From positions 310,001 through 374,000 of the forward strand of contig CAKZKD010000004.1 in the NCBI GenBank assembly GCA_937121175.1: DNA of 64,000 nucleotides, read 5' to 3'. Position numbers and translations under genes: made by a program. The notes beneath the pieces are model-generated. The model did not search any database and had not been told where the DNA came from. It was given only the letters and a program-made list of their open reading frames with translations. Of the stretch, positions 1-64,000 are shown piece after piece (position 1 is the first letter of the stretch; each line of letters begins with the position of its first letter). This stretch comes from an uncultured Flavobacteriales bacterium. Lineage in GTDB: Bacteria > Bacteroidota > Bacteroidia > Flavobacteriales_G > Salibacteraceae.

Positions 1-801
1 TTCTAAAGTTTGAACTAAGTTTGGTTTAATAGCATCTTTTAAAAGAATTGCCATTGCGTTTTGAGCATTCAAGTCTCTAGCGTAAATTGGTTTTCTATCA
101 TAAGTAAACCCTACAAAAATATCACCCAATCTTTTCTTTAAATCTTCTCGGTCGTTACTCATACAAAGTATGGCCATCACCTCTGAAGCAGGGGTAATGT
201 TAAACCCATCTTGCCTTGGAATGCCATTTCCAATACCACCCAAACCGATAGTAATATCTCGCAGAGACCTATCGTTCATATCCATTACCCTTTTCCAATA
301 AATTCTTCTTGGGTCCAAACCCAGATTCCTTGTTTGGCTCTGAATATTATTATCAATTAAAGCAGAAAGCAAATTGTTGGCTTTTTCAATTGCTGAAAAA
401 TCTCCGGTAAAATGAAGGTTTATATCCTCCATTGGAACTACTTGCGAATAACCACCACCAGCTGCACCACCTTTTATTCCGAAAACGGGTCCTAAAGAAG
501 GTTCTCGTAAAACTACAGTTGCTTGTTTTCCTATTTTATTCAATCCCTCTGTAAGACCGATAGAAACCGTTGTTTTTCCTTCACCTGCGGGTGTGGGTGT
601 TAAAGCTGTAACTAATATTAGATTGTTCTCCTTGGCCTTATTTTCGTCAATAAGGTTTAATGGAAGTTTCGCTTTGTACTTTCCATAATGCTCCAAATCA
701 TCAACACCTATATTCAACTTAGAAGCAATATCGTTGATGTGCTGCATTTTCGCAGCTTGTGCAATCTCTATATCTGAACCTACTTTTCTTTCTGTACTCA
801 T
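1..801 (-). CDS. fhs: Formate--tetrahydrofolate ligase, N-terminal part (truncated by window edge)
   Basis: This ATP-dependent enzyme joins formate to tetrahydrofolate to give 10-formyl-THF for one-carbon metabolism in the cytoplasm. Reading leftward from the ATG at 799-801, about 267 codons are open up to the window edge, so the 3' half is missing. The N-terminal third shows the family P-loop region TPAGEGKTT, followed by [19 protein letters not shown], both typical of Fhs. The full protein is usually about 555 residues. The bestrophin gene lies upstream on the same strand with a gap of about 35 bases. No in-frame stop was seen in the visible part. Confidence 0.95.
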
Positions 802-836
802 AGTTTTTCTATTTGGGAAATACAATAATAATTAAT

Positions 837-1712
837 CTAACCTAGCAATATTTCCTCAACATTTGCTTTGATTTTCACACTTAATCCGTCAGTAGGAAGG
901 TCATTTTCATCGGTACCAAATGGATCTTCAATTTCCTCGGCAATCAACTCAGTACTCACCAATAAATAAAAAAGAATACACGTAATTGGAATCGTCCAAT
1001 AATGCGTGATACTCATTATTCCAAACGGCAAAGTGATTGAATACAAGAAAATAAATTTCTTGATGTACATATTATAAGAATACGGAATTGGAGTATTCTT
1101 AATTCGCTCACAAGCACCAATAATATCCATCAACTCCTTTAATTCTCCATCGATAATCCAAAACTGTTCAACGCTTATGTTATTAGAATTTCTCAGTTCA
1201 TTAAGACGAGCATACATCCGGTTAACAATATGAGCTGGCATGTGTCCTTTGGTTGCCAATTCGGCTTTTAGTCCACCTTCAGGCAATTCCTCAATTTCAT
1301 CCATGATTACTCCTTCGCGCAAATGCTCTTTCATTGCAAAAACGAAATTAGGAACCATCTTAGAAAAGAAGATTTTATCGTCCTCACTATCATCTGGCAA
1401 GCAAGTATTTATTTTAATGGCAATGTTTCTAGAGCAATTTACTAATGCTCCCCACTGCTTTCTACCTTCCCACCATCGGTCGTAAGCGGTATTAGTTCTA
1501 AACACCAAGAAAAGACCTAACACAACTCCTAAAAGAGAGTGAATAGCAGTTCCACCGGGATAGTGAAAATTAAATACATGGTTGAATACGATTACTACCC
1601 CTGTAGTATAAATGAGCAACGTGAGCATAGGCGGCCATAGTTGCTTAAAAATATTTTTACTGTCGTTGTTAAATATGAGTTTTACCCAACTATGCGGATC
1701 GTAATCTACCAT
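837..1712 (-). CDS. Bestrophin-family (UPF0187) anion channel protein
   Basis: The protein is a predicted inner-membrane pentameric anion channel of the bestrophin/UPF0187 family, with 291 residues, which is the usual bacterial length. The signature FRTNTAYDRWWEGRKQWG lies near residues 71-88, after two hydrophobic segments around residues 28-46 and 58-70. Two more hydrophobic stretches occur near residues 220-255, as expected for a four-helix bestrophin. It sits 48 bases downstream of the HAD phosphatase gene on the same strand, so read-through from the kdsA operon is possible, but nothing links its function to Kdo synthesis. The ion preference cannot be read from the sequence. Confidence 0.88.
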   Translation of the reverse strand: MVDYDPHSWVKLIFNNDSKNIFKQLWPPMLTLLIYTTGVVIVFNHVFNFHYPGGTAIHSLLGVVLGLFLVFRTNTAYDRWWEGRKQWGALVNCSRNIAIKINTCLPDDSEDDKIFFSKMVPNFVFAMKEHLREGVIMDEIEELPEGGLKAELATKGHMPAHIVNRMYARLNELRNSNNISVEQFWIIDGELKELMDIIGACERIKNTPIPYSYNMYIKKFIFLYSITLPFGIMSITHYWTIPITCILFYLLVSTELIAEEIEDPFGTDENDLPTDGLSVKIKANVEEILLG

Positions 1713-1760
1713 GGTGTTGTTTTAGTATGCCGAAAATAAACATACTCTCAAGGTTGGCAA

Positions 1761-2486
1761 CTACGAAACGTAATGCTCGATAATTTCTCCGTCCGAATTC
1801 TTAGTGAAGAAGACAGAAGAATTATTATTTCTGCTGTTCAAATAGCTGGTGTAATCATCCGAAAAACTCATTCGTTTTTCGATGGTTGTAATGAAATTCC
1901 CATTCAATCCCATAAGCATTTCACAAGCCTCACGAACACCGTGTTCACCACCGCTGTATGCCGTAATGTAATCGGCAAGCTCATGATGTCTAACGTATTC
2001 TGAAAAAGCAACTTTTGCTCTGGATTTGATAAACACTCTTGCGCCCACATTTTTAGCCACGGGTAAGTCTAAAATATCATCGTAAAAAAAGGCTATTTCT
2101 TCAGCTCGAACACCCGAATTTGCAATTAAGTGATTCAGTGCTTTTTGCTTATTTGGAACGCCGAAATATACGCTATCGAAATGCTCTCTGGTTGCAAAAT
2201 CAACCGCAGCCTCGTTGTTTGCGCCGGTCATAATTACGCTAAGTGGTAAATTTTTATTGTGAATTAACCAACTCGAAAAACGCAACATATTAGTTCCCAT
2301 GGAGTCAATCTCTGAAAATCCGGAATGGTTTCCACCACCTTTCACCCCTTCATTAAAAACACCATCCCAGTCAAAAACGATGGCTTTAATGTTTTTCAAT
2401 TTCTCCATTAAAACAAAAGGCGGAGTAATAAATTCCCCGCCTTCTGATTCAAAAATATGTTGTGTGTGTTCTGTCGAATTTTCCAC
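1761..2486 (-). CDS. KdsC-like HAD phosphatase (probable Kdo 8-phosphate phosphatase)
   Basis: This is a cytoplasmic HAD-superfamily phosphatase of the KdsC/YrbI type, likely to remove the phosphate from Kdo 8-phosphate. The catalytic motif VFDWDGVF gives Asp39 and Asp41. MTGANN is the second motif, a Lys follows in PNKQKA, and FFYDDILDLPVA is the acidic magnesium motif and resembles the KdsC consensus. At 241 residues it is longer than typical KdsC (about 170-190), with about 30 extra residues at the N-terminus and about 50 at the C-terminus. It is the last gene of the kdsA set, 9 bases after the transaldolase-CBS gene. Substrate assignment rests on this context; another sugar phosphate is possible. 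Confidence 0.78.
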   Translation of the reverse strand: MENSTEHTQHIFESEGGEFITPPFVLMEKLKNIKAIVFDWDGVFNEGVKGGGNHSGFSEIDSMGTNMLRFSSWLIHNKNLPLSVIMTGANNEAAVDFATREHFDSVYFGVPNKQKALNHLIANSGVRAEEIAFFYDDILDLPVAKNVGARVFIKSRAKVAFSEYVRHHELADYITAYSGGEHGVREACEMLMGLNGNFITTIEKRMSFSDDYTSYLNSRNNNSSVFFTKNSDGEIIEHYVS

Positions 2487-2495
2487 TTTCTGATT

Positions 2496-3506
2496 TTATT
2501 TAGCCAAGTCTTGAATGTCTAACATTCCTATTGGCTTTCCGTTTTCTAACACCAATAGAGTATCTACTTGAGTAGATTTAAAGATGTCATTAGCATCATT
2601 CAATAATGCTCCAGCATCAACAGACTTTGGAGTTCCATATTCCAAATCAGATAATTTCATATCCAAAACCGCATCGCTTTTTGTGCCAATCAGTCTTCTC
2701 AAGTCACCATCCGTAAATACACCTTTCACACTTCCCGATGCATCCAATACAGTTACACAACCGTATCCGAATTCAGTCATTTTTAAAATTGCTTCTGGAA
2801 TAGTCAGTGACTCAGAAACTGTTGGGTTTACATCTCTCAATGCAGACTTTACATTGTTGGTCATCAACTTTGTATGCTCAAAAAACTGGTCTGTACCTAC
2901 TGTAGTAAAATTGTTCTCTGTCAATTGCTTCATTACTTTCCAAGGAACAGTACATACATGAACACCGGCATTGAGGGCGTTTCTGATGTGCTCTGGATAA
3001 CGCACTGAAGAGAACATGATTTTAGTATCGTATCCGTAGTAGTTTACAGCATCAACACATTGAGAAACTAACTCCAAAGCATCGTGACCTTGATCTTGCA
3101 AACGACCAACTAAAGGACACACATAGGTTGCACCTGCCTCCATTGCCATATACGCTTGTTGAAGGGTATATACCAAGTGTACGTTCACCATAATGTCTTG
3201 GTCTGTAAGAATTTTACAGGCCTTTACACCTTCTAACGAAACTGGAATTTTAAAAACCGAAGTTTCTTTTTTCAATCCCATTTCCAACTGACGATGTGCT
3301 TCAGCAACAATTTCTTCTGCTGTTTGACCCAATGCTTCTACTTGAAGAATTGGAACCATATCGGCCAACTTAAGAATTAAGCCATCAATATCAGTCACAC
3401 CATCGCGGTGCATAAATGTTGGGGTTGTAGTAAGTCCGGTAAGGAAGCCTAATTTGAATGCGTCCTCAATTTCTGTAATGTTTGCCGAATCTAGATATAA
3501 TTCCAT
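2496..3506 (-). CDS. Transaldolase/FSA-type aldolase fused to a KdsD-like CBS domain pair
   Basis: The protein has 336 residues. Residues 1-218 form a short transaldolase (FSA/TalC type): it starts like the family (LYLDSANI), carries TTTPT near 26-30, and keeps the Schiff-base lysine at Lys86 in VFKIPVS. Residues 225-336 form two CBS motifs. Their segment GVFTDGDLRR (262-271) is characteristic of the CBS pair in arabinose-5-phosphate isomerase KdsD/KpsF. The gene lies between kdsA (31 bases upstream) and a kdsC-like gene (9 bases downstream), the place where kdsD would be expected. I infer a role in supplying arabinose 5-phosphate, possibly by joining glycolaldehyde to glyceraldehyde 3-phosphate. 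A separate stand-alone transaldolase at 20201-20857 makes a housekeeping role unlikely. The reaction is unproven. Confidence 0.85.
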   Translation of the reverse strand: MELYLDSANITEIEDAFKLGFLTGLTTTPTFMHRDGVTDIDGLILKLADMVPILQVEALGQTAEEIVAEAHRQLEMGLKKETSVFKIPVSLEGVKACKILTDQDIMVNVHLVYTLQQAYMAMEAGATYVCPLVGRLQDQGHDALELVSQCVDAVNYYGYDTKIMFSSVRYPEHIRNALNAGVHVCTVPWKVMKQLTENNFTTVGTDQFFEHTKLMTNNVKSALRDVNPTVSESLTIPEAILKMTEFGYGCVTVLDASGSVKGVFTDGDLRRLIGTKSDAVLDMKLSDLEYGTPKSVDAGALLNDANDIFKSTQVDTLLVLENGKPIGMLDIQDLAK

Positions 3507-3537
3507 TTTTTGGGTATTGTATATTTTGTACTAATTG

Positions 3538-4368
3538 TTATCTGTATTGAACTTCTAAATTATGTATTTCAATCAAAGGTTTTAAAAACTCCTCCAAATC
3601 ATATACACACAATTGGCTTGCTGCATCGCACAATGCTTTTTCTGGTTCTGGATGTGTTTCTATGAAAACACCATCAACACCAGCAGCTACCCCTGCTCTT
3701 GCTATGGTTGGTAAAAACTCTCTATTCCCTCCTTTTGGGTCTGCACTTGGAATACCGTACTTACGAATAGAGTGCGTAATATCAAACACTACTGGATAAC
3801 CCGGTTGTCTCAAATGATAAAAACTTCGTGGGTCTACTACCAAGTCGTTATAACCAAAGGTGTAGCCTCTTTCGGTAAGAATGATTTGGTCATTTCCTGT
3901 TTCCACACATTTTTCAACGGGCTTAATCATGTTTTCAGGAGCTAAAAACTGACCGTGTTTGATGTTCACAACCTTGCCCGTTTTTGCAGATTCTACCAAC
4001 AATTCCGATTGCATGCATAAATACGCTGGAATTTGAATAATATCCAACACCTCACCTGCTGGTGCAGCTTGTGCGGGGTTATGGATATCAGAAACTAGGG
4101 TAAAACCAAACTCGTCTTTGATTTTTTGAAGCAACTTTAGTCCTTCGTCCAATCCTGGTCCACGATAAAATTTAAGAGATGATCTGTTGTCTTTGGTAAA
4201 CGATGATTTGTAAACGATTTTGATGTTCATGCGTTCAGAAACATCTTTCAATTTCTCAGCGGTTTTCATCATGGTAGTTTCGTCCTCAATTACGCAAGGA
4301 CCAGAGATTAAAAACAGCTCGTCTGAACCGCAATCAATATCTCCAACTTTTACAATCTTTTCTGACAT
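3538..4368 (-). CDS. kdsA: 2-dehydro-3-deoxyphosphooctonate aldolase (Kdo 8-phosphate synthase)
   Basis: KdsA condenses phosphoenolpyruvate with arabinose 5-phosphate to give Kdo 8-phosphate, the first committed step of the LPS core sugar pathway. The 276 residues match the family length. Visible landmarks are SGPCVIED near 22-29, KSSFTKDNRSS near 54-64, LTERGYTFGYNDLVVD, and the C-terminal ETHPEPEKAL. Cys25 in the GPC motif corresponds to the metal-binding cysteine of the metal-dependent class (Aquifex type), while the E. coli class has Asn there. It is the first gene of the operon that continues into the transaldolase-CBS fusion and the KdsC-like phosphatase. A TAnnTTTG box lies about 23 bases upstream. 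Confidence 0.96.
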   Translation of the reverse strand: MSEKIVKVGDIDCGSDELFLISGPCVIEDETTMMKTAEKLKDVSERMNIKIVYKSSFTKDNRSSLKFYRGPGLDEGLKLLQKIKDEFGFTLVSDIHNPAQAAPAGEVLDIIQIPAYLCMQSELLVESAKTGKVVNIKHGQFLAPENMIKPVEKCVETGNDQIILTERGYTFGYNDLVVDPRSFYHLRQPGYPVVFDITHSIRKYGIPSADPKGGNREFLPTIARAGVAAGVDGVFIETHPEPEKALCDAASQLCVYDLEEFLKPLIEIHNLEVQYR

Positions 4369-4390
4369 TCTTGTGTTTTAAATTGTGCTG

Positions 4391-4398
4391 CAAAAATA
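4391..4398 (-). promoter_or_regulatory. Putative -7 promoter box of the kdsA operon
   Basis: On the minus strand this reads TATTTTTG, an exact match to the Bacteroidota -7 consensus TAnnTTTG, 23 bases before the kdsA ATG. No clear -33 TTG was found at the usual distance. Confidence 0.6.
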
Positions 4399-4490
4399 GG
4401 TTTTTGAATGAGTGTAGCGTTTTTGATTCAATGGCTAAATAATCAGATTTTAACGACGAGGTAATGGAACTCAGACTAATTTCAACTAGA

Positions 4491-4516
4491 TCATGCTGAA
4501 TTTATTTCAGCATCTC
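4491..4516. repeat. Partial copy of a dispersed palindromic repeat
   Basis: The hairpin TGCTGAAnTTnTTTCAGCA followed by TCTC matches the left half of the roughly 70-bp repeats at 13413-13481 and 19986-20056. The right half (GATTCTGAA...GAATGAC) is not recognisable here, so this looks like a solo or decayed half. Confidence 0.7.
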
Positions 4517-4586
4517 CCTACTGCATTTTTTGAAATTAGTTTATAATGCCTATCTAACGCTCTGTGATATAACAAAATCAACCTTC

Positions 4587-4660
4587 TAAAAGGACAATAA
4601 AATATAAAAACGTCCTTTATAAAGGACATAAATTCAGTAAAATGCACTTTCTATTGGACA
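4587..4660 (+). promoter_or_regulatory. Possible operator: 16-bp palindrome and three phased GGACA half-sites
   Basis: A perfect palindrome GTCCTTTATAAAGGAC occupies 4612-4627. The motif GGACA occurs at 4592, 4624 and 4656, spaced by exactly 32 bases each time (about three helical turns), in AT-rich DNA. The last copy lies just before the -7 box of the AAA/DUF4143 gene. This resembles a multi-site operator, possibly autoregulatory. The regulator is unknown. Confidence 0.5.
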
Positions 4661-4666
4661 ATATTG

Positions 4667-4674
4667 TACTTTTG
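4667..4674 (+). promoter_or_regulatory. Putative -7 box of the AAA/DUF4143 gene
   Basis: TACTTTTG matches the TAnnTTTG consensus and ends only four bases before the ATG at 4679. The upstream TTG at 4664 overlaps this box and is therefore not a credible start. The transcript would have almost no leader. Confidence 0.6.
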
Positions 4675-4678
4675 GGGT

Positions 4679-5875
4679 ATGATTGAAGAACTAATTACGT
4701 ATTCCGAACAGCGATTAGCAAAGACAAACAATACATTCAACCGCTACATAACCCAAGAAATTGACTGGAGCGACAACCTGTTTTCGATTGAAGGTGCGCG
4801 AGGTTCCGGAAAAACTACTTTTCTATTACAATACCTCAAGCAAAACCTAAAACCAAAGCATCGCTTGTATATTTCGTTAGACCACCTCTATTTTCAGAGC
4901 AATAATTTGTATTCGGTTTTGGAATGGGCCGCCACCAACGACATAAAATCGGTCGTGATAGACGAAGTTCACAAATACCCAAACTGGTCTATTGAGATAA
5001 AGAATATCCATGATTTGTACGACGAACTTCAAGTCATATTTACAGGTTCGGCTTTACTCGAAATTCAAAACGCAAAAGCAGACCTGAGCAGACGTGCCGT
5101 AAACTACCGACTAGACACCATGTCCTTCAGAGAGTTTTTAGAGTTTGACAAAAACATAAAAACCGAAACCTTTTCGCTTCCAGAGATTTTGAAATCGCAT
5201 GCTGAAATTTCGCAAGAAATAAAAAAACTGACCGAAGCACCCTTAGTGCATTTTCAGCGCTACTTAAAATTTGGGGCCTATCCGTACTACAAAATCAACG
5301 AGAATAATTACCATCATCGATTAATGAACACCTTCAATTTGGTATTGGAAACCGATGTTCCGGCCATAGAAAACATCACCTATACTTCTGTGCTAAAAAT
5401 GAAACGATTGCTTGCTTTCGTAGCCCAATCGGTGCCTTTTAAACCCAACATTACCAAACTAGCAGAACTCACCGAATCGAAAAGAGACACGGTACTGCAA
5501 CATTTATTAATATTGGAACGGGCACGGATTTTAAACCTGTTGCGCCCTGCTGATTCTACTCCAACGCACCTTAAAAAGCCCGAAAAAATATTCTTGGAAA
5601 ACCCCAACATTGCCCATGCCTTAACTTTTGACAAAGCACCGGATATTGGCAACCTTAGAGAGAGTTTTTTTTACAGCCAATTGTCGCACGAGCATACAGT
5701 ACACGCATCAAAAGAAAATGACTTTTTAATTGATAAAAAATATGATTTTGAGGTAGGGGGAAAAGGCAAGTCGAGCCAAAAACTAAAAAAGAAAAATGAG
5801 TTTTACGCATTGGATAATTTGGAGTTTGGCGTTCGAAATCGAATACCATTGTATTTGTTTGGGTTGATGTATTAG
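4679..5875 (+). CDS. AAA ATPase with DUF4143 C-terminal domain
   Basis: This is a P-loop ATPase of the AAA_14/DUF4143 family, 398 residues from the chosen ATG. Walker A is GARGSGKT at residues 39-46 and Walker B is VVIDEVHK near 92-99. A sensor-like TGSALLEI follows. The C-terminal DUF4143 part ends in a nuclease-like FLIDKKYDFEVGGKGKS segment. Such proteins are common accessory genes in Bacteroidota, often in many copies; their cellular role is not established. I rejected the TTG five codons upstream because it overlaps the promoter box. It stands alone, preceded by operator-like repeats, between the kdsA operon and the DUF262 gene, in a small island that separates the Kdo genes. Confidence 0.85.
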   Translation: MIEELITYSEQRLAKTNNTFNRYITQEIDWSDNLFSIEGARGSGKTTFLLQYLKQNLKPKHRLYISLDHLYFQSNNLYSVLEWAATNDIKSVVIDEVHKYPNWSIEIKNIHDLYDELQVIFTGSALLEIQNAKADLSRRAVNYRLDTMSFREFLEFDKNIKTETFSLPEILKSHAEISQEIKKLTEAPLVHFQRYLKFGAYPYYKINENNYHHRLMNTFNLVLETDVPAIENITYTSVLKMKRLLAFVAQSVPFKPNITKLAELTESKRDTVLQHLLILERARILNLLRPADSTPTHLKKPEKIFLENPNIAHALTFDKAPDIGNLRESFFYSQLSHEHTVHASKENDFLIDKKYDFEVGGKGKSSQKLKKKNEFYALDNLEFGVRNRIPLYLFGLMY

Positions 5876-6137
5876 TTACTTCTTCGCTACAAGTTTTTAC
5901 TGGTGAGAAAAGCCACAAGATGTATTGTATTGAAGGAAATAGTTCTTTAAATTAGCGGCTGAAGCGAAGGCCATATTAATTCAAAGCTGAAATAGAACTC
6001 AAATTAAAAACTTTTGTCAAAGCCTATTTGTGAAGTTCGAAATGGCTAAAATAGTAATAGCCACTTTAGATTTGAAAAAATTCATTAATAAAATCTCAAT
6101 ATCGTCAAACATTGTGTAGACGTAAATAATAAATAAA

Positions 6138-8159
6138 ATGGATACATCTCTACAATCACTATCAAAAGTATTCAGTGAAAAATTATTCAGAATCCCTGAT
6201 TATCAACGAGGATATGCTTGGACAGAAAAACAGCTAAAAGATTTTTGGAATGATTTAATTCAACTAGAGGCTGGAAAAAATCATTATATAGGTGTACTTA
6301 CAGTTGAAGAGGTTTCAAAATCACTTTATGAAAAATGGGAAGATGACACTTGGATTATAGAATCGAAAAGTTACGATCCACTTTACATAGTTGACGGTCA
6401 ACAGCGGCTAACGACCTCAATTATTCTTATCCAAGCGATTACTGAATTTATTCCTAAAGGAGGGAAACTGAATTTTAATTCAGTTGAAGAAATTAGGAAA
6501 AAGTTCATTTTTGAATCAAAAGATGATGGTATTTCTAGATCATATATTTTCGGATATGAGAAGGATAACCCAAGCTATGATTACCTTAAAAGCAAAATTT
6601 TCAATGAAGATTTGGAAGATTTTTCTTCTCAACCGGAAACCGTATATACCAATAATTTAGAATCAGCGAAGTTGTTTTTTAGGGAAAACTTATCTAAGTT
6701 AACATTTGATGAAATATCTTTATTGTTCAAAAAATTGACTCAAAATTTTCTATTCAACTCTTACTCAATCTCTTCGGATATAGATGTTTTTGTTGCATTT
6801 GAATCAATGAACAACCGAGGAAAACCACTGTCCTACTTAGAACTTTTGAAAAATAGATTGATTTATTTATCCACTAAATTTGATGTTGAAGAAAATGAGA
6901 AAAATAAATTACGTAAAAGAATTAATGAATGCTGGAAATCAATTTATCATAATCTCGGACGGAACAAGCTTGAACCATTAGCTGATGATGAATTTCTACA
7001 CAACCATTTTTTAATTTATTTCAGCAGAAAAATATATGATACAGAAAATGAAAATTTCAAAGATGAAATTACGTATCAAAGATTCTTAAGTTCTAGAAGA
7101 AGAGGGCCGTTAAACTATCCAACATTTTTACTTGAAAAACATTTCGTCACTAAAAACATCAACTGTTCGGCTCCTGAAAATGAAATTAAAATGCAGGATG
7201 TATACTTATATGTGAATAGTTTACAAAAGTCCGTAGAGTCCTGGTATAAAATATTTAATCCCATTCTTTCAGGAGGTTTTTCAGAAGAAGAAACATATTG
7301 GTTGAGTAAACTAAATAGGAAAGGAATTCATTCTGTGGCCTCGCTAATTATGGTCTTGTTTGAAGTTGAATCAGAGGAAAAAAAGAGAATTAAGTTTTTA
7401 AAAACTATTGAGAAATATTTATTCCTAATTTCAATAGTAGCATATAGAAATCATTATGGATACAGGGATTCTATATTTATTGAGCTCGCCTCTAGGCTAT
7501 CTGACGGTGAAATTTTGACGGATAAAGTAATTTCTAAAATTGCTGATACTAATAACTTAATCTACAACGATTCAGACAATAAAAAATCTATTATTAAAAC
7601 TTTTAAAAACAATGGGTTTTATCATTGGGACGGTATTAGATATTTTTTATTTGAATATGATTTAGCCTTATATGAATCATCCAAAACAAAAAGAGAAAAA
7701 TTAGTCTGGGATACGTTTTCAGACATTGATTATCATACAGTAGAACATATCTATCCACAAAATGCTAGAAAAAAATGTTGGACAGTCCCTTTTTCTAAAT
7801 ACACATCTAACGAAAAATCAATTATTCGACATTCTTTAGGAAATTTGCTACCTCTATCGAAATCTAAGAATTCAAGCTTCCAAAACAAATGTTTTTTAGA
7901 CAAGGTATCTAATCAAGTAAACTCAATTGGTTTTCGATATGGTTGTTATTCTGAAAATGAAATCACAAAATTTAATGAATGGAATGCGATATTGATTTTA
8001 GAAAGAGGAATAAGGCTTCTTGGGTATATGGAAAAACGCTGGGGCATCACTATTGGGGACGTTAATGCGAAAATTAAATTCCTCAGTCTAGAGTTTGTTC
8101 TAAAAAAGGAAGGAATTAAGGTATCTGATTTAAATCTTGCAAACACTACATTTAAGTAA
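6138..8159 (+). CDS. DUF262-DUF1524 (GmrSD-like) protein, putative type IV restriction or anti-phage nuclease
   Basis: The 673-residue protein joins both parts of GmrSD-type modification-dependent restriction systems. The N-terminal DUF262 (ParB/Srx-like) has FRIPDYQRGYAW at about 17-28 and the nucleotide-binding IVDGQQRLTT at 84-93. The C-terminal DUF1524 has a His-Me-finger/HNH-type core, VEHIYPQN with His537, followed by HSLGNLLPLSKSKNSSFQNK. In the known family DUF262 binds and hydrolyses NTP and DUF1524 cuts modified DNA. It is a single gene with no visible partner and has conspicuously AT-rich, A/T-ending codons compared with the neighbouring kds genes, which suggests recent acquisition. 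It converges with kdsB (38 bases apart). Phage targets are unknown. Confidence 0.85.
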   Translation: MDTSLQSLSKVFSEKLFRIPDYQRGYAWTEKQLKDFWNDLIQLEAGKNHYIGVLTVEEVSKSLYEKWEDDTWIIESKSYDPLYIVDGQQRLTTSIILIQAITEFIPKGGKLNFNSVEEIRKKFIFESKDDGISRSYIFGYEKDNPSYDYLKSKIFNEDLEDFSSQPETVYTNNLESAKLFFRENLSKLTFDEISLLFKKLTQNFLFNSYSISSDIDVFVAFESMNNRGKPLSYLELLKNRLIYLSTKFDVEENEKNKLRKRINECWKSIYHNLGRNKLEPLADDEFLHNHFLIYFSRKIYDTENENFKDEITYQRFLSSRRRGPLNYPTFLLEKHFVTKNINCSAPENEIKMQDVYLYVNSLQKSVESWYKIFNPILSGGFSEEETYWLSKLNRKGIHSVASLIMVLFEVESEEKKRIKFLKTIEKYLFLISIVAYRNHYGYRDSIFIELASRLSDGEILTDKVISKIADTNNLIYNDSDNKKSIIKTFKNNGFYHWDGIRYFLFEYDLALYESSKTKREKLVWDTFSDIDYHTVEHIYPQNARKKCWTVPFSKYTSNEKSIIRHSLGNLLPLSKSKNSSFQNKCFLDKVSNQVNSIGFRYGCYSENEITKFNEWNAILILERGIRLLGYMEKRWGITIGDVNAKIKFLSLEFVLKKEGIKVSDLNLANTTFK

Positions 8160-8196
8160 TGGGCTTTTTATTAATCTGATATTAAAACTCCCAATA

Positions 8197-8955
8197 TCAC
8201 CCTTCCTTCTCCCCCAACAACCTTCTCACCTTTTTCAAGTCATCAATCGTATCTACTGGAATCGTATCAAAATGAGTAAGCTCAACATGAATGGCATTTC
8301 CATTTTCAATCCAACGGTTTTGTTCAAGCGCTTCTACTTTTTCGAGTTGAGTGCTTTCTAAAGAGGCAAACTCTTTCAAGGCTTCATAACTGTATGCGTA
8401 CAACCCAACGTGTTTGTAATACGTGTGATGCTCTAACCAATGTGTCTTGTGGATTCCTCTAACGTGAGGAATCACCGCTCGACTGAAATACAGTGCTTTT
8501 TTATTTTTATCAAAAACCACAAATACCTCGCTTTCGTTGAACAAATCTTGCGCAGATTGCACCGGACTCACCAAGGTCGATAGACGAACACCGTCATTTG
8601 AAAAAGGCCGAATTAATTCGTTCAATTGTTCTGGCTCTAGCATTGGTTCATCGCCTTGCACATTTACAATTACATCAAACTTCTCACCCAGTTCTTTCGA
8701 AATATTTTCGTAGGCTTCCAAACAACGTGTAGTGCCATTTTCATGGTCAATAGAGGTCATAACCACATTGCCGCCAAACTCCAAAACAGTTTGCTTTATC
8801 CGCTCGTCATCGGTCGCTACATAAGCGGTTGGAATAGCTTTTAAAGTTTGCTCGTAAACACGCTGAATCATGGGTTTTCCCAAAATATCCAATAAAGGTT
8901 TTCCTTCTAAACGTGAACTTCCAAATCGTGCTGGAATAATTGCTATCGCCTTCAT
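8197..8955 (-). CDS. kdsB: CMP-Kdo / CMP-Kdo8N synthetase (cytidylyltransferase)
   Basis: KdsB activates the octulosonate sugar with CTP before transfer to lipid A. The 252 residues include the nucleotide-binding start IIPARFGSSRLEGKPL (about 6-21), VATDDERI, VNVQGDEP and FSRAVIPH. Family members acting on Kdo generally have GTE/DR in the sugar-binding loop, whereas this protein reads ENGTTRC. Together with the adjacent kdnA and kdnB this suggests preference for 8-amino-Kdo, as reported for the Shewanella enzyme. That preference is inference. The gene is divergent from kdnA, and their -7 boxes lie about 15 bases apart, so the two are probably expressed together. Confidence 0.92.
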   Translation of the reverse strand: MKAIAIIPARFGSSRLEGKPLLDILGKPMIQRVYEQTLKAIPTAYVATDDERIKQTVLEFGGNVVMTSIDHENGTTRCLEAYENISKELGEKFDVIVNVQGDEPMLEPEQLNELIRPFSNDGVRLSTLVSPVQSAQDLFNESEVFVVFDKNKKALYFSRAVIPHVRGIHKTHWLEHHTYYKHVGLYAYSYEALKEFASLESTQLEKVEALEQNRWIENGNAIHVELTHFDTIPVDTIDDLKKVRRLLGEKEG

Positions 8956-8974
8956 GCAGTGCAGTAATTTGCGG

Positions 8975-8982
8975 CAAAGATA
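8975..8982 (-). promoter_or_regulatory. Putative -7 box of kdsB
   Basis: On the minus strand this reads TATCTTTG, an exact TAnnTTTG match 20 bases before the kdsB ATG. It lies within the upstream region of the oppositely oriented kdnA promoter. Confidence 0.6.
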
Positions 8983-8997
8983 GACGAAAGATTATCC

Positions 8998-9005
8998 TAC
9001 TTTTG
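8998..9005 (+). promoter_or_regulatory. Putative -7 box of kdnA
   Basis: TACTTTTG matches TAnnTTTG and lies 35 bases before the kdnA ATG. It is only 15 bases from the divergent kdsB box, so the -33 regions of both promoters overlap. Confidence 0.6.
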
Positions 9006-9040
9006 CCTACCTAAAATTCACCTTAAAATACAGGATTGAC

Positions 9041-10234
9041 ATGCCGGGATTAGAGCTTTTTGGAGACGAAGAAAGAAAGGAAGTAATGGACGTTTTGGAC
9101 TCAAAATGTTTGTTTAGATACAACCATGAACACCTAAGAAATGGACATTGGAAAGCCAAAGAACTAGAAGCTGAAGTAATGAACTTTACGGGTGCAAAAT
9201 TCGCCCATGCGGTTTCAAGTGGCTCAACAGCTGTAGCTTGTGCAATGGCGAGTGCTGGCATAGGTTATGGTGACCACGTTATTGTTCCTCCATTCACCTA
9301 CATTGCTACTATTGAGGGGGTTATATTTGGCGGCGGCGTTCCTGTTTTTGCTGAGATTGACGAAAACTTGTGTTTGTCTGCAGCTGGAATTGAAGCGGCC
9401 ATTACCCCAGAAACAAAAGCGGTTTGTCTGGTTCACATGTGTGGTGCTGCCGCAAACATGGACGAAATAATGGAGGTGTGCAACAAACACAACCTTACTC
9501 TTATTGAAGATGCTGGTCAGGCATTGGGCGCTTTTTACAAAGGCACATCAGCTGGCTTGTTTGGAAAAACGGGTGCATATTCATTCGATTTCTTTAAAAT
9601 AACTACTGCTGGTGAAGGTGGATTGTACGTTACAAATGACGAGGAATGCTACAAATTGGCAGATTCTTATTCTGATCACGGTCATGACCACATTGGTGCA
9701 AACCGAGGAATGGAGCAACATCCCATTTTAGGATTCAACTACCGATTGAGTGAATTACACGCAGCGGTTGGTTTGGCTCAAATGCGAAAAATCAATACGA
9801 TTCGTGATACCAATAAAAAGAACAAAACTTACCTCAAAAACTTATTGGCAGGAACTGAAGGGCTTTCATTCAGACCAATACCGGACGAAGAAGGCGATAG
9901 CGGAACTTTCCTAAACTTCTTTTTACCCGATACAGAAACAGCTCAAAAAGTTATGGCTGAATTCGGGAAAATGGGTATTGGAGGATTCAACTATTGGTAC
10001 ACCAACATGTATCACTTCATCAACCAATGGGACCATCTTAAAAAACTGAAATCTGCAGCACCATTGCACTTGCACAAAATGGATTTACCTCAAGATTACA
10101 ACAACTTAGATTTACCAAAGTCTCAAGAAGTTGTAGGTCGATTGATTTCTTTGGGAATCAGTACGCAATGGACTGAGGAGCAAATGAACGAATTAGCAGC
10201 GAATATGAAAACTGCAATTGCTAACGCAATTTAA
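9041..10234 (+). CDS. kdnA: 8-amino-3,8-dideoxy-manno-octulosonate transaminase
   Basis: KdnA is a PLP-dependent DegT/DnrJ/EryC1-type aminotransferase that puts an amino group on the C8 aldehyde of oxidised Kdo, giving Kdo8N. The 397-residue protein closely resembles my recollection of Shewanella oneidensis KdnA: it begins MPGLELFG, has RYNHEHLRNGHWK near 26-38, VHMCGAAANMDEI near 131-143, and SDHGHDHIG in the middle. The PLP lysine is Lys186 in FDFFKITTAGEGG. The gene is divergent from kdsB and is followed, after an inserted four-helix-bundle gene, by its partner kdnB. Family assignment is strong; the specific reaction is supported by the kdnB and kdsB context. Confidence 0.9.
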   Translation: MPGLELFGDEERKEVMDVLDSKCLFRYNHEHLRNGHWKAKELEAEVMNFTGAKFAHAVSSGSTAVACAMASAGIGYGDHVIVPPFTYIATIEGVIFGGGVPVFAEIDENLCLSAAGIEAAITPETKAVCLVHMCGAAANMDEIMEVCNKHNLTLIEDAGQALGAFYKGTSAGLFGKTGAYSFDFFKITTAGEGGLYVTNDEECYKLADSYSDHGHDHIGANRGMEQHPILGFNYRLSELHAAVGLAQMRKINTIRDTNKKNKTYLKNLLAGTEGLSFRPIPDEEGDSGTFLNFFLPDTETAQKVMAEFGKMGIGGFNYWYTNMYHFINQWDHLKKLKSAAPLHLHKMDLPQDYNNLDLPKSQEVVGRLISLGISTQWTEEQMNELAANMKTAIANAI

Positions 10235-10288
10235 AAGGATTCAAGAATCGAGAAAAAGGATTCAAGTAGATTGGTGTAGATTTTTAAG

Positions 10289-10669
10289 ATGTCTTACAAG
10301 AATTTGAAAATATGGGAAGAAGCTCGGGAACTTCATATTGCAGTGCATAAGATGACGCTGAAGGAACTTCCTTCATTCGAAAAATTTGAAACAGGCTCAC
10401 AATTGCGTCGTTCTATTAAATCGGTTAGAAGCAATATTGTTGAAGGCTATGGCAGAAGAAGATACAAAGCTGAATTTATTCGGTTTTTAATTTTTTCTGA
10501 AGCTTCGCTTGATGAATCAAAAGACCATATTGAAGGTTTATTTGAGACAAACAGTTTAAAAGATGAACAATTATTCAAAACCCTTGTAGAAAAAGCAGAG
10601 CAGCTTGGGAAACAATTAAGACGATTTATTGAAGCAGTAGAACGTCAACATAATAATCCGAAATCTTGA
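10289..10669 (+). CDS. Four-helix-bundle (S23/IVP family) protein
   Basis: This 126-residue protein belongs to the S23/IVP four-helix-bundle family, first seen inside 23S rRNA intervening sequences and widespread as solitary genes in Bacteroidota. Landmarks are [13 protein letters not shown] at the start, [19 protein letters not shown] near 39-57, and [16 protein letters not shown]. Its function is unknown; nucleic-acid binding is often suspected. It sits between kdnA and kdnB. It is preceded by two copies of AAAGGATTCAAG and followed by runs of heptamer repeats, which suggests that it was inserted as a unit into a former kdnA-kdnB operon. No ribosomal RNA gene is nearby. Confidence 0.9.
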
Positions 10670-10682
10670 AAACGGTATCTCA

Positions 10683-10759
10683 CATCCTGCATCTTACATC
10701 CTGCATCCTGCATCTTGCATCCCACGATAAAATCCTGAATCCTGAATCCTGAATCCTGA
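10683..10759. repeat. Two blocks of 7-bp tandem repeats
   Basis: Six imperfect units of CATCCTG/CATCTTG type fill 10683-10724, and four perfect units of ATCCTGA fill 10732-10759. They separate the four-helix-bundle gene from kdnB. Repeats of this type tend to accompany IVP genes in Bacteroidota; the copy number could vary by slippage and change the spacing before kdnB. Confidence 0.9.
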
Positions 10760-10772
10760 AAAAAATAAAAAC

Positions 10773-11855
10773 ATGCAACACATCAATTTCAACAACATAG
10801 GCAAAATCTGCTACGGTCCTGGAAGCTTCTCGCAACTTGAAGAAATAATTGAACCGCGCAGAGTAGATAACAAAGGCTACATGGTTTTTGTAGTGGACGA
10901 TTACTTTGAAGGAAAGGAATTAGCGACACAAATTCCAGCTTTGGAAAATGACCGAGTGTATTTCATTGATGCCAGTCATGATGAGCCAAAAACCTCTCAA
11001 ATTGATGAATTGCGTGATGAGTTACTAGCCGACCAAGGCTTGCCTTCTGGAATAATCGGAATTGGTGGCGGAAGTATTATGGACATAGCCAAGGCATTAG
11101 CCTTAATGGTTACTAATGAGGGTTCTTCCGTTTTGTACCAAGGATTGAATTTGATTAAAAAGCCCGGCATCTACCATTGTGGTGTTCCTACCATTTCCGG
11201 AACTGGAGCGGAATGTTCTATGACGGCTGTACTTTCTGGCCCAGAAAAAAAACTAGGGTTAAAGTGCGAATGGACGGTGTTTAATCAAGTAGTGCTTGAC
11301 CCTACTCTGACTGCCTCAGTTCCTAAAGACCAATGGTTTTATACAGGAATGGATACTTTCATTCATTGTATCGAAAGTGCTACTGGTATCAAATACAACA
11401 CCTTCTCAAAAGCCTACGGAGATCAATCTATTGCATTGTGCAATGAAGTATTTCTTGGAGAAAATGCGGGTCAAAATCCTGAAAACGACGAAAAATTAAT
11501 GCTTGCTTCTTTGTTCGGAGGATTGAGCTTGACGTATTCCGAAGTGGGTGTTTGTCACGCTTTATCTTACGGATTAAGTTTTGTTTTTGGAACACGTCAC
11601 GGTTACGCAAACTGCCTAGCCTTTAATCATTTAAAGGACGTTTACGGTGAGGCCGTTGACCAATTCCATGGAATGCTGGAACGATTTGCCGTAAAGCTAC
11701 CTCAGAACTTATCAGCTGATTGGACCGACGAAGAAATCACTGCCATGGCACAAATTGCAATTCGACTGGAGCACATGTGGAATCACGCTTTTGGCCCAGA
11801 CTGGAAAAACAAGGTTTCTATGGAATACATAGAAAGCCTATACCGAAGAATGTAA
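10773..11855 (+). CDS. kdnB: 3-deoxy-manno-octulosonate 8-oxidase (Fe-type alcohol dehydrogenase)
   Basis: KdnB is a metal- and NAD-dependent dehydrogenase of the iron-ADH family. It oxidises the C8 hydroxyl of Kdo to the aldehyde that KdnA then aminates. The 360 residues contain the NAD-binding IGIGGGSIMDIAKAL (about 95-109), PTISGTGAECSMTAVLSG, and the metal-binding histidines in FIHCIESATG and GVCHALSYGLSFVFGTRHG. The resemblance to Shewanella KdnB and the presence of kdnA make the assignment specific; without them it would only be an iron-ADH. A TTG-started ppx gene follows after 10 bases, so the two may be cotranscribed. Confidence 0.9.
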   Translation: MQHINFNNIGKICYGPGSFSQLEEIIEPRRVDNKGYMVFVVDDYFEGKELATQIPALENDRVYFIDASHDEPKTSQIDELRDELLADQGLPSGIIGIGGGSIMDIAKALALMVTNEGSSVLYQGLNLIKKPGIYHCGVPTISGTGAECSMTAVLSGPEKKLGLKCEWTVFNQVVLDPTLTASVPKDQWFYTGMDTFIHCIESATGIKYNTFSKAYGDQSIALCNEVFLGENAGQNPENDEKLMLASLFGGLSLTYSEVGVCHALSYGLSFVFGTRHGYANCLAFNHLKDVYGEAVDQFHGMLERFAVKLPQNLSADWTDEEITAMAQIAIRLEHMWNHAFGPDWKNKVSMEYIESLYRRM

Positions 11856-11865
11856 CACTGCAAAC

Positions 11866-12762
11866 TTGAAGCGAAAAAAGTACGGTGCAATTGATATCGG
11901 CTCCAACGCCATTAGACTACTGTTGGTAAATGTATTTACCGAAAATGGAAAAAGTACATTCAAAAAAGTATCACTTACTCGAGTTCCGCTCCGACTCGGC
12001 GAAGACGTATTTACCGAAGGTAAAATCTCTGCCGAAAAAGTTATAGATTTTGAACGTACCATGATTGCTTTTGAGCAATTGATGAAGGTGCATAAAGTGA
12101 ATGAATATCGTGCCTGCGCTACCAGTGCTATGCGCGATGCTCAGAACGGTCCACAGATCGTTGACGGGGTTAAAGAACGTACAGGAATTGAAATTGAGGT
12201 AATTAGCGGCGATGAAGAAGCCAAGATTATTCGCAGCACGCACATTGAGGAACGCTTAACCGAAAAGCAAGATTTTCTTTACGTTGATGTAGGAGGTGGA
12301 AGTACGGAAATTAGCCTTTTTGTGAACGGAAATATCGAAGCAAGTCTGTCGTTTAATATTGGCACCATTCGTTTGCTGAACAATCAAGTTTCTGAAATCA
12401 AATGGGATGAAATGAGGACTTGGCTAGAAAACATTGTAACGAATCACCCTTCTATTGAAATTATTGGTTCTGGTGGAAACATCAATAAAATCTACAAGAT
12501 TTTAGGTTTGCAAAACTGGAAAGCCATGTCCTATAACCAACTAAAAGCAATTGTTCAGGAATTGACTGATATGACCTATGAAGAAAGGATTATGACGCAC
12601 CGGTTACACCCTGACCGCGCTGATGTCATTATACATGCAGGCAAGGTTTTTCAGCGAATAATGAAATGGAGCAACAGCTCTGGAATTCATGTACCAAAAT
12701 TGGGTTTGGCCGATGGTCTAATAAAGTCAATGCACAAAGAACTTTCATTCAAAAATTACTAA
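11866..12762 (+). CDS. Ppx/GppA family exopolyphosphatase
   Basis: The protein (298 residues) belongs to the ASKHA-fold Ppx/GppA family, which hydrolyses inorganic polyphosphate or pppGpp. It begins YGAIDIGSNAIRLLL (phosphate-1 motif, about 6-20), has ATSAMRDAQNG, and the second nucleotide motif VDVGGGSTEISLF near 140-152, then IGSGGNINKIYK. It is the short two-domain form without the HD domain of E. coli Ppx. The start is the TTG at 11866, ten bases after the kdnB stop, because the glycine-rich N-terminal motif begins only a few residues later and no ATG is available. A separate start by another rare codon cannot be excluded. Confidence 0.88.
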   Translation: MKRKKYGAIDIGSNAIRLLLVNVFTENGKSTFKKVSLTRVPLRLGEDVFTEGKISAEKVIDFERTMIAFEQLMKVHKVNEYRACATSAMRDAQNGPQIVDGVKERTGIEIEVISGDEEAKIIRSTHIEERLTEKQDFLYVDVGGGSTEISLFVNGNIEASLSFNIGTIRLLNNQVSEIKWDEMRTWLENIVTNHPSIEIIGSGGNINKIYKILGLQNWKAMSYNQLKAIVQELTDMTYEERIMTHRLHPDRADVIIHAGKVFQRIMKWSNSSGIHVPKLGLADGLIKSMHKELSFKNY

Positions 12763-12799
12763 CCAGACAATATCTCAAGACACCTCATTCAAAACTTCT

Positions 12800-13405
12800 A
12801 TGGAAAATTCAGCTCAATCTTCACTCTCAGAATCCATTCTAAAATACGTCCCTCATTTTAATTCGGATACCTTACAAATTGGAATTGAAAAATTTGAACT
12901 GATTGATGTAAAAGCAAAAACGATAATCCAAGAAAAAGGTGACGTATCACGGTATCTTTATTTCGCCGAAAACTCACTTTCTCGTTGCTTTTTCGACGAT
13001 GAAAAAGGCGAAGAGCAAACCCTTTGGATAAAACCTGAACAAACCTTTTTTACAGACTACAAAAGCTTCGTGAGTCAGCAACCTTCGCAATTTGGTTTGC
13101 AATTGTATGAGGATACTCTTGCGTACAGAATTTCACGAGAAAACTTATTAGAATTGTACCAAAATCACCAAGACTGGGCTTCATTCGGCATTTTTTTAAC
13201 AGAAATGTTACACGTTGTGCTCATTGATGTTTTTGTGAACTTATTGGCAAATGATGCTACAAGAAATTACGAATACATTCAATATGCTTTTCCACGATTT
13301 ATTCAGGTAGCACCGCTAAAAGACATTGCTTCTATGCTTCAAATGTCTCCAGTTTCGCTTTCGAGGATTCGAGCTGGGAAACAGACTAAAGGTTATTCTA
13401 AGTAA
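12800..13405 (+). CDS. Crp/Fnr-family transcriptional regulator
   Basis: This 201-residue protein has the cyclic-nucleotide-binding-like beta-roll in residues of about 20-120, with IIQEKGDVSRYLYFAENSLSR as the roll segment. A dimerisation helix follows, then a C-terminal helix-turn-helix at about 172-195 (LKDIASMLQMSPVSLSRIRAG). Small Crp-like regulators of this kind are numerous in Bacteroidota, and their ligands and targets are mostly unknown. It follows ppx after 37 bases on the same strand, with a palindromic repeat downstream. Nothing in the sequence identifies its regulon. Confidence 0.88.
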   Translation: MENSAQSSLSESILKYVPHFNSDTLQIGIEKFELIDVKAKTIIQEKGDVSRYLYFAENSLSRCFFDDEKGEEQTLWIKPEQTFFTDYKSFVSQQPSQFGLQLYEDTLAYRISRENLLELYQNHQDWASFGIFLTEMLHVVLIDVFVNLLANDATRNYEYIQYAFPRFIQVAPLKDIASMLQMSPVSLSRIRAGKQTKGYSK

Positions 13406-13412
13406 TACTAAT

Positions 13413-13481
13413 GTCATGCTGAACTTGTTTCAGCATCTCGTTTAATTCATTATTGAGATTCTGAAATAAATTCAGAATGGC
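13413..13481. repeat. Dispersed palindromic repeat, complete copy of 69 bp
   Basis: The element begins GTCATGCTGAA and ends TTCAGAATGGC, so its ends are imperfect inverted repeats. It contains two hairpins: TGCTGAACTTGTTTCAGCA and ATTCTGAAATAAATTCAGAAT. The same architecture is found at 19986-20056, and a half copy at 4491-4516. It may work as a transcript-end hairpin behind the Crp-like gene. Confidence 0.85.
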
Positions 13482-13549
13482 TCATTATGTCAAGGCTAAT
13501 TAATTAACATTTGTATATCGACGGTTTTAAAAGACCAAAACACCTTTGC

Positions 13550-14053
13550 ATGAAAAATAAAATGAAAACATTTCTTACAGCGATTATCATTATGTCAAGT
13601 ACAATAGTATCTGCCCAAAACGGAAAAGCTACCACCGAAAAAAATACATTTAACAGAACTACTTCAGTAGGAATAGACATTAACAGTAGTCCAGATAAAA
13701 TTTGGGCCTTATTAACCAATGCTGCCAACTACCCAAAATGGAATTCCACAGTAATTTCCATACAAGGAACAATAGCTGAAAGTGAAAAAATCAAATTGAA
13801 ATCTACATTGGATACCTCACGAGTTTTCAAACTAAAAGTGAAAGAATTTACACCCAATGAAAAACTAGTTTGGGGAGATGGAAAAGGACTAAGAACCTAT
13901 ACCTTGACCAATAACGAAAATGGAACTACTACCTTTTTTATGACCGAAACAATTGGTGGGCTTATGTTTCCTATGTACGCGAAATACATTCCGGAATTTG
14001 ACGATAATTTTGAGACTTTTGCCGCTGACCTCAAAAAAGCAGCCGAGAAGTAA
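13550..14053 (+). CDS. SRPBCC-family (polyketide cyclase/START-like) protein with signal peptide
   Basis: The protein has 167 residues from the chosen ATG. A signal peptide (MKNKMKTFLTAIIIMSSTIVSAQ) precedes an SRPBCC fold: VGIDINSSPDKIWALLTNAANYPKWNS is the typical first strand-helix segment, and the second half has LVWGDGKGLRTYTL. Such proteins bind hydrophobic ligands in a deep cavity; the ligand is unknown. A TTG-started reading frame 13 codons longer exists but would destroy the signal peptide, so I prefer the ATG at 13550; the ATG at 13562 is equally possible. Export to the periplasm or outer membrane is inferred. Confidence 0.8.
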   Translation: MKNKMKTFLTAIIIMSSTIVSAQNGKATTEKNTFNRTTSVGIDINSSPDKIWALLTNAANYPKWNSTVISIQGTIAESEKIKLKSTLDTSRVFKLKVKEFTPNEKLVWGDGKGLRTYTLTNNENGTTTFFMTETIGGLMFPMYAKYIPEFDDNFETFAADLKKAAEK

Positions 14054-14086
14054 TTGAGAATTATAATTTTAGGGTAATTCTTTATC

Positions 14087-14554
14087 ATGGATTTCTCAGA
14101 ACAAATAGCTAAACACCTTTACGAAGTTTATTTTGGTGGTAATTGGACCGTGACCAATTTTAAAGAAACGCTTTCTGATGTTAGTTGGAAAGAAGCAACC
14201 ACCGAAGTTGAAGAATTCAATACTATTGTCACTTTAGTATTTCATACCAATTATTTCGTTAAAACAGTTTCGCGTGTATTGAACAATGAAGGACTATCTG
14301 GTAACGACAAATTCAGTTTTGACCATCCTGAATTTACTTCTGAAGAAGAGTGGCGTGCTTTCGTAAATGATACTTTAGAAGATGCTAAGACCTTATCAGA
14401 AAGCATAAAAAAACTCCCCAATGAGAAGCTCATGGAGAGTTTTACCGATAAAAAATACGGATTATACAATCGTAACTTATGGGGAGTAATAGAACATTGC
14501 CATTACCACCTTGGGCAAATTGTTATGCTAAAAAAACTCGTGCAACCAAATTAG
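14087..14554 (+). CDS. DinB-like (DUF1572-type) four-helix protein
   Basis: This 155-residue cytoplasmic protein resembles the DinB/YfiT superfamily. It has an early segment for positioning a metal ligand (VTLVFHTNYFVK, about 49-60) and a C-terminal ENCHYHLGQI-like segment (VIEHCHYHLGQIVMLKKL, near 133-150), where His residues would bind a metal. Family members are often thiol-dependent transferases or of unknown function. A second DinB-like gene lies at 18206-18700. The stop overlaps the end of the converging small membrane gene by four bases. Confidence 0.8.
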   Translation: MDFSEQIAKHLYEVYFGGNWTVTNFKETLSDVSWKEATTEVEEFNTIVTLVFHTNYFVKTVSRVLNNEGLSGNDKFSFDHPEFTSEEEWRAFVNDTLEDAKTLSESIKKLPNEKLMESFTDKKYGLYNRNLWGVIEHCHYHLGQIVMLKKLVQPN

Positions 14555-14775
14555 TTACGAATTTCTTCTCGGTAGCTTTTTACGTTGGAAACGTTTCCGA
14601 AATCTGCAATTTTCCGTCCCTTTAGGTTGTGCTCAAACACCCATTTGTACATCAACCCAAGGTTCAAAACCATAACCCCAAACCACAGCTGTTGCAAACC
14701 AGCATCCGATTCCATCCATCCACTTACCCCAAAGGATATTGCTAAGAAAAATGACACTATTAATTTCGCTTTCAT
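14551..14775 (-). CDS. Small two-helix membrane protein, unknown function
   Basis: The 74-residue protein has two predicted hydrophobic segments, about residues 3-20 (LIVSFFLAISFGVSGW) and 29-47 (LWFGVMVLNLGLMYKWVF), followed by a charged tail. It is not a recognised family. It lies 12 bases after the isocitrate dehydrogenase stop on the same strand, so it may be the second gene of that transcript, and it converges with the DinB-like gene. The open frame, plausible ATG and codon use support a real gene, but with moderate certainty. Confidence 0.6.
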   Translation of the reverse strand: MKAKLIVSFFLAISFGVSGWMESDAGLQQLWFGVMVLNLGLMYKWVFEHNLKGRKIADFGNVSNVKSYREEIRN

Positions 14776-14787
14776 AACTCTACATTT

Positions 14788-16224
14788 TTATTGTCCCTGA
14801 CCTAATGAGTACCCCTTTACTCCATCGAATTCATAGAGATTCTCAGTTTTTATTACATCTACTCCATTTTCCACTGCATTGCTCAACAATTGGACAATAT
14901 CAGCTTTGCTAATTGTACTGCCGTCGGTAGGCATAAATCTGCATCTCCAGTGATTGGTACAATACGTTTCGTCAAAGCCATTTGGCCATACTTTAACCCC
15001 TCTGTTGGTAATCATTAATAATTCCAAACCATTGTCTTCAATTAGTTTGATTCGTTTTGCGACTTCATTCGGATTCTTGTCCTTATCGTCTGCAAAGACA
15101 TCAACACCCACCAATTCTTTCCTAGCCAGTGGTCTCTCCTTTAATTGCGGCAATTTGAACGCACCTTTTGCTGATGTCGCACTTACATTAAGTTGAGATG
15201 GCTCTTGACCTAAGTTGTCTATTACGGCATCGGAAAATTCTTTTGTACCTACTTTCTTAACACTAGAACCTTCTCTATAAATATCTGGAGTGTGAACTCC
15301 ATCTTCAATCGTCTTATACCAAGCTTTTTCAATTTTGGCGGCCGCTTCGCCTTCACCAATATGATTAAGCATAATAATCGCTCCTCTTAATAATCCAGAT
15401 GGATTAGCGATGTTTTTTCCAGCGATATCAGGAGCTGAACCATGAATTGCTTCGAACATTGCAGAGTTTTCTCCAATATTTGAGGACCCCGCCAAACCTA
15501 CCGAACCCGTAATTTGGGCTGCAACGTCTGATAGTATATCTCCGTACAAGTTTTGCATGACAATAACATCAAAAGCCTCAGGGGTATCTGCTAGTTTTGC
15601 CGCACCTATATCTACGATCCAGTGCTCGTTTTCAATATCGGTGTATTCCTTAGCTACCTCATCAAACACACGGTGAAAGAGACCATCCGTTTGTTTCATG
15701 ATATTATCTTTAGAGAAACAGGTCACTTTTTTTCGTCCAAAATGACGAGCATACTCAAATGCGTATCGAATAATTTTTTCACAACCAGGTCGGCTAATTA
15801 ACTTCAAACATTGAACAACATCGTCTGTTTGTTGGTGCTCGATTCCTGCGTATAAATCTTCTTCGTTTTCACGTACAATTACAACATCCATTTCTGGGTG
15901 TTTAGTTTGAACGAAAGGGCTTAAACTAGTACAGGGTCTAACGTTAGCATACAAGCCTAAGGTTTTACGCATGGTTACATTCAAACTCTTATAGCCACCA
16001 CCTTGAGGTGTAGTAATTGGAGCCTTTAAAAATACTTTGTGCTTCCTAATGCTATCCCATGCTTCATCCGTTATTCCTGATGTATTACCATCAAGGTAAA
16101 CTTGCTCCCCTATTTGTATTTCGTCAAACTCAACATTTGCACCTGATGCCTTAATAATGCGGAGGGTTGCGTCCATAATTTCTGGGCCAATACCATCTCC
16201 ATGCGCTACTGTAACTGTCTTCAT
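14788..16224 (-). CDS. NADP-dependent isocitrate dehydrogenase (long form)
   Basis: The enzyme oxidises isocitrate to 2-oxoglutarate in the TCA cycle. The first about 340 residues are a beta-decarboxylating dehydrogenase: AHGDGIGPEI near 7-16, NVTMRKTLGLYANVRPC near 83-99, VIVRENEEDLYAGIEH, DNIMKQTDGLF, QNLYGDILSD and EAIHGSAPDIAGK. A C-terminal extension of about 135 residues follows, as in the Thermus-type and many Bacteroidota isocitrate dehydrogenases, which are about 480 residues long. The IDH-type phosphorylatable region of E. coli is absent. Cofactor specificity is inferred from family resemblance rather than from clearly diagnostic residues. Confidence 0.9.
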   Translation of the reverse strand: MKTVTVAHGDGIGPEIMDATLRIIKASGANVEFDEIQIGEQVYLDGNTSGITDEAWDSIRKHKVFLKAPITTPQGGGYKSLNVTMRKTLGLYANVRPCTSLSPFVQTKHPEMDVVIVRENEEDLYAGIEHQQTDDVVQCLKLISRPGCEKIIRYAFEYARHFGRKKVTCFSKDNIMKQTDGLFHRVFDEVAKEYTDIENEHWIVDIGAAKLADTPEAFDVIVMQNLYGDILSDVAAQITGSVGLAGSSNIGENSAMFEAIHGSAPDIAGKNIANPSGLLRGAIIMLNHIGEGEAAAKIEKAWYKTIEDGVHTPDIYREGSSVKKVGTKEFSDAVIDNLGQEPSQLNVSATSAKGAFKLPQLKERPLARKELVGVDVFADDKDKNPNEVAKRIKLIEDNGLELLMITNRGVKVWPNGFDETYCTNHWRCRFMPTDGSTISKADIVQLLSNAVENGVDVIKTENLYEFDGVKGYSLGQGQ

Positions 16225-16334
16225 TTTCTTAAAATTTGATGCGAAAATGTGACGATTTTTTCATTTGGTTTTATTTATATTATTTATGAAGTACATAACC
16301 AAAAGTTATAACACAAGAACACAAGCGAACTCCT

Positions 16335-16342
16335 TATTTTTG
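16335..16342 (+). promoter_or_regulatory. Putative -7 box of the GNAT gene
   Basis: TATTTTTG matches TAnnTTTG and ends five bases before the ATG at 16348, which implies a leaderless or nearly leaderless transcript. Confidence 0.55.
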
Positions 16343-16347
16343 AGAGT

Positions 16348-16809
16348 ATGAAAGTCCGAGTTGCTACTACAAGGGATACCAATAAAATCATTGAACTTGC
16401 GCAGGCTTCAATTCTTGAAATAGCATCAAATAATTACACTCCAGAGCAGACAAAAGTTTGGGCGAATCGTTTAGAAAGACCAAATAGAATTAGTAATGCT
16501 GTCGCAGAACAGCACTTTATCGTTGCAGAACTAGAACATGAAATAATTGGTTTCGGATCAATATTAAATGGAGACTACATTGATTTTTTGTATGTACACC
16601 CACTTCACGTTAAAAACGGTGTGGCAACTACCATATTTAAGCCATTAATAGCACATGCTCATAAGCATAAAACCAAAACCATTACTTCTGACGTTAGCAA
16701 AACCGCTCGACCGTTCTTCGAAAAAAAGGGGTTTAAAGTTTTACGCGAACAAGAAAATAAAATGGGTAACGAAATATTGGTCAATTACAAAATGGAACTG
16801 AAGCTATAA
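16348..16809 (+). CDS. GNAT-family N-acetyltransferase
   Basis: The 153-residue protein has the GNAT layout: an N-terminal segment (VRVATTRDTNKIIELAQAS), then the core strand HEIIGFGSI near 67-76, DFLYVHPLHVKNGVATTIFKPLI (motif A acetyl-CoA region, about 81-103) and the final FFEKKGFKVLREQEN. It would transfer an acetyl group to an amine, but the acceptor is unknown. Its last six bases overlap the converging arginase gene. Confidence 0.88.
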   Translation: MKVRVATTRDTNKIIELAQASILEIASNNYTPEQTKVWANRLERPNRISNAVAEQHFIVAELEHEIIGFGSILNGDYIDFLYVHPLHVKNGVATTIFKPLIAHAHKHKTKTITSDVSKTARPFFEKKGFKVLREQENKMGNEILVNYKMELKL

Positions 16810-17751
16810 ATCTTTGACCAACCTTTTTAAAATACCAAATGCAGTTTCAGCCATTTTATTTCCCTTGTTATCCAGTAAAGGATTGATTTCCACAAACTCG
16901 ATACAAGCCGTTTTTTTTAGACTCAAAAAGTAATGCAGAATTGTGTAAGCTTCCTCTTCATCCAATCCTTTTTGGACTGGTGTTCCAGTTCCATAAGAAA
17001 TCAAATCGCAATCCATACTATCTACATCAAAGCTGATGTAAATGACATCGCAATGGCTTAAAGACTCTTCAGCTTCTTTGAGGCAAACATCGATGCTACG
17101 GTAGCGAATTTCTTCGACTTTATAGTTTTTTATTCCGTGTTCCTCTCCTAGCCTATCTTCAGGCTCTTCGGTATCCCGAACGGCAAAAAACACCACATCA
17201 GAAGGTTCAATTTTTGGCTGAATACCACCTAGGTTTTTCAGTTCGTTCCAAATGGTTTTTTCCTTTTCAGAAATGTCATTGATTTGGTTTTTTAGGTTGT
17301 CAGCTCCCAACGAAATAGCAACAGGCATTCCGTGCATATTTCCGGATGGGGTGGTATATGGAGTATGCAAATCTCCGTGCGCATCTACCCAAATCACTCC
17401 TACTCTTTTGTCAGGATTAGCAGCTTTAACGCCGGCAATTGTACCAGCGGCATTAGAGTGGTCACCAGAAAGGACTATTGGGAACTTGCCTTTATCCAAT
17501 TCTCCTTTTACCCCATTCATTAAGGTTTCCAAAACCTTCTTCAGGCCTTCAATTCTAATGGCATGTGGAGTGTCAATTTTATCGTGAAGCAGGTGGTTTT
17601 GATCTGCTAATTCTACTGAATCAACATCTTTAAATAACGTGTTCTTATCATTAATTGCTGCTATTTCCATAGCTTCAATACCTAGACTCGAACCTCTCGT
17701 TCCGGCTGCTATTTCCGAACGAATTTTTACAAACACCTTTTCCTTCTTCAT
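16804..17751 (-). CDS. Arginase/ureohydrolase family protein (probable arginase)
   Basis: This binuclear manganese enzyme would hydrolyse arginine to ornithine and urea in the cytoplasm. The 315 residues show the metal motifs SGDHSNAAGT, WVDAHGDLHTP and SFDVDSMDC, in order, which together supply the histidine and aspartate ligands. GNMHGMPVA follows the second motif, as in arginases. Related agmatinases and formimidoylglutamases share these motifs, so the substrate is likely but not certain. It diverges from the SnoaL-like gene (66 bases apart). Confidence 0.87.
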   Translation of the reverse strand: MKKEKVFVKIRSEIAAGTRGSSLGIEAMEIAAINDKNTLFKDVDSVELADQNHLLHDKIDTPHAIRIEGLKKVLETLMNGVKGELDKGKFPIVLSGDHSNAAGTIAGVKAANPDKRVGVIWVDAHGDLHTPYTTPSGNMHGMPVAISLGADNLKNQINDISEKEKTIWNELKNLGGIQPKIEPSDVVFFAVRDTEEPEDRLGEEHGIKNYKVEEIRYRSIDVCLKEAEESLSHCDVIYISFDVDSMDCDLISYGTGTPVQKGLDEEEAYTILHYFLSLKKTACIEFVEINPLLDNKGNKMAETAFGILKRLVKDL

Positions 17752-17804
17752 AATGCTGCGAATTTAAGCCTTTCTAGTTTCCACTTCAACAGCTATCGAT
17801 TTGC

Positions 17805-17812
17805 TAATTTTG
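17805..17812 (+). promoter_or_regulatory. Putative -7 box of the SnoaL-like gene
   Basis: TAATTTTG matches TAnnTTTG and lies five bases before the ATG at 17818, again implying an extremely short leader. Confidence 0.55.
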
Positions 17813-17817
17813 AAACT

Positions 17818-18213
17818 ATGGAAGAAAACAAAAAAATCATCGAAAATCTTTACGATTACTTCAAATCTGGAGAAGGAGAAAAAATAGCAGCACTATTTCA
17901 CCCAGAAATTGAATGGCAACAAATGGATGGTTTTCCGAATGGAGGAAAGTACATTGGAGCTAAAGCGATTTTTCAAAATGTATTTGCCCAATTTCCGAAG
18001 CAATGGAAAGGTTGGGGAGCTGTTCCTGAAGAGTTTATTGCGGTTGACAACCGTGTTTTTGTTATAGGATATTACAAAGGAAAAAGTATTGAAGCCAGCA
18101 AGTATATGGAAGCACCTCTAGTTCATATTTACACTCTGAAAAACGGTCTAATTACCCATTTCAGGCAGTACACAGACACACACGTTGTTCAAAATGCGTT
18201 GGTAAATGACTGA
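17818..18213 (+). CDS. SnoaL-like / NTF2-fold protein
   Basis: The 131-residue protein has the NTF2-like fold typical of SnoaL-like proteins: an initial helix (NKKIIENLYDYFKSGEGEKI), then FHPEIEWQQMDGFP and the closing HIYTLKNGLITHFRQYTD. The fold hosts many enzyme activities and binding functions, so none is assigned. Its stop overlaps the start of the next gene by eight bases, indicating translational coupling with the DinB-like gene. Confidence 0.85.
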   Translation: MEENKKIIENLYDYFKSGEGEKIAALFHPEIEWQQMDGFPNGGKYIGAKAIFQNVFAQFPKQWKGWGAVPEEFIAVDNRVFVIGYYKGKSIEASKYMEAPLVHIYTLKNGLITHFRQYTDTHVVQNALVND

Positions 18214-18700
18214 TGAATTTAAGGCCGAAAATCAATTTCGCTTGAATGAAAATTTACCTCGAATTAAAAAATGTTTGAGTTTATTGACCGAAGAGCAAGT
18301 GTGGTTTAGCCCAAATAAAAACACCAATTCGGTTGGAAATCTAATTTTGCATTTAGCTGGAAACATTCGACAATATGGAATTACTGGGCTTTCAAAAAAA
18401 ACCGATAATCGAAATAGAAACGAGGAATTTAGTGCCAATGGAACCAGGACCAAACAAGAACTTTTCGATCTCATTTCGTCAACTATTTCTGAAGCTTGTA
18501 CTATACTGACAAAGATGTCATTGGAACAATTAAAAGAAATGTATTCCATTCAAGGTTTTGAGTTAAATGGAGTTTCTGTTGCAGTGCACATCACTGAACA
18601 TTTATCTTATCATGTGGGACAAATTGCATTGCTGACCAAATTGATAACCAATCAAGATTTAGAATTTTACGCTGATTTAGACCTTTCGATTACTTCTTGA
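18206..18700 (+). CDS. DinB-like (DUF1572) protein
   Basis: This 164-residue protein matches the DUF1572 branch of the DinB superfamily: SVGNLILHLAGNIRQYG near 47-63 and VAVHITEHLSYHVGQIALLTKL near 126-147, with His residues placed as in the DinB metal triad. Function is unknown; detoxifying transferase activity is common in the superfamily. It is coupled to the SnoaL-like gene by an eight-base overlap. Confidence 0.85.
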   Translation: MTDEFKAENQFRLNENLPRIKKCLSLLTEEQVWFSPNKNTNSVGNLILHLAGNIRQYGITGLSKKTDNRNRNEEFSANGTRTKQELFDLISSTISEACTILTKMSLEQLKEMYSIQGFELNGVSVAVHITEHLSYHVGQIALLTKLITNQDLEFYADLDLSITS

Positions 18701-18822
18701 AAAGAAAGCAAAAACGACTAATAATTTGAACTAAAATTTGTGGGTTCATTATATTTCAATATATTCGCTTAAATGGCGCAAACGAAAGTGCTTTAAACTA
18801 AAAGAAAAAGAGATTTATTGTT

Positions 18823-19047
18823 ATGGGAAGACCTCCTACAAAACCGAAAAGCCTCAAAGATGGCTGGTATTTAGAAGTAAGAAATAAAGGTTCAAAATCA
18901 GGAATCAAGATTAGAAGAGATACTGAAAAGGACATGAAGGCTGCAATCGAAGAATACACACGAACTAAGGAAGTAATTGTTCTCGGAGAATGTGTAAAAA
19001 CAAAGTTTGTATCGCCTGCTAAAGAAGCAAAAAGTAAAGCAAAATAG
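18823..19047 (+). CDS. Small basic protein, unknown function
   Basis: The 74-residue protein is rich in lysine, begins MGRPPTKPKSLKDGWY and ends in a Lys/Ala tail (AKEAKSKAK). It has no membrane segment or recognised domain; the Lys/Arg content would suit nucleic-acid binding. An AAAGAAAAAGAG-like purine-rich stretch precedes the ATG, and a rho-independent terminator follows the stop, both of which support a genuine single-gene transcript. Confidence 0.65.
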   Translation: MGRPPTKPKSLKDGWYLEVRNKGSKSGIKIRRDTEKDMKAAIEEYTRTKEVIVLGECVKTKFVSPAKEAKSKAK

Positions 19048-19069
19048 ATAGTTGCTCAAAACAAATATT

Positions 19070-19098
19070 AAGGCTCTCAGGAATGAGGGCCTTTTTTT
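19070..19098 (+). terminator. Rho-independent terminator after the small basic gene
   Basis: The stem GGCTCTCA/TGAGGGCC (eight pairs, one G-U) with a GGAA loop is followed by seven T. Confidence 0.85.
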
Positions 19099-19207
19099 AT
19101 GGATAAACATTTGGAAATTAATGCAATGAACGACTCGGATAGCCGAGTAAAGATATTACCTAGCTAATATTTTAAGGTTATTTGCATTACATTCCCAAGT
19201 CAATTGC

Positions 19208-19215
19208 TACTTTTG
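19208..19215 (+). promoter_or_regulatory. Putative -7 box of the SRP RNA gene
   Basis: TACTTTTG matches TAnnTTTG and ends a few bases before the 5' end of the SRP RNA. Confidence 0.65.
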
Positions 19216-19216
19216 C

Positions 19217-19317
19217 GGCTGGGTAAGTCTTTTACGACCAGCTCCCATTGAATTCCCCCAGGATCGGAAGGTAGCAAGGGTAAGTGGTTGTAGCGGTGCG
19301 ATAAAAGTAGCTTACCC
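19217..19317 (+). ncRNA. ffs: Signal recognition particle RNA, small bacterial (4.5S) type
   Basis: The core shows the conserved SRP helix 8: CAGGATCGGAAGG (19259-19271) with the GGAA tetraloop, then TAGCA and the closing GGG. The terminal stem GGGTAAG (19221-19227) pairs with CTTACCC (19311-19317), and a T-run follows as terminator. The length of about 100 bases suits the Alu-less bacterial form. The RNA binds Ffh and guides inner-membrane protein insertion. A second GGGTAAG at 19278 could pair alternatively with the 3' end. Exact ends are estimated. Confidence 0.92.
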
Positions 19318-19343
19318 TTTTTTTATTTAATTTTTCGCAGATT

Positions 19344-19967
19344 TTGAGCAAAGAATTTAAACCATACATAGTCGGTATTGCAGGTGGAAGTGCTTCAGGT
19401 AAAACCTCCTTTATTAAAGACCTCAAAGCCCGTTTTAAAACAACGGAATTATCCATAATTTCTCAAGACAATTATTACCTACCCAAAGAAAAGCAAGAAC
19501 TAGACGAAAACGGTATAATCAATTTTGATTTACCGCAATCAATAGATCGCGAAAAGTTTGCCTCCGACATGAAATGCCTAATTGGTGGTGATCCAATTGC
19601 CTGCAAGGAATATACGTTCAATGTAAACCCACAAAGCGCTATAAACATCATAACCAACCCTTCGCCGATTATCATTATGGAAGGGTTATTTGTATTTCAC
19701 TACCAAGAAATTCGGGATTTACTGAATTTACGTGTTTACATTGATGTTCGAGACTCAATAAAACTGGAGCGACGAATCAACCGAGACATAAAGGAACGTG
19801 GATATCCAGAAAAAGAAGTTAAGTATCAGTGGGAAAATCATGTGGTGCCTAGCTACAAAAAATACCTGCGTCCTTACCGAGATGATGCTCATGTTATCAT
19901 TACCAATAATCACCATTACTCGAAAGGACTCGAAGTCTTGACTGACCATTTGAAATCGAAAATTTAG
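19344..19967 (+). CDS. udk: Uridine kinase
   Basis: This P-loop kinase phosphorylates uridine (and usually cytidine) for pyrimidine salvage. The 207 residues show Walker A GGSASGKT at 14-21, SQDNYYLP near 45-52, FDLPQSIDREKF, and IIIMEGLFVFHY, followed by the Arg-rich lid RRINRDIKERGYP. The length is normal for the family. The start is the TTG at 19344, because the Walker motif leaves no room for a later start and no in-frame ATG lies upstream. It begins 27 bases after the SRP RNA. Confidence 0.9.
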   Translation: MSKEFKPYIVGIAGGSASGKTSFIKDLKARFKTTELSIISQDNYYLPKEKQELDENGIINFDLPQSIDREKFASDMKCLIGGDPIACKEYTFNVNPQSAINIITNPSPIIIMEGLFVFHYQEIRDLLNLRVYIDVRDSIKLERRINRDIKERGYPEKEVKYQWENHVVPSYKKYLRPYRDDAHVIITNNHHYSKGLEVLTDHLKSKI

Positions 19968-19985
19968 ATTGATTCCGCGTGTAGC

Positions 19986-20056
19986 GTCATGCTGAATTTA
20001 TTTCAGCATCTCGTTTCAAATTATAACCATAGATTCTGAATCAAGTTAAGAATGAC
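19986..20056. repeat. Dispersed palindromic repeat, complete copy of 71 bp
   Basis: It begins GTCATGCTGAA and ends TAAGAATGAC, with inverted ends GTCAT/ATGAC. The left hairpin TGCTGAATTTATTTCAGCA is followed by TCTCGTTT, exactly as in the copy at 13413-13481; the right half has partly decayed. Confidence 0.85.
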
Positions 20057-20163
20057 AACCGTACTATGCTAACAGACACTTTATCAACAGAAATCCAAAG
20101 TTGGATAGACCCAAATAGTTTTCTCATTTTATCAACATTACCGCCTTACAGCAAACAGATAAA

Positions 20164-20171
20164 TACCTTTG
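20164..20171 (+). promoter_or_regulatory. Putative -7 box of the transaldolase gene
   Basis: TACCTTTG matches TAnnTTTG and lies 29 bases before the ATG at 20201. Confidence 0.55.
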
Positions 20172-20200
20172 CCTCTGTTGAAACTTAAAGCAATAACAGC

Positions 20201-20857
20201 ATGAAATTTTTTATCGATACTGCAAATCTTGAGCAAATTAAAGAAGCGGAAGCATTAGGCGTTTTAGATGGTGTAACTACTAATCCTTCGCTAATGGCTA
20301 AGGAAGGAATTACAGGGCATGACAACATTCTGAAACACTATGTTGACATCTGTAATATTGTTGATGGTGATGTGAGTGCTGAAGTTATTTCAACTGACTT
20401 TGAAGGTATGATTCGCGAAGGGGAAGCCTTGGCAGAATTACATGAAAATATTGTGGTTAAAATACCTATGATTAAAGACGGCGTTAAGGCGCTCAAGTAT
20501 TTTTCTAATCAGGGAATTAAAACCAATTGCACATTGATTTTCTCTGCCGGACAAGCTCTTTTAGCTGCAAAAGCAGGTGCAACTTATGTTTCTCCTTTTA
20601 TCGGACGATTGGATGATATTTCTGTAAACGGATTGGATTTAATTGCTCAAATCAGAGGTATTTACGATAACTATTTGTACGAGACTCAAATACTGGCAGC
20701 TTCAATAAGGCATACCATGCACGTAATCAACTGCGCTGAAATTGGTGCAGACGTAATGACTGGACCTCTTTCTTCTATTACCGGTTTACTGAATCACCCA
20801 CTGACAGATAGTGGTTTAGAGAAGTTTTTGGCAGATTATAACAAGGGGAATAAGTAG
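20201..20857 (+). CDS. Transaldolase (short FSA/TalC-like form)
   Basis: The 218-residue protein is the stand-alone short transaldolase of Bacteroidota, acting in the non-oxidative pentose phosphate pathway. Motifs are [10 protein letters not shown] at the start, [13 protein letters not shown] near 24-36, the Schiff-base Lys87 in VVKIPMI, and [14 protein letters not shown]. It closely parallels the aldolase half of the transaldolase-CBS fusion at 2496-3506. Transaldolase and fructose-6-phosphate aldolase activities cannot be separated by eye; the first is more likely for the only stand-alone copy seen here. Confidence 0.9.
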
Positions 20858-20981
20858 TTTTCGTTTTTATTCGTTGGAATTTTGAAGTTCTTTCGTGCGG
20901 AAATCTTGTGCTGAAAGCCGGACAAGTTCGAGATGACAGAAGTGAATAAAATGGAATGCAACTTTTATTTACCTTTAACCT

Positions 20982-21611
20982 ATGCAAACAGAGTATATAC
21001 GCATTAACCCAGATACACCTGACATTTACGACATTGAAAATGTGGTGAAATGTTTGGAAAATGGCGGAGTAATTATATACCCCACCGACACCGTTTATGG
21101 ATTGGGATGTGATGCTACTAATACAAAAGCGTTGGAGAAGGTTGCCCAACTAAAAAACATTAAACTCAAAGACGCAAAATTTGCTTTGGTTGCATTCGAC
21201 CTTAGCAATGTTGCTGACTACGCCAAGGTACCTACTAACATTTATAAAGTGATGAAAAAGACCCTTCCTGGGCCATTCACTTTTATTCTGAACGCAACCA
21301 ACAACGTACCCAAACTCTTTAAAAACAAAAAGAAAACCATAGGTCTGCGAATTCCTGACAATATGATTCCGAGGGAAATTGTGAGACAATTGGGAAACCC
21401 ATTGGTAACCACCTCGGTAGTAAACGACGATGAAATTCTAGAATACACCACCGACCCTAACATGCTTTTTGAGAACTTCAATGGCAAAGTGAACATGGTG
21501 ATTGACGGAGGTTATGGAAATAACATTCCTTCTACCATTTTAGATTGTACGAATGATGAAGTTGATGTGATTCGTGAAGGATTAGGGAGTTTAGAGGAGT
21601 ATGGGATTTGA
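20982..21611 (+). CDS. Sua5/YciO/YrdC-family protein (L-threonylcarbamoyladenylate synthase-like)
   Basis: The family makes threonylcarbamoyl-AMP from threonine, bicarbonate and ATP for t6A modification of tRNA. The 209 residues show the YrdC core: GGVIIYPTDTVYGLGCDA near 29-46, LPGPFTFIL near 95-103, and LGNPLVTTSV. It has the short YrdC/YciO-like form without the Sua5 C-terminal domain. YciO paralogues have a weaker or different activity, so a TsaC role is probable rather than certain. It is located between the transaldolase gene and the carotenoid cluster. Confidence 0.88.
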   Translation: MQTEYIRINPDTPDIYDIENVVKCLENGGVIIYPTDTVYGLGCDATNTKALEKVAQLKNIKLKDAKFALVAFDLSNVADYAKVPTNIYKVMKKTLPGPFTFILNATNNVPKLFKNKKKTIGLRIPDNMIPREIVRQLGNPLVTTSVVNDDEILEYTTDPNMLFENFNGKVNMVIDGGYGNNIPSTILDCTNDEVDVIREGLGSLEEYGI

Positions 21612-21712
21612 GTTCTTTTTGAAATTCGCATTGACGAAACCAATATAAGCTTCCGTTTTCAGTATCAACAAATACCTTCTCAAATTGTATATTACTATAC
21701 TGCAATGGTATA

Positions 21713-22159
21713 ATGAATGTAATTCTAAAATCCCCAGTAAAAGGAAACTACAAAACGGTCATGGCAGCTTTTGACCGAAACCTTTTTGAAGCCTTAAAAC
21801 CACCACAAGGTGAAATGGAAATTGTAGAATTTACCGGTTCTAAAAAAGGAGACAAAGTTCACATGCAGTTTATCAGCCCTGTAAAAGCGGAATGGATCAG
21901 TGATATTGTGGAAGACGGAATTTCGGAAAAACAAGCCTGGTTTAAAGACGTAGGCGTAAAACTCCCTTGGCCACTAGCTACGTGGACTCACCGCCACATC
22001 GTGGAAAAAGTAGATGAAAACAACTCTGTTATTATTGATGACATGACGTTTACAGGCACCAATCCTCTATTGTCATTATTGCTTTACCCGGCTATATTCC
22101 TTGGTTTTTACCCTCGAAAAAAGGTTTACCGGGAATATTTCAATAACCTAAACCTGTAA
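21713..22159 (+). CDS. SRPBCC-family ligand-binding protein, first of the carotenoid set
   Basis: This 148-residue protein has the SRPBCC/START-like outline: an N-terminal strand (NVILKSPVKGNYKTVMAAFD), then WISDIVEDG, DDMTFTGTNP, and a hydrophobic C-terminal helix (LSLLLYPAIFLGFYP). The ligand is unknown. It lies upstream of a second SRPBCC gene and the crtD-cruF-crtZ-crtY genes on the same strand. An involvement in carotenoid or lipid handling is inferred from location only. Confidence 0.75.
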   Translation: MNVILKSPVKGNYKTVMAAFDRNLFEALKPPQGEMEIVEFTGSKKGDKVHMQFISPVKAEWISDIVEDGISEKQAWFKDVGVKLPWPLATWTHRHIVEKVDENNSVIIDDMTFTGTNPLLSLLLYPAIFLGFYPRKKVYREYFNNLNL

Positions 22160-22274
22160 AGAACCTCTTACTCAAACGAAATTCTAATTTCCACAATTCT
22201 ATCTATACCTAAAAATCTTATTTATTCTGTCACAAAACTCTTAACCAAATTAGGTTCTACTTGTTTACATAGCA

Positions 22275-22751
22275 ATGAAACTTAAAAAATTAACGACATC
22301 GCAATTCCTCCCCATGTCCTTGGATGATGCTTGGGATTTTTTCTCCAGTCCTTATAATCTTAATGAAATAACACCCGACGATATGTCTTTCGAAATTCTC
22401 TCGGATGTAAAAGACCAAAAGATGTACGAGGGCATGATTATTCAATACAAAATAAGACCTGTACTGAATATTCCTATGAGCTGGGTTACCGAGATAACAA
22501 AAGTAAGAGACAGACAGTATTTTATAGACGAACAACGATTTGGCCCCTATTCATTTTGGCATCACGAACATCATTTTGAAGCAGTTGATGGTGGTGTGCA
22601 AATGGATGACATTCTACATTATGCTGCGCCGATGGGTCCGTTAGGAAAAATTGCTGAAGCCGTGTACGTTGACAATAAAGTAAAGCAGATATTTGATTAC
22701 AGGTACAAAAAACTCGAATCGCTATTTCAACTAAAACAAAACACGCAGTAA
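22275..22751 (+). CDS. SRPBCC-family protein of the carotenoid cluster
   Basis: The protein has 158 residues with the pattern of cyclase/CoxG-like SRPBCC proteins: LPMSLDDAWDFFSSPYNLNEITP near 12-34, then MIIQYKIRPVLNIPMSWVTEI and FWHHEHHFEAVDGG. Related genes often accompany Bacteroidota carotenoid operons. A ligand-binding or chaperoning role for the pigment pathway is inference. Its 3' end overlaps the probable start of crtD by 28 bases, which would couple their translation. Confidence 0.82.
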   Translation: MKLKKLTTSQFLPMSLDDAWDFFSSPYNLNEITPDDMSFEILSDVKDQKMYEGMIIQYKIRPVLNIPMSWVTEITKVRDRQYFIDEQRFGPYSFWHHEHHFEAVDGGVQMDDILHYAAPMGPLGKIAEAVYVDNKVKQIFDYRYKKLESLFQLKQNTQ

Positions 22752-24205
22752 TAATCGGAGCAGGCATTGGCGGCATTGCCAGTGCATTGCGATTACGTGC
22801 CAAAGGTTATTCAGTAACCGTTTTTGAATCAGCCATAAAACCGGGTGGCAAATTGGATGTCATTGAATCCAATGGTTTTCGATTCGATAAAGGCCCTTCA
22901 TTGTTTACCCTCCCCTATTTAGTAGAAGAACTTTTTGAGTTGTTTGGTAAAACCCCAAAAGACCATTTTGATTACCAGCAACTGAAAACCATTACGAATT
23001 ATTTTTGGGAAGACGGTACTTCAGTTTCTACGTACTCGGATGTAAACAAAACCGCCAAAGAGCTAGCAACCCAATTGGGAATCGAGCCCAGCATATTTAA
23101 AGATTACATCAAACACTCTTCAAAAATCAACGAGCTTACCTCCTCTACTTTTTTAGAAAAAAGCCTACACAAAAGCGCTACTTGGTTGACTACCGATGTT
23201 TTAAAAGCCTTGACTCAACTAGGGAAACTGGGACTAAATGATTCATTGAATTCCTTTAATGAAAAGTACTTTGACCATCCAAAAATGGTACAGCTCTTCA
23301 ATCGATACGCGACGTACAACGGGTCGAACCCATACCAAACACCAGGTATCATGGCTGTAATCCCGAGTTTGGAATTTGTTCAAGGAGCCTACTTCCCCAA
23401 AAAAGGAATGCGCAGTATTGTAGATAGCTTAGTTGCTTTAGGAACAAATGAAGGGGTTGATTTTCAGTACAATAGTCCCGTCTCTAAAATTGTCTATGAT
23501 AAATCTAAAACTGCCTCAGAAGTTGTAGTTCATGGAAATAAAATTTCAGCAGACGTGGTAGTTTCCAACATGGATGTGCGACCAACGTTTGACAAATTGC
23601 TACCGAACATTCCAACTCCAAAACGTATTTTAAATCAAGAACCCTCCTCAAGTGCATTGATTTTTTACTGGGGAGTTAACACATCATTTCCGCAATTAGA
23701 CGTCCACAATATCTTGTTTTCCGATGATTACAAGCAAGAATTCGAAGGATTATTTAACTCCAAAACCATTTCCAACGACCCAACGATTTACATTCACATC
23801 AGCAGTAAAATCAATAAATGCGATGCGCCAAATGGAATGGAAAACTGGTTTGTAATGGTAAACGCACCCAGTGCAACTGAAGATGCCACACCAATCGATA
23901 TTGACAAAACAAGACAACTGATTCAACAAAAAATGAATCGAATTATGAAAACCAACATCGAAGAACACATTGTTTTTGAAGAAACGCTGACACCCAAAGA
24001 TATTGAACGCAACACCTCTTCATATGCTGGCGCTTTGTATGGACCTAGCTCCAATTCTAAACTTTCCGCCTTTTTAAGACAGCCAAACTTTTCTAAGAAA
24101 ATAAAAGGACTGTACTTCTGTGGAGGTAGCGTTCACCCCGGCGGAGGAATTCCACTTTGTTTACTTTCGGCAAAAATTACTGCTGGTCTAATTCCTGAAG
24201 CCTAA
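22724..24205 (+). CDS. crtD: CrtD-like carotenoid desaturase (1-hydroxycarotenoid 3,4-desaturase)
   Basis: This FAD-dependent desaturase of the CrtI/CrtD family has 493 residues if started at ATT 22724. The dinucleotide-binding motif VIIGAGIGGIASALRL begins about eight residues after that point. The first canonical start in this frame, TTG 22787, lies behind the motif, and an in-frame stop at 22694 leaves only ATT 22724 or ATC 22718 as starts. The C-terminal FAD segment FCGGSVHPGGGIPLCLLSAK is of the CrtD type; CrtI usually has THPGAGVP there. Next to cruF this fits 3',4'-desaturation of a 1'-hydroxycarotenoid. CrtI (phytoene desaturase) remains the alternative. The next gene starts in a TAATG overlap. 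Confidence 0.75.
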   Translation: MSTKTKHAVIIGAGIGGIASALRLRAKGYSVTVFESAIKPGGKLDVIESNGFRFDKGPSLFTLPYLVEELFELFGKTPKDHFDYQQLKTITNYFWEDGTSVSTYSDVNKTAKELATQLGIEPSIFKDYIKHSSKINELTSSTFLEKSLHKSATWLTTDVLKALTQLGKLGLNDSLNSFNEKYFDHPKMVQLFNRYATYNGSNPYQTPGIMAVIPSLEFVQGAYFPKKGMRSIVDSLVALGTNEGVDFQYNSPVSKIVYDKSKTASEVVVHGNKISADVVVSNMDVRPTFDKLLPNIPTPKRILNQEPSSSALIFYWGVNTSFPQLDVHNILFSDDYKQEFEGLFNSKTISNDPTIYIHISSKINKCDAPNGMENWFVMVNAPSATEDATPIDIDKTRQLIQQKMNRIMKTNIEEHIVFEETLTPKDIERNTSSYAGALYGPSSNSKLSAFLRQPNFSKKIKGLYFCGGSVHPGGGIPLCLLSAKITAGLIPEA

Positions 24206-24828
24206 TGTTCACCAGACTCAAAAACTACGTAACTCCAATTCTAGTAATCCTTCATGCCGTTGGATTAGCGGGTATGCTTGCTTTTCCGGAAATGAACATG
24301 AAGTCAATTTCATCCTTGAATTTGATAACTTCTTTGTTACTGATTTTACTTCCAGCACCAATTGACCAATTGTACAAAAAAATTGGAATTGTCTTTCTAT
24401 TGGGATTGGCGGTAGAGGTATTGGGGGTTTCAACAGGTTATCCTTTTGGGAGTTACCACTACGGAGAAAGTTTAGGTAGAAAAGTATTTGAAGTCCCTCT
24501 TGTTATTGGAATCAATTGGTTTTTGACCGCCTACATAAGCTACCATGTTGCAAAGAGTTTCCTTAAAAATCAGCTCGCTCGTATTATTGCTTCTACTGGC
24601 CTCATGCTTATTCTTGATTTTCTAATAGAACCCGTTGCCCCAAAATTGGATTATTGGTATTGGGCAGACGACATCATTCCGACAATGAATTTTGTGAGTT
24701 GGTATTTGGTTGGTTTGGCCTGTGTTTATATCATAGACCTTAATAATCAGGAAACGATAAACCGTTCGGCTCGAAATCTGTTTTTTATACAATTGGTTTT
24801 CTTTGCAGCACTAAACTTGTTTTTGTAA
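24205..24828 (+). CDS. cruF: CruF-like carotenoid 1',2'-hydratase (DUF422)
   Basis: This integral membrane protein (207 residues, about seven hydrophobic segments) belongs to the DUF422/CruF family, which adds water across the 1',2' double bond of the acyclic psi end. Typical segments are EVLGVSTGYPFGSYHYGE (about 72-89), PLVIGINWF and the acidic LILDFLIEPVAPKLDYWYW. It starts on the A of the crtD stop in a TAATG overlap and ends in another with crtZ. Together with CrtD it would modify the open end of a monocyclic carotenoid. The reaction is from family knowledge. Confidence 0.85.
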   Translation: MFTRLKNYVTPILVILHAVGLAGMLAFPEMNMKSISSLNLITSLLLILLPAPIDQLYKKIGIVFLLGLAVEVLGVSTGYPFGSYHYGESLGRKVFEVPLVIGINWFLTAYISYHVAKSFLKNQLARIIASTGLMLILDFLIEPVAPKLDYWYWADDIIPTMNFVSWYLVGLACVYIIDLNNQETINRSARNLFFIQLVFFAALNLFL

Positions 24829-25277
24829 TGATGTGGATACTCGTTCCAGCAACGTTTTTATTTATGGAGTTCATGGCTTGGTTCATGCACAAATACGTTA
24901 TGCACGGTTTTATGTGGTATTTCCATAAAGACCATCACCAAACCGAACCTGGTTTTTTTGAAAGAAACGACGTGTTTTTTCTAATGTTCGCTATTCCAAG
25001 TTGGCTGCTCATTATGTTCGGAATGATGGCCGGAAACGATTTTAGAGTTTTTATTGGTCTTGGAATATTAGCGTATGGACTTTGCTACTTTTTGGTACAT
25101 GATGTTTTGATTCACCAACGGTTCAAGTGGTTTCGAAATACCAAAAACTGGTACGCCAGGGCGGTGCGAAAAGCACATTACGTGCACCACCGATACAAAG
25201 ACAAAGAAGACGGCGAAAATTTTGGTATGTTGGTAGTTCCTATGCACTACTTCAAAGAAGCCTTTAAAAGACGCTAA
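24828..25277 (+). CDS. crtZ: Beta-carotene hydroxylase
   Basis: CrtZ is a membrane di-iron hydroxylase that adds the 3-hydroxy group to beta-ionone rings. The 149 residues carry the complete histidine set: HKYVMH near 22-27, HKDHH near 34-38, HDVLIH near 91-96, and HYVHH near 114-118. Hydrophobic segments lie between them. It is translationally coupled to cruF and crtY by TAATG overlaps. Confidence 0.93.
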   Translation: MMWILVPATFLFMEFMAWFMHKYVMHGFMWYFHKDHHQTEPGFFERNDVFFLMFAIPSWLLIMFGMMAGNDFRVFIGLGILAYGLCYFLVHDVLIHQRFKWFRNTKNWYARAVRKAHYVHHRYKDKEDGENFGMLVVPMHYFKEAFKRR

Positions 25278-25990
25278 TGGAAACTCCATACTTGTACTTG
25301 CTAATAAATGCCTTTACTCTTATTGGACCTCTATTGTTGAGTTTTGATAAAAAAGTAGCATTCTATGAGGTACTGCCAAAAGCTATTATGGCTGCATTCA
25401 TTGTAGCTGTTCCATTTTTAATTTGGGATGAAATTTTTACGCAAGCTGGCTTTTGGGGATTTAATCCAGACTACCTATCGGGCATTTATATTTCAAGTTT
25501 ACCAATAGAAGAAGTACTGTTCTTTTTTACCATTCCGATTGCCTGTACCTTTATTTACGCTTGCTTAAACAACTGGTTACCGGAAAATGCTTTGGCGGCA
25601 AAAGAGAAACGTATTACGAGTGGACTTTTTATTTTCCTATTACCTCTAATTTTCATCCACCGTGAGTTTTGGTACACCGTTACCACGTTCAGCTTATTGG
25701 CCATTTTTCTGGGCTATTTAAGATGGTACACAGAAACACCTTACATGCATTATGTCTATAGAGCTTATTTAGTTTGTCTGATTCCATTTTGCGTTGTCAA
25801 CGGGATTTTAACGGGTTCTATGATTGCTGAACCTGTAGTTTGGTACAATGATGATGCTTTTACTAGTATTCGTCTAGGTACAATTCCTTTTGAAGATTTC
25901 TTGTATGGTTTTCTGCTTGTACTTGCCAACATAGTAGTCATCGAACGATTGAGTACGCGTAAGCCAGGGTTAATTCGATTTGCTAAATAA
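25277..25990 (+). CDS. Lycopene beta-cyclase, fused CrtYc-CrtYd type
   Basis: The protein (237 residues) is the membrane-embedded lycopene cyclase built from two tandem CrtYc/CrtYd-like halves, as found in Bacteroidota. The first half has FLIWDEIFTQAGFWGFNPDYLSG and the conserved PIEEVLFFFTIP (about 76-87). The second half repeats the pattern with WYNDDAFTSIRLGTIPFEDFLYGF. It cyclises psi ends of lycopene to beta rings. With cruF and crtD in the same operon it likely cyclises just one end. It is the last coupled gene of the cluster. Confidence 0.9.
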   Translation: METPYLYLLINAFTLIGPLLLSFDKKVAFYEVLPKAIMAAFIVAVPFLIWDEIFTQAGFWGFNPDYLSGIYISSLPIEEVLFFFTIPIACTFIYACLNNWLPENALAAKEKRITSGLFIFLLPLIFIHREFWYTVTTFSLLAIFLGYLRWYTETPYMHYVYRAYLVCLIPFCVVNGILTGSMIAEPVVWYNDDAFTSIRLGTIPFEDFLYGFLLVLANIVVIERLSTRKPGLIRFAK

Positions 25991-26014
25991 GCCTTTATAA
26001 CTACATTTGAATTC

Positions 26015-27979
26015 ATGAAAAAATCAACCTTAAAGGCTATTATTCATGCCGTACTTTGTAGCATAATACTAGCTGCTGGAAATCAAACAAATGCGCAGCA
26101 ACTAGACTCTAATTATTATACAAGTAAATTTGAGGAAGACATTTTTAAAAAACTTGAGAATTCAGAAAATGTTCAACCTCTAGAAATATTACTTGGAATT
26201 GAACATTCCGACCAATTGGAACGCACCGTTAGAAATGAATTAGAAATGCTAATTCACGACATTAGGGCTATTGGAATAGAATCGAAAAAAACGAAAAAGC
26301 AGATTCAGATTATTTACAAAATGGTTCACGAAAGAATGTTGGACCAATACCTGCTCGATGCTGACTTCAACCAAATATTCCAAAAAGGCAAATACAACTG
26401 TGCTAGTGCAAGCGCCTTGTACGCTCTGATTTTTGATGAATTTAAAATTCCTTACCAAATTAAGGAACTTCCAAGTCACGTGTATATAGTTGGGAACCCA
26501 GGTGGAAAGGAAATTATGGTGGAATCTACTGACCCAAACAAAGGAACCTTTGTAATAGATTTAAAAGAAAAAGAGCGTATCGTTAGATACCTAGCCTCCA
26601 ATAAAATTATTGGGCGGCAAGAATATGAAAGTACCTCACCAGAAATGCTTTACGAAAAGTACTACAACACTACCAAGAATATCAATTCCACGGAGTTGGC
26701 AGCATTGATTTATTACAACAAAGGTGTTTTTAATTATCAGAAAAAAGCTTATCGTTCGGCCGCAGTCGATATGGAAAAATGTCACAAAATTTATCCATCC
26801 GAAATTGCTGGTTATATGCTAACAGCTATTTATGAAAATGATCTGAGAACGCAGATTCAAGAAAAGCAATACCAACCTAATACTTTAGTAAAATATTTGA
26901 GTAACAACGGGGATAAAATTGAAGCTAAACAATTTGGTTTTGAGTTTTTCCGCGCATTTTCTATCGATAAAGGAATCAATAATCCAAATGTAGAGGAGTA
27001 CAAATCGTTTTATTCCGTGCTTAGAACTAATTTACCAGACACTTTTAATTTGGACGAATACAACCAGATTTATTATCGAGTACTAGCCTACACACTTTAT
27101 GCAAATGCCAAATATTCAGAAGCATTATCAGAGTTATATTCTGCATTTGTTGCCAACCCAGAGAACTTGCAAACCAAAGAAATGATTGTTGAGTCCTTTT
27201 CGAAACACATAATGGATGATAAAAATCATGAGGCGGCCATTGATTCCATTGAAAATTACATCGAAATATTTCCTTTTCTTGGGAAAAATAAAGGAGTGCA
27301 ACAGTACTACACGTATTGTTTACTAAGAGCGGCATACGAAACTTGCTTCTTCAAAAAAATTGAAAGAAGTGATGAACTGCTTCGCCGTTTTGAACAATCT
27401 ATTTCAGATATCGAACCATTTGACTATGAGCGCGACTATTTTGCTCAGATTTATCAAAACATTTCTTTGCTGTATTTAGAGAGGAATCAGGTTTCGAAGT
27501 CGATGAGCATATTAAAAAAAGGGATGAAAATTGACCCTACATCTATTCCATTGATTGAACAGATTAATAAAATGAGGCAACTCATTAATACTAGTTACAT
27601 TTCGGAATCTAGTAAATCTGCACCATTGTCGAGAGAAGAAAAATTTAAACGAGACACTAAACTTTATCTGAACCAATGCTGGACAATAGATAAAGTATAT
27701 AACAAGGACGACAAAAGAATTCGGCCGCCCAAGCAAATTAAATTTGACCTTAATTCCGATAAAACTGCAACATATACCATTGGCAAAAAACGCAATTCTG
27801 GTAAGTGGTCCTTACGGACAAAAAGTAGGTTATTGTATTTAATTCCGGAGACAAACAAGAGTAACTATAGCATGCTTAAAATCGAGAAAATTGAAGCAGA
27901 CCACATGCGAGTTCGCTCTTTTGAGGGTAAAAAAATAAATCGGTATTATATTACTTTGAAGACCTGTGAAACGAACTAG
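26015..27979 (+). CDS. Exported TPR protein with transglutaminase-like domain
   Basis: The 654-residue protein begins with a signal peptide ending near Ala27 (AAGNQTNAQQ). A transglutaminase-like core follows near residues 105-185: KYNCASASALYALIF supplies Cys, ELPSHVYIVG supplies His, and VESTDPNKG supplies Asp. Residues of about 220-530 are helical TPR-like repeats. The C-terminal about 110 residues are beta-rich (KQIKFDLNSDKTATYTIG). Bacterial transglutaminase-like folds of this type are mostly cysteine peptidases. The substrate is unknown. It starts 24 bases after the carotenoid cyclase stop, so read-through is possible, although a link in function is not evident. Confidence 0.78.
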   Translation: MKKSTLKAIIHAVLCSIILAAGNQTNAQQLDSNYYTSKFEEDIFKKLENSENVQPLEILLGIEHSDQLERTVRNELEMLIHDIRAIGIESKKTKKQIQIIYKMVHERMLDQYLLDADFNQIFQKGKYNCASASALYALIFDEFKIPYQIKELPSHVYIVGNPGGKEIMVESTDPNKGTFVIDLKEKERIVRYLASNKIIGRQEYESTSPEMLYEKYYNTTKNINSTELAALIYYNKGVFNYQKKAYRSAAVDMEKCHKIYPSEIAGYMLTAIYENDLRTQIQEKQYQPNTLVKYLSNNGDKIEAKQFGFEFFRAFSIDKGINNPNVEEYKSFYSVLRTNLPDTFNLDEYNQIYYRVLAYTLYANAKYSEALSELYSAFVANPENLQTKEMIVESFSKHIMDDKNHEAAIDSIENYIEIFPFLGKNKGVQQYYTYCLLRAAYETCFFKKIERSDELLRRFEQSISDIEPFDYERDYFAQIYQNISLLYLERNQVSKSMSILKKGMKIDPTSIPLIEQINKMRQLINTSYISESSKSAPLSREEKFKRDTKLYLNQCWTIDKVYNKDDKRIRPPKQIKFDLNSDKTATYTIGKKRNSGKWSLRTKSRLLYLIPETNKSNYSMLKIEKIEADHMRVRSFEGKKINRYYITLKTCETN

Positions 27980-28042
27980 AAGCTAACTACATTCTTCATT
28001 CTAAATTATTCATGTCTCCGAAAAAACATTTAAGCGTATTAA

Positions 28043-28054
28043 ATGTATATACAT
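28043..28054. promoter_or_regulatory. 12-bp perfect palindrome upstream of the MarR gene
   Basis: ATGTATATACAT is a perfect palindrome, 26 bases before the ATG of the MarR-type regulator and followed by further CAT/ATG half-sites. It is a reasonable autoregulatory operator for a dimeric winged-helix protein. Confidence 0.5.
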
Positions 28055-28080
28055 GTAATGTTTTCACATACATTTGATGC

Positions 28081-28530
28081 ATGGTTAAAATCGAGGAAGA
28101 AATACAGCAAAAAAGTTTTCATAGTTCGCAACAAAAAGCGATTGTAAACTTGTTGTACACTCAGGGCATCATTGGTACAAAACAGCATCATGCGCTTAAA
28201 CCATTTGGTTTGAGTATTCAACAATTTAACCTATTGCGAATTCTACGAGGACAATACCCAAACCCTGCTTCCGTAAAATTATTAACCGAACGTATGATTG
28301 ATAAAATGAGTAATGCATCTCGTTTGGTTGACAAACTTTTAAGCAAAGGATTAGTGGAAAGAAAAAGCAACGAAATTGATAGAAGGCAAGTAGATATAGT
28401 ATTAAGCGAAAAGGGAATTTCCATTCTCAAATCTGCATCTAAAGTTATGGACGGTATTATGGAATCCTTCCCTCTTTCTGACACCGAAGCGGAACAACTT
28501 AGTGTGTTATTAGATAAATTAAGAGGATAG
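28081..28530 (+). CDS. MarR-family transcriptional regulator
   Basis: This 149-residue winged-helix protein shows the MarR layout: GLSIQQFNLLRILRGQYPN near 49-67, the recognition-helix region LLTERMIDKMSNASRLVDKLLSKGLVERKSNEIDRR near 71-106, and the wing VDIVLSEKGI. MarR proteins bind palindromes as dimers and respond to small phenolic or oxidative signals. A 12-bp palindrome lies in its own upstream region. No obvious target operon is adjacent, and the neighbouring subtilase gene is convergent. Confidence 0.92.
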   Translation: MVKIEEEIQQKSFHSSQQKAIVNLLYTQGIIGTKQHHALKPFGLSIQQFNLLRILRGQYPNPASVKLLTERMIDKMSNASRLVDKLLSKGLVERKSNEIDRRQVDIVLSEKGISILKSASKVMDGIMESFPLSDTEAEQLSVLLDKLRG

Positions 28531-28651
28531 GTGTGGGTAGAAGTGACTATGAAATTAAAAGTAAAAACTGTTCCCCAGCTTTGCGGCAGTAACCCTAATT
28601 TTTAAGCGTGTCAATGCTTTTAATGGGTTAATAATACCATCTAACCATTTA

Positions 28652-30340
28652 TTAATCCACCCAAGAATATTTCAATTTCCAACCATTTGATGTAATCTTA
28701 TCATCAGTCAAAAACCACAGTAATATTTCGTTTGAAATTGAGGTAATAATTGGAGGCTTATTATGACCACTAAACTTTGCTAAAACATTTGGTTGCAATG
28801 TTTTTCTGCCGTTAAAAACCCAAACGAAGTCTCGGTTGGGTTCAGTATTCATTTCAACGAACTCAATTTTTATTCTTTTTCCAATTGGTGCAGTAATTAC
28901 CCACTTGCATTCGCACCTGTTGGAATAATTAAATTCTCTGCTGCCATCCGAAATTTCAATACCTTCAGCATTTATGTATTTAGTTCCCGTACAATACAGC
29001 TTTGCTGAATCAAGCACGATCACCTTATAATCTAATCGTGATGATTTTTTTGATTTAGTTTCAACTTCAAAGCTGGAACCGTTTATGACATAAACGTTGT
29101 CTCGACTTTTTTCTTTTGATGAAATTTCAAAGCTTGTATCTGAATTAGAAACTAACCAGCGATATTTAGGCTTTTTTGCTTTACTTAAATCAGGTTCCAA
29201 CTCAAAACCATAAAAAGAAGAACCAGCCATTACGTTATACTTCTTTTTACTCATTTTCTTGGTATAGTACATTGAACCATCCAGCTGCTCGTTGTTATAA
29301 AGATGCTCAGCTTCGTTTGGACTATCTAAAAGCAATAAACACTTTTTAAGACATGGAATTCCAGACCCTAAACTCCCTCCAAATGATGGGTTCTGTCTAT
29401 TAATCGGGGTGGAGGTGTACTTGAAGGCAGCTAGTAAATCATTTCTGGACGCATCCTCATTTTCGGCAAGTGCAATTCCATAAACCCCTGCAAATAAAGC
29501 TACTGCAGCAGAAGTACCATCTGCATAGAAAAAAGCTCGAATATTACTGGCATGACCCGCTCTAACACTGTCCCCAGAGCAAGTAAAGTCAATCTCTTTT
29601 CCATAATTAGAGGTTGCAATTAATCGTTGATTTCCGTCAATTGCTGTAATACCAATTACTGAATTGTGTTTAGCAGGATTTAAAACTTTTCTATAATTAT
29701 TTCCAGCAGAACCTATTATCTGAATTCCTTTTTCAGAAGCAAGATTTAATATTGCTTTTTGATCTCTAGTCAATTCACCACCACTCCACGCACAACAAAT
29801 AACATCAGGATTAAGGGAAATTGCATACTCAACACCTTTATAGCCGTCTTTCACATACGATTTAGATTCTGTGTCAGTAACAGTTTTAATCGGAATTATA
29901 CTTAAATGTTTTGAAGCATTCTTACCATAAGCTCTAGTAAAACAGGTTGAAATAATAGAAGCTACCATCGTCCCATGATAAAACTCATTTTCTAAACCCT
30001 CGGGGGGAAGCACATTGTTATCCAAGTCGGAAATATCAAACCCCGATACATCGTCAATGTAGCCGTTTCTATCATCGTCAACATTGTTACCAGCAATCTC
30101 TTTGCTATTTACATAGATAAAAGGAGATAGCAACTCATGGTGTAAATTGAAGGCATCATCTACAATAGCTACCACTACTTTTTTAGAATGATTGCTTTCT
30201 ATCAGGCTAGGAATGGCAAGCTGGTCATATGCAGCAAATGAGAAATGTTCTACACGTTCTTGGCCAGATAAAACCATAGCAAACAAAAAAGCTGCTCCTG
30301 ATAGGAGCAGCTTTTCAACATAATAAATATTAATTTTCAA
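28652..30340 (-). CDS. Subtilisin-family (S8) serine protease with C-terminal CUB domain
   Basis: The 562-residue secreted protease starts with a signal peptide (residues 1-26, LLLSGAAFLFAMVLSG core). The catalytic triad is visible: Asp61 in VAIVDDAF, His122 in FYHGTMVAS and Ser277 in ADGTSAAV, with SAGNNY as the oxyanion-site Asn. The C-terminal about 110 residues form a CUB-like domain: CTGTKYINAEG at the start, then ECKWVITAPIGKRIKIEF and ILLWFLTDD. It follows the tail-collar gene by 17 bases on the same strand. A terminator-like hairpin lies inside its signal-peptide codons. No T9SS sorting domain is present; CUB may target the surface. Confidence 0.9.
   Translation of the reverse strand: MKINIYYVEKLLLSGAAFLFAMVLSGQERVEHFSFAAYDQLAIPSLIESNHSKKVVVAIVDDAFNLHHELLSPFIYVNSKEIAGNNVDDDRNGYIDDVSGFDISDLDNNVLPPEGLENEFYHGTMVASIISTCFTRAYGKNASKHLSIIPIKTVTDTESKSYVKDGYKGVEYAISLNPDVICCAWSGGELTRDQKAILNLASEKGIQIIGSAGNNYRKVLNPAKHNSVIGITAIDGNQRLIATSNYGKEIDFTCSGDSVRAGHASNIRAFFYADGTSAAVALFAGVYGIALAENEDASRNDLLAAFKYTSTPINRQNPSFGGSLGSGIPCLKKCLLLLDSPNEAEHLYNNEQLDGSMYYTKKMSKKKYNVMAGSSFYGFELEPDLSKAKKPKYRWLVSNSDTSFEISSKEKSRDNVYVINGSSFEVETKSKKSSRLDYKVIVLDSAKLYCTGTKYINAEGIEISDGSREFNYSNRCECKWVITAPIGKRIKIEFVEMNTEPNRDFVWVFNGRKTLQPNVLAKFSGHNKPPIITSISNEILLWFLTDDKITSNGWKLKYSWVD
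30287..30315 (-). terminator. Terminator-like hairpin inside the signal-peptide codons of the subtilase
   Basis: A 13-base stem AAAAGCTGCTCCT pairs perfectly with AGGAGCAGCTTTT across a three-base loop, and on the minus strand T-rich sequence follows (TTTTTTGTTT). It lies 40-60 bases after the stop of the collar gene and 25 bases into the subtilase reading frame. It could end the upstream transcript or attenuate subtilase expression. Confidence 0.65.
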
Positions 30341-30357
30341 CTTAACAGCCGATATCT

Positions 30358-31965
30358 TTATTGAATAACAATAGAATGGTTGTGAGCTGGAAGGTTACTA
30401 GTGGAAAGAACATTTGATTGTGAACCACCTCTACTACCCAAAGTTCTATTCGTTAATCCAGAGCCTTGGCCTTCGTGAATCGCTGTTCTTCCCCTTAAGT
30501 CAGGAACTCCAAACGTTGTAATTCCATTTCCACCATATATAGTTCCTACTAAGGAATACGCTGCAGGATAAGAGTTTATTGAGAGCAATTGTCCATCGCA
30601 GAACGTCCAGTTTTTAGGAGCAAAGTTCCCTGCAAAAGTCATTATCTCGGCAATAAACGGATTTTGACTGTTTCTTGATGGATAAATTCCGTTTAAGCAA
30701 AAACAAAAGTTAAGGGTCAGGAACGGTTGCATGTTATTCACTGCAGTTGCAGAACCCGTATTTCCAGTTAGTATATTTTTTGCTACCCAATTCGTACCGT
30801 CAAACGTTAATAGGTTTCCGTTAACTGGAGTGTTATTGACAGTTACACCACCACTGTTTGATGGTAGAACAGCAAAGCCTCCTCCAGATAAGTACATAGT
30901 ATCATTACTAATACTCAATGTTTGAATTTCATTAGTCGAAGAAGCGTCTGGCAAGGTAACATTTCCTCCATTTTTACTTAGTGTTACAACTCCATTATTA
31001 ATAGAAAGTACCTGAATTTCATTTGTAATTGAACCGTCAATTTCACCAGTGATAGCTCCAGCTACAAACCCCATTGCAGCTACTTGAGAAGAATCTACTT
31101 TAGTATCGATAGCTGAAAGATTAACCGAATTTCCTCCTGTTATAGAAAGACTAGAACCACTAAATGATAATGTTTGAGCATCAGTATTCACCGTCTTTGG
31201 ACCAGCAACATAACCCATTGCAGCTACTTCGGTTGAGTCAACCTTAGTATCAGTGTCTATACCCGCCAAGTTTACCGAATTTCCATCAACAATAGAAATT
31301 GTGGTTCCAGAAAGCGATAATGTTTGATCATCTGTATCAACCGTTTTTGGACCTGCTACATATCCTAAAGCAGCTACACCAGCCGAATCTAATTGAGTAT
31401 CTGTATCAATTGTTTTAGGGCCTGCAACATAGCCAAATGACGCAATTCCTGCTGAATCCAACTCTCTATTCCAATTCGACGTATCAGCGGAGGTAATGGA
31501 AAAGGCTACTGAACCAGTAAATGCAGGATCTTTCTCATTTCTAGTTGAATCTGAGATTATTGATACTCCACTAAATGAAGCAAATGGAACACTAACTAGT
31601 TGACTAACAGCACTAATTGTGTAATTTGTTCCTCCAGCTGGATCAGTTTTCGTTTCAACAAAGTACGGCCCTGCAGACCAGTCGATTAATTTAAAATCAC
31701 CAAATGCGACAGTTCCAGAACCTATTTCTAATGATACCAATCCATTAGAATTAGTAGTGACAGCATGAGTCTCTTGGTAAACTAATGTTCCTGTTGCGGA
31801 ACCTTGAAGAATTGAAATTTCCATTGCGACAGCTTGAGACGCAATTAAAGTGTTATCCGTTGCTCTAAGAATACCTTGGAAGCTAAACTTTTCAGGAACC
31901 TGAGCCTGGGCATTACAAAGTATGGTGGCTATTGCAAAAGTTACAATTAGACTTATTCTCTTCAT
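30358..31965 (-). CDS. Exported repeat protein with circularly permuted phage-tail-collar domain
   Basis: The 535-residue protein has a signal peptide (residues 1-22) and an N-terminal domain (KFSFQGILRATDNTLI) seen in other Bacteroidota exported proteins. A central repeat region of about residues 165-320 follows, with units of the type VAAMGYVAGPKT. The last about 126 residues are a tail-collar (microcystin-dependent protein) domain in unusual order: the segment normally at the end (NNMQPFLTLNFCFCLNGIYPSRN, shortened here: residues 410-432) comes first, followed by PFIAEIMTFAGNFAPKNW and CDGQLLSI, and it ends at LPAHNHSIVIQ. It is probably cotranscribed with its T9SS neighbour (six bases upstream). 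Function is unknown, possibly adhesion. Confidence 0.82.
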   Translation of the reverse strand: MKRISLIVTFAIATILCNAQAQVPEKFSFQGILRATDNTLIASQAVAMEISILQGSATGTLVYQETHAVTTNSNGLVSLEIGSGTVAFGDFKLIDWSAGPYFVETKTDPAGGTNYTISAVSQLVSVPFASFSGVSIISDSTRNEKDPAFTGSVAFSITSADTSNWNRELDSAGIASFGYVAGPKTIDTDTQLDSAGVAALGYVAGPKTVDTDDQTLSLSGTTISIVDGNSVNLAGIDTDTKVDSTEVAAMGYVAGPKTVNTDAQTLSFSGSSLSITGGNSVNLSAIDTKVDSSQVAAMGFVAGAITGEIDGSITNEIQVLSINNGVVTLSKNGGNVTLPDASSTNEIQTLSISNDTMYLSGGGFAVLPSNSGGVTVNNTPVNGNLLTFDGTNWVAKNILTGNTGSATAVNNMQPFLTLNFCFCLNGIYPSRNSQNPFIAEIMTFAGNFAPKNWTFCDGQLLSINSYPAAYSLVGTIYGGNGITTFGVPDLRGRTAIHEGQGSGLTNRTLGSRGGSQSNVLSTSNLPAHNHSIVIQ

Positions 31966-31971
31966 TTTTAT

Positions 31972-32457
31972 TTAATTTTTAATTATTTGAAATGTTTTTT
32001 GTTGTTCACTACCATTATAGACAGTTAGGTAATAAGTTCCTGGTAGTTGACTCTCAAAATCAATCTCTGTTTTCTGAGCTTCAACTTCATTTTGCGTGAC
32101 AATCTTACCTTGAACGTCAACTACAGCAAAACTGAATTTAGATTCAATTTGAGCTCCAAACTCAAGGACTAGTTTGGTAGTCACTGGATTCGGGTAGGCA
32201 AGAAGTTTCAAACCAACTTCAAGGTTTTTATTTAAGTTGGTATAAAGATATATCTCAATTGGTTGTTGAACTCCTTCCGAAATTGTACCTCCCGTGCCTG
32301 TTGAACTCTGATACATAGTTTGACCAATTGAATATTCAATTGAACCTCCTGCACCTGAACCGCTTGCCCCCGATGTATGTACAGATGTCTGGCTAACGCC
32401 AGAAAACCCGAAAAAAAGGCACATACTTAAAGTTGATATTGAAAATAAATTTTTCAT
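31972..32457 (-). CDS. Small T9SS type A sorting domain protein
   Basis: The 161 residues comprise a signal peptide (1-22), a Gly/Ser-rich stretch with SIEYSIGQTMYQSSTGTGGTISEGVQQP, which is frequent in Bacteroidota exported proteins, and a T9SS type A sorting domain in the last 75 residues (LLAYPNPVTTKLVLEF, GTYYLTVYNG, FQIIKN). It would pass the outer membrane through the Por secretion system. It is the first gene of a set with the collar protein and the subtilase, and a good promoter box lies upstream. Confidence 0.9.
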   Translation of the reverse strand: MKNLFSISTLSMCLFFGFSGVSQTSVHTSGASGSGAGGSIEYSIGQTMYQSSTGTGGTISEGVQQPIEIYLYTNLNKNLEVGLKLLAYPNPVTTKLVLEFGAQIESKFSFAVVDVQGKIVTQNEVEAQKTEIDFESQLPGTYYLTVYNGSEQQKTFQIIKN

Positions 32458-32474
32458 TTTCTGTAAATTTCATG

Positions 32475-32482
32475 CAAAAGTA
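32475..32482 (-). promoter_or_regulatory. Putative -7 box of the T9SS/collar/subtilase operon
   Basis: On the minus strand this reads TACTTTTG, an exact TAnnTTTG match, 18 bases before the ATG at 32457. Confidence 0.6.
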
Positions 32483-32548
32483 AAATTTTTTAAATTAAAG
32501 CCTTGTGAAGAACGAACTATTTAATGAGATGTAATAAATAAAAATCTA

Positions 32549-33862
32549 TTAAAAATCTTTAGTTGAAATTTCACTTAATCTCAAATTTCCAGCACTACTT
32601 TTTACGTCATTCGAAATTTTAGCCAATACGCTATTCACAAATTCCATTCGCTCGGGAACCTCAACATTATCCTTGCCCAACCACGTCTCTAAAACATAGG
32701 CCACATTCAATTGCGCTTTGTCCCTGGCAGGTTGATACACCATTTGATTATCCTCTTCTTTTGATACAATTAAATTTCGATCAATAAGCTCTTCAATTAC
32801 GGTATTGATTCTGTGCAGCTGCAGATCAGTTGCTTCACTAATTTCTTTTACCGACCTAAATGGCTTTTCATCTTCATAATGCAGAACTAATTCAGAAAGA
32901 ATAATTAATGATACTTTGATGCGCTCGAAAGCCGAAGGCTCCTTTTTTCGATGCTCCAATACGAGTTCGTCCATCATACTGTAGGCAAAGCTTAGCTCAG
33001 CTCCAAACAACACTAAAGTCCAGCTTATTTGCAGCCAAATAAGAAATAAAGGTAAAGCCGCAAATGAGCCATAAATGGCATTGTACTTCGATACGCCAAC
33101 CTGAAAGGAAATGTACGCCCACTCAAATCCGTAGTAGGCCGAACCAGCCACGATAGCCGCAAAAATCGCCCCCTTTAAATCAACTTTCTTATTAGGCATT
33201 ATCAAGTACAAAGCGAGGAACAACAACCAAATTAGAAAGAGTGGTGTAAAGTTTAGAATGAAGTCTAATACAGGACCAATAACCATTTCTACTCCTGCTT
33301 TTTCGGCTACACTTTTTATGTTGGCTGACAAAAAAACAGTAATGCTACTACTAAAAATGAGCATAAACGGAGCTATTAACATCATAGACAAGTAGTCTGT
33401 AAACTTCCGCATTAAAGACCGAGCCTGCTTAATCCGCCAAATGGCGTTGAAGGATTCTTCAACTAAAGACAACGTGTTGAGTATGGTGTAAAGTAAAACG
33501 ATAATACCAATTCCTGCAACCAAACCACCTTGGGCATTCTCTAATGTTTTCTCAGCAAAATCGAACAGGTATAAAAACATTTCCTGGTTTTGACTGGTAG
33601 AGTTCATAATGTTTTCTCTGAGGTTTTCATCCAACCCAAAACCTTTTGCGATTCCAAAAAACAATGCAAGAATTGGAACCAAAGACAAAATGGAATAATA
33701 AGTAAGCGCGGAAGCTCTTAAGGAACATTTATCCTCTATAAAATCTTGAGCAGAAACAATAAATACCCGAAGTACCTTTAAAAGCCAGCCTAAGAAACCA
33801 CCAATATGGCTTCCCATATTCCAAATTTCAACTTCGAAAAAGCGTCGAATTTTTTCTATCAT
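32549..33862 (-). CDS. YihY/BrkB-family inner-membrane protein
   Basis: The 437-residue protein belongs to the YihY/virulence factor BrkB family (formerly called RNase BN in error). It has about six membrane segments in residues 40-290, with ASALTYYSILSLVPILALFFG near 49-69 as the signature region and GSFAALPLFLIWLQISWTLVLFGAE near 258-282. The cytoplasmic C-terminal tail of about 130 residues has a winged-helix-like pattern (VKEISEATDLQLHRINTVIEEL). Transport function is unproven. Confidence 0.92.
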   Translation of the reverse strand: MIEKIRRFFEVEIWNMGSHIGGFLGWLLKVLRVFIVSAQDFIEDKCSLRASALTYYSILSLVPILALFFGIAKGFGLDENLRENIMNSTSQNQEMFLYLFDFAEKTLENAQGGLVAGIGIIVLLYTILNTLSLVEESFNAIWRIKQARSLMRKFTDYLSMMLIAPFMLIFSSSITVFLSANIKSVAEKAGVEMVIGPVLDFILNFTPLFLIWLLFLALYLIMPNKKVDLKGAIFAAIVAGSAYYGFEWAYISFQVGVSKYNAIYGSFAALPLFLIWLQISWTLVLFGAELSFAYSMMDELVLEHRKKEPSAFERIKVSLIILSELVLHYEDEKPFRSVKEISEATDLQLHRINTVIEELIDRNLIVSKEEDNQMVYQPARDKAQLNVAYVLETWLGKDNVEVPERMEFVNSVLAKISNDVKSSAGNLRLSEISTKDF

Positions 33863-33866
33863 GTTT

Positions 33867-33874
33867 CAAATCTA
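33867..33874 (-). promoter_or_regulatory. Putative -7 box of the yihY-like gene
   Basis: On the minus strand this reads TAGATTTG, a TAnnTTTG match only four bases before the ATG, so the mRNA would be leaderless if the box is used. Confidence 0.4.
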
Positions 33875-33919
33875 TTAAATACTACCATAGCTGAATTAAT
33901 TTAGCCGCAAAACAGTTGA

Positions 33920-34342
33920 ATGTCAACAATTATAAATAATTACATCGCAAATAATCTATTTGGCAAATTTCTAGGAATGGAATTTACAATTACTCAACCC
34001 GGTATAGTAGAATACAAGCTTACTCCAAAAAAAGCATTAGAAGCGATTCCGGGTATGACGCACGGAGGTGCCATTGCCGGATTTATGGACGGAATACTCG
34101 GAGTTGCTGCACTCAGTGGAGTAGAAGCAGAAGGTAAACTTGTTTCAACAGTTGAATTTAAAATCAACTATCTGAGTCCAACAAAAACAAATGAAACCTT
34201 ACATGGAATAGGAACCCTATTGCATAAAGGAAAATCAACGCTTGTATGTGAAGGTAAAATTTATAATGACCAAAACGAGTTAAAAGCCACAGCTTTAGGC
34301 ACTTTTAAAGCTTATTCTCCTCAATTCAAATCCAGAATTTAG
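33920..34342 (+). CDS. PaaI-type hotdog-fold thioesterase
   Basis: This 140-residue hotdog protein resembles PaaI-like acyl-CoA thioesterases: GKFLGMEFTITQPG near 14-27, PGMTHGGAIAGFMDGILGVAALS near 44-66 (central helix with the substrate-binding Gly-Gly), and VEFKINYLSPTK. It would hydrolyse an acyl-CoA, but the acyl group is unknown. It is a single gene divergent from yihY and convergent with the T9SS gene. Confidence 0.87.
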   Translation: MSTIINNYIANNLFGKFLGMEFTITQPGIVEYKLTPKKALEAIPGMTHGGAIAGFMDGILGVAALSGVEAEGKLVSTVEFKINYLSPTKTNETLHGIGTLLHKGKSTLVCEGKIYNDQNELKATALGTFKAYSPQFKSRI

Positions 34343-34353
34343 CGATACTTGCT

Positions 34354-36111
34354 TTAATTCTTTATTACCGGTTTTACCACCAACCCTGCAGAGGTTTCAA
34401 TTTTGATTAGATAACGACCCGTTTCTAATCCGGTCATATCCACAGAAACTTCACTTAAATCATTATGGGATTCAATTATTACTGACCTTCCGACCAAATC
34501 AATTACTTCAACATTCTGAATTTTTAAAGTACTGGTTCCTTGCAAAACAACTTCTTTGTTAACTGGATTTGGATATGCAAGTATCTCATTAGCCAATTGG
34601 ATATTTAAGGGTTGGATGCTAGTGGTGTCATTAGGCTCATCCGGAATACAATCTTTATATGAAACATTAACCGTATCAGAACCAATGCATCCATTTGTGT
34701 CCGTTACTGCAACATAGAACTTACCAGCTCGATTCACCAAAAAATTATCGTCACGCGTAGCATTTTGCCATCTGTAACTTGACGCTCCAGGTGTCTTCGC
34801 ATCTATTGTCCAATCAGTACCATTACAAAGCACGGTATCACCTCCAATACTAACATTAGGCAAAGCATTTAATTGTAAACTTTTTGAAGCCGAAACCTTG
34901 CATCCAAACTGTGAAGTGGCCGTAACCGCATAAGTACCGGCAATAGCGAATGATTTTACTCTTGCGGTGTCATTATCAAACCATTGAAAACTTTTGAAAA
35001 TTGGATCCGCTTCAAATAGAGCAGAGTCCCCGTCACAAATTACTGTCTGTCCTGAAATTTTTAACACTGAATCAACATCAAGTCTTATCAAAATAATATC
35101 TGAATATTGACAGCCTAAGGCATTCTCTACGTTAACTGAAAATATCCCAGCACCATTAACTGTAAGTTGTGAAGTTGTATCCCCTGTATTCCAAGAAATA
35201 GTAGTCCAGACATTTGTGCCAGCATCAAGAATGAATGAACTACCTGCACAAATTGAGGTATCGGCCCCAATTTCTAATTCAGGACCCAGAACGCTAATTT
35301 CAATGCTATCTTTTCTTTCACAGCCAGATGCAGCGTTTACAGCCACAGAATAAACGCCAGCTTGAGAAACTTGGCGACTACTTTTGGTTGACGCATCAGA
35401 CCATAAATAGCTACTCCATAATGACAATTGCAAGGTCTGCATATCACCAAAACAAATTGTAGTATCATTCCCTAAATTCGGATCGGCTAAGACCCGAATA
35501 TTTTTCGAAATTGAATCTTTCCCACAGGCACTATCCGCTACTAACTTATATGTATAACTACCAGGTGTTGTAAGTATTTCTGTGTAGTTTCTCACCGTAT
35601 CCACTTCAACACCATTTTTGTACCATTTCTGGCCAGAGGATGCACTAATGTTATTCATTTTCACTGTATCGCCTATACAAAATGAATTGAAATTTGGACT
35701 AAAATCTGCTTTCGTTGCACAACAAGCAACGACATTCATACTTGAGCCATTTAAAGTATGTACCACAGTTCCAGTTTGAAGAGAACGAACTTTTATATTA
35801 TAAGTGCCAGTTGGAACATTAGTAACATTAATTGTATCGGTAATGTTTCTAATAGCACCTGCACAAATTCGAGAATCTGTCACATTTATATCTATAAACA
35901 AATCATTGCCTACAATAGTGGATGATAAACCATTGTATGTCCAGTTAATACAACCTATATATATTCCAACTGTAAATTTAATGGGGTCGCATTCAGTAGC
36001 AATAGTTGTGTTTTGAGTAACACTGGTACCTTGAACAGTTTGAGCGTACGTATTTAAACTAAGTCCGGAGTAAACGGCTATTAATACAAGGGTGAGTAAC
36101 GTTTTATTCAT
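34354..36111 (-). CDS. Large T9SS-secreted protein with Ig/PKD-like repeats
   Basis: The 585-residue protein has a signal peptide (1-24), then several Cys-containing beta-sandwich repeats of about 80 residues, each with a LGNDTTIC- or IGADTSIC-like entry motif (for example near 210, 275 and 425). A T9SS type A sorting domain ends the protein (EILAYPNPVNKEVVLQG, GRYLIKIETSAG, KPVIKN). It is most likely a cell-surface or secreted adhesin-like protein. Its own promoter box lies upstream. No enzymatic domain is visible. Confidence 0.88.
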   Translation of the reverse strand: MNKTLLTLVLIAVYSGLSLNTYAQTVQGTSVTQNTTIATECDPIKFTVGIYIGCINWTYNGLSSTIVGNDLFIDINVTDSRICAGAIRNITDTINVTNVPTGTYNIKVRSLQTGTVVHTLNGSSMNVVACCATKADFSPNFNSFCIGDTVKMNNISASSGQKWYKNGVEVDTVRNYTEILTTPGSYTYKLVADSACGKDSISKNIRVLADPNLGNDTTICFGDMQTLQLSLWSSYLWSDASTKSSRQVSQAGVYSVAVNAASGCERKDSIEISVLGPELEIGADTSICAGSSFILDAGTNVWTTISWNTGDTTSQLTVNGAGIFSVNVENALGCQYSDIILIRLDVDSVLKISGQTVICDGDSALFEADPIFKSFQWFDNDTARVKSFAIAGTYAVTATSQFGCKVSASKSLQLNALPNVSIGGDTVLCNGTDWTIDAKTPGASSYRWQNATRDDNFLVNRAGKFYVAVTDTNGCIGSDTVNVSYKDCIPDEPNDTTSIQPLNIQLANEILAYPNPVNKEVVLQGTSTLKIQNVEVIDLVGRSVIIESHNDLSEVSVDMTGLETGRYLIKIETSAGLVVKPVIKN

Positions 36112-36131
36112 GGTAGAAAAATTTAAGTAAT

Positions 36132-36139
36132 CAAAAATA
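36132..36139 (-). promoter_or_regulatory. Putative -7 box of the T9SS repeat protein gene
   Basis: On the minus strand this reads TATTTTTG, matching TAnnTTTG, 21 bases before the ATG at 36111. Confidence 0.55.
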
Positions 36140-36155
36140 GCAAATCCAACTAAAT

Positions 36156-36848
36156 CTAATACTTTAAATTCAACTCGTGCGACTGGTTATAAGCTTTTAC
36201 AAACCCCATAAGGTTAGTATAGTTTTGTCTTCCAACTAAATATTCATTGAATAATACTGGGTCGCGTTGTAGAATTTTTTCCAAATTTTTTTTGGTTTTA
36301 CGGATAAGAACACCCTTTTCAAAGTCAACTATTTTTTCGACAAACTCTGTTGTTTCTTGAGGATCATTAAAAACACCTGCTGCGGTTACTGAAAAAGGAC
36401 TTGGAATTTCTCGATGATATTGAACATAACTTACCACGCCTTGCATGGTAACCTTAATAAAATTCTCATGTCTTGCTTCTTTGATATGCAAGTACGGTGT
36501 ACCAAAAACAACAATTGCAAATACGGAATTCAACGAAACAATTTTTGAATCACCAAGAGAGTCAGTGCCGTATGCCTGTCGAACACTTAACCGAATATTT
36601 CCATTGTAGTAATCGGGTAATTCAATACCGACCAAAATTCGTTTTCGTTCCAAGGAATCTTTTGTTCTCCAATTGTTTTCAAATTTCGCCCATTGTAAAT
36701 CTGGTTGATTTGAAAAAAATGAGCTGTCCGATAAGTAAATCCCTGCGTCCAGCCAAATAGTTGTGGTATCATCTTCTTTTACCCATTGCGCTGACGAACT
36801 AGTGAAAGAAAATACTAAGCAAATGAATAAAAAGAAACGAATATTCAT
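36156..36848 (-). CDS. Exported protein of unknown function
   Basis: The 230 residues start with a signal peptide (MNIRFFLFICLVFSFTSSSAQ). The rest is mixed alpha/beta with no domain I recognise; notable segments are WLDAGIYLSDSSFF near 32-45, YYNGNIRLSVRQAYGTDS near 77-94 and a Lys-rich region (RKTKKNLEKILQRDP) near 180-195. No T9SS sorting domain is present. It may be periplasmic. It lies between the T9SS gene and the E1 dehydrogenase gene, with 62 bases to the latter. Confidence 0.65.
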   Translation of the reverse strand: MNIRFFLFICLVFSFTSSSAQWVKEDDTTTIWLDAGIYLSDSSFFSNQPDLQWAKFENNWRTKDSLERKRILVGIELPDYYNGNIRLSVRQAYGTDSLGDSKIVSLNSVFAIVVFGTPYLHIKEARHENFIKVTMQGVVSYVQYHREIPSPFSVTAAGVFNDPQETTEFVEKIVDFEKGVLIRKTKKNLEKILQRDPVLFNEYLVGRQNYTNLMGFVKAYNQSHELNLKY

Positions 36849-36910
36849 GCCATCAAAGATGACAAGATTTCAGAGTGTAATTTGTAATTAACTGAAAAAG
36901 TCAGTTAAAA

Positions 36911-38986
36911 CTAATAGTCCAACAGCTCAGTCATTTTAGACATAACTTTTTTGGCATTTGGAATCATGGTGGCTTCAAGAACTGAATTGAGCGGAATAGC
37001 AGGCATATTTTCAGAGCCAATCGCCATTACAGGAGCATCAAGTTTTTCGAAACAGGCATCTTGAATTGAACCAACCAAACTCATTGCAAAGCTATTTTTC
37101 AAAGGTTCTTCAGTAACCACAAGGCACTTTCCGTGCTTTGCCACAATTTCAAAAACTAACTCTTCATCCAACGGGTAAAGGGTGCGAAGATCAATAATCT
37201 CAACTTTTTCTTTACAATCCTTAGCTGCTTCCAATGCCCAATAAACACCCATACCGTAGGTAATTATGCAGCATGTGTTTTCGCCTTCAGCTGCTTCTTG
37301 AACTACCCTACCCTTTCCAAAAGGAATTACATAATCAGCATCTGGCTCAATGGTTTTAGCTCCTTCTGTTCCTTTAATTTTTGACCAATACAAGCCTTTA
37401 TGCTCCAACATCACTACAGGATTTGGGTCATGATAGGCAGACTTCATCAATCCTTTTAAGTCGGCTCCTGTACTTGGATAGGCTATTTTAATTCCTCTTA
37501 TTGAAGTTAAAATTGACTCGACTGAAGAAGAATGATATGGTCCTCCAGAACCATAGGCGCCAATTGGCACTCGTAGAATTGAACTCACCGGCCATTTGCC
37601 ATTCGACAAGTAGAAACTTCTACTTACTTCTGTAAACAACTGATTTAACCCAGGCCAGATATAATCGGCAAACTGAACCTCAACAATTGGCTTTAAACCG
37701 ACAGCCGACATTCCTACCGTACTACCGACAATAAATGCTTCTTGAATTGGTGTATTAAAAACTCTATCGTCTCCAAATTTTTGAGCAAGAGTTGCTGCTT
37801 CTCTGAATACTCCACCTAATCGGCCTCCCACATCTTGCCCATAAAGCAAACAGTTTTTGTCAGCTGCCATTAACTCTTGGATAGCAAACAAAGCGCTATC
37901 AACCATTACGGTAGCTTCTTTTCCGGCCGGTTCGCGTATTCCTTTTTCTTTAGTTATTGGAGTTGGAGCAAAATCGTAATCAAATAGATCTGAAGGTTCA
38001 GGGTCGGGTGCATTTTTAGCTTCTTCGAATTCATTATCAACCAAAGCAGAAACCTCAGTTTGTACAGCATTTAGCTGGTCAGCTGAAAAACCCAGCGCTA
38101 ACATTTGAGTATGTAATTTTGGCAAAGGGTCACGAGTTTCGGCCTCTTTAAGGTCATCTCGGTACCATTCTTTTCTTACTCCAGATGTATGATGGCCCAA
38201 CAACGGAACTTTTGAATGCAGTAAAAAAGGTCTGCGCTCTTTGCGCATGGTAGATATTATTTCTTGTAAGGTTGAATAGCAGATTTCGAAATCTGTTCCA
38301 TCAATACTGCGAACTTCAATGCCATTAAAACCTTTAGCATATTCCGCTGCATTTTGAGCGCGAGTTTCTTCGGCATTAGCAGAAATATCCCAGTCATTAT
38401 CTTGTACAAAAAACAACATTGGAAATTGTTTCAACGCAGCCATTTGCATGGCCTCTGAGTATTCACCTTCTGTTGTCGCAGCATCTCCAATTGAACAAAC
38501 AGCTATAGGCTTATCCGCTCCAACATCCTCCGCAATACCCAATTTCTCTTTGTATTGCATGCCCATAGCCACTCCTGTTATTGGAATAGCTTGCATTCCT
38601 GTAGCAGAAGATTGATGCGGAATCTTCGGCAAATCGATTCTATTTAAACTTGGGTGACTGTAATAGGTTCGTCCACCAGAAAAAGGATCGTCTTTTTTGG
38701 CAAATAATTGCAACATTAGTTCGTAAGGTCGCATTCCAATACCAAGTAGAATGGAGTCGTCTCTGTAATAGGGAGCTACAAAATCTTGAGGCAACAATTG
38801 CATACCGAGTGCAAGTTGCACTGCCTCATGTCCCCTGCTTGTTGCGTGCACATATTTGGCTGTCAGCTTTGCGTTATCTTCATACTTATCGCTAAGGGTT
38901 CGAGCCGTTGTCATTAGGCGAAATGCCTTCTCAAATATTGCTCTTTCCAGTTTAGATTCGACTTTTTTCTGTTCTGCCACCGCCAT
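36911..38986 (-). CDS. Branched-chain 2-oxoacid dehydrogenase E1, alpha-beta fusion
   Basis: The 691-residue protein fuses both E1 subunits of a 2-oxoacid dehydrogenase complex. The alpha part (1 to about 340) contains SRGHEAVQLALG, FVAPYYRDD, the thiamine-diphosphate motif GDAATTEGEYSEAM with NDWDIS, and HTSGVRKEWYRDD. The beta part (about 350-691) contains QDVGGRLGGVFREA, PIQEAFIVGSTVGMS, EVQFADYIWPG and GAYGSGGPYHSSS. The alpha motifs fit branched-chain (isovalerate) E1 better than pyruvate E1. It would decarboxylate oxo-acids from Val, Leu and Ile for branched fatty acids. The start overlaps the DUF349 stop by one base. Confidence 0.9.
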   Translation of the reverse strand: MAVAEQKKVESKLERAIFEKAFRLMTTARTLSDKYEDNAKLTAKYVHATSRGHEAVQLALGMQLLPQDFVAPYYRDDSILLGIGMRPYELMLQLFAKKDDPFSGGRTYYSHPSLNRIDLPKIPHQSSATGMQAIPITGVAMGMQYKEKLGIAEDVGADKPIAVCSIGDAATTEGEYSEAMQMAALKQFPMLFFVQDNDWDISANAEETRAQNAAEYAKGFNGIEVRSIDGTDFEICYSTLQEIISTMRKERRPFLLHSKVPLLGHHTSGVRKEWYRDDLKEAETRDPLPKLHTQMLALGFSADQLNAVQTEVSALVDNEFEEAKNAPDPEPSDLFDYDFAPTPITKEKGIREPAGKEATVMVDSALFAIQELMAADKNCLLYGQDVGGRLGGVFREAATLAQKFGDDRVFNTPIQEAFIVGSTVGMSAVGLKPIVEVQFADYIWPGLNQLFTEVSRSFYLSNGKWPVSSILRVPIGAYGSGGPYHSSSVESILTSIRGIKIAYPSTGADLKGLMKSAYHDPNPVVMLEHKGLYWSKIKGTEGAKTIEPDADYVIPFGKGRVVQEAAEGENTCCIITYGMGVYWALEAAKDCKEKVEIIDLRTLYPLDEELVFEIVAKHGKCLVVTEEPLKNSFAMSLVGSIQDACFEKLDAPVMAIGSENMPAIPLNSVLEATMIPNAKKVMSKMTELLDY

Positions 38987-40776
38987 TACTCTGCACCTCC
39001 TACTTCTTCTGATTTCTCGACAGGTTCTGCAGCGGTGTGTTCCGCTTTTTTGGCAGCGTGAATCTCAATATTCAATTGCTTCATCCGTGCTTCCAATTGC
39101 TCTCGTTTTTCTACACCAACCGCATGATCCGATTTGGCTTTTTTAATCAACGGGTTACTATCATCTCCAGTGAAAAAACTTAGGTTATTTTCAAGTTGTA
39201 GTTCAACATCCTTAGCTTTATTTATGTCCTGCCTCAATGATTTTCGCTCATACTCCAGCGACTTTAGGCTGTTTTTACCCGACTTTAATTGCTCCACTTT
39301 TTGAGCGAACAACATTTCATCTTGCTGAGCTTTAGAAACTCCAGCAGCTTTGTAGGCAGCAGCAACAGCTTTTTCGAATGCACCTTCTTGTTTCTCCTTT
39401 TGTTTGAAAGGAACAAAACCTATTGCATTGTACTTAGCCGAAATGTCATTGATTGCCTTCAAAGAATCTTCTTCTTTTTTCTTTGGTTTAAAGGATTTCA
39501 ATTCATCAATGAGTTTTGACTTAGCCTCGTAATTCTTTTGCTCTTCTTCTCGTTGACTTTTATTCTGCTGATCTTTCAATTCAAAAAACTCGTCGCAGGT
39601 TTTTCTGAATTTTGTCCAAAGCTTTTGCTCTTCTGCGCGTATTGCCGATCCGGCACTTTTCCATTCGCGTTGAATAGCAATAATCTTCTTGGTAGCATCT
39701 CCCCAACTATCTTTAGACTCAGTTTTAAATTCATCGACAAGATTCTGCGCCTTATCAATTAAATCTCTTTTTGCTTTAGTAATTTCCTTTTGTTGGTCTT
39801 TAAGTTCTCCGAAAAATTCTCGTTTTTTGGCGAACAGTTCGTTTCCAACAGACTTGAATTCACTCCAAACTTTTTGATTGTAAGCAGCTGGAACAAATCC
39901 GATAGTTTTCCATTCGTCTTGCAGCTCCTTAATTGCAGTTGTTACTTGTTGCCATTGTTTGGTTGATGAATAATCTTGCACTACCAGTTCTTTGGCCTTT
40001 AATATTAATTCTCGCTTTTTGTTCAGATTATCTTTTTGGCTTTCTCTTATTTCTTTGTAATGCGCTTTTATTTTATCGTTCAGCTCATGATACGTTCCAT
40101 AAAATTCTGACTTTATCTCTTCCCATTTCTCTTTAAAGGTAGGCCCGATATTGTCCCATTCTGCAAGTAACGCACGCATCAACACCTCAAGTTCTTTAAT
40201 GTTATCCTCTTCTAATAAAGCTTTGAGGCGAGCAATAACATCCTGCTTCTGTTCAAAATTCTTTTTTAAATCGTTTTGCTTTAACTCCTTATAAATCTGA
40301 ATTTTGTAATAAAATTCTTCGGTAAGTAATCTAAATTCATGCTGAGCCTCCTTCACATGATTTTGCGGAATGTTTCCGATTTTACTCCAGCGCTCCTTGA
40401 TGTCATTAAACGAATCGTATGCTGCGCTTATTCGGTCTTCTGTTTCAACCAACTCCTTCAGCTCTTTAAGCAATAGCTGCTTAATCTCGTAGTTTTTTTT
40501 CTCGGCCGCTTTTTTCGATTCTAAAGCATTTTTCACCTTATCCTTAAACTGCGTTTTGTAGGCTTCAAGAGTGTGGTCGTACTCATCCAAAGGCATGGAA
40601 AAGAACTCTGGTTTATCTCCATCCGAAATAAAAACAGCCAATTTCTCAGCTTTTTCACTTTCAAATATTTGACTGTATTCGCTGTAAAGGGACTCTATTT
40701 CCTTCTTTACTTCAAGGATATTATCTGACTTAACTAATCCCTTTACTTCTTTTACTATTTCTTCCTTGCGCGCCAT
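38986..40776 (-). CDS. DUF349-repeat coiled-coil protein
   Basis: The 596-residue cytoplasmic protein consists of repeated DUF349 units, each with a W-x-x-I/A-G core (for example RWSKIGNIPQNH, EWDNIGPTFKEKW, EWKTIGFVPAAYNQKVW and REWKSAGSAI). A coiled-coil tail follows, with KSLEYERKSLRQDINKAKD near 515-535 and an acidic, alanine-rich end. DUF349 function is unknown; it is widespread in Bacteroidota. It is the first gene of a two-gene operon with the E1 fusion (one-base overlap), and a promoter box lies upstream. Confidence 0.88.
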   Translation of the reverse strand: MARKEEIVKEVKGLVKSDNILEVKKEIESLYSEYSQIFESEKAEKLAVFISDGDKPEFFSMPLDEYDHTLEAYKTQFKDKVKNALESKKAAEKKNYEIKQLLLKELKELVETEDRISAAYDSFNDIKERWSKIGNIPQNHVKEAQHEFRLLTEEFYYKIQIYKELKQNDLKKNFEQKQDVIARLKALLEEDNIKELEVLMRALLAEWDNIGPTFKEKWEEIKSEFYGTYHELNDKIKAHYKEIRESQKDNLNKKRELILKAKELVVQDYSSTKQWQQVTTAIKELQDEWKTIGFVPAAYNQKVWSEFKSVGNELFAKKREFFGELKDQQKEITKAKRDLIDKAQNLVDEFKTESKDSWGDATKKIIAIQREWKSAGSAIRAEEQKLWTKFRKTCDEFFELKDQQNKSQREEEQKNYEAKSKLIDELKSFKPKKKEEDSLKAINDISAKYNAIGFVPFKQKEKQEGAFEKAVAAAYKAAGVSKAQQDEMLFAQKVEQLKSGKNSLKSLEYERKSLRQDINKAKDVELQLENNLSFFTGDDSNPLIKKAKSDHAVGVEKREQLEARMKQLNIEIHAAKKAEHTAAEPVEKSEEVGGAE

Positions 40777-40799
40777 ACTAGCTCATTTTTTTGGGTTAC

Positions 40800-40807
40800 C
40801 AAAAATA
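40800..40807 (-). promoter_or_regulatory. Putative -7 box of the DUF349-E1 operon
   Basis: On the minus strand this reads TATTTTTG, a TAnnTTTG match 24 bases before the ATG at 40776. Confidence 0.55.
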
Positions 40808-40894
40808 CACTTATTACTGGGTGCGAAAAGAGCATTCAGAATAAGTTGAAAGTGTTAAAAACCCAGCAAAGTTAACTCTATGTTAAGTTTTTGA

Positions 40895-40902
40895 TAACTT
40901 TG
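40895..40902 (+). promoter_or_regulatory. Putative -7 box of the MORN gene
   Basis: TAACTTTG matches TAnnTTTG and lies 17 bases before the ATG at 40919. Confidence 0.5.
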
Positions 40903-40918
40903 ACATAACATTAAATTA

Positions 40919-41293
40919 ATGATAAGAATACTTTTAATAATTGCTATTGTTGTGCCGAACCTGTGTATTGGGAAACCGACAGTAAAGGTGAACTATTACG
41001 AGAGTGGTGAAATAAAGTGTGAATATCGGAAACAAAAAAACCACGTTCGAGTTACGCATTACTACAAAAACGGAGAGATTAAATCAATAAGCCATTTCAA
41101 AAACGGACATAAGCACGGTTTATGGCAAGACTTTAATCAAGATGGTCAACAACTAACCAACGCCTTTTTCTATAAGAACAAGAAAGACGGATTTTGGACT
41201 TTTTACAATCCTGAAGGCAACGCCCATTGTTCTCTATTTTACAAGGGAAATAAAATTGTAAAAGTGATCCAAGCTCAAGTAGCTGCAAAATAG
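40919..41293 (+). CDS. Exported MORN-repeat protein
   Basis: The 124 residues start with a signal peptide (MIRILLIIAIVVPNLCIG). About four MORN-like repeats follow: YYESGEIKCEY, YYKNGEIKSISHFKNGHKHGLW, DFNQDGQQLTN, and FYKNKKDGFWTFYNPEG. The repeats form a beta-hairpin array of unknown function; YwqK-like proteins share this pattern. It ends one base before the converging NamZ-like gene. Confidence 0.82.
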   Translation: MIRILLIIAIVVPNLCIGKPTVKVNYYESGEIKCEYRKQKNHVRVTHYYKNGEIKSISHFKNGHKHGLWQDFNQDGQQLTNAFFYKNKKDGFWTFYNPEGNAHCSLFYKGNKIVKVIQAQVAAK

Positions 41294-41294
41294 A

Positions 41295-42521
41295 CTACTC
41301 AAAGTCAGGATAAAGTAAATATTTTCTTCGAATTATTTTAAAGGCATCCAAGTCTTCTTGCCACGAAGCTCGAATCTCCTCTTCCTTTTTACCATCCTCT
41401 ATTTGCAGTCGCAGCTTATCAGTACCTGCAAGTCTGTCAAAAAAACCGTTTGCTAGAAAAAATGGAGTTTCTGCTGAGTCTATTTGTTTGTACATATTGA
41501 TTAACCAAAACAAATACAACTGTTTTCTCCTTGGTAAGGTTGAAGTACCAAAATCTGCCAAATGATACCCTTTACATTTTTGTCCCATAAGTTTCGGCGA
41601 CTTTGCTCCCGGCCCACTAGTTGGCGTAAATTCTACATCGCCATCTTTAATATTTGGATGTCCAATTAGTTGAAAAGGAGTTTTAGTTCCTCTACCAACA
41701 CTAACTACTGTACCTTCGAACAAAGCAAGTGAAGGATACAAGAAAATTGAAGCCATATTCGGTAAGTTTGGTGATGGCTTTATTGACAACTTGTAATAAT
41801 CATTGTGATCATAATTCAAACAGGGAATAACCGTCAAATCACATTGTACACCGTTCTCCAACCAACCTTCGTTGTTTATCATTTTTGCGTATTCACCTAT
41901 CGTCATTCCATGCAACAATGGAATTTGATGCATACCGACGAACGACCTGAAATCAGGCTCTAAAATTGGCCCATCTACATAGAAGCCATTCGGATTGGGA
42001 CGATCTAATACAACCACTTTAATCTTCATTTCTGCACAAGCTGTCATTACATAATGCATGGTGGATATGTAGGTATAAAATCGAACGCCAACATCTTGTA
42101 AATCGAAAACTACCACATTTACATCCGCCAAATGGTCGTACGAAGGCTTTTTACTTTTACCGTAAAGACTTATCAATTTTAATCCAGTTGCTGGGTCTCT
42201 TTGGTCTTTAATATGCGCTCCTGCATCCGCTTTTCCACGAAATCCATGTTCAGGAGAAAATACTCGAAGAATGTCTATTTCTTTTTCGACTAAAAAATCA
42301 ACTAAGTGCAGGCTATCGTTAATTACAGAACTTTGGTTAGCGACAACTGCCACTTTTTCTTCTCGAAGAATATGTTCGTAGTCATCGAAGCGTTCAGCTC
42401 CATTAACAACAACAGCATTAGTTTTGAAATATACGGAAGAGTCCTGCCCCAATAATTGGATGGCTAGAAGCATGCAGCCAGTAAAAATGTTGAAAACCTT
42501 AAAACACATAGCTTGAAGCAT
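41295..42521 (-). CDS. DUF1343 protein (NamZ-like exo-beta-N-acetylmuramidase)
   Basis: The family includes NamZ, an exo-lytic N-acetylmuramidase for peptidoglycan recovery. The 408-residue protein shows VVANQSSVIN near 60-69, FSPEHGFRGKADAGAHI near 89-105, VFDLQDVGVRFYTYISTM near 135-152, LDRPNPNG, and VSVGRGTKTPFQLIG, all typical of DUF1343. An N-terminal hydrophobic segment (about 6-24) suggests export. The start could be the ATG four codons later (42509). It diverges from the permease gene. Confidence 0.9.
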   Translation of the reverse strand: MLQAMCFKVFNIFTGCMLLAIQLLGQDSSVYFKTNAVVVNGAERFDDYEHILREEKVAVVANQSSVINDSLHLVDFLVEKEIDILRVFSPEHGFRGKADAGAHIKDQRDPATGLKLISLYGKSKKPSYDHLADVNVVVFDLQDVGVRFYTYISTMHYVMTACAEMKIKVVVLDRPNPNGFYVDGPILEPDFRSFVGMHQIPLLHGMTIGEYAKMINNEGWLENGVQCDLTVIPCLNYDHNDYYKLSIKPSPNLPNMASIFLYPSLALFEGTVVSVGRGTKTPFQLIGHPNIKDGDVEFTPTSGPGAKSPKLMGQKCKGYHLADFGTSTLPRRKQLYLFWLINMYKQIDSAETPFFLANGFFDRLAGTDKLRLQIEDGKKEEEIRASWQEDLDAFKIIRRKYLLYPDFE

Positions 42522-42571
42522 TCAAATGTTGTTCCTTTTTGTATTCCTTTGCCCAAAAGGAGCGGTATTCT

Positions 42572-43807
42572 GTGAACTATGAATTGTTTATAGCAAAGCG
42601 AATCATTCAGTCAAAATCGGCTGATAATTCCATTAATAAAGGAACTCGAATTATTTTGAGGTTTTCCATTATTGGGGTGGCTCTTGGCGTGTTTCTAATG
42701 TTGCTGTCTTTGGCAGTTGTAAAAGGATTTCAAGGAGAAATTAGAAATAAGGTAATTGGCTTTGGTTCCCACATTCAAATTACCGAATTCAATTACGAAA
42801 GTCCATTGAGTTTTAAACCAATGGATAAGAATCAACCCTTTTACACCGAAATAGCAAAAGCTCCAGAAGTTTCTTCGGTTCAGATGTATGCATTGAAAGA
42901 AGGCATCATCAAAACGGACGAAGAAATTGCAGGGGTTATTGCCAAAGGCATTCACTCCGATTTTAACTGGGATTTTTTCTCAAAAAACCTAGAAGAAGGA
43001 GAAATACTTGAAATCAGTGATAGCTCAAGAACAAACTCGGTTATAATTTCACGGCACTTAGCCAAACGGTTAAAGTTAAAACTGAACGATCGCTTACTCA
43101 TCTATTTTATTCAAAATGGCAAAAGTCGGCCACGAAAACTTACCATCTCTGGAATTTACAATACTGGAATGCAGCAATTTGATAAAGCCTACATTCTAGT
43201 TGACATTAAACACATTCAACGACTTAATGAATGGAATGAAAATCAAATTAGCGGATTTGAGGTACTCCTAAAGCGCTATGAGGACTTGTTCAAAATGGAT
43301 AAAATCTTATACAATAAAATCCCTCACCATCTGAACACTACCACCATTACAGAGCAATATCCAGAAATTTTTGGTTGGCTAGAATTGCAAGACCTTAACG
43401 TGATTGTAATTGTTACTTTACTTACATTAGTTTGTGGCATTAATATGATTACCGCCTTGTTGATTCTAATTTTAGAAAAGACTAACATGATCGGAATTCT
43501 AAAAGCAATTGGAGCAACGAACAAACAAGTTCGAAAAATTTTCATTTACATGGCGGTATATTTAGTGGTATTGGGGCTGTTTTGGGGCAATGTTTTCGGA
43601 CTAGGCTTTATTGCTCTCCAGGATAAATTTCATTTAATTGGACTAGACAAAACCTCTTATTACGTGGATTACGTTCCTGTTAATCTTGGTTTAATGGAAT
43701 GGTTTGTCTTGAATATTGGCACGTTTTTTCTTTGTGTTTTAATGTTGCTTTTACCCGCATTGATTATTAGTAATATTTTACCCTCCAAATCCATTCGGTT
43801 CAATTAG
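42572..43807 (+). CDS. ABC transporter permease, LolC/E (FtsX/MacB-like) type
   Basis: The 411-residue inner-membrane protein has a first membrane segment near residues 27-50 (FSIIGVALGVFLMLLSLAVV), a large periplasmic domain, and three C-terminal segments (ITALLILILEKTNMIGILKAIGA with the coupling region, then two more). This is the pattern of LolC/LolE-type lipoprotein-release permeases. The GTG at 42572 is preferred since AAAAGGAG lies nine bases before it; the longer TTG-started frame from 42539 lacks support. No ATPase gene is adjacent; LolD must be elsewhere. Confidence 0.85.
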   Translation: MNYELFIAKRIIQSKSADNSINKGTRIILRFSIIGVALGVFLMLLSLAVVKGFQGEIRNKVIGFGSHIQITEFNYESPLSFKPMDKNQPFYTEIAKAPEVSSVQMYALKEGIIKTDEEIAGVIAKGIHSDFNWDFFSKNLEEGEILEISDSSRTNSVIISRHLAKRLKLKLNDRLLIYFIQNGKSRPRKLTISGIYNTGMQQFDKAYILVDIKHIQRLNEWNENQISGFEVLLKRYEDLFKMDKILYNKIPHHLNTTTITEQYPEIFGWLELQDLNVIVIVTLLTLVCGINMITALLILILEKTNMIGILKAIGATNKQVRKIFIYMAVYLVVLGLFWGNVFGLGFIALQDKFHLIGLDKTSYYVDYVPVNLGLMEWFVLNIGTFFLCVLMLLLPALIISNILPSKSIRFN

Positions 43808-43814
43808 ATCCAAG

Positions 43815-43822
43815 TACTTTTG
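43815..43822 (+). promoter_or_regulatory. Putative -7 box of the cystathionine beta-synthase gene
   Basis: TACTTTTG matches TAnnTTTG and lies 14 bases before the ATG at 43837. Confidence 0.6.
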
Positions 43823-43836
43823 CGCAAACATTTAGC

Positions 43837-45195
43837 ATGAAGTACTTCAATAATATTCTTGAAACAATTGGTAACACACCCCTTGTTAAACTTAACAGAC
43901 TCACTAAAGATGTGGATGCGTTGGTATTATCCAAAGTAGAAACAACTAACCCAGGAAACTCGGTAAAAGACAGAATGGCACTTCAGATGATTGAAGATGC
44001 TGAGGCAAAAGGCTGGATAAAACCCGGAGGAACCGTAATTGAAGGTACAAGTGGTAATACAGGAATGGGGCTTGCTCTAGCTTGTATTGAAAAAGGCTAT
44101 AAATTGATTTGCACTCTTGCTGATAAGCAGAGTAAAGAAAAAATGGACATTCTGCGTGCTATGGGCGCAGAAGTAATTGTTACTCCTACTAACGTAGAGC
44201 CAGATGACCCTCGTTCGTATTACTCGGTAGCGAAAAGACTTGCGGAAGAAATTCCAAATTCGTTTTACGTAAACCAATACGATAATGAGTCAAACGCTAA
44301 AGCTCATTACCTATCTACAGGACCTGAAATTTGGGAACAAACCGAGGGTAAAATCACACATTTTGTAGTTGGCGTTGGAACAGGTGGAACAATCTCAGGA
44401 GTTGGAAAATACTTGAAAGAGAAAAAACCTGATGTAAAAATCATTGGAATTGATACTTATGGTTCAGTTTTTAAGAAATATCACGAAACAGGAGAGTTTG
44501 ATGAAAATGAAATTTACCCTTATGTAACAGAGGGTATTGGTGAAGATATTTTACCAAAAAATGTGGACTTTGATATTATTGACCATTTTGAAAAAGTAAC
44601 TGATAAAGACGCTGCACTTTATACCAGACATCTTGCCAGAAAGGAAGGAATTTTTGTGGGTAACTCTGCTGGAGCTGCAATAGCAGGTATTTTACAAATC
44701 AAAGACACATTTAAACCTACCGATGTTGTAGTAGTGCTGTTCCATGATCATGGAAGCCGTTACGTTGGTAAAATGTTCAATGATGATTGGATGAAAGACC
44801 GTGGTTTTTTAGAGACCGAAAGCAATGCTTTAGGATTAATTGAAAATCACAAAGATCATTCTTTAGTGACTGCGGAACCGTCTGAAACAATAAACTCGGT
44901 TGTTCAGAAAATGCAGCAATTTGGCATTTCACAAATTCCTGTTTTTAACGGAGCTGAAAATGTAGGATCTTTAACTGAATCACTAATTTTTGGCGCGCTT
45001 ACTAAAAACAGTGATGCCTTGAATAATGACGTTTCCAGCATCATGGCAAAACCTTTTCCATTTGTTGAGGCAAATTCAAGTTCGGAAGAAATTTCAAATT
45101 TGATTGATAAGGATCAGCCAGCAGTTCTGGTTAACGACAAAGCTGGTAAAACGCATATCATAACTCAATACGATATCATTAAAGCTATCAAGTAA
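43837..45195 (+). CDS. Cystathionine beta-synthase / cysteine synthase-like PLP enzyme with CBS pair
   Basis: The 452-residue enzyme has a fold-type-II PLP domain in residues 1 to about 320 and a CBS pair in the last about 120. The PLP lysine is Lys44 in NPGNSVKDRM. SGNTGMGLALAC binds the PLP substrate carboxylate, and GVGTGGTISGVGKYL holds the phosphate. With the CBS pair it matches cystathionine beta-synthase, which condenses homocysteine with serine; O-acetylserine sulfhydrylase is the alternative, and usually lacks CBS domains. There is no heme domain. The metal-receptor gene follows after five bases. Confidence 0.88.
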   Translation: MKYFNNILETIGNTPLVKLNRLTKDVDALVLSKVETTNPGNSVKDRMALQMIEDAEAKGWIKPGGTVIEGTSGNTGMGLALACIEKGYKLICTLADKQSKEKMDILRAMGAEVIVTPTNVEPDDPRSYYSVAKRLAEEIPNSFYVNQYDNESNAKAHYLSTGPEIWEQTEGKITHFVVGVGTGGTISGVGKYLKEKKPDVKIIGIDTYGSVFKKYHETGEFDENEIYPYVTEGIGEDILPKNVDFDIIDHFEKVTDKDAALYTRHLARKEGIFVGNSAGAAIAGILQIKDTFKPTDVVVVLFHDHGSRYVGKMFNDDWMKDRGFLETESNALGLIENHKDHSLVTAEPSETINSVVQKMQQFGISQIPVFNGAENVGSLTESLIFGALTKNSDALNNDVSSIMAKPFPFVEANSSSEEISNLIDKDQPAVLVNDKAGKTHIITQYDIIKAIK

Positions 45196-45200
45196 TTGAA

Positions 45201-45980
45201 ATGCAAGTTGTTGACCAAATTGGACAAGAACTAATCTTTGAGAATACTCCTAAACGAATTGTTTGTTTAGTACCATCAATTAGTGAGCTTTTGGCGCATT
45301 ACGAACCAACTATTGAGTTAGTTGGTGTTACAAGGTTTTGCGAATTCCCGAAGGAACTGAGAAAAGTTAAAACCGTCGTAGGCGGTACCAAAGACCCGGA
45401 TTTTAAAACTATCAAAGCGCTTAACCCTAACTTGGTTATTGCAAACAAAGAGGAGAATAACAAAGAAGACATTGAGCAACTTCAACAAGTTTGCCCAGTT
45501 TATGTTTCGGACGTTTTTAGCGTAGAAAGTGCTATTGAATTGGTGGTTCAATTAGAGACCATTCTGGACATAAATATAGGTTACCAAATTCAAAACAGAC
45601 TTAACGAACTTAAAAACGAAATAAGCCCTAAGCTTAATGGAACTGTTGCTTATGTTATTTGGCAGAACCCTATTATGATTGCTGGACAGGGAACATTCGT
45701 GAACGATTGGCTTGAAAGAATTGGGTTGGTGAATATCACTTCAAATTCACGCTATCCAACCATTACCGAAAATGAACTTAAACAATTTGCTCCTGAGTAC
45801 ATTTTTCTTTCATCCGAACCGTACCCATTCAAAGAGAAAAATTTAAATGAATTTACCGCACACTACAAAGTCTCTAAAGTAGTTCTTGTTGACGGTCGAA
45901 TTTTTAGTTGGTATGGAATGGCAATGTTGGAGGCCAATGACTATTTCTTGGATTTAATAAACAAAATAAACGGGAACTAA
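45201..45980 (+). CDS. Helical-backbone metal receptor (BtuF-like) without signal peptide
   Basis: The 259-residue protein belongs to the periplasmic-binding-protein-like cluster with BtuF/FhuD fold: PKRIVCLVPSISELL near 18-32, VGVTRFCEFP near 42-51, KTVVGGTKDPDFKTIKALNPNLVIAN near 58-83, and WLERIGLVNI. Homologous receptors bind cobalamin, heme or siderophore and are exported, but this protein starts directly with the folded domain and has no signal peptide or lipobox. It is presumably cytoplasmic. It is five bases behind the cystathionine beta-synthase gene, so cotranscription is near certain; a cofactor- or metal-sensing role is possible. Confidence 0.8.
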   Translation: MQVVDQIGQELIFENTPKRIVCLVPSISELLAHYEPTIELVGVTRFCEFPKELRKVKTVVGGTKDPDFKTIKALNPNLVIANKEENNKEDIEQLQQVCPVYVSDVFSVESAIELVVQLETILDINIGYQIQNRLNELKNEISPKLNGTVAYVIWQNPIMIAGQGTFVNDWLERIGLVNITSNSRYPTITENELKQFAPEYIFLSSEPYPFKEKNLNEFTAHYKVSKVVLVDGRIFSWYGMAMLEANDYFLDLINKINGN

Positions 45981-45987
45981 GTTATCC

Positions 45988-45995
45988 TACATTTG
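45988..45995 (+). promoter_or_regulatory. Putative -7 box of the patatin gene
   Basis: TACATTTG matches TAnnTTTG and ends six bases before the ATG at 46002. Confidence 0.55.
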
Positions 45996-46001
45996 TGTAG
46001 C

Positions 46002-48314
46002 ATGAGAACTTCAATCACTAGCTTTCTATTTCTCATTTCATCGTTACTTATTCTGACGCAAACCATTCATGCTCAAAAAGTTGGTTTGGTATTAAGCGGT
46101 GGCGGGGCAAATGGCATTGCTCATGTTGGTGTAATAAAAGCGCTTGAAGAGAATAATATTCCAATTGATTATATTACGGGTACAAGTTCTGGGGCATTTG
46201 TGGGTGCTTTGTACGCAGCAGGTTATTCACCTTCCGAAATGGAAGTATTCTTTCTTTCGGAACAATTTCAACGCATGACTCGCGGCGAAATTCAGGCAAA
46301 AGACCGATTCTTTTTTAAGGAAAACCAATCCGGCGCAGGAATGGTCAAACTTAAGTTTTCCAACGATTTGTCCATTCCTCTTGCTCTACCCACAAATTTG
46401 GTAGAACCCTCTTTGGTCGATTATCAATTGATGCAAATATTTGCACCGGCTACCGCCGCTGGCAATGGCAATTTTGATAGTTTACTAGTTCCTTTTAGAT
46501 GCGTTGCAGCGGATATTGATGCCAAAGAAGAGTACTTGTTTACAAATGGTAGCCTAGCCACAGCCGTTAGAGCGTCATTCACCTATCCGTTTTACATTAA
46601 ACCTATTCAAGTGGATGGCCGAATTCTTTTTGATGGTGGATTGTACAACAACTTCCCGCACAATCACATGACAGAAACCTTTGCTCCTGATTTTATTATT
46701 GGTGTTAAAGTAACCAGTAACGAAGACCCTTCAAATGAAGATGATTTATTAAGTCAAATTAAAAATATGCTAATTAGTAAAACCGACTTTGACTTAAAAT
46801 CTGAAGGGTTAATCCTCGAACCAATAACCAATCACGGAACCTTTGAGTTTAAGGATATTCAAGAGATAATCGATTCTGGATATTCTATGACAATACAAAA
46901 TCTGGATGCAATTAAGACTAGTATTACAAGAGAAGTAACAAAAGACCAGCGAAAATTTGAACGTGACAAATTCAACTCAAAAAAACCACCTTTTTTAGTT
47001 GGTGGAATTGATGTTACTGCGAATAACAAAAAACAAAAAAATTATATAACACACAACGTTTGGCGTAAAAATGCAGAAAAAGCGAAACAAACTATTAGAA
47101 AAAACTACTACCGAACAATATCCGACCCGCATATTTCAACACTGTACCCAACCGCAAAATTTGATTCGTCATCCAACTTATATCAAATTGACTTAAAGGC
47201 AAAAAATGAAAAACCCTTCGAAATAGAGTTTGGTGGAAACATTTCTAACCGCCCCATCAGTACCGGGTACGTAGGAGTTCTATACAAAAATTACAATAGA
47301 CTAGGATACCGACTGCGCGCTAACAGCTATTTTGGAAGGTTTTACAATTCAGGATTAGTGGGCTTTAACATTGATATTCCGGGTTCATTCCCTTTGGAGC
47401 TAGAAGGAAACCTTATTCTTAACAACTGGAACTATTTCAGAAGTAAATCCTTCTTTTTTGATGACAAGAAACCATCCTATCTTATTCAAAGTGAACGCTT
47501 CGTGGAAGGACAGTTAAATGCTCCATTTGGCAACAATGGTAAGATTAGTCTGATGTACTCCTACGCTGATTTAAACGATGATTATTATCAATCTAAAAAC
47601 TTTACGTCTACAGATATTCCGGATAACACCAATATTGTGACCAACTCTGCTGGAGCACAATTTGAATACAATACCTTAAATAGAAAAATTTATGCGAGTA
47701 GTGGAACCCAAATAAAATTATCTTACCGATTTTCGGCTGGTGAAGAAATTACCACACCAGGTTCTACGGCCGAATTAGGTACTCCAAAGTCAAATAAATT
47801 TCACGAGTGGCACCACTTAAACTTCAAACTTGACAACTATTATAAAAAGAAGGGAATAGTGCGAATGGGACTGTATGCGGATGGTACTTTTAACACCCAA
47901 ACTCTTTTTGCAAATTATACGTCGAGCATTTTACGCTCTCCTGCCTTTCAACCAACTCCAGAAAGTCAGACACTCTTCTTAGAGTCTTTCAGGGCTTACG
48001 AGTACTTATCTGCTGGCCATAAATTCATCATCACCCCCCTCAACAATTTCGATATACGTCTCGGTGCATACTTCATGTCTCCGTACAGAAAAGTTATCAA
48101 AAATGAAGACGGAACACAAAGCGAAAAACTTGGGTTCGAATCATTATTTTCAATTGCAACGGGAACCGTAGTTTACAATACACCAGTTGGCCCACTTAGC
48201 GTAGGACTTAACTATTACTACAACGTACCTGAGATAGCGCCCGAAAACACAACTCCGCTTACCTTCTTATTTCACTTCGGATATATCTTGTTTAACAAGA
48301 AGGCTTTGTTCTAA
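46002..48314 (+). CDS. Patatin-like phospholipase fused to an outer-membrane beta-barrel
   Basis: The 770-residue protein has a signal peptide (1-24), then a patatin domain: the oxyanion motif SGGGANGIAHVG near 32-43, the nucleophile motif GTSSG at 60-64 (Ser62), and the Asp motif LFDGGLYNNFP near 205-215. A linker of about 100 residues follows, then a C-terminal beta-barrel of the BamA/Omp85-like type with alternating hydrophobic strands, ending FHFGYILFNKKALF. This is the layout of type Vd-like PlpD proteins. It likely shows a lipase domain at the surface or in the periplasm. The TTG nine bases upstream lies in the promoter box, so the ATG was chosen. Confidence 0.9.
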   Translation: MRTSITSFLFLISSLLILTQTIHAQKVGLVLSGGGANGIAHVGVIKALEENNIPIDYITGTSSGAFVGALYAAGYSPSEMEVFFLSEQFQRMTRGEIQAKDRFFFKENQSGAGMVKLKFSNDLSIPLALPTNLVEPSLVDYQLMQIFAPATAAGNGNFDSLLVPFRCVAADIDAKEEYLFTNGSLATAVRASFTYPFYIKPIQVDGRILFDGGLYNNFPHNHMTETFAPDFIIGVKVTSNEDPSNEDDLLSQIKNMLISKTDFDLKSEGLILEPITNHGTFEFKDIQEIIDSGYSMTIQNLDAIKTSITREVTKDQRKFERDKFNSKKPPFLVGGIDVTANNKKQKNYITHNVWRKNAEKAKQTIRKNYYRTISDPHISTLYPTAKFDSSSNLYQIDLKAKNEKPFEIEFGGNISNRPISTGYVGVLYKNYNRLGYRLRANSYFGRFYNSGLVGFNIDIPGSFPLELEGNLILNNWNYFRSKSFFFDDKKPSYLIQSERFVEGQLNAPFGNNGKISLMYSYADLNDDYYQSKNFTSTDIPDNTNIVTNSAGAQFEYNTLNRKIYASSGTQIKLSYRFSAGEEITTPGSTAELGTPKSNKFHEWHHLNFKLDNYYKKKGIVRMGLYADGTFNTQTLFANYTSSILRSPAFQPTPESQTLFLESFRAYEYLSAGHKFIITPLNNFDIRLGAYFMSPYRKVIKNEDGTQSEKLGFESLFSIATGTVVYNTPVGPLSVGLNYYYNVPEIAPENTTPLTFLFHFGYILFNKKALF

Positions 48315-48637
48315 GCCTGCCCAGTCGGTCCCCCAAAATTCAAGGGTACCGGTGGTGGTTGATTAGCACCTGTATCTCGAATTTCCCCGTGCATTGATTC
48401 GTACTTGTGAATGTTATCATTTAATGCCCCTGCGAGTCTTTTAGCATGTTCAGGTGTAAGTACTATGCGAGCTTTTACCTTCGACTTTGGTGTACCCGGC
48501 ATTATATTGATGAAGTCAACAATAAACTCTGAATTACTATGAGTTATAATTGCTAAGTTAGAATAGATTCCTTCTGCAACTTCTTCAGTCAGTTCTATGT
48601 TGATTTGTCCTTCTTTTTGTTCTTTATTTTCTTCCAT
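48311..48637 (-). CDS. DUF3467 family protein
   Basis: The 108-residue protein matches DUF3467, found behind rpoC in many Bacteroidota. Typical segments are NIELTEEVAEGIYSNLAIITHSNSEFIVDFI near 13-43 and ARIVLTPEHAKRLAGAL near 56-72, followed by a Pro/Gly-rich tail. Its function is unknown. A terminator between rpoC and this gene suggests that expression is separate or by read-through. Its end overlaps the converging patatin stop by four bases. Confidence 0.9.
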   Translation of the reverse strand: MEENKEQKEGQINIELTEEVAEGIYSNLAIITHSNSEFIVDFINIMPGTPKSKVKARIVLTPEHAKRLAGALNDNIHKYESMHGEIRDTGANQPPPVPLNFGGPTGQA

Positions 48638-48654
48638 GATTCAAAGCTAAAAAC

Positions 48655-48684
48655 AAAAAAGGCCTCAATAGAGGCCTTTCTTTG
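48655..48684 (-). terminator. Rho-independent terminator of rpoC
   Basis: AAAGGCCTC and GAGGCCTTT form a nine-pair hairpin with an AATA loop; on the minus strand six T follow. It lies 18 bases after the rpoC stop and is symmetrical enough to work in both directions. Confidence 0.88.
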
Positions 48685-48701
48685 AATTGTAATAAATATT
48701 A

Positions 48702-51700
48702 TTAATCTAAGATTACGCTATCGGTAGGAGTCTCGAGTAACTTGTTGTACTCTTCTTTAGAACCTACGATGTATTCATCGTATTCTCTAAGACCTGTACC
48801 TGCTGGAATTTTATGTCCAACAATTACGTTTTCTTTCAATCCTTTTAAGTAATCACGCTTTCCTCTAACTGCTGCTTCGTTAAGCACCTTAGTAGTTTCT
48901 TGGAAAGAAGCTGCTGAGATAAAGCTATCCGTCTGTAAAGATGCTCTTGTAATACCTTGAAGTATTGTTTTACCAATTGCAGGATTTGCTTCTCTTCCTT
49001 GCATAACTACTTGTTCTTTTCTTCCTAGCATGTTATTTTCATCATTGAAATTAACTTTAGAAATAATTTGACCAGCATTATACTTTTCAGAAGCACCAGC
49101 ATCTTCAACAATCATTTTTCCGATAATGTTATCGTTCTCTTCAATGAAATCAGTTTTATTAACCAATTGCTTTTCTAAGAACTTAGTATCACCAGAATTC
49201 ATGATTTCTACCTTACGCATCATTTGACGTACGATTACTTCAAAGTGCTTATCGTTAATCTTCACCCCTTGAAGTCGGTAAACTTCTTGAACTTCATTTA
49301 CGATATACTCTTGAACCGCTGTAGGGCCTTTGATATTTAAAATATCGTTTGGTGTAATAGCACCATCACTCAATGGAGTTCCAGCTTTTACGAAATCATT
49401 TTCTTGAACCAAAATGTGCTTAGAAAGAGATACTAAGTATTTCTTAATCATGCCATTTCTAGCTTCAACAATTACTTCTCTGTTACCTCTTTTGATTTTA
49501 CCGAAAGATACGATACCATCAATTTCAGAAACAACAGCTGGATTAGAAGGGTTACGTGCTTCGAAAAGCTCTGTAACTCTTGGCAGACCCCCAGTAATAT
49601 CACCAGACTTTCCACTCTGACGTGGAATCTTAACGAGGATAGTACCTCCAGTTACTTTGTCGCCTTCATTAATAATAATGTGGGCTCCAACTGGAATGTT
49701 ATATGAACGAAGATTCTCACCTTTTTTATCCTGTACATGAATAGTAGGATTCTTCTTCTTATCTCTATTTTCAATAATTACTTTTTCGGTAAATCCAGTT
49801 TGCTCATCAGATTCTTCCTTGTAAGTAACACCTTTTTCAATGTTTTCGAAAGCAATTTTTCCGTCGAATTCAGTAAGGATTACCGCATTATATGGGTCCC
49901 ACTTACAAATCTCGTCGTCTTTCTTAACCTTGTCACCGCTCTTCTTAAAGATTTCAGAACCGTAAGGTATGATACCTGTCATCAGCACGTTTCCTTTGCT
50001 GTCAACAATTCTCATTTCAGCCGAACGACCAATTACCCATTCGATATCGTTTCCGTTATCGTCTTTTGTTTCAACAGTTCTAAGCTCATCTACTTCTAAT
50101 TTACCAGAAGCTTTAGCAATAATTTTAGACTCAGCTGCAATGTTAGAAGCTGTACCCCCAACGTGGAATGTACGAAGCGTAAGCTGCGTACCCGGTTCCC
50201 CAATTGATTGAGCAGCAATTACACCAACAGACTCACCTTTCTGAACATCAAATCCAGAAGATAAACTCTTACCGTAGCAGCTTGCACAAGCACCTCGTCT
50301 AGTCTCACAAGTAAGTACCGAACGAATTTCAACTTCTTCTACTCCTGCATCTTCGATTGCTTTTGCTAAAACGTCAGTGATTACTCCTCCGGCTTCAACA
50401 ATTACTTCGTCAGTTTCAGGAACATAAACGTCAACCAATGCTGTTCTACCTTCAATTCTGTCTGAAAGTGGCTCCACGATTTCGTCGTTATTTTTTAATG
50501 CAGTAGCTGTAAGACCTCTAAGGGTTCCACAATCTTGCTCAGTAATAACAACATCTTGAGATACATCAACCAAACGACGAGTTAGGTAACCAGCATCCGC
50601 CGTTTTAAGGGCAGTATCCGCAAGTCCTTTACGTGCACCGTGAGTAGAAATAAAGTACTCAAGAATCGAAAGACCTTCCTTAAAGTTAGAAAGAATCGGA
50701 TTCTCAATAATATCTTGACCACCTGAGTTTCCAGATTTCTTAGGCTTAGCCATAAGACCCCTCATTCCACTCAACTGACGAATTTGTTCCTTAGAACCCC
50801 TTGCGCCAGAGTCAAACATCATATATACTGAGTTGAATCCTTGATTGTCATTTTTCAATCGAGTCATCAACGCATTTGTCAATTTAGAATTCGTATGCGT
50901 CCAGATATCAATAATCTGATTATAACGCTCATTGTTGGTGATAAGCCCCATATTGTAGTTAGACAATACACCTTCAACTTCCTCATTCGCAGCATTCAAT
51001 AAAATTTCCTTTTCTGGCGGAACTTTTACGTCATTCAAGTTAAAGGATAGACCTCCTCTAAATGCCATGTAGTATCCAAGAGATTTGATTTCGTCAAGGA
51101 AAGCAGCGGTTTTAGCAAAACCAGTTACTTTCAATACTCTACCAATAATATCTCTCAAAGATTTTTTAGTCAATAATTCATCAATGTAACCTACTTCAGC
51201 AGGAACTACTTTGTTGAATAATACTCGACCACAAGTTGTGTCAATCATGTGTTCAACATGCTCGCCATCAACTACATCTTTTACTTTAACCTTAATTGTA
51301 GCATGAAGGTCAAGTTTTTTCTCGTTGTAGGCTACAGTAACTTCTTCCGGTGAATAGAATACCATTCCTTCTCCTTGTACAGGAACTTCCTTGGTATTCA
51401 TTCTTTGCTTGGTCATATAATATAGACCAAGAACCATATCCTGAGAAGGTACCGCAATTGGAGCACCGTTAGCAGGGTTAAGAATGTTGTGAGAAGCTAA
51501 CATTAACAATTGAGCCTCTAGTACAGCAGCATTACCTAACGGAAGGTGAACAGCCATCTGGTCACCATCAAAATCCGCGTTAAATGCAGTACACACTAGT
51601 GGGTGTAATTGAATCGCTTTTCCTTCAATCAATTTTGGTTGAAAGGCCTGAATACCCAATCTGTGCAGCGTTGGAGCCCTGTTCAATAGAACTGGGTGGC

Positions 51701-53003
51701 CTTTCAATACGTTTTCAAGAATATCCCAAACTACCGGCTCTTTTCTGTCAACTATTTTCTTGGCAGACTTTACCGTTTTTACAATTCCTCTTTCAATCAT
51801 CTTGCGAATAATGAAAGGCTTATAAAGTTCAGCAGCCATTCCCTTCGGAAGACCACATTCGTGTAGTTTTAATTCTGGACCAACAACAATTACCGAACGC
51901 GCTGAGTAGTCAACACGCTTACCCAATAGGTTTTGACGGAAACGTCCTTGCTTACCTTTTAAAGAATCTGAAAGCGATTTTAAAGCTCTGTTTGATTCAG
52001 TTTTAACTGCAGAAGATTTTCTAGAGTTATCAAACAATGAATCTACAGCCTCTTGAAGCATACGCTTCTCATTTCTAAGAATTACTTCTGGAGCTTTAAT
52101 TTCTAATAGACGCTTAAGACGGTTGTTTCTGATAATTACACGACGGTAAAGGTCATTTAAATCAGAAGTAGCAAAACGACCACCATCCAAAGGAACCAAT
52201 GGACGTAATTCTGGCGGAATTACTGGAACCACTTTTACAATCATCCACTCTGGTCTGTTGTCCATGTGAGATTGTGCTTCTCTAAATGCTTCAACTACCT
52301 GAAGTCTTTTCAACGCTTCATTCTTACGTTGCTGAGAAGTTTCAGTATTCGCTTTGTGTCTTAATTCGTAAGATAACTTATCCAAATCAGCGTTTCTCAA
52401 CAAATCATAAAGTGCTTCAGCACCCATTTTTGCGATAAACTTATTTGGGTCAGTATCATCAAGGTACTGATTGTCACTTGGAATCTTATCTAAAATATCT
52501 AGGTATTCCTCTTCAGTAAGGAAATCAAGAACGTTTAGTTCTTCACCTTCAGCGTTTGTTCCTAATCCGGCTTGGATTACAACGTAACGTTCGTAATAGA
52601 TAATGGTATCTAACTTCTTACTTGGAAGACCTAGTAAGTAACCAATTTTATTTGGTAATGATTTAAAATACCAGATATGAGCTACAGGCACTACAAGTGC
52701 AATGTGTCCCATTCTTTCTCTACGAACTTTTTTCTCCGTTACTTCAACACCACAACGGTCACAAATAATACCCTTATATCGGATACGCTTGTATTTACCA
52801 CAATGGCATTCGTAATCTTTTACTGGACCAAAAATCCGTTCACAAAATAAACCGTCACGCTCAGGCTTGTAGGTACGATAGTTAATCGTCTCTGGCTTGA
52901 GCACTTCGCCTCTTGATTGCTCCAAAATAAGCTCTGGAGAAGCAAGGCTAATGGTTATTCTATTGAATTCGCTGTTAACTTTATTTTCTTTTCTTAAAGC
53001 CAT
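48702..53003 (-). CDS. rpoC: RNA polymerase beta' subunit
   Basis: RpoC carries the catalytic magnesium site of RNA polymerase. The 1433-residue protein has the N-terminal zinc motif ([13 protein letters not shown]...CDRCGVEV near 67-90), the clamp, the active-site NADFDGDQM motif near residues 478-486, and the second zinc site ([13 protein letters not shown] near 905-917). The length suits Bacteroidota. It follows rpoB by 34 bases and ends the ribosomal protein-polymerase operon at a terminator. Confidence 0.99.
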
Positions 53004-53037
53004 GTTATACTCTCGTTAAAACTGGATAATTCTTTAA

Positions 53038-56000
53038 TTAATCTAAAGTGATATTTAAACACAATCCTCTCATTTCGTGCAATAACACGTTAAAAGATTC
53101 TGGAATACCTGGTGTAGGCATGTTCTCACCTTTCACAATTTTCTCATAAGTTTTTGCCCTTCCGATAACATCATCAGACTTAACCGTAAGAATTTCCTGT
53201 AGAATGTTTGCTGCACCAAATGCTTCAAGTGCCCATACTTCCATTTCTCCAAAACGCTGACCTCCAAATTGAGCTTTACCACCCAATGGTTGTTGCGTAA
53301 TTAATGAGTATGGTCCTATAGAACGTGCGTGCATCTTATCATCAACTAAGTGATGTAGTTTCAGCATGTAGATAACACCTACTGTAGCTGGTTGGTCAAA
53401 CTTCTCGCCTGTTCCACCATCGTACAATTGTGTTCTACCCATTTCTGGAATACCTGCTTTTTGAGAATACTCATTGATTTGGTCTAATGTAGCTCCGTCG
53501 AAAATTGGAGTCGCGAATTTCACGCCCAATCTTAAACCTGCCCAACCAAGAACCGTTTCGTATATCTGACCCAAGTTCATCCTTGAAGGTACACCCAGTG
53601 GATTCAGTACGATATCGACTGGAGTTCCGTCTTCCATAAATGGCATATCTTCTTGACGAACAATTTTTGCAACAATACCTTTGTTACCGTGACGTCCAGC
53701 CATTTTATCACCAACTTTAAGTTTTCTCTTTTTAGCTAAGAAAACTTTTGCTAATTGAACGATTCCTGGAGGTAATTCATCACCGATTGAAATCTTAAAT
53801 TTCGCACGCTTCATAATTCCTACAAACTCGCTCGCCTTAACGTGGTAGTTGTGCAATAATCTTTTTATCAAGTCGTTTTTAGACTCATCAGTAGTCCAAC
53901 CTGAAGCACTGATATCGCTATAATCAACTGTATTTAAAAGCTTAAGTGTGAACTTAGTACCTTTTGGAATAATTTCCTCTTTGTAGTTGTTCAATACACC
54001 TTGAGAAGTTTTGCCACTTACAATGCTAAATAGTTTTTCAACTAATGCAGACTTCAGCGTTTCTAATTCTTTATTGAATTCTGCTTCTACTTCTTCTAAC
54101 TGAACTTTTTCTTCAGCTTTAGCTTTTCTGTCTTTTATTTTTCTTGAGAATAATTTCTTATCCACAACAACCCCTTGTACAGAAGGAGATACTTTTAATG
54201 AAGCATCTTTAACATCACCTGCTTTATCACCGAAGATTGCACGTAATAATTTTTCTTCTGGAGTTGGGTCTGTTTCTCCTTTAGGAGTAATTTTCCCAAT
54301 AAGAATGTCGCCTTCCTTAACATGAGTACCTACTCTAACCAATCCGTTTTCATCAAGGTTCCTAGTAGCTTCCTCACTTACGTTAGGAATATCAGCAGTT
54401 AATTCTTCAAGACCCAATTTAGTGTCTCTTACTTCTAAAGAATACTCTTCGATATGAACTGAAGTGTAGATATCATCTTTTACAACGTTCTCAGAAATAA
54501 CGATTGCATCCTCAAAGTTGTATCCTTTCCAAGGCATGAATGCTACCATTAGGTTTCTACCCAATGCTAACTCACCATCTTGAGTTGCGTATCCTTCGAC
54601 CAAAACTTGACCTTTATAAACACGCTCGCCTGGTCTTACGATAGGCATGTGGTTTATACTGGTAGTCTGGTTTGTTTTCGCAAATTTGATAAGATTGTAA
54701 GAAACTAAACCATCAGTAAATGAAACCAATTCATCTTCTGAAGTTCTATCGTATTTGATAGTAATTTTTCTTCCGTCAACGTACTCAACAGTACCATCAC
54801 CTTCTGCGGCAATTAATACTCTTGAATCTTCGGCAACTGGTTGCTCTAGACCTGTACCTACAATTGGAGAATCAGCTCTCAACAATGGAACTGCTTGTCT
54901 CTGCATGTTTGAGCCCATCAATGCACGGTTTGCATCATCATGCTCCAAGAATGGAATAAGTGATGCCGCAATTGAAGCAATTTGGTTGGGAGCAACGTCC
55001 ATTAAAGAAACGTCATTCGGTTCAACCACTGGGAAGTCACCTTCGTAACGTGCTTTTACCTTATCTGTTTCAAATTCACCTTTATTAGTGATAACTGCAT
55101 TTGCCTGAGCAATGGTGTGACCATTTTCTTCCTCAGCTGCTAGATACGTAACGTCTTTATTCAAATCAACTTTACCGTCAGTAACTGTACGATAAGGAGT
55201 TTCGATAAATCCAAGTTTATTAACTTTAGCATAAACACACATAGAAGAAATCAAACCAATGTTTGGTCCTTCAGGTGTTTCAATCGTACAAAGTCTTCCG
55301 TAGTGAGTGTAATGTACATCACGAACCTCGAAACCTGCACGTTCTCTAGATAAACCACCTGGCCCTAGTGCCGACATTCTTCTTTTGTGTGTAACCTCAG
55401 ACAATGGATTCGTTTGGTCCATGAATTGAGACAATTGATTCGTTCCGAAGAAAGAATTAATTACAGAAGAAAGTGTCTTAGCATTAATCAAGTCAATTGG
55501 AGTAAATACTTCGTTATCACGAACATTCATTCTTTCACGAATTGTTCTTGCCATACGAGCCAAACCAACACCGAATTGGTTATACAATTGTTCTCCAACT
55601 GTTCTTACCCTTCTGTTCGAAAGGTGGTCAATATCATCAACATCAGTTTTGGCGTTGATAAGCTTGATTAAGTACTTTATGATTTCAATGATATCTTGCT
55701 TCGAAAGGATTTTAGTATCCATGTCGATGTCAAGACCTAATTTTTTATTGATTCTGTAACGACCAACTTCACCTAAATCGTAACGCTTGTCTGAGAAGAA
55801 TAACTTGTCGATAATTCCACGAGCTGTTTCTTCATCTGGTGGCTCAGCGTTTCTAAGAACACGATATACGTGCTCAACAGCTTCGATTTCAGAGTTTGAA
55901 GGGTCTTTTTGAAGGGTGTTATAAATAATGGTGTAGTCAGCAGCGTTCGTATCCTCCTTATGTAAAAGGATTGTTTTTGAACCTGAGTCCATAATAATGT

Positions 56001-56865
56001 CAACGTGCTCATCCTCTAGGATAGTTTCACGGTCAACGATTACCTCATTACGCTCGATTGATACCACTTCACCTGTATCTTCATCTACAAAATCTTCGAA
56101 CCAAGTCTTAAGAACACGAGCAGCAAGCTTACGTCCTTTTACTTTCTTCAGTTGAGTTTTGTTTACTTTAATTTCATCAGCAAGGTCGAAAATTTCAAGG
56201 ATATCCTTGTCACTTTCATATCCAATTGCTCTTAATAAGGTAGTAACTGGTAACTTCTTCTTTCTGTCAATGTAAGCGTACATTACAGAGTTAATGTCTG
56301 TTGCAAATTCTATCCAAGAACCTTTGAAAGGAATTACTCTTGCAGAATATAGCTTGGTTCCATTAGCATGGAAACTGTGTCCAAAGAATACACCAGGAGA
56401 ACGGTGCAACTGAGAAACTACAACACGTTCAGCTCCATTAATAATGAAAGCACCCTTTGGAGTCATGTAAGGAATAGTTCCCAAATACACGTCTTGAACA
56501 ATAGTCTCAAAATCTTCGTGTTCTGGGTCAGTACAGTACAATTTCAGCTTTGCTTTTAGAGGAACACTGTAAGTAAGTCCTCTTTCTATAGTTTCTTGTA
56601 TCGAGTAGCGCGGTGGATCGATAAAGTAATCCAAGAATTCTAATACGAAGTTATTTCTAGCATCCGTGATAGGGAAATTCTCGCTAAATACTTTAAAGAG
56701 ACCTTCCTGCTCTCTATTTTCAGGAGTCGTTTCAAGTTGAAAATAGTCTTGAAAAGACTTAATCTGAATATCCAGAAAATCTGGGTATTGTAATCGGTTT
56801 TTGGTGGTTCCGAAGTTTATCCTCTTACTGTTTGCTTCCTGCTGAATCATGGAACTTAAGGGCAA
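53038..56865 (-). CDS. rpoB: RNA polymerase beta subunit
   Basis: RpoB forms the DNA- and RNA-holding half of the catalytic centre and is the rifampicin target. The 1275-residue protein contains the rifampicin region ([23 protein letters not shown] near 500-522, with the expected Gln, Asp, His and Arg residues), [11 protein letters not shown] and, near the C-terminus, [13 protein letters not shown]. No resistance-type change was seen in the cluster by eye. A hairpin lies in the 93-base gap to rplL. Confidence 0.99.
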
Positions 56866-56906
56866 TTAATTAGACAAAAAAATAGTTACTACTATAAACA
56901 CCAAAG

Positions 56907-56934
56907 GGTTTAGACCCACAATGGGGTCTAAACC
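56907..56934 (-). other. Perfect 11-bp hairpin in the rplL-rpoB spacer
   Basis: GGTTTAGACCC (56907-56917) pairs with GGGTCTAAACC (56924-56934) around six bases. No long T-run follows on the minus strand. The place fits a partial terminator or a processing site adjusting rpoBC relative to rplJL, as in E. coli. Confidence 0.65.
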
Positions 56935-56958
56935 TTCAGTATAAATTATTGTTGAGAG

Positions 56959-57339
56959 TTACTTGAGCTCAACCTCAGCTCCAACTTCTTCCAACTGAGC
57001 TTTTAATGCTTCAGCTTCATCCTTTGGAACTCCTTCTTTAATTGTTTCAGGAGCACCATCTACGATAGCTTTTGCTTCTTTAAGCCCTTGTCCAGTAAGT
57101 TCTTTTACCAACTTAACAACTTTAAGTTTGGCAGCACCACCAGATTTAAGGATTACGTCGAACTCGGTTTTCTCTTCTGCAGCACCAGCGTCTCCGCCAC
57201 CAGCAGCAGGTCCAGCAACTGCAACTGCAGCAGCAGCAGGCTCAATACCGTATTCTTCTTTTAAGATTTCCGCAAGTTCGTTAACTTCTTTAACTGTTAG
57301 GTTAACTAACTGCTCAGCAAATTCTTTTAAATCAGCCAT
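56959..57339 (-). CDS. rplL: Ribosomal protein L7/L12
   Basis: L7/L12 forms the stalk that recruits translation GTPases. The 126 residues have the N-terminal dimerisation helices, an Ala/Gly-rich hinge near 36-52, and the C-terminal factor-binding domain with [20 protein letters not shown] and [13 protein letters not shown]. It lies 45 bases after rplJ. Confidence 0.98.
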
Positions 57340-57384
57340 TTTATTTGAATTTTAATTGTGTACTTAATAAATTATTTAATCTAA

Positions 57385-57909
57385 TTATTCAGATCGCTCT
57401 GAAAGAGTTTTAACGATTCCAGAAAGTGTACTTCCACCAGAATTAAGCGCGGAAATAACATTTTTAGCAGGAGATTGCAACAACATGATAACGTCGCCAA
57501 TAAGTTCATTTTTGGACTTAAGACTAGCAAGCGTTTCTAATTGATTGTCTCCTAGATAAACAGTTTCTTCAACCCACGCACCTTTTAAAAGTGGTCTATC
57601 ATCTTTTTTTCTGAATTCCTTAATTAACTTAGCTGGAACATTTCCCATTTCAGCAGTCATCACTGAAGTATTTCCTTTCAATACTTCAAATAACTCTGAA
57701 TAGTCACGTCCATCAACAGATTCCATTGCTCTTTTAAGAAGTGTGTTTTTTACAACTTGAAGTTGAACTTCTTTAGTTGCACACATTCTTCTAAGCTTGG
57801 AAGTTGAATCAGCATCCATACCTGCAACATCTGCAAGATATACAACACCAGCGCTAGATAATCTTTCTGAGAGATCCTCTACGATTTGTGATTTTTCTTC
57901 TCTTGTCAT
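57385..57909 (-). CDS. rplJ: Ribosomal protein L10
   Basis: L10 anchors the L7/L12 stalk on 23S rRNA. The 174 residues show the typical start TREEKSQIVEDLSERL, then VQLQVVKNTLLKRAM and FRKKDDRPLLKGAWVE. It follows rplA by 29 bases; in other bacteria L10 with L12 represses this mRNA, but no leader structure could be confirmed by eye here. Confidence 0.97.
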   Translation of the reverse strand: MTREEKSQIVEDLSERLSSAGVVYLADVAGMDADSTSKLRRMCATKEVQLQVVKNTLLKRAMESVDGRDYSELFEVLKGNTSVMTAEMGNVPAKLIKEFRKKDDRPLLKGAWVEETVYLGDNQLETLASLKSKNELIGDVIMLLQSPAKNVISALNSGGSTLSGIVKTLSERSE

Positions 57910-57938
57910 ATTTCTTTTTTAAAGAGATTCACTCTCCG

Positions 57939-58634
57939 CTAAGCGGAAATTGATTTAGGATCTACCGCTACACTTGGACTCATTGTGCTGCTTATAAAAA
58001 TGCTTTTCATATAAACACCTTTTGCCGCAGCAGGTTTAAGTTTAACCAACGTTTGTAGCAATTCTTGAGCGTTGTCGTTTAGCTTATCAGCATCGAAAGA
58101 TGCCTTACCAAAAGAAGCGTGAATTATACCGTACTTATCAACTTTAAAGTCAATTTTACCGGCTTTCACTTCTTTTACAGCTTTAGCTATATCCATAGTA
58201 ACAGTTCCTGTCTTTGGATTTGGCATTAGACCACGAGGGCCTAATATTCTACCCAAAGCACCAACCTTACCCATAACCGAAGGCATTGTGATAATGACAT
58301 CAATGTCAGTCCATCCACCTTTGATTTTGTCCACATACTCGTCAAGACCAACGTGATCTGCTCCAGCTTCTTTAGCCTCTTCTTCCTTGTCAGGAGTACA
58401 AAGCACTAGAACTTTTGTGTCTTTACCAGTACCGTGTGGTAAGGTTACAGTACCTCTTACCATTTGATTTGCCTTTCGAGGATCAACCCCTAAACGCACA
58501 GCGATATCCACAGTAGCATCGAATTTTGTTAGTGAAACCTCTTTTATGGTGCTAACAGCATCCTTAATAGAGTATAATTTTTCACTTTCAATCTTCGCGA
58601 TTGCTTCTTTCTTCTTTTTTGTTAATGTAGCCAT
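57939..58634 (-). CDS. rplA: Ribosomal protein L1
   Basis: L1 forms the mobile L1 stalk at the ribosomal E site. The 231 residues include the [28 protein letters not shown] segment (shortened in description: about 35-62), [26 protein letters not shown] near 120-145 and the C-terminal [13 protein letters not shown]. It follows rplK by 21 bases. Confidence 0.98.
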
Positions 58635-58655
58635 TACTTGTTTTTTTAGACCAGA

Positions 58656-59081
58656 TTACTTTTTAACAGTAACACCCATACTTCTTGCAGTACCAGCTAC
58701 CATTTTCATAGCAGATTCTACGGTAAAGCAGTTTAAATCGGGCATTTTGTCTTCGGCAATTCTCCGTACGTCATCCATTTTAATTGCAGCAACTTTCTTT
58801 CGGTTTGGTTCCGGAGAACCAGACTTCAATTTGAGTGCTTCTTTAATTTGAACAGCAACTGGAGGGGTTTTAATAACAAACTCAAAAGATTTATCAGAAT
58901 AAACGGTAATGATAACTGGAAGCACTTTACCGGCTTTATCCTGTGTTCGTCCATTGAACTGTTTACAGAACTCCATAATATTCACCCCCTTCGCACCTAA
59001 TGCAGGTCCTACTGGTGGTGAAGGATTTGCAGCTCCGCCCTTAATCTGTAACTTGATTAGGCCACTTACTTCTTTCGCCAT
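58656..59081 (-). CDS. rplK: Ribosomal protein L11
   Basis: L11 binds the GTPase-associated centre of 23S rRNA. The 141 residues contain the N-terminal [20 protein letters not shown] segment (about 19-38) and the C-terminal rRNA-binding domain ending with [16 protein letters not shown]. It lies 62 bases after nusG. Confidence 0.98.
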
Positions 59082-59143
59082 GTTTTTAAATTTACTAATT
59101 CAGTTCTTTCGAACTATTTATAATTAATGCTTGGAAGCAGACA

Positions 59144-59695
59144 TTACTCTTTCTCGACTTGCATATAGCTTAGTTCTAATGGAGTTTTTCTTCCGAAAAT
59201 CTTCACCATCACTTTAAGCTTTTTCTTCTCTTCGTTAATCTCTTCAATTGTACCAGAGAATGAGTTAAATGGTCCGTCTATAACTTTCACTGTTTCACCA
59301 ATGATAAACGGAATGTTCAACTCTTCATCACTTACTGCAAGTTCGTCAACTTTTCCTAAAATTCTATTTACTTCAGTTTGTCTTAATGGCATTGGCTCAC
59401 CGCCTTTTTCTCCACCAAGAAAACCAATTACATTAGGAACATTCTTTATAACATGAGGAACCTCTCCAACAAGGCTTGCCTCAATAAGAACGTATCCAGG
59501 AAAAAAGTTCCTTTCCTTGGATACTTTTTTACCGTTTCTTATTTGGAATACTTTTTCGGTAGGAATTAAAATTTGAGAAACATAGTCCGTCATTTTCATA
59601 CGATCTACTTCCATTTCAATATATTCCTTAACTTTTTTTTCTTTCCCGCTTATTGCGCGAACAACGTACCAACGTTTATTAATTTCTTGTGCCAT
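59144..59695 (-). CDS. nusG: Transcription antitermination/termination factor NusG
   Basis: NusG binds RNA polymerase and couples it to Rho or to the ribosome. The 183 residues have the NGN domain (RWYVVRAISGKEKKVKEYIE near 7-26, FFPGYVLIE near 63-71) and a C-terminal KOW domain (GETVKVIDGPFNSFSGTIEEIN near 128-149). Its length is that of ordinary NusG without insertions. It follows secE by 17 bases. Confidence 0.97.
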   Translation of the reverse strand: MAQEINKRWYVVRAISGKEKKVKEYIEMEVDRMKMTDYVSQILIPTEKVFQIRNGKKVSKERNFFPGYVLIEASLVGEVPHVIKNVPNVIGFLGGEKGGEPMPLRQTEVNRILGKVDELAVSDEELNIPFIIGETVKVIDGPFNSFSGTIEEINEEKKKLKVMVKIFGRKTPLELSYMQVEKE

Positions 59696-59712
59696 GCAAA
59701 GAGCGTATTAGA

Positions 59713-59910
59713 CTAGTTAAATATTTTGGTATAAATAACATCCATCAACTGACCGAAACCTAAATCCATAACATAGATTACTGCTGCGAAAATGAATGTT
59801 GCAAAAAGAACAACCACAGCACTATTTTGTAGATTCTTCCATGTTGGCCAACTTACCTTATGAACCATTTCGTCATAAGTTTCTCTCATATATGCCTTTA
59901 CATCTGCCAT
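59713..59910 (-). CDS. secE: Preprotein translocase subunit SecE
   Basis: SecE is the small membrane subunit that stabilises SecY. The 65 residues from the ATG at 59910 contain the amphipathic helix with VHKVSWPTWKNLQNS near 17-31 and one membrane segment (AVVVLFATFIFAAVIYVMDLG). The open frame runs upstream into the tRNA-Trp gene, so the longer start at 59955 must be rejected. It is the first protein gene after tRNA-Trp, before nusG, as in most bacteria. Confidence 0.95.
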   Translation of the reverse strand: MADVKAYMRETYDEMVHKVSWPTWKNLQNSAVVVLFATFIFAAVIYVMDLGFGQLMDVIYTKIFN

Positions 59911-59930
59911 TTCTTTTACCTCTTTACTTG

Positions 59931-60003
59931 CACGGGTGGTAGGGATCGAACCCACGACCTTTGGTTTTGGAGACCACTGCTCTACCAGCTGAGCTACACC
60001 CGT
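59931..60003 (-). tRNA. tRNA-Trp (anticodon CCA)
   Basis: Minus-strand cloverleaf of 73 bases: acceptor ACGGGTG pairs with CACCCGT, the D-arm is GCTCAGCTGGTAGAGC, the anticodon loop CTCCAAA gives CCA, and the T-arm is GTGGGTTCGATCCCTAC. No CCA tail is encoded. It lies between tuf and secE, the classical position. Confidence 0.97.
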
Positions 60004-60065
60004 AGATAAGCGTTAACCGATAATTTTATCTTAGAACTTTCTACGTCCTAACCCCCAAAACGAGA

Positions 60066-60078
60066 GGGTGCAACACCC
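60066..60078 (-). other. Small hairpin between tuf terminator and tRNA-Trp
   Basis: GGGTG and CACCC pair around CAA. It lies in the 150-base spacer between tuf and tRNA-Trp, after the tuf terminator; it could belong to the leader of the secE operon or be incidental. Confidence 0.35.
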
Positions 60079-60096
60079 ATATTTTTAAAACAAATG

Positions 60097-60126
60097 AAAG
60101 GTATCCCGAAAATCGGGACACCTTTC
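60097..60126 (-). terminator. Terminator of tuf
   Basis: AAAGGT and ACCTTT flank an inner CCCG/CGGG stem, forming a long hairpin with small internal mismatches about 30 bases after the tuf stop; on the minus strand the right arm ends in TTTCATTTG. Confidence 0.75.
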
Positions 60127-60156
60127 TTTGTATCTATTCTTATTAAGAACTAATTC

Positions 60157-61344
60157 TTATTCGATAATATCAGTGATTTGACCTGCACCTACAGTTCTAC
60201 CACCTTCACGAATTGCGAATTTCAATCCTTTGTTAATTGCTACTGCAGCGATAAGGTTTACTTGAATAGTAAGGTTATCACCTGGCAACACCATTTCTCT
60301 ATCTTCTGGAAGAACGATTTCTCCAGTAACATCTGTTGTTCTCAAATAAAACTGAGGACGGTAATTGTTATGGAATGGAGTATGACGTCCACCTTCTTCT
60401 TTCTTCAAAACATAAATTTCAGCTTTGAATTTCGTATGTGGAGTAATAGAACCCGGCTTAGCGATTACCATTCCTCTCTTGATAGCCTCTTTTTCAATAC
60501 CTCTCAAAAGAAGACCTACGTTATCTCCAGCCTCACCTCTATCCAAGATTTTACGGAACATTTCAACACCAGTAACAACTGATTTCATTTTTTCTGCGCC
60601 AAAACCAATAATATCAACTTCTTCACTTGAGTTAATTACACCAGTTTCAATTCTACCAGTAGCAACTGTACCACGACCAGTAATAGAGAATACATCTTCA
60701 ACTGGCATTAAGAAGTCCTTATCAACTTCACGAGGAGGTTGCTCGATATAAGAATCAACAGCATCCATAAGCTCCATCACCTTATCTTGCCATTCATCCT
60801 TACCTTCAAGAGCACCTAAAGCAGAACCTTGAACTATTGGAGTATTATCACCATCATAGTCATAAAAATCAAGTAATTCTCTGATTTCCATTTCAACAAG
60901 CTCTAAAAGCTCCTCATCATCAACCATATCCACTTTATTCATGAATACGACAATACGTGGAACTCCAACCTGACGCGCTAATAGAATGTGCTCTCTAGTC
61001 TGAGGCATTGGACCATCAGTAGAAGCAACAACCAAGATAGCACCGTCCATTTGAGCAGCACCAGTAACCATGTTTTTCACATAATCGGCGTGACCTGGAC
61101 AATCTACGTGTGCGTAGTGTCTGTTTTCTGTTTGGTATTCAACATGTGAAGTATTAATGGTAATACCTCTTTCTTTTTCTTCAGGAGCATTATCAATAGA
61201 TGCGAAATCCCGAACTTCTGACAATCCTTTGTCTGATAGTGTTTTAGTGATCGCTGCCGTCAATGTGGTTTTACCATGATCAACGTGACCAATAGTACCT
61301 ACATTTAAGTGCGGTTTCGAACGATCGAATTTTTCCTTAGCCAT
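60157..61344 (-). CDS. tuf: Elongation factor Tu
   Basis: EF-Tu brings aminoacyl-tRNA to the ribosome with GTP. The 395 residues have the G motifs GHVDHGKTT near 18-26, DCPGHADY near 80-87 and NKVDMVD near 135-141, then the beta-barrel domains with [18 protein letters not shown]. It lies downstream of four tRNA genes on the same strand and is followed by a terminator; no close TAnnTTTG box was found between the tRNAs and tuf, so it is probably transcribed with them. Confidence 0.99.
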
Positions 61345-61413
61345 AGCTATTTAATTTACGTGTTGTTATTTGAGTTCAATAATATATATACTACAATCTT
61401 TATTCAATCCAAG

Positions 61414-61485
61414 AGCCAATGACGAGAATTGAACTCGTGACCTCTTCCTTACCAAGGAAGCGCTCTACCCCTGAGCTACACCGGC
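61414..61485 (-). tRNA. tRNA-Thr (anticodon GGT)
   Basis: Minus-strand cloverleaf of 72 bases: acceptor GCCGGTG pairs with CATTGGC, the D-arm is GCTCAGGGGTAGAGC, the anticodon stem CTTCC/GGAAG holds the loop TTGGTAA (anticodon GGT), and the T-arm is CACGAGTTCAATTCTCGTC. CCA is not encoded. It is the closest tRNA to tuf. Confidence 0.96.
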
Positions 61486-61494
61486 TAATAAAAG

Positions 61495-61567
61495 AGCGGG
61501 AGACGAGATTCGAACTCGCGACCCTCAGCTTGGAAGGCTGATGCTCTACCAACTGAGCTACTCCCGC
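61495..61567 (-). tRNA. tRNA-Gly (anticodon TCC)
   Basis: Minus-strand cloverleaf of 73 bases: acceptor GCGGGAG pairs with CTCCCGC, the D-arm is GCTCAGTTGGTAGAGC, the anticodon loop CTTCCAA gives TCC, and the T-arm has GCGAGTTCGAATCTCGT. CCA is not encoded. Confidence 0.97.
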
Positions 61568-61600
61568 CTTTAATTATCCACTGAGTAATCAGAGGATTTT

Positions 61601-61684
61601 TGGTGGGGAGAGAAGGATTCGAACCTTCGAAGCTTTCGCAACAGATTTACAGTCTGCCCCATTTGGCCGCTCTGGAATCTCCCC
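61601..61684 (-). tRNA. tRNA-Tyr (anticodon GTA)
   Basis: Minus-strand class II tRNA of 84 bases, with a long variable arm: acceptor GGGGAGA pairs with TCTCCCC, the anticodon loop CTGTAAA gives GTA, and the T-arm is GAAGGTTCGAATCCTTC. Here the terminal CCA is encoded (TGG at 61601-61603), unlike its neighbours. Confidence 0.96.
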
Positions 61685-61691
61685 AACAAGG

Positions 61692-61765
61692 AGCCGGTGG
61701 AGGGATTCGAACCCCCGACATGCTGATTACAAATCAGCTGCTCTGGCCAACTGAGCTACACCGGC
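61692..61765 (-). tRNA. tRNA-Thr (anticodon TGT)
   Basis: Minus-strand cloverleaf of 74 bases: acceptor GCCGGTG pairs with CACCGGC, the D-arm is GCTCAGTTGGCCAGAGC, the anticodon loop TTTGTAA gives TGT, and the T-arm has CGGGGGTTCGAATCCCTC. It is the first gene of the Thr-Tyr-Gly-Thr-tuf transcript, the same order as thrU-tyrU-glyT-thrT-tufB in E. coli. Confidence 0.97.
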
Positions 61766-61824
61766 AATATTCTTATAAATGAAGAACGTTTCCCCGCAGC
61801 TACGAAGGCCGCAAAAAGGGTCTG

Positions 61825-61832
61825 CAAATGTA
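61825..61832 (-). promoter_or_regulatory. Putative -7 box of the tRNA-tuf operon
   Basis: On the minus strand this reads TACATTTG, matching TAnnTTTG, about 60 bases before tRNA-Thr. A TTG (plus-strand CAA at 61851-61853) lies 18 bases upstream, the expected -33 spacing. Confidence 0.65.
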
Positions 61833-61841
61833 AAAAAGAAA

Positions 61842-61865
61842 AACGTTCAACAATGAACGTTTTAA
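61842..61865 (-). terminator. Terminator-like hairpin upstream of the tRNA promoter
   Basis: AACGTTCA (61842-61849) pairs with TGAACGTT (61854-61861); on the minus strand TTTCTTTTTT follows. It would stop leftover transcripts from hpf before the tRNA operon, and its loop overlaps the likely -33 element of that promoter. Confidence 0.7.
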
Positions 61866-61928
61866 AAAAAATTTAAAGTATGGATTCGGCAGGTGAATTG
61901 AGGGTTGTGTAAATTGAAAATATTTTCA

Positions 61929-61960
61929 AAAAAAAGAGGCTAAACTTGCCTCTTTTTTTC
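61929..61960 (-). terminator. Terminator overlapping the 3' end of hpf
   Basis: AAAAAGAGGC and GCCTCTTTTT form a ten-pair hairpin, followed on the minus strand by T-rich sequence. The stop codon of hpf (61940-61942) lies inside the hairpin, so the last codons serve as one stem arm. Confidence 0.8.
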
Positions 61961-62239
61961 CTTGTACTTCTTTACCTGCCTCCTTAGAGCCTCTACTGCC
62001 AAGTCGGTTGATTCTTCAAAAGACTTGGCTTGTTTTTTTACGAATAAGTCTTGGCCAGGAACTAATAATTTAATTTCTGCAATCTTATTTTCATTGTTAT
62101 CTGCTTTATCCAATTTCAAAAACACCTCGCCTTCGATGATGTTGTCAAAAAACTGATCTAGTTTGTCTAGTCTCTTCTCTATGAAATCTTCTAATTTTTG
62201 GTCTGCGTCGAAATGGATTGAGTGAATTTTAACTTTCAT
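61940..62239 (-). CDS. hpf: Ribosome hibernation promoting factor (HPF/RaiA family, short form)
   Basis: The family inactivates ribosomes in stationary phase. The 99 residues show the N-terminal VKIHSIHFDADQKLEDFIEKRLDKLDQF region (about 2-30, shortened here), KLDKADNNENKIAEIKLLVPGQDLFVKKQAKSFEES, and a Lys/Arg-rich end (RRQVKKYKEKKRQV). It is the short form without the dimerisation domain of long HPF. It follows xerC by 16 bases. Confidence 0.9.
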   Translation of the reverse strand: MKVKIHSIHFDADQKLEDFIEKRLDKLDQFFDNIIEGEVFLKLDKADNNENKIAEIKLLVPGQDLFVKKQAKSFEESTDLAVEALRRQVKKYKEKKRQV

Positions 62240-62255
62240 AAACTTCTTCCTGATT

Positions 62256-63137
62256 TTATGCTCTTGGATGAGCTTGTTTGTAAATTATTTTTAGCTTCTC
62301 GAACGTATTGTGTGTGTAAACTTGAGTTGCGCTCAAATTTGCATGACCTAATAATTCCTTCACGGCGTTTAAATCAGCACCATTATTAAGTATATGCGTA
62401 GCAAACGTATGTCGAAGAATGTGTGGACTTTTCTTGTCCATCGTTGTTATACTTGACAAGGTAGAATTAATTGACCGGTAAACCAATTTTGGATAAGCTT
62501 TTTTTCCTGAATTTGTAATTATTAAATAATTTGAGTTGAATCCATTTTGATCTTTCAAATCTTTAAAATATTCAATTAACTCAATTAGGTTTTCGGAAAT
62601 CGGAATTATGCGTTCTTTATTTCTTTTGCCTGTTACTTTTAATTGATATTGAGCTGAATCAATATCATTGTGCTTTAAAGACAACAATTCCGCCTGTCGC
62701 ATTCCTGTAGCGTACAACAGCTCAAAAATTAAATAATCTCGAGTCTGTTCAAATTTGTTGGAGTTTTCACGATTATGAAAGTCAATGTTATTTACCGCCT
62801 TTTCCTCAACAAATGCTGGAAGACGTTTTTTTGTTTTTGGTCCATTAATTAATTTGCAAGGATTGGAAGTTCTCGCACCACTTCTTAATTCGAACTTAAA
62901 ATATCCTCGCAGAGAAGAAAGCTTACGATTCACGGAACGCGCTGAGACACCACTTTCCATTAATGCAGCCATCCAGCTTCTTACGAACATTGGAGTGACA
63001 TTATCCAGCGTTTCTTCTTCGAATTCGGTAATTAAATAATCTTGAAAGGCAAATAAATCGGCTTGGTAGGCAGTAACGGTGTGCGGAGAAGTTCTTTTCT
63101 CGGTTTGAAGGTATTCTAAGTAGTTATCTAAAGGCAT
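62256..63137 (-). CDS. Tyrosine recombinase, XerC/XerD type
   Basis: This recombinase probably resolves chromosome dimers at dif with a partner Xer. The 293 residues show the SAM-like N-terminal domain (about 1-85) and the catalytic domain with Arg in ATGMRQAELLSL, Lys in VTGKRNKERIIP, His-x-x-Arg in PHILRHTFATH, the second His in LLGHANLSATQVYTH and the Tyr nucleophile in the same segment. Its place between rpsU and hpf and its full length suggest the chromosomal XerC rather than a mobile-element integrase. Confidence 0.9.
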   Translation of the reverse strand: MPLDNYLEYLQTEKRTSPHTVTAYQADLFAFQDYLITEFEEETLDNVTPMFVRSWMAALMESGVSARSVNRKLSSLRGYFKFELRSGARTSNPCKLINGPKTKKRLPAFVEEKAVNNIDFHNRENSNKFEQTRDYLIFELLYATGMRQAELLSLKHNDIDSAQYQLKVTGKRNKERIIPISENLIELIEYFKDLKDQNGFNSNYLIITNSGKKAYPKLVYRSINSTLSSITTMDKKSPHILRHTFATHILNNGADLNAVKELLGHANLSATQVYTHNTFEKLKIIYKQAHPRA

Positions 63138-63144
63138 AAAACAA

Positions 63145-63179
63145 AACAGGTCATAAATTTAAAAAATCTATGACCTGTT
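63145..63179 (-). terminator. Hairpin terminator between rpsU and xerC
   Basis: AACAGGTCATA pairs perfectly with TATGACCTGTT (11 pairs) around a 13-base AT-rich loop; on the minus strand TTTTGTTTTA follows. It probably ends rpsU transcripts, with some read-through into xerC-hpf, since no promoter box for xerC is evident. Confidence 0.8.
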
Positions 63180-63207
63180 AGTCTTTTATTTGATGTTAAA
63201 AGTATTT

Positions 63208-63399
63208 CTACTCTTCAGCATTTTTCATTTGCTCCTTGTAGATAGCTTTTAATAACTGCTCTCTTTTACGGATGGAAGGCTTCGTGAATTTTTGACGATC
63301 ACGTAATTCTCTCATAGTACCAGTGCGCTCGAATTTCTTCTTGTACTTCTTTACTGCTCTGTCTATGTTTTCGCCTTCTTTAATTGGAATAATCAACAT
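63208..63399 (-). CDS. rpsU: Ribosomal protein S21
   Basis: S21 joins the 30S platform. The 63 residues have the typical GENIDRAVKKYKKKFERTG (about 8-26) and LRDRQKFTKPSIRKREQLLKAIYK segments, with a very basic character. It is preceded by a promoter box and followed by a hairpin terminator. Confidence 0.97.
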   Translation of the reverse strand: MLIIPIKEGENIDRAVKKYKKKFERTGTMRELRDRQKFTKPSIRKREQLLKAIYKEQMKNAEE

Positions 63400-63430
63400 A
63401 ATTTCCGTCTTTCTTTTTAAAAATAGGCTG

Positions 63431-63438
63431 CAAAAGTA
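63431..63438 (-). promoter_or_regulatory. Putative -7 box of rpsU
   Basis: On the minus strand this reads TACTTTTG, matching TAnnTTTG, 31 bases before the rpsU ATG. Confidence 0.6.
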
Positions 63439-63463
63439 GAATTAATCTCTACTCCCACAACAT

Positions 63464-64000
63464 TTATTTTAATATTTCTCTCGCAATTACTAATTTCTGA
63501 ATCTCACTAGTTCCCTCACCTATTGTGCACAACTTACTATCGCGGTAAAACTTCTCCACTGGAAAATCTTTTGTATAACCATAACCGCCAAAGATTTGGA
63601 CAGCTTCTGTACTTGCTCTTACACAAACTTCAGAAGCAAAATACTTGGCATAAGCTGACTCTTTTGTCATTTTTACACCACGATTTTTCATGTCTCCAGC
63701 TTGTAAAATCAATAATTCTGAAGCTTCAATTTCTGTTGCCATATCGGCTAACTTAAAACCAATTGCTTGAAATTCTGAAATTGGCTTGCCAAATTGTTCT
63801 CTTTCTTTAGAATATTGAACTGCGGCTTCAAACGCACCTTTTGCGATACCTAATGAAAGTGCTGCGATTGAAATACGACCACCATCAAGAACTTTCATTG
63901 CCTGAACAAAACCATCACCGACTTTACCTAAAACATTTTCCTTCGGGACTTTACAATCTTGGAAGATTAGTTCTGTAGTCTCGGAAGCTCTCATTCCAAG
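63464..64000 (-). CDS. Acyl-CoA dehydrogenase, C-terminal part (truncated by window edge)
   Basis: This FAD-dependent enzyme makes 2-enoyl-CoA from acyl-CoA in beta-oxidation or amino acid breakdown. The visible 178 codons cover the end of the middle domain ([19 protein letters not shown]) and the C-terminal helical domain: [32 protein letters not shown] (described in part), then [45 protein letters not shown] is the family terminus that binds FAD; the catalytic base is not at this EGT position in all subfamilies. The 5' part lies beyond 64000; an internal Met at 63992-63994 is not the start. Confidence 0.95.

Follow-up and report, generated by a model that had tools for sequence, protein, structure and literature searches.

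Our analysis suggests that a gene encoding a transaldolase-type barrel joined to a KdsD-type CBS pair is probably a non-orthologous replacement of KdsD, in which a class I aldolase scaffold would supply arabinose 5-phosphate (A5P) to KdsA under KdsD-type CBS control. The genomic comparisons give strong support to this putative enzyme as the A5P supplier that stands in for KdsD: the host genome has no KdsD, and the fusion and KdsD exclude one another almost perfectly across genomes that carry kdsA. The gene lies in the window, by which we mean the whole 64-kb stretch of DNA analyzed (Table 1).

Table 1. Features of the fusion gene and of the Kdo genes in the window
Feature	Position	Strand	Basis
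TAL-CBS fusion gene, putative A5P-forming enzyme, 336 aa	2496..3506	minus	ORF, Pfam, NCBIfam, AlphaFold
Transaldolase/FSA-type TIM barrel, residues 1-216	2859..3506	minus	Pfam TAL_FSA, structure match
Codon of Schiff-base Lys86	3249..3251	minus	Invariant in 93 fusions and 15 transaldolases
Thr28, donor-pocket change (Asn in all compared transaldolases)	3423..3425	minus	Alignment; role of FSA Asn28 (PMC13259622)
His110, changed catalytic-water residue (Thr in transaldolases; FSA Thr109)	3177..3179	minus	Alignment; PMC13259622
Cys130-Pro-Leu132, changed donor pocket and proton shuttle (TAL/FSA: Ser/Ala, Phe/Tyr)	3111..3119	minus	Alignment
KdsD-type CBS pair, residues 224-335	2502..2837	minus	Pfam, NCBIfam, profile, PDB search
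GVFTDGDLRR motif, residues 262-271	2694..2723	minus	Translation
kdsA (Kdo8P synthase), clade found only with the fusion	3538..4368	minus	NCBIfam above cut-off; tree; clade-specific residues
Divergent KdsC-like HAD phosphatase (kdsC')	1761..2486	minus	NCBIfam below cut-off; adjoins fusion in 59/80 loci
kdsB (CMP-Kdo synthetase)	8197..8955	minus	NCBIfam; tree
KdnA-like DegT aminotransferase, putative Kdo8N step	9041..10234	plus	Homology and context
KdnB-like Fe-dependent alcohol dehydrogenase, putative Kdo8N step	10773..11855	plus	Homology and context

The fusion gene and its locus

Pfam assigns only two kinds of domain to the protein, with a TAL_FSA match of 118 bits over residues 3-220 and a CBS match of 53.5 bits in two stretches from residue 227; the SIS isomerase domain of KdsD/KpsF is absent. 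The initial annotation had described a short transaldolase with a Schiff-base Lys86 joined to two CBS motifs and placed between kdsA and a kdsC-like gene, and both points were borne out. The lysine lies in the motif VFKIPV and is present in 93 of 93 fusions, and the gene is flanked by kdsA upstream on the same strand (above the model cut-off) and by a KdsC-like HAD gene downstream (below it). An AlphaFold2 model based on 47 relatives has a mean pLDDT of 91.5, and VIA-align superposes its barrel on the transaldolases of B. subtilis, T. maritima and T. acidophilum with Z of ~29. By its fold and Schiff-base lysine the protein belongs to the TAL_FSA superfamily; the F6P aldolase/transaldolase model TIGR00875 gives it 166 bits against a cut-off of 246. 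Linkage to kdsA, kdsC and kdsB places the gene in the Kdo gene set. Since this architecture and gene order recur in scores of genomes, the fusion is not a chance product.

Two plus-strand genes, for an ATPase-like protein of 403 aa and a DUF262/GmrSD-like protein of 673 aa, separate kdsA from kdsB at 4664-8159 of the window. The two kds genes adjoin in close relatives (e.g., L063 and L065), and the intervening pair is a lineage-specific insertion. The names KdnA and KdnB follow the Kdo8N pathway of Shewanella, and were chosen because of family, pairing and recurrent position beside kdsA. Between the two kdn genes (10289-10669) lies a small protein of 126 aa resembling the four-helix-bundle (S23-like) family.

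Absence of KdsD from the host genome

No SIS domain occurs within the 64-kb window, as had been noted at the outset, and the search was extended with PF01380 (SIS) and TIGR00393 (KpsF/KdsD) to the rest of the host genome, an assembly of 3.73 Mb rated 100% complete. Neither a canonical nor an SIS-only KdsD was found with these two models. The SIS-domain matches were GlmS (two halves of one protein with GlmS layout), GmhA, a GmhA-like protein, a MurQ-like protein and PGI/PMI. Both GmhA and PGI/PMI score above cut-off, and the GmhA-like match is weaker and lies in a polysaccharide cluster. Across the complete genome the KpsF/KdsD model recovered nothing beyond CBS proteins unrelated to KdsD, the CBS portion of the fusion itself and a weakly matching segment of GmhA. 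This genome thus contains no recognizable KdsD, and its SIS proteins fit the functions of GlmS, GmhA, GmhA-like, MurQ and PGI/PMI proteins. The idea that the fusion is the cell's only transaldolase was also rejected: an ordinary transaldolase is encoded separately at 20201-20830, and the housekeeping function is therefore covered.

Mutual exclusion of the fusion and KdsD

The fusion family has at least 558 relatives in genome contigs of Bacteroidota. In a sample of 42 genomes of the order, 25 carry kdsA, and every one of these has exactly one of the two types: the fusion in 17 and KdsD in eight, with no overlap (seven KdsD, plus one SIS-only KdsD adjoining kdsA; Fisher p = 9e-7, ignoring phylogeny). 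A phylum-wide sample of 158 genomes, which included that of the window, contained 117 with kdsA; KdsD was found in 113 of them, the fusion only in three, neither in one and both in none. One further genome in this sample has KdsD without a kdsA match. When the samples were merged, with the window's genome counted once, the 141 kdsA genomes (sampled irrespective of KdsD) divided into 121 with KdsD only, 19 with the fusion only, one with neither and none with both. The survey suggested in the initial annotation, of whether the fusion co-occurs with absence of KdsD, thus gave near-perfect mutual exclusion across kdsA-bearing genomes.

The exclusion pattern partly follows lineages. However, at least four families (f1, f2, f5 and f11) and one genus (g9) each hold both states without overlap, and this split is a better argument than the Fisher tests, which give very small probabilities but ignore phylogeny. 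In a separate set of 49 named genomes, chosen only for carrying the fusion, KdsD was absent from 45. Two of the four genomes with both also have a second kdsA of the ordinary type, and these look like intermediates of an exchange of KdsD for the fusion; the other two (G199 and G221) have both KdsD and the fusion, but their only KdsA is of the fusion type.

In all four dual genomes (L165-L168: G201, G233, G221, G199), a gene for a RecQ-like helicase is found next to KdsD or close by, a neighborhood that is perhaps the ancestral place of KdsD. The single kdsA genome with neither type at the thresholds used (G064, L153) is complete; no kdsD was seen near its kdsA, and the kpsF model found none genome-wide.

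Partner genes

Neighborhoods were counted at 80 named fusion loci. The gene most often found beside the fusion is kdsC' (59 loci), followed by kdsA (49), kdnB (33), kdnA (32) and kdsB (27); KdsD is a neighbor in none of the 80. A WaaA-like gene recurs in nine loci. In nine loci where kdsA is not adjacent (L076:8683-9891 and eight others), the fusion is preceded at a distance of ~78 bp by a phosphoglycerate kinase gene in the same orientation.

The KdsA proteins of fusion genomes form one clade with a stem of 0.81 and support of 100/100, whether or not kdsA adjoins the fusion. Nine residues are specific to this clade, including A47D (in KANRSS), F103Y, R106M, K125H, Q188R, P190Y and S232C in Aquifex numbering, several of which lie around the A5P and PEP sites. 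The motif Lys-x-Asn-Arg-Ser-Ser, which separates Kdo8P synthases from DAHP synthases, is kept. In contrast to KdsA, the KdsB proteins of fusion and KdsD genomes are intermixed in their tree, on which the fusion label has to change five times or more; the end product should therefore still be Kdo. Since KdsA sorts with the fusion and KdsB does not, the simplest reading is that the pathway entry (fusion, KdsA and KdsC') changed as a unit and that Kdo or Kdo8N was retained as the activated sugar. The changes in KdsA could mean that the fusion channels its product to KdsA or that KdsA uses a different substrate, either of which would be new.

KdnB was present in 13 of the 17 fusion genomes of the order and in no KdsD genome. 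A strict tie of the fusion to Kdo8N is ruled out by the four fusion genomes of the order without KdnB, but this co-occurrence means that the fusion may be linked to Kdo8N and not to Kdo as such, which has to be kept in view.

The rebuilt active site

The 93 fusions were compared with 15 transaldolases. Asp6, Glu57, Lys86, Asn108, Arg135, Ser167 and Arg169 are kept in 93/93, whereas Asn28→Thr, Thr110→His, Ser/Ala130→Cys, Phe/Tyr132→Leu, Ala165→Phe and Ala166→Ser are replaced in 93/93. In FSA, the donor is touched by Asn28 and its site is shaped by Ala129, while the catalytic water is held by Gln59, Thr109 and Tyr131 (PMC13259622). From the FSA/transaldolase set of Asn28, Gln/Glu59, Thr109, Ala/Ser129 and Tyr/Phe131, the fusions keep Glu alone and replace the other four (93/93). 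In TalB, the acceptor phosphate is bound by two Arg and one Ser (PMC3962226). The pattern of kept and replaced residues therefore indicates that the acceptor-phosphate side is retained and the donor side rebuilt. Losing the equivalents of Asn28, Thr109 and Tyr131 could lower aldolase activity. Neither these replacements nor the nearby kdsB, kdnA and kdnB had been pointed out in the initial annotation.

The fusion thus shares its fold (Z 27-29), Lys86, Asp6, Glu57, Asn108 and the phosphate-binding Arg135/Ser167/Arg169 with the FSA/TalC-type transaldolases of B. subtilis (3r8r), T. acidophilum (3s0c) and E. coli (1l6w), but differs from them in the six replaced residues, the extra CBS pair and scores below the family cut-offs.

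The CBS pair

The initial annotation had recognized a KdsD-type CBS pair from the GVFTDGDLRR motif, and this assignment held. When the CBS pair alone was compared with the PDB, its best three matches were arabinose 5-phosphate isomerases. With a profile built from the CBS pairs of the fusions, KdsD CBS pairs reached 56-78 bits as against 32 for IMPDH. Within the motif, F264-T265-D266-G267 and R270 are invariant in 47 aligned fusions. The match to the kpsF model is confined to the CBS part (154-267), and the score of this model alone was discarded as proof because IMPDH CBS pairs score similarly; the profile and PDB search were used for that reason. The best match of all, PDB 4o9k, contains bound CMP-Kdo, so the fusion may be inhibited by its pathway's end product. 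The CBS pair probably senses CMP-Kdo or CMP-Kdo8N, and we infer feedback control of the fusion through it.

KdsD, GutQ and KpsF, which join an SIS domain to a CBS pair, resemble the fusion in the kind of CBS, the genomic role with kdsA/kdsC and the mutually exclusive occurrence, but the catalytic domain of the fusion is a TAL_FSA barrel with a Schiff-base lysine and not SIS. The Bacteroides-type SIS-only A5P isomerase (as in G006) likewise stands in for full-length KdsD beside kdsA; unlike the fusion, it keeps SIS and has no CBS domains.

In the sister genus g8 of the same family, a ribulose-phosphate 3-epimerase domain (Rpe, PF00834) and a CBS pair make up a protein of 334 aa, whose gene shares an operon (L217:7226-9869 in G029; also L218 and L219) with those for a DAHP-synthase-like protein of 332 aa (KPRTS) and a HAD protein resembling KdsC/KDN9P phosphatase. 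An adjacent CBS/DAHPS pair occurs in 12 genomes, all of which except G017 are without kdsA, KdsD and the TAL-CBS fusion, and most of which have kdsB. Here, it seems, yet another catalytic domain, the third, has been combined with CBS regulation next to a synthase for an ulosonate.

Candidate reactions and alternative explanations

A5P could be held as an aldimine on Lys86 as F6P is, because A5P is F6P minus C1, with the same stereocenters and an equal spacing between imine and phosphate. An aldose substrate would fit the loss of those residues that serve the donor C1-OH and the catalytic water (Asn28, Ser/Ala130, Thr110, Tyr/Phe132). Ribose 5-phosphate (R5P) may be epimerized at C2 through this aldimine, either by deprotonation and reprotonation or by retro-aldol cleavage and re-addition, with His110 as a possible new acid-base. 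Among the candidate reactions we lean weakly towards this epimerization, at somewhat less than even confidence, because its sole requirement is a central metabolite and His110 would have a function in it. The aldol reaction of glycolaldehyde with glyceraldehyde 3-phosphate (G3P) is ranked second and more tentatively, and direct isomerization of Ru5P or another reaction is possible for the remainder. The TalB F178Y variant forms both A5P and R5P (PMC9947464); given that FSA also yields A5P, the scaffold can reach both C2 epimers. TalB F178Y and FsaA are thus precedents for A5P formation on this scaffold, but in engineered or in vitro use and without a known physiological role in Kdo synthesis. 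The PDB entry 3upb is, by its title, a transaldolase crystal with covalently bound A5P. In the literature that was searched, no paper covered a transaldolase with Kdo8N or A5P with a transaldolase plus CBS domain; on A5P and transaldolase, the papers listed gave the FSA/TalB and GFAT precedents and no natural fusion.

The initial annotation had proposed that the fusion makes A5P from glycolaldehyde and G3P in place of KdsD. The absence of KdsD and the mutual exclusion uphold the role of supplier, while the chemistry is possible but unproven because the fusion pocket differs from that of FSA. As a special case of A5P supply, an FSA-like aldolase acting on free glycolaldehyde seems rather unlikely. 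For E. coli FSA, which has been used in vitro and in vivo, glycolaldehyde is the reportedly preferred donor and GAP the preferred acceptor, with A5P as the product (PMC6298115, PMC9947464); the stereochemistry is the same, Lys86, Asp6 and the phosphate site are retained, and the upstream phosphoglycerate kinase gene of nine loci would also fit. However, the Tyr131 proton shuttle of FSA and its Asn28, Thr109 and Ala129 are all replaced, no recurring neighbor of the fusion makes glycolaldehyde and a steady supply is not evident. One analysis, in a Calvin-cycle setting, puts the need for glycolaldehyde above 1 mM (PMC6298115), although the irreversible pull of KdsA would relax this. The remodelling of KdsA makes an altered KdsA substrate the main rival to A5P supply: the fusion could provide another aldose phosphate for a different 3-deoxyulosonate, with the divergent phosphatase adapted in the same way. 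We regard this as improbable. The single long-stemmed KdsA clade, with several of its nine specific residues near the active site, and the low score of the KdsC homologue are consistent with it, but KdsA retains Lys-x-Asn-Arg-Ser-Ser, KdsB is mixed in its tree, the module alternates with KdsD among genomes that keep kdsB, and WaaA-like genes accompany it.

It is very improbable that A5P comes from another enzyme, such as a GmhA-like SIS protein or GlmS through its isomerase domain, and that the fusion is an ordinary or regulatory transaldolase. Eukaryotic GFAT does isomerize Ru5P to A5P and rescues an E. coli mutant (PMC11301363), and the host has GlmS and two SIS-only proteins. Nevertheless, an E. 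coli ΔkdsD ΔgutQ strain is an A5P auxotroph despite its GlmS (PMC11301363), it is the fusion specifically that alternates with KdsD, the host already has an ordinary transaldolase, and the active site of the fusion differs from that of a transaldolase. Returning to A5P supply by the fusion, one form of it would be a new enzyme activity, a Schiff-base pentose-phosphate 2-epimerase on a class I aldolase scaffold that converts R5P directly to A5P under CMP-Kdo(8N) feedback through a borrowed CBS pair, works with a co-adapted KdsA and replaces KdsD across much of Bacteroidota; we put this combination forward as a somewhat doubtful possibility.

Significance

Formation of A5P is the committed step that leads into Kdo, an LPS component required by the outer membrane of most Gram-negative bacteria, and KdsD has been proposed as a target for antibacterials. 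If the fusion does supply A5P, most likely by different chemistry, then many Bacteroidota that lack KdsD would enter this essential pathway of the outer membrane by a route not described before. The fusion would also be a natural A5P enzyme, built on a scaffold that synthetic pathways for one- and two-carbon compounds employ, and an instance of a regulatory CBS module moved between unrelated enzymes while the pathway was kept. Hundreds of Bacteroidota species would then use a second, unrelated catalytic solution, and a gap in their metabolic models would be filled.
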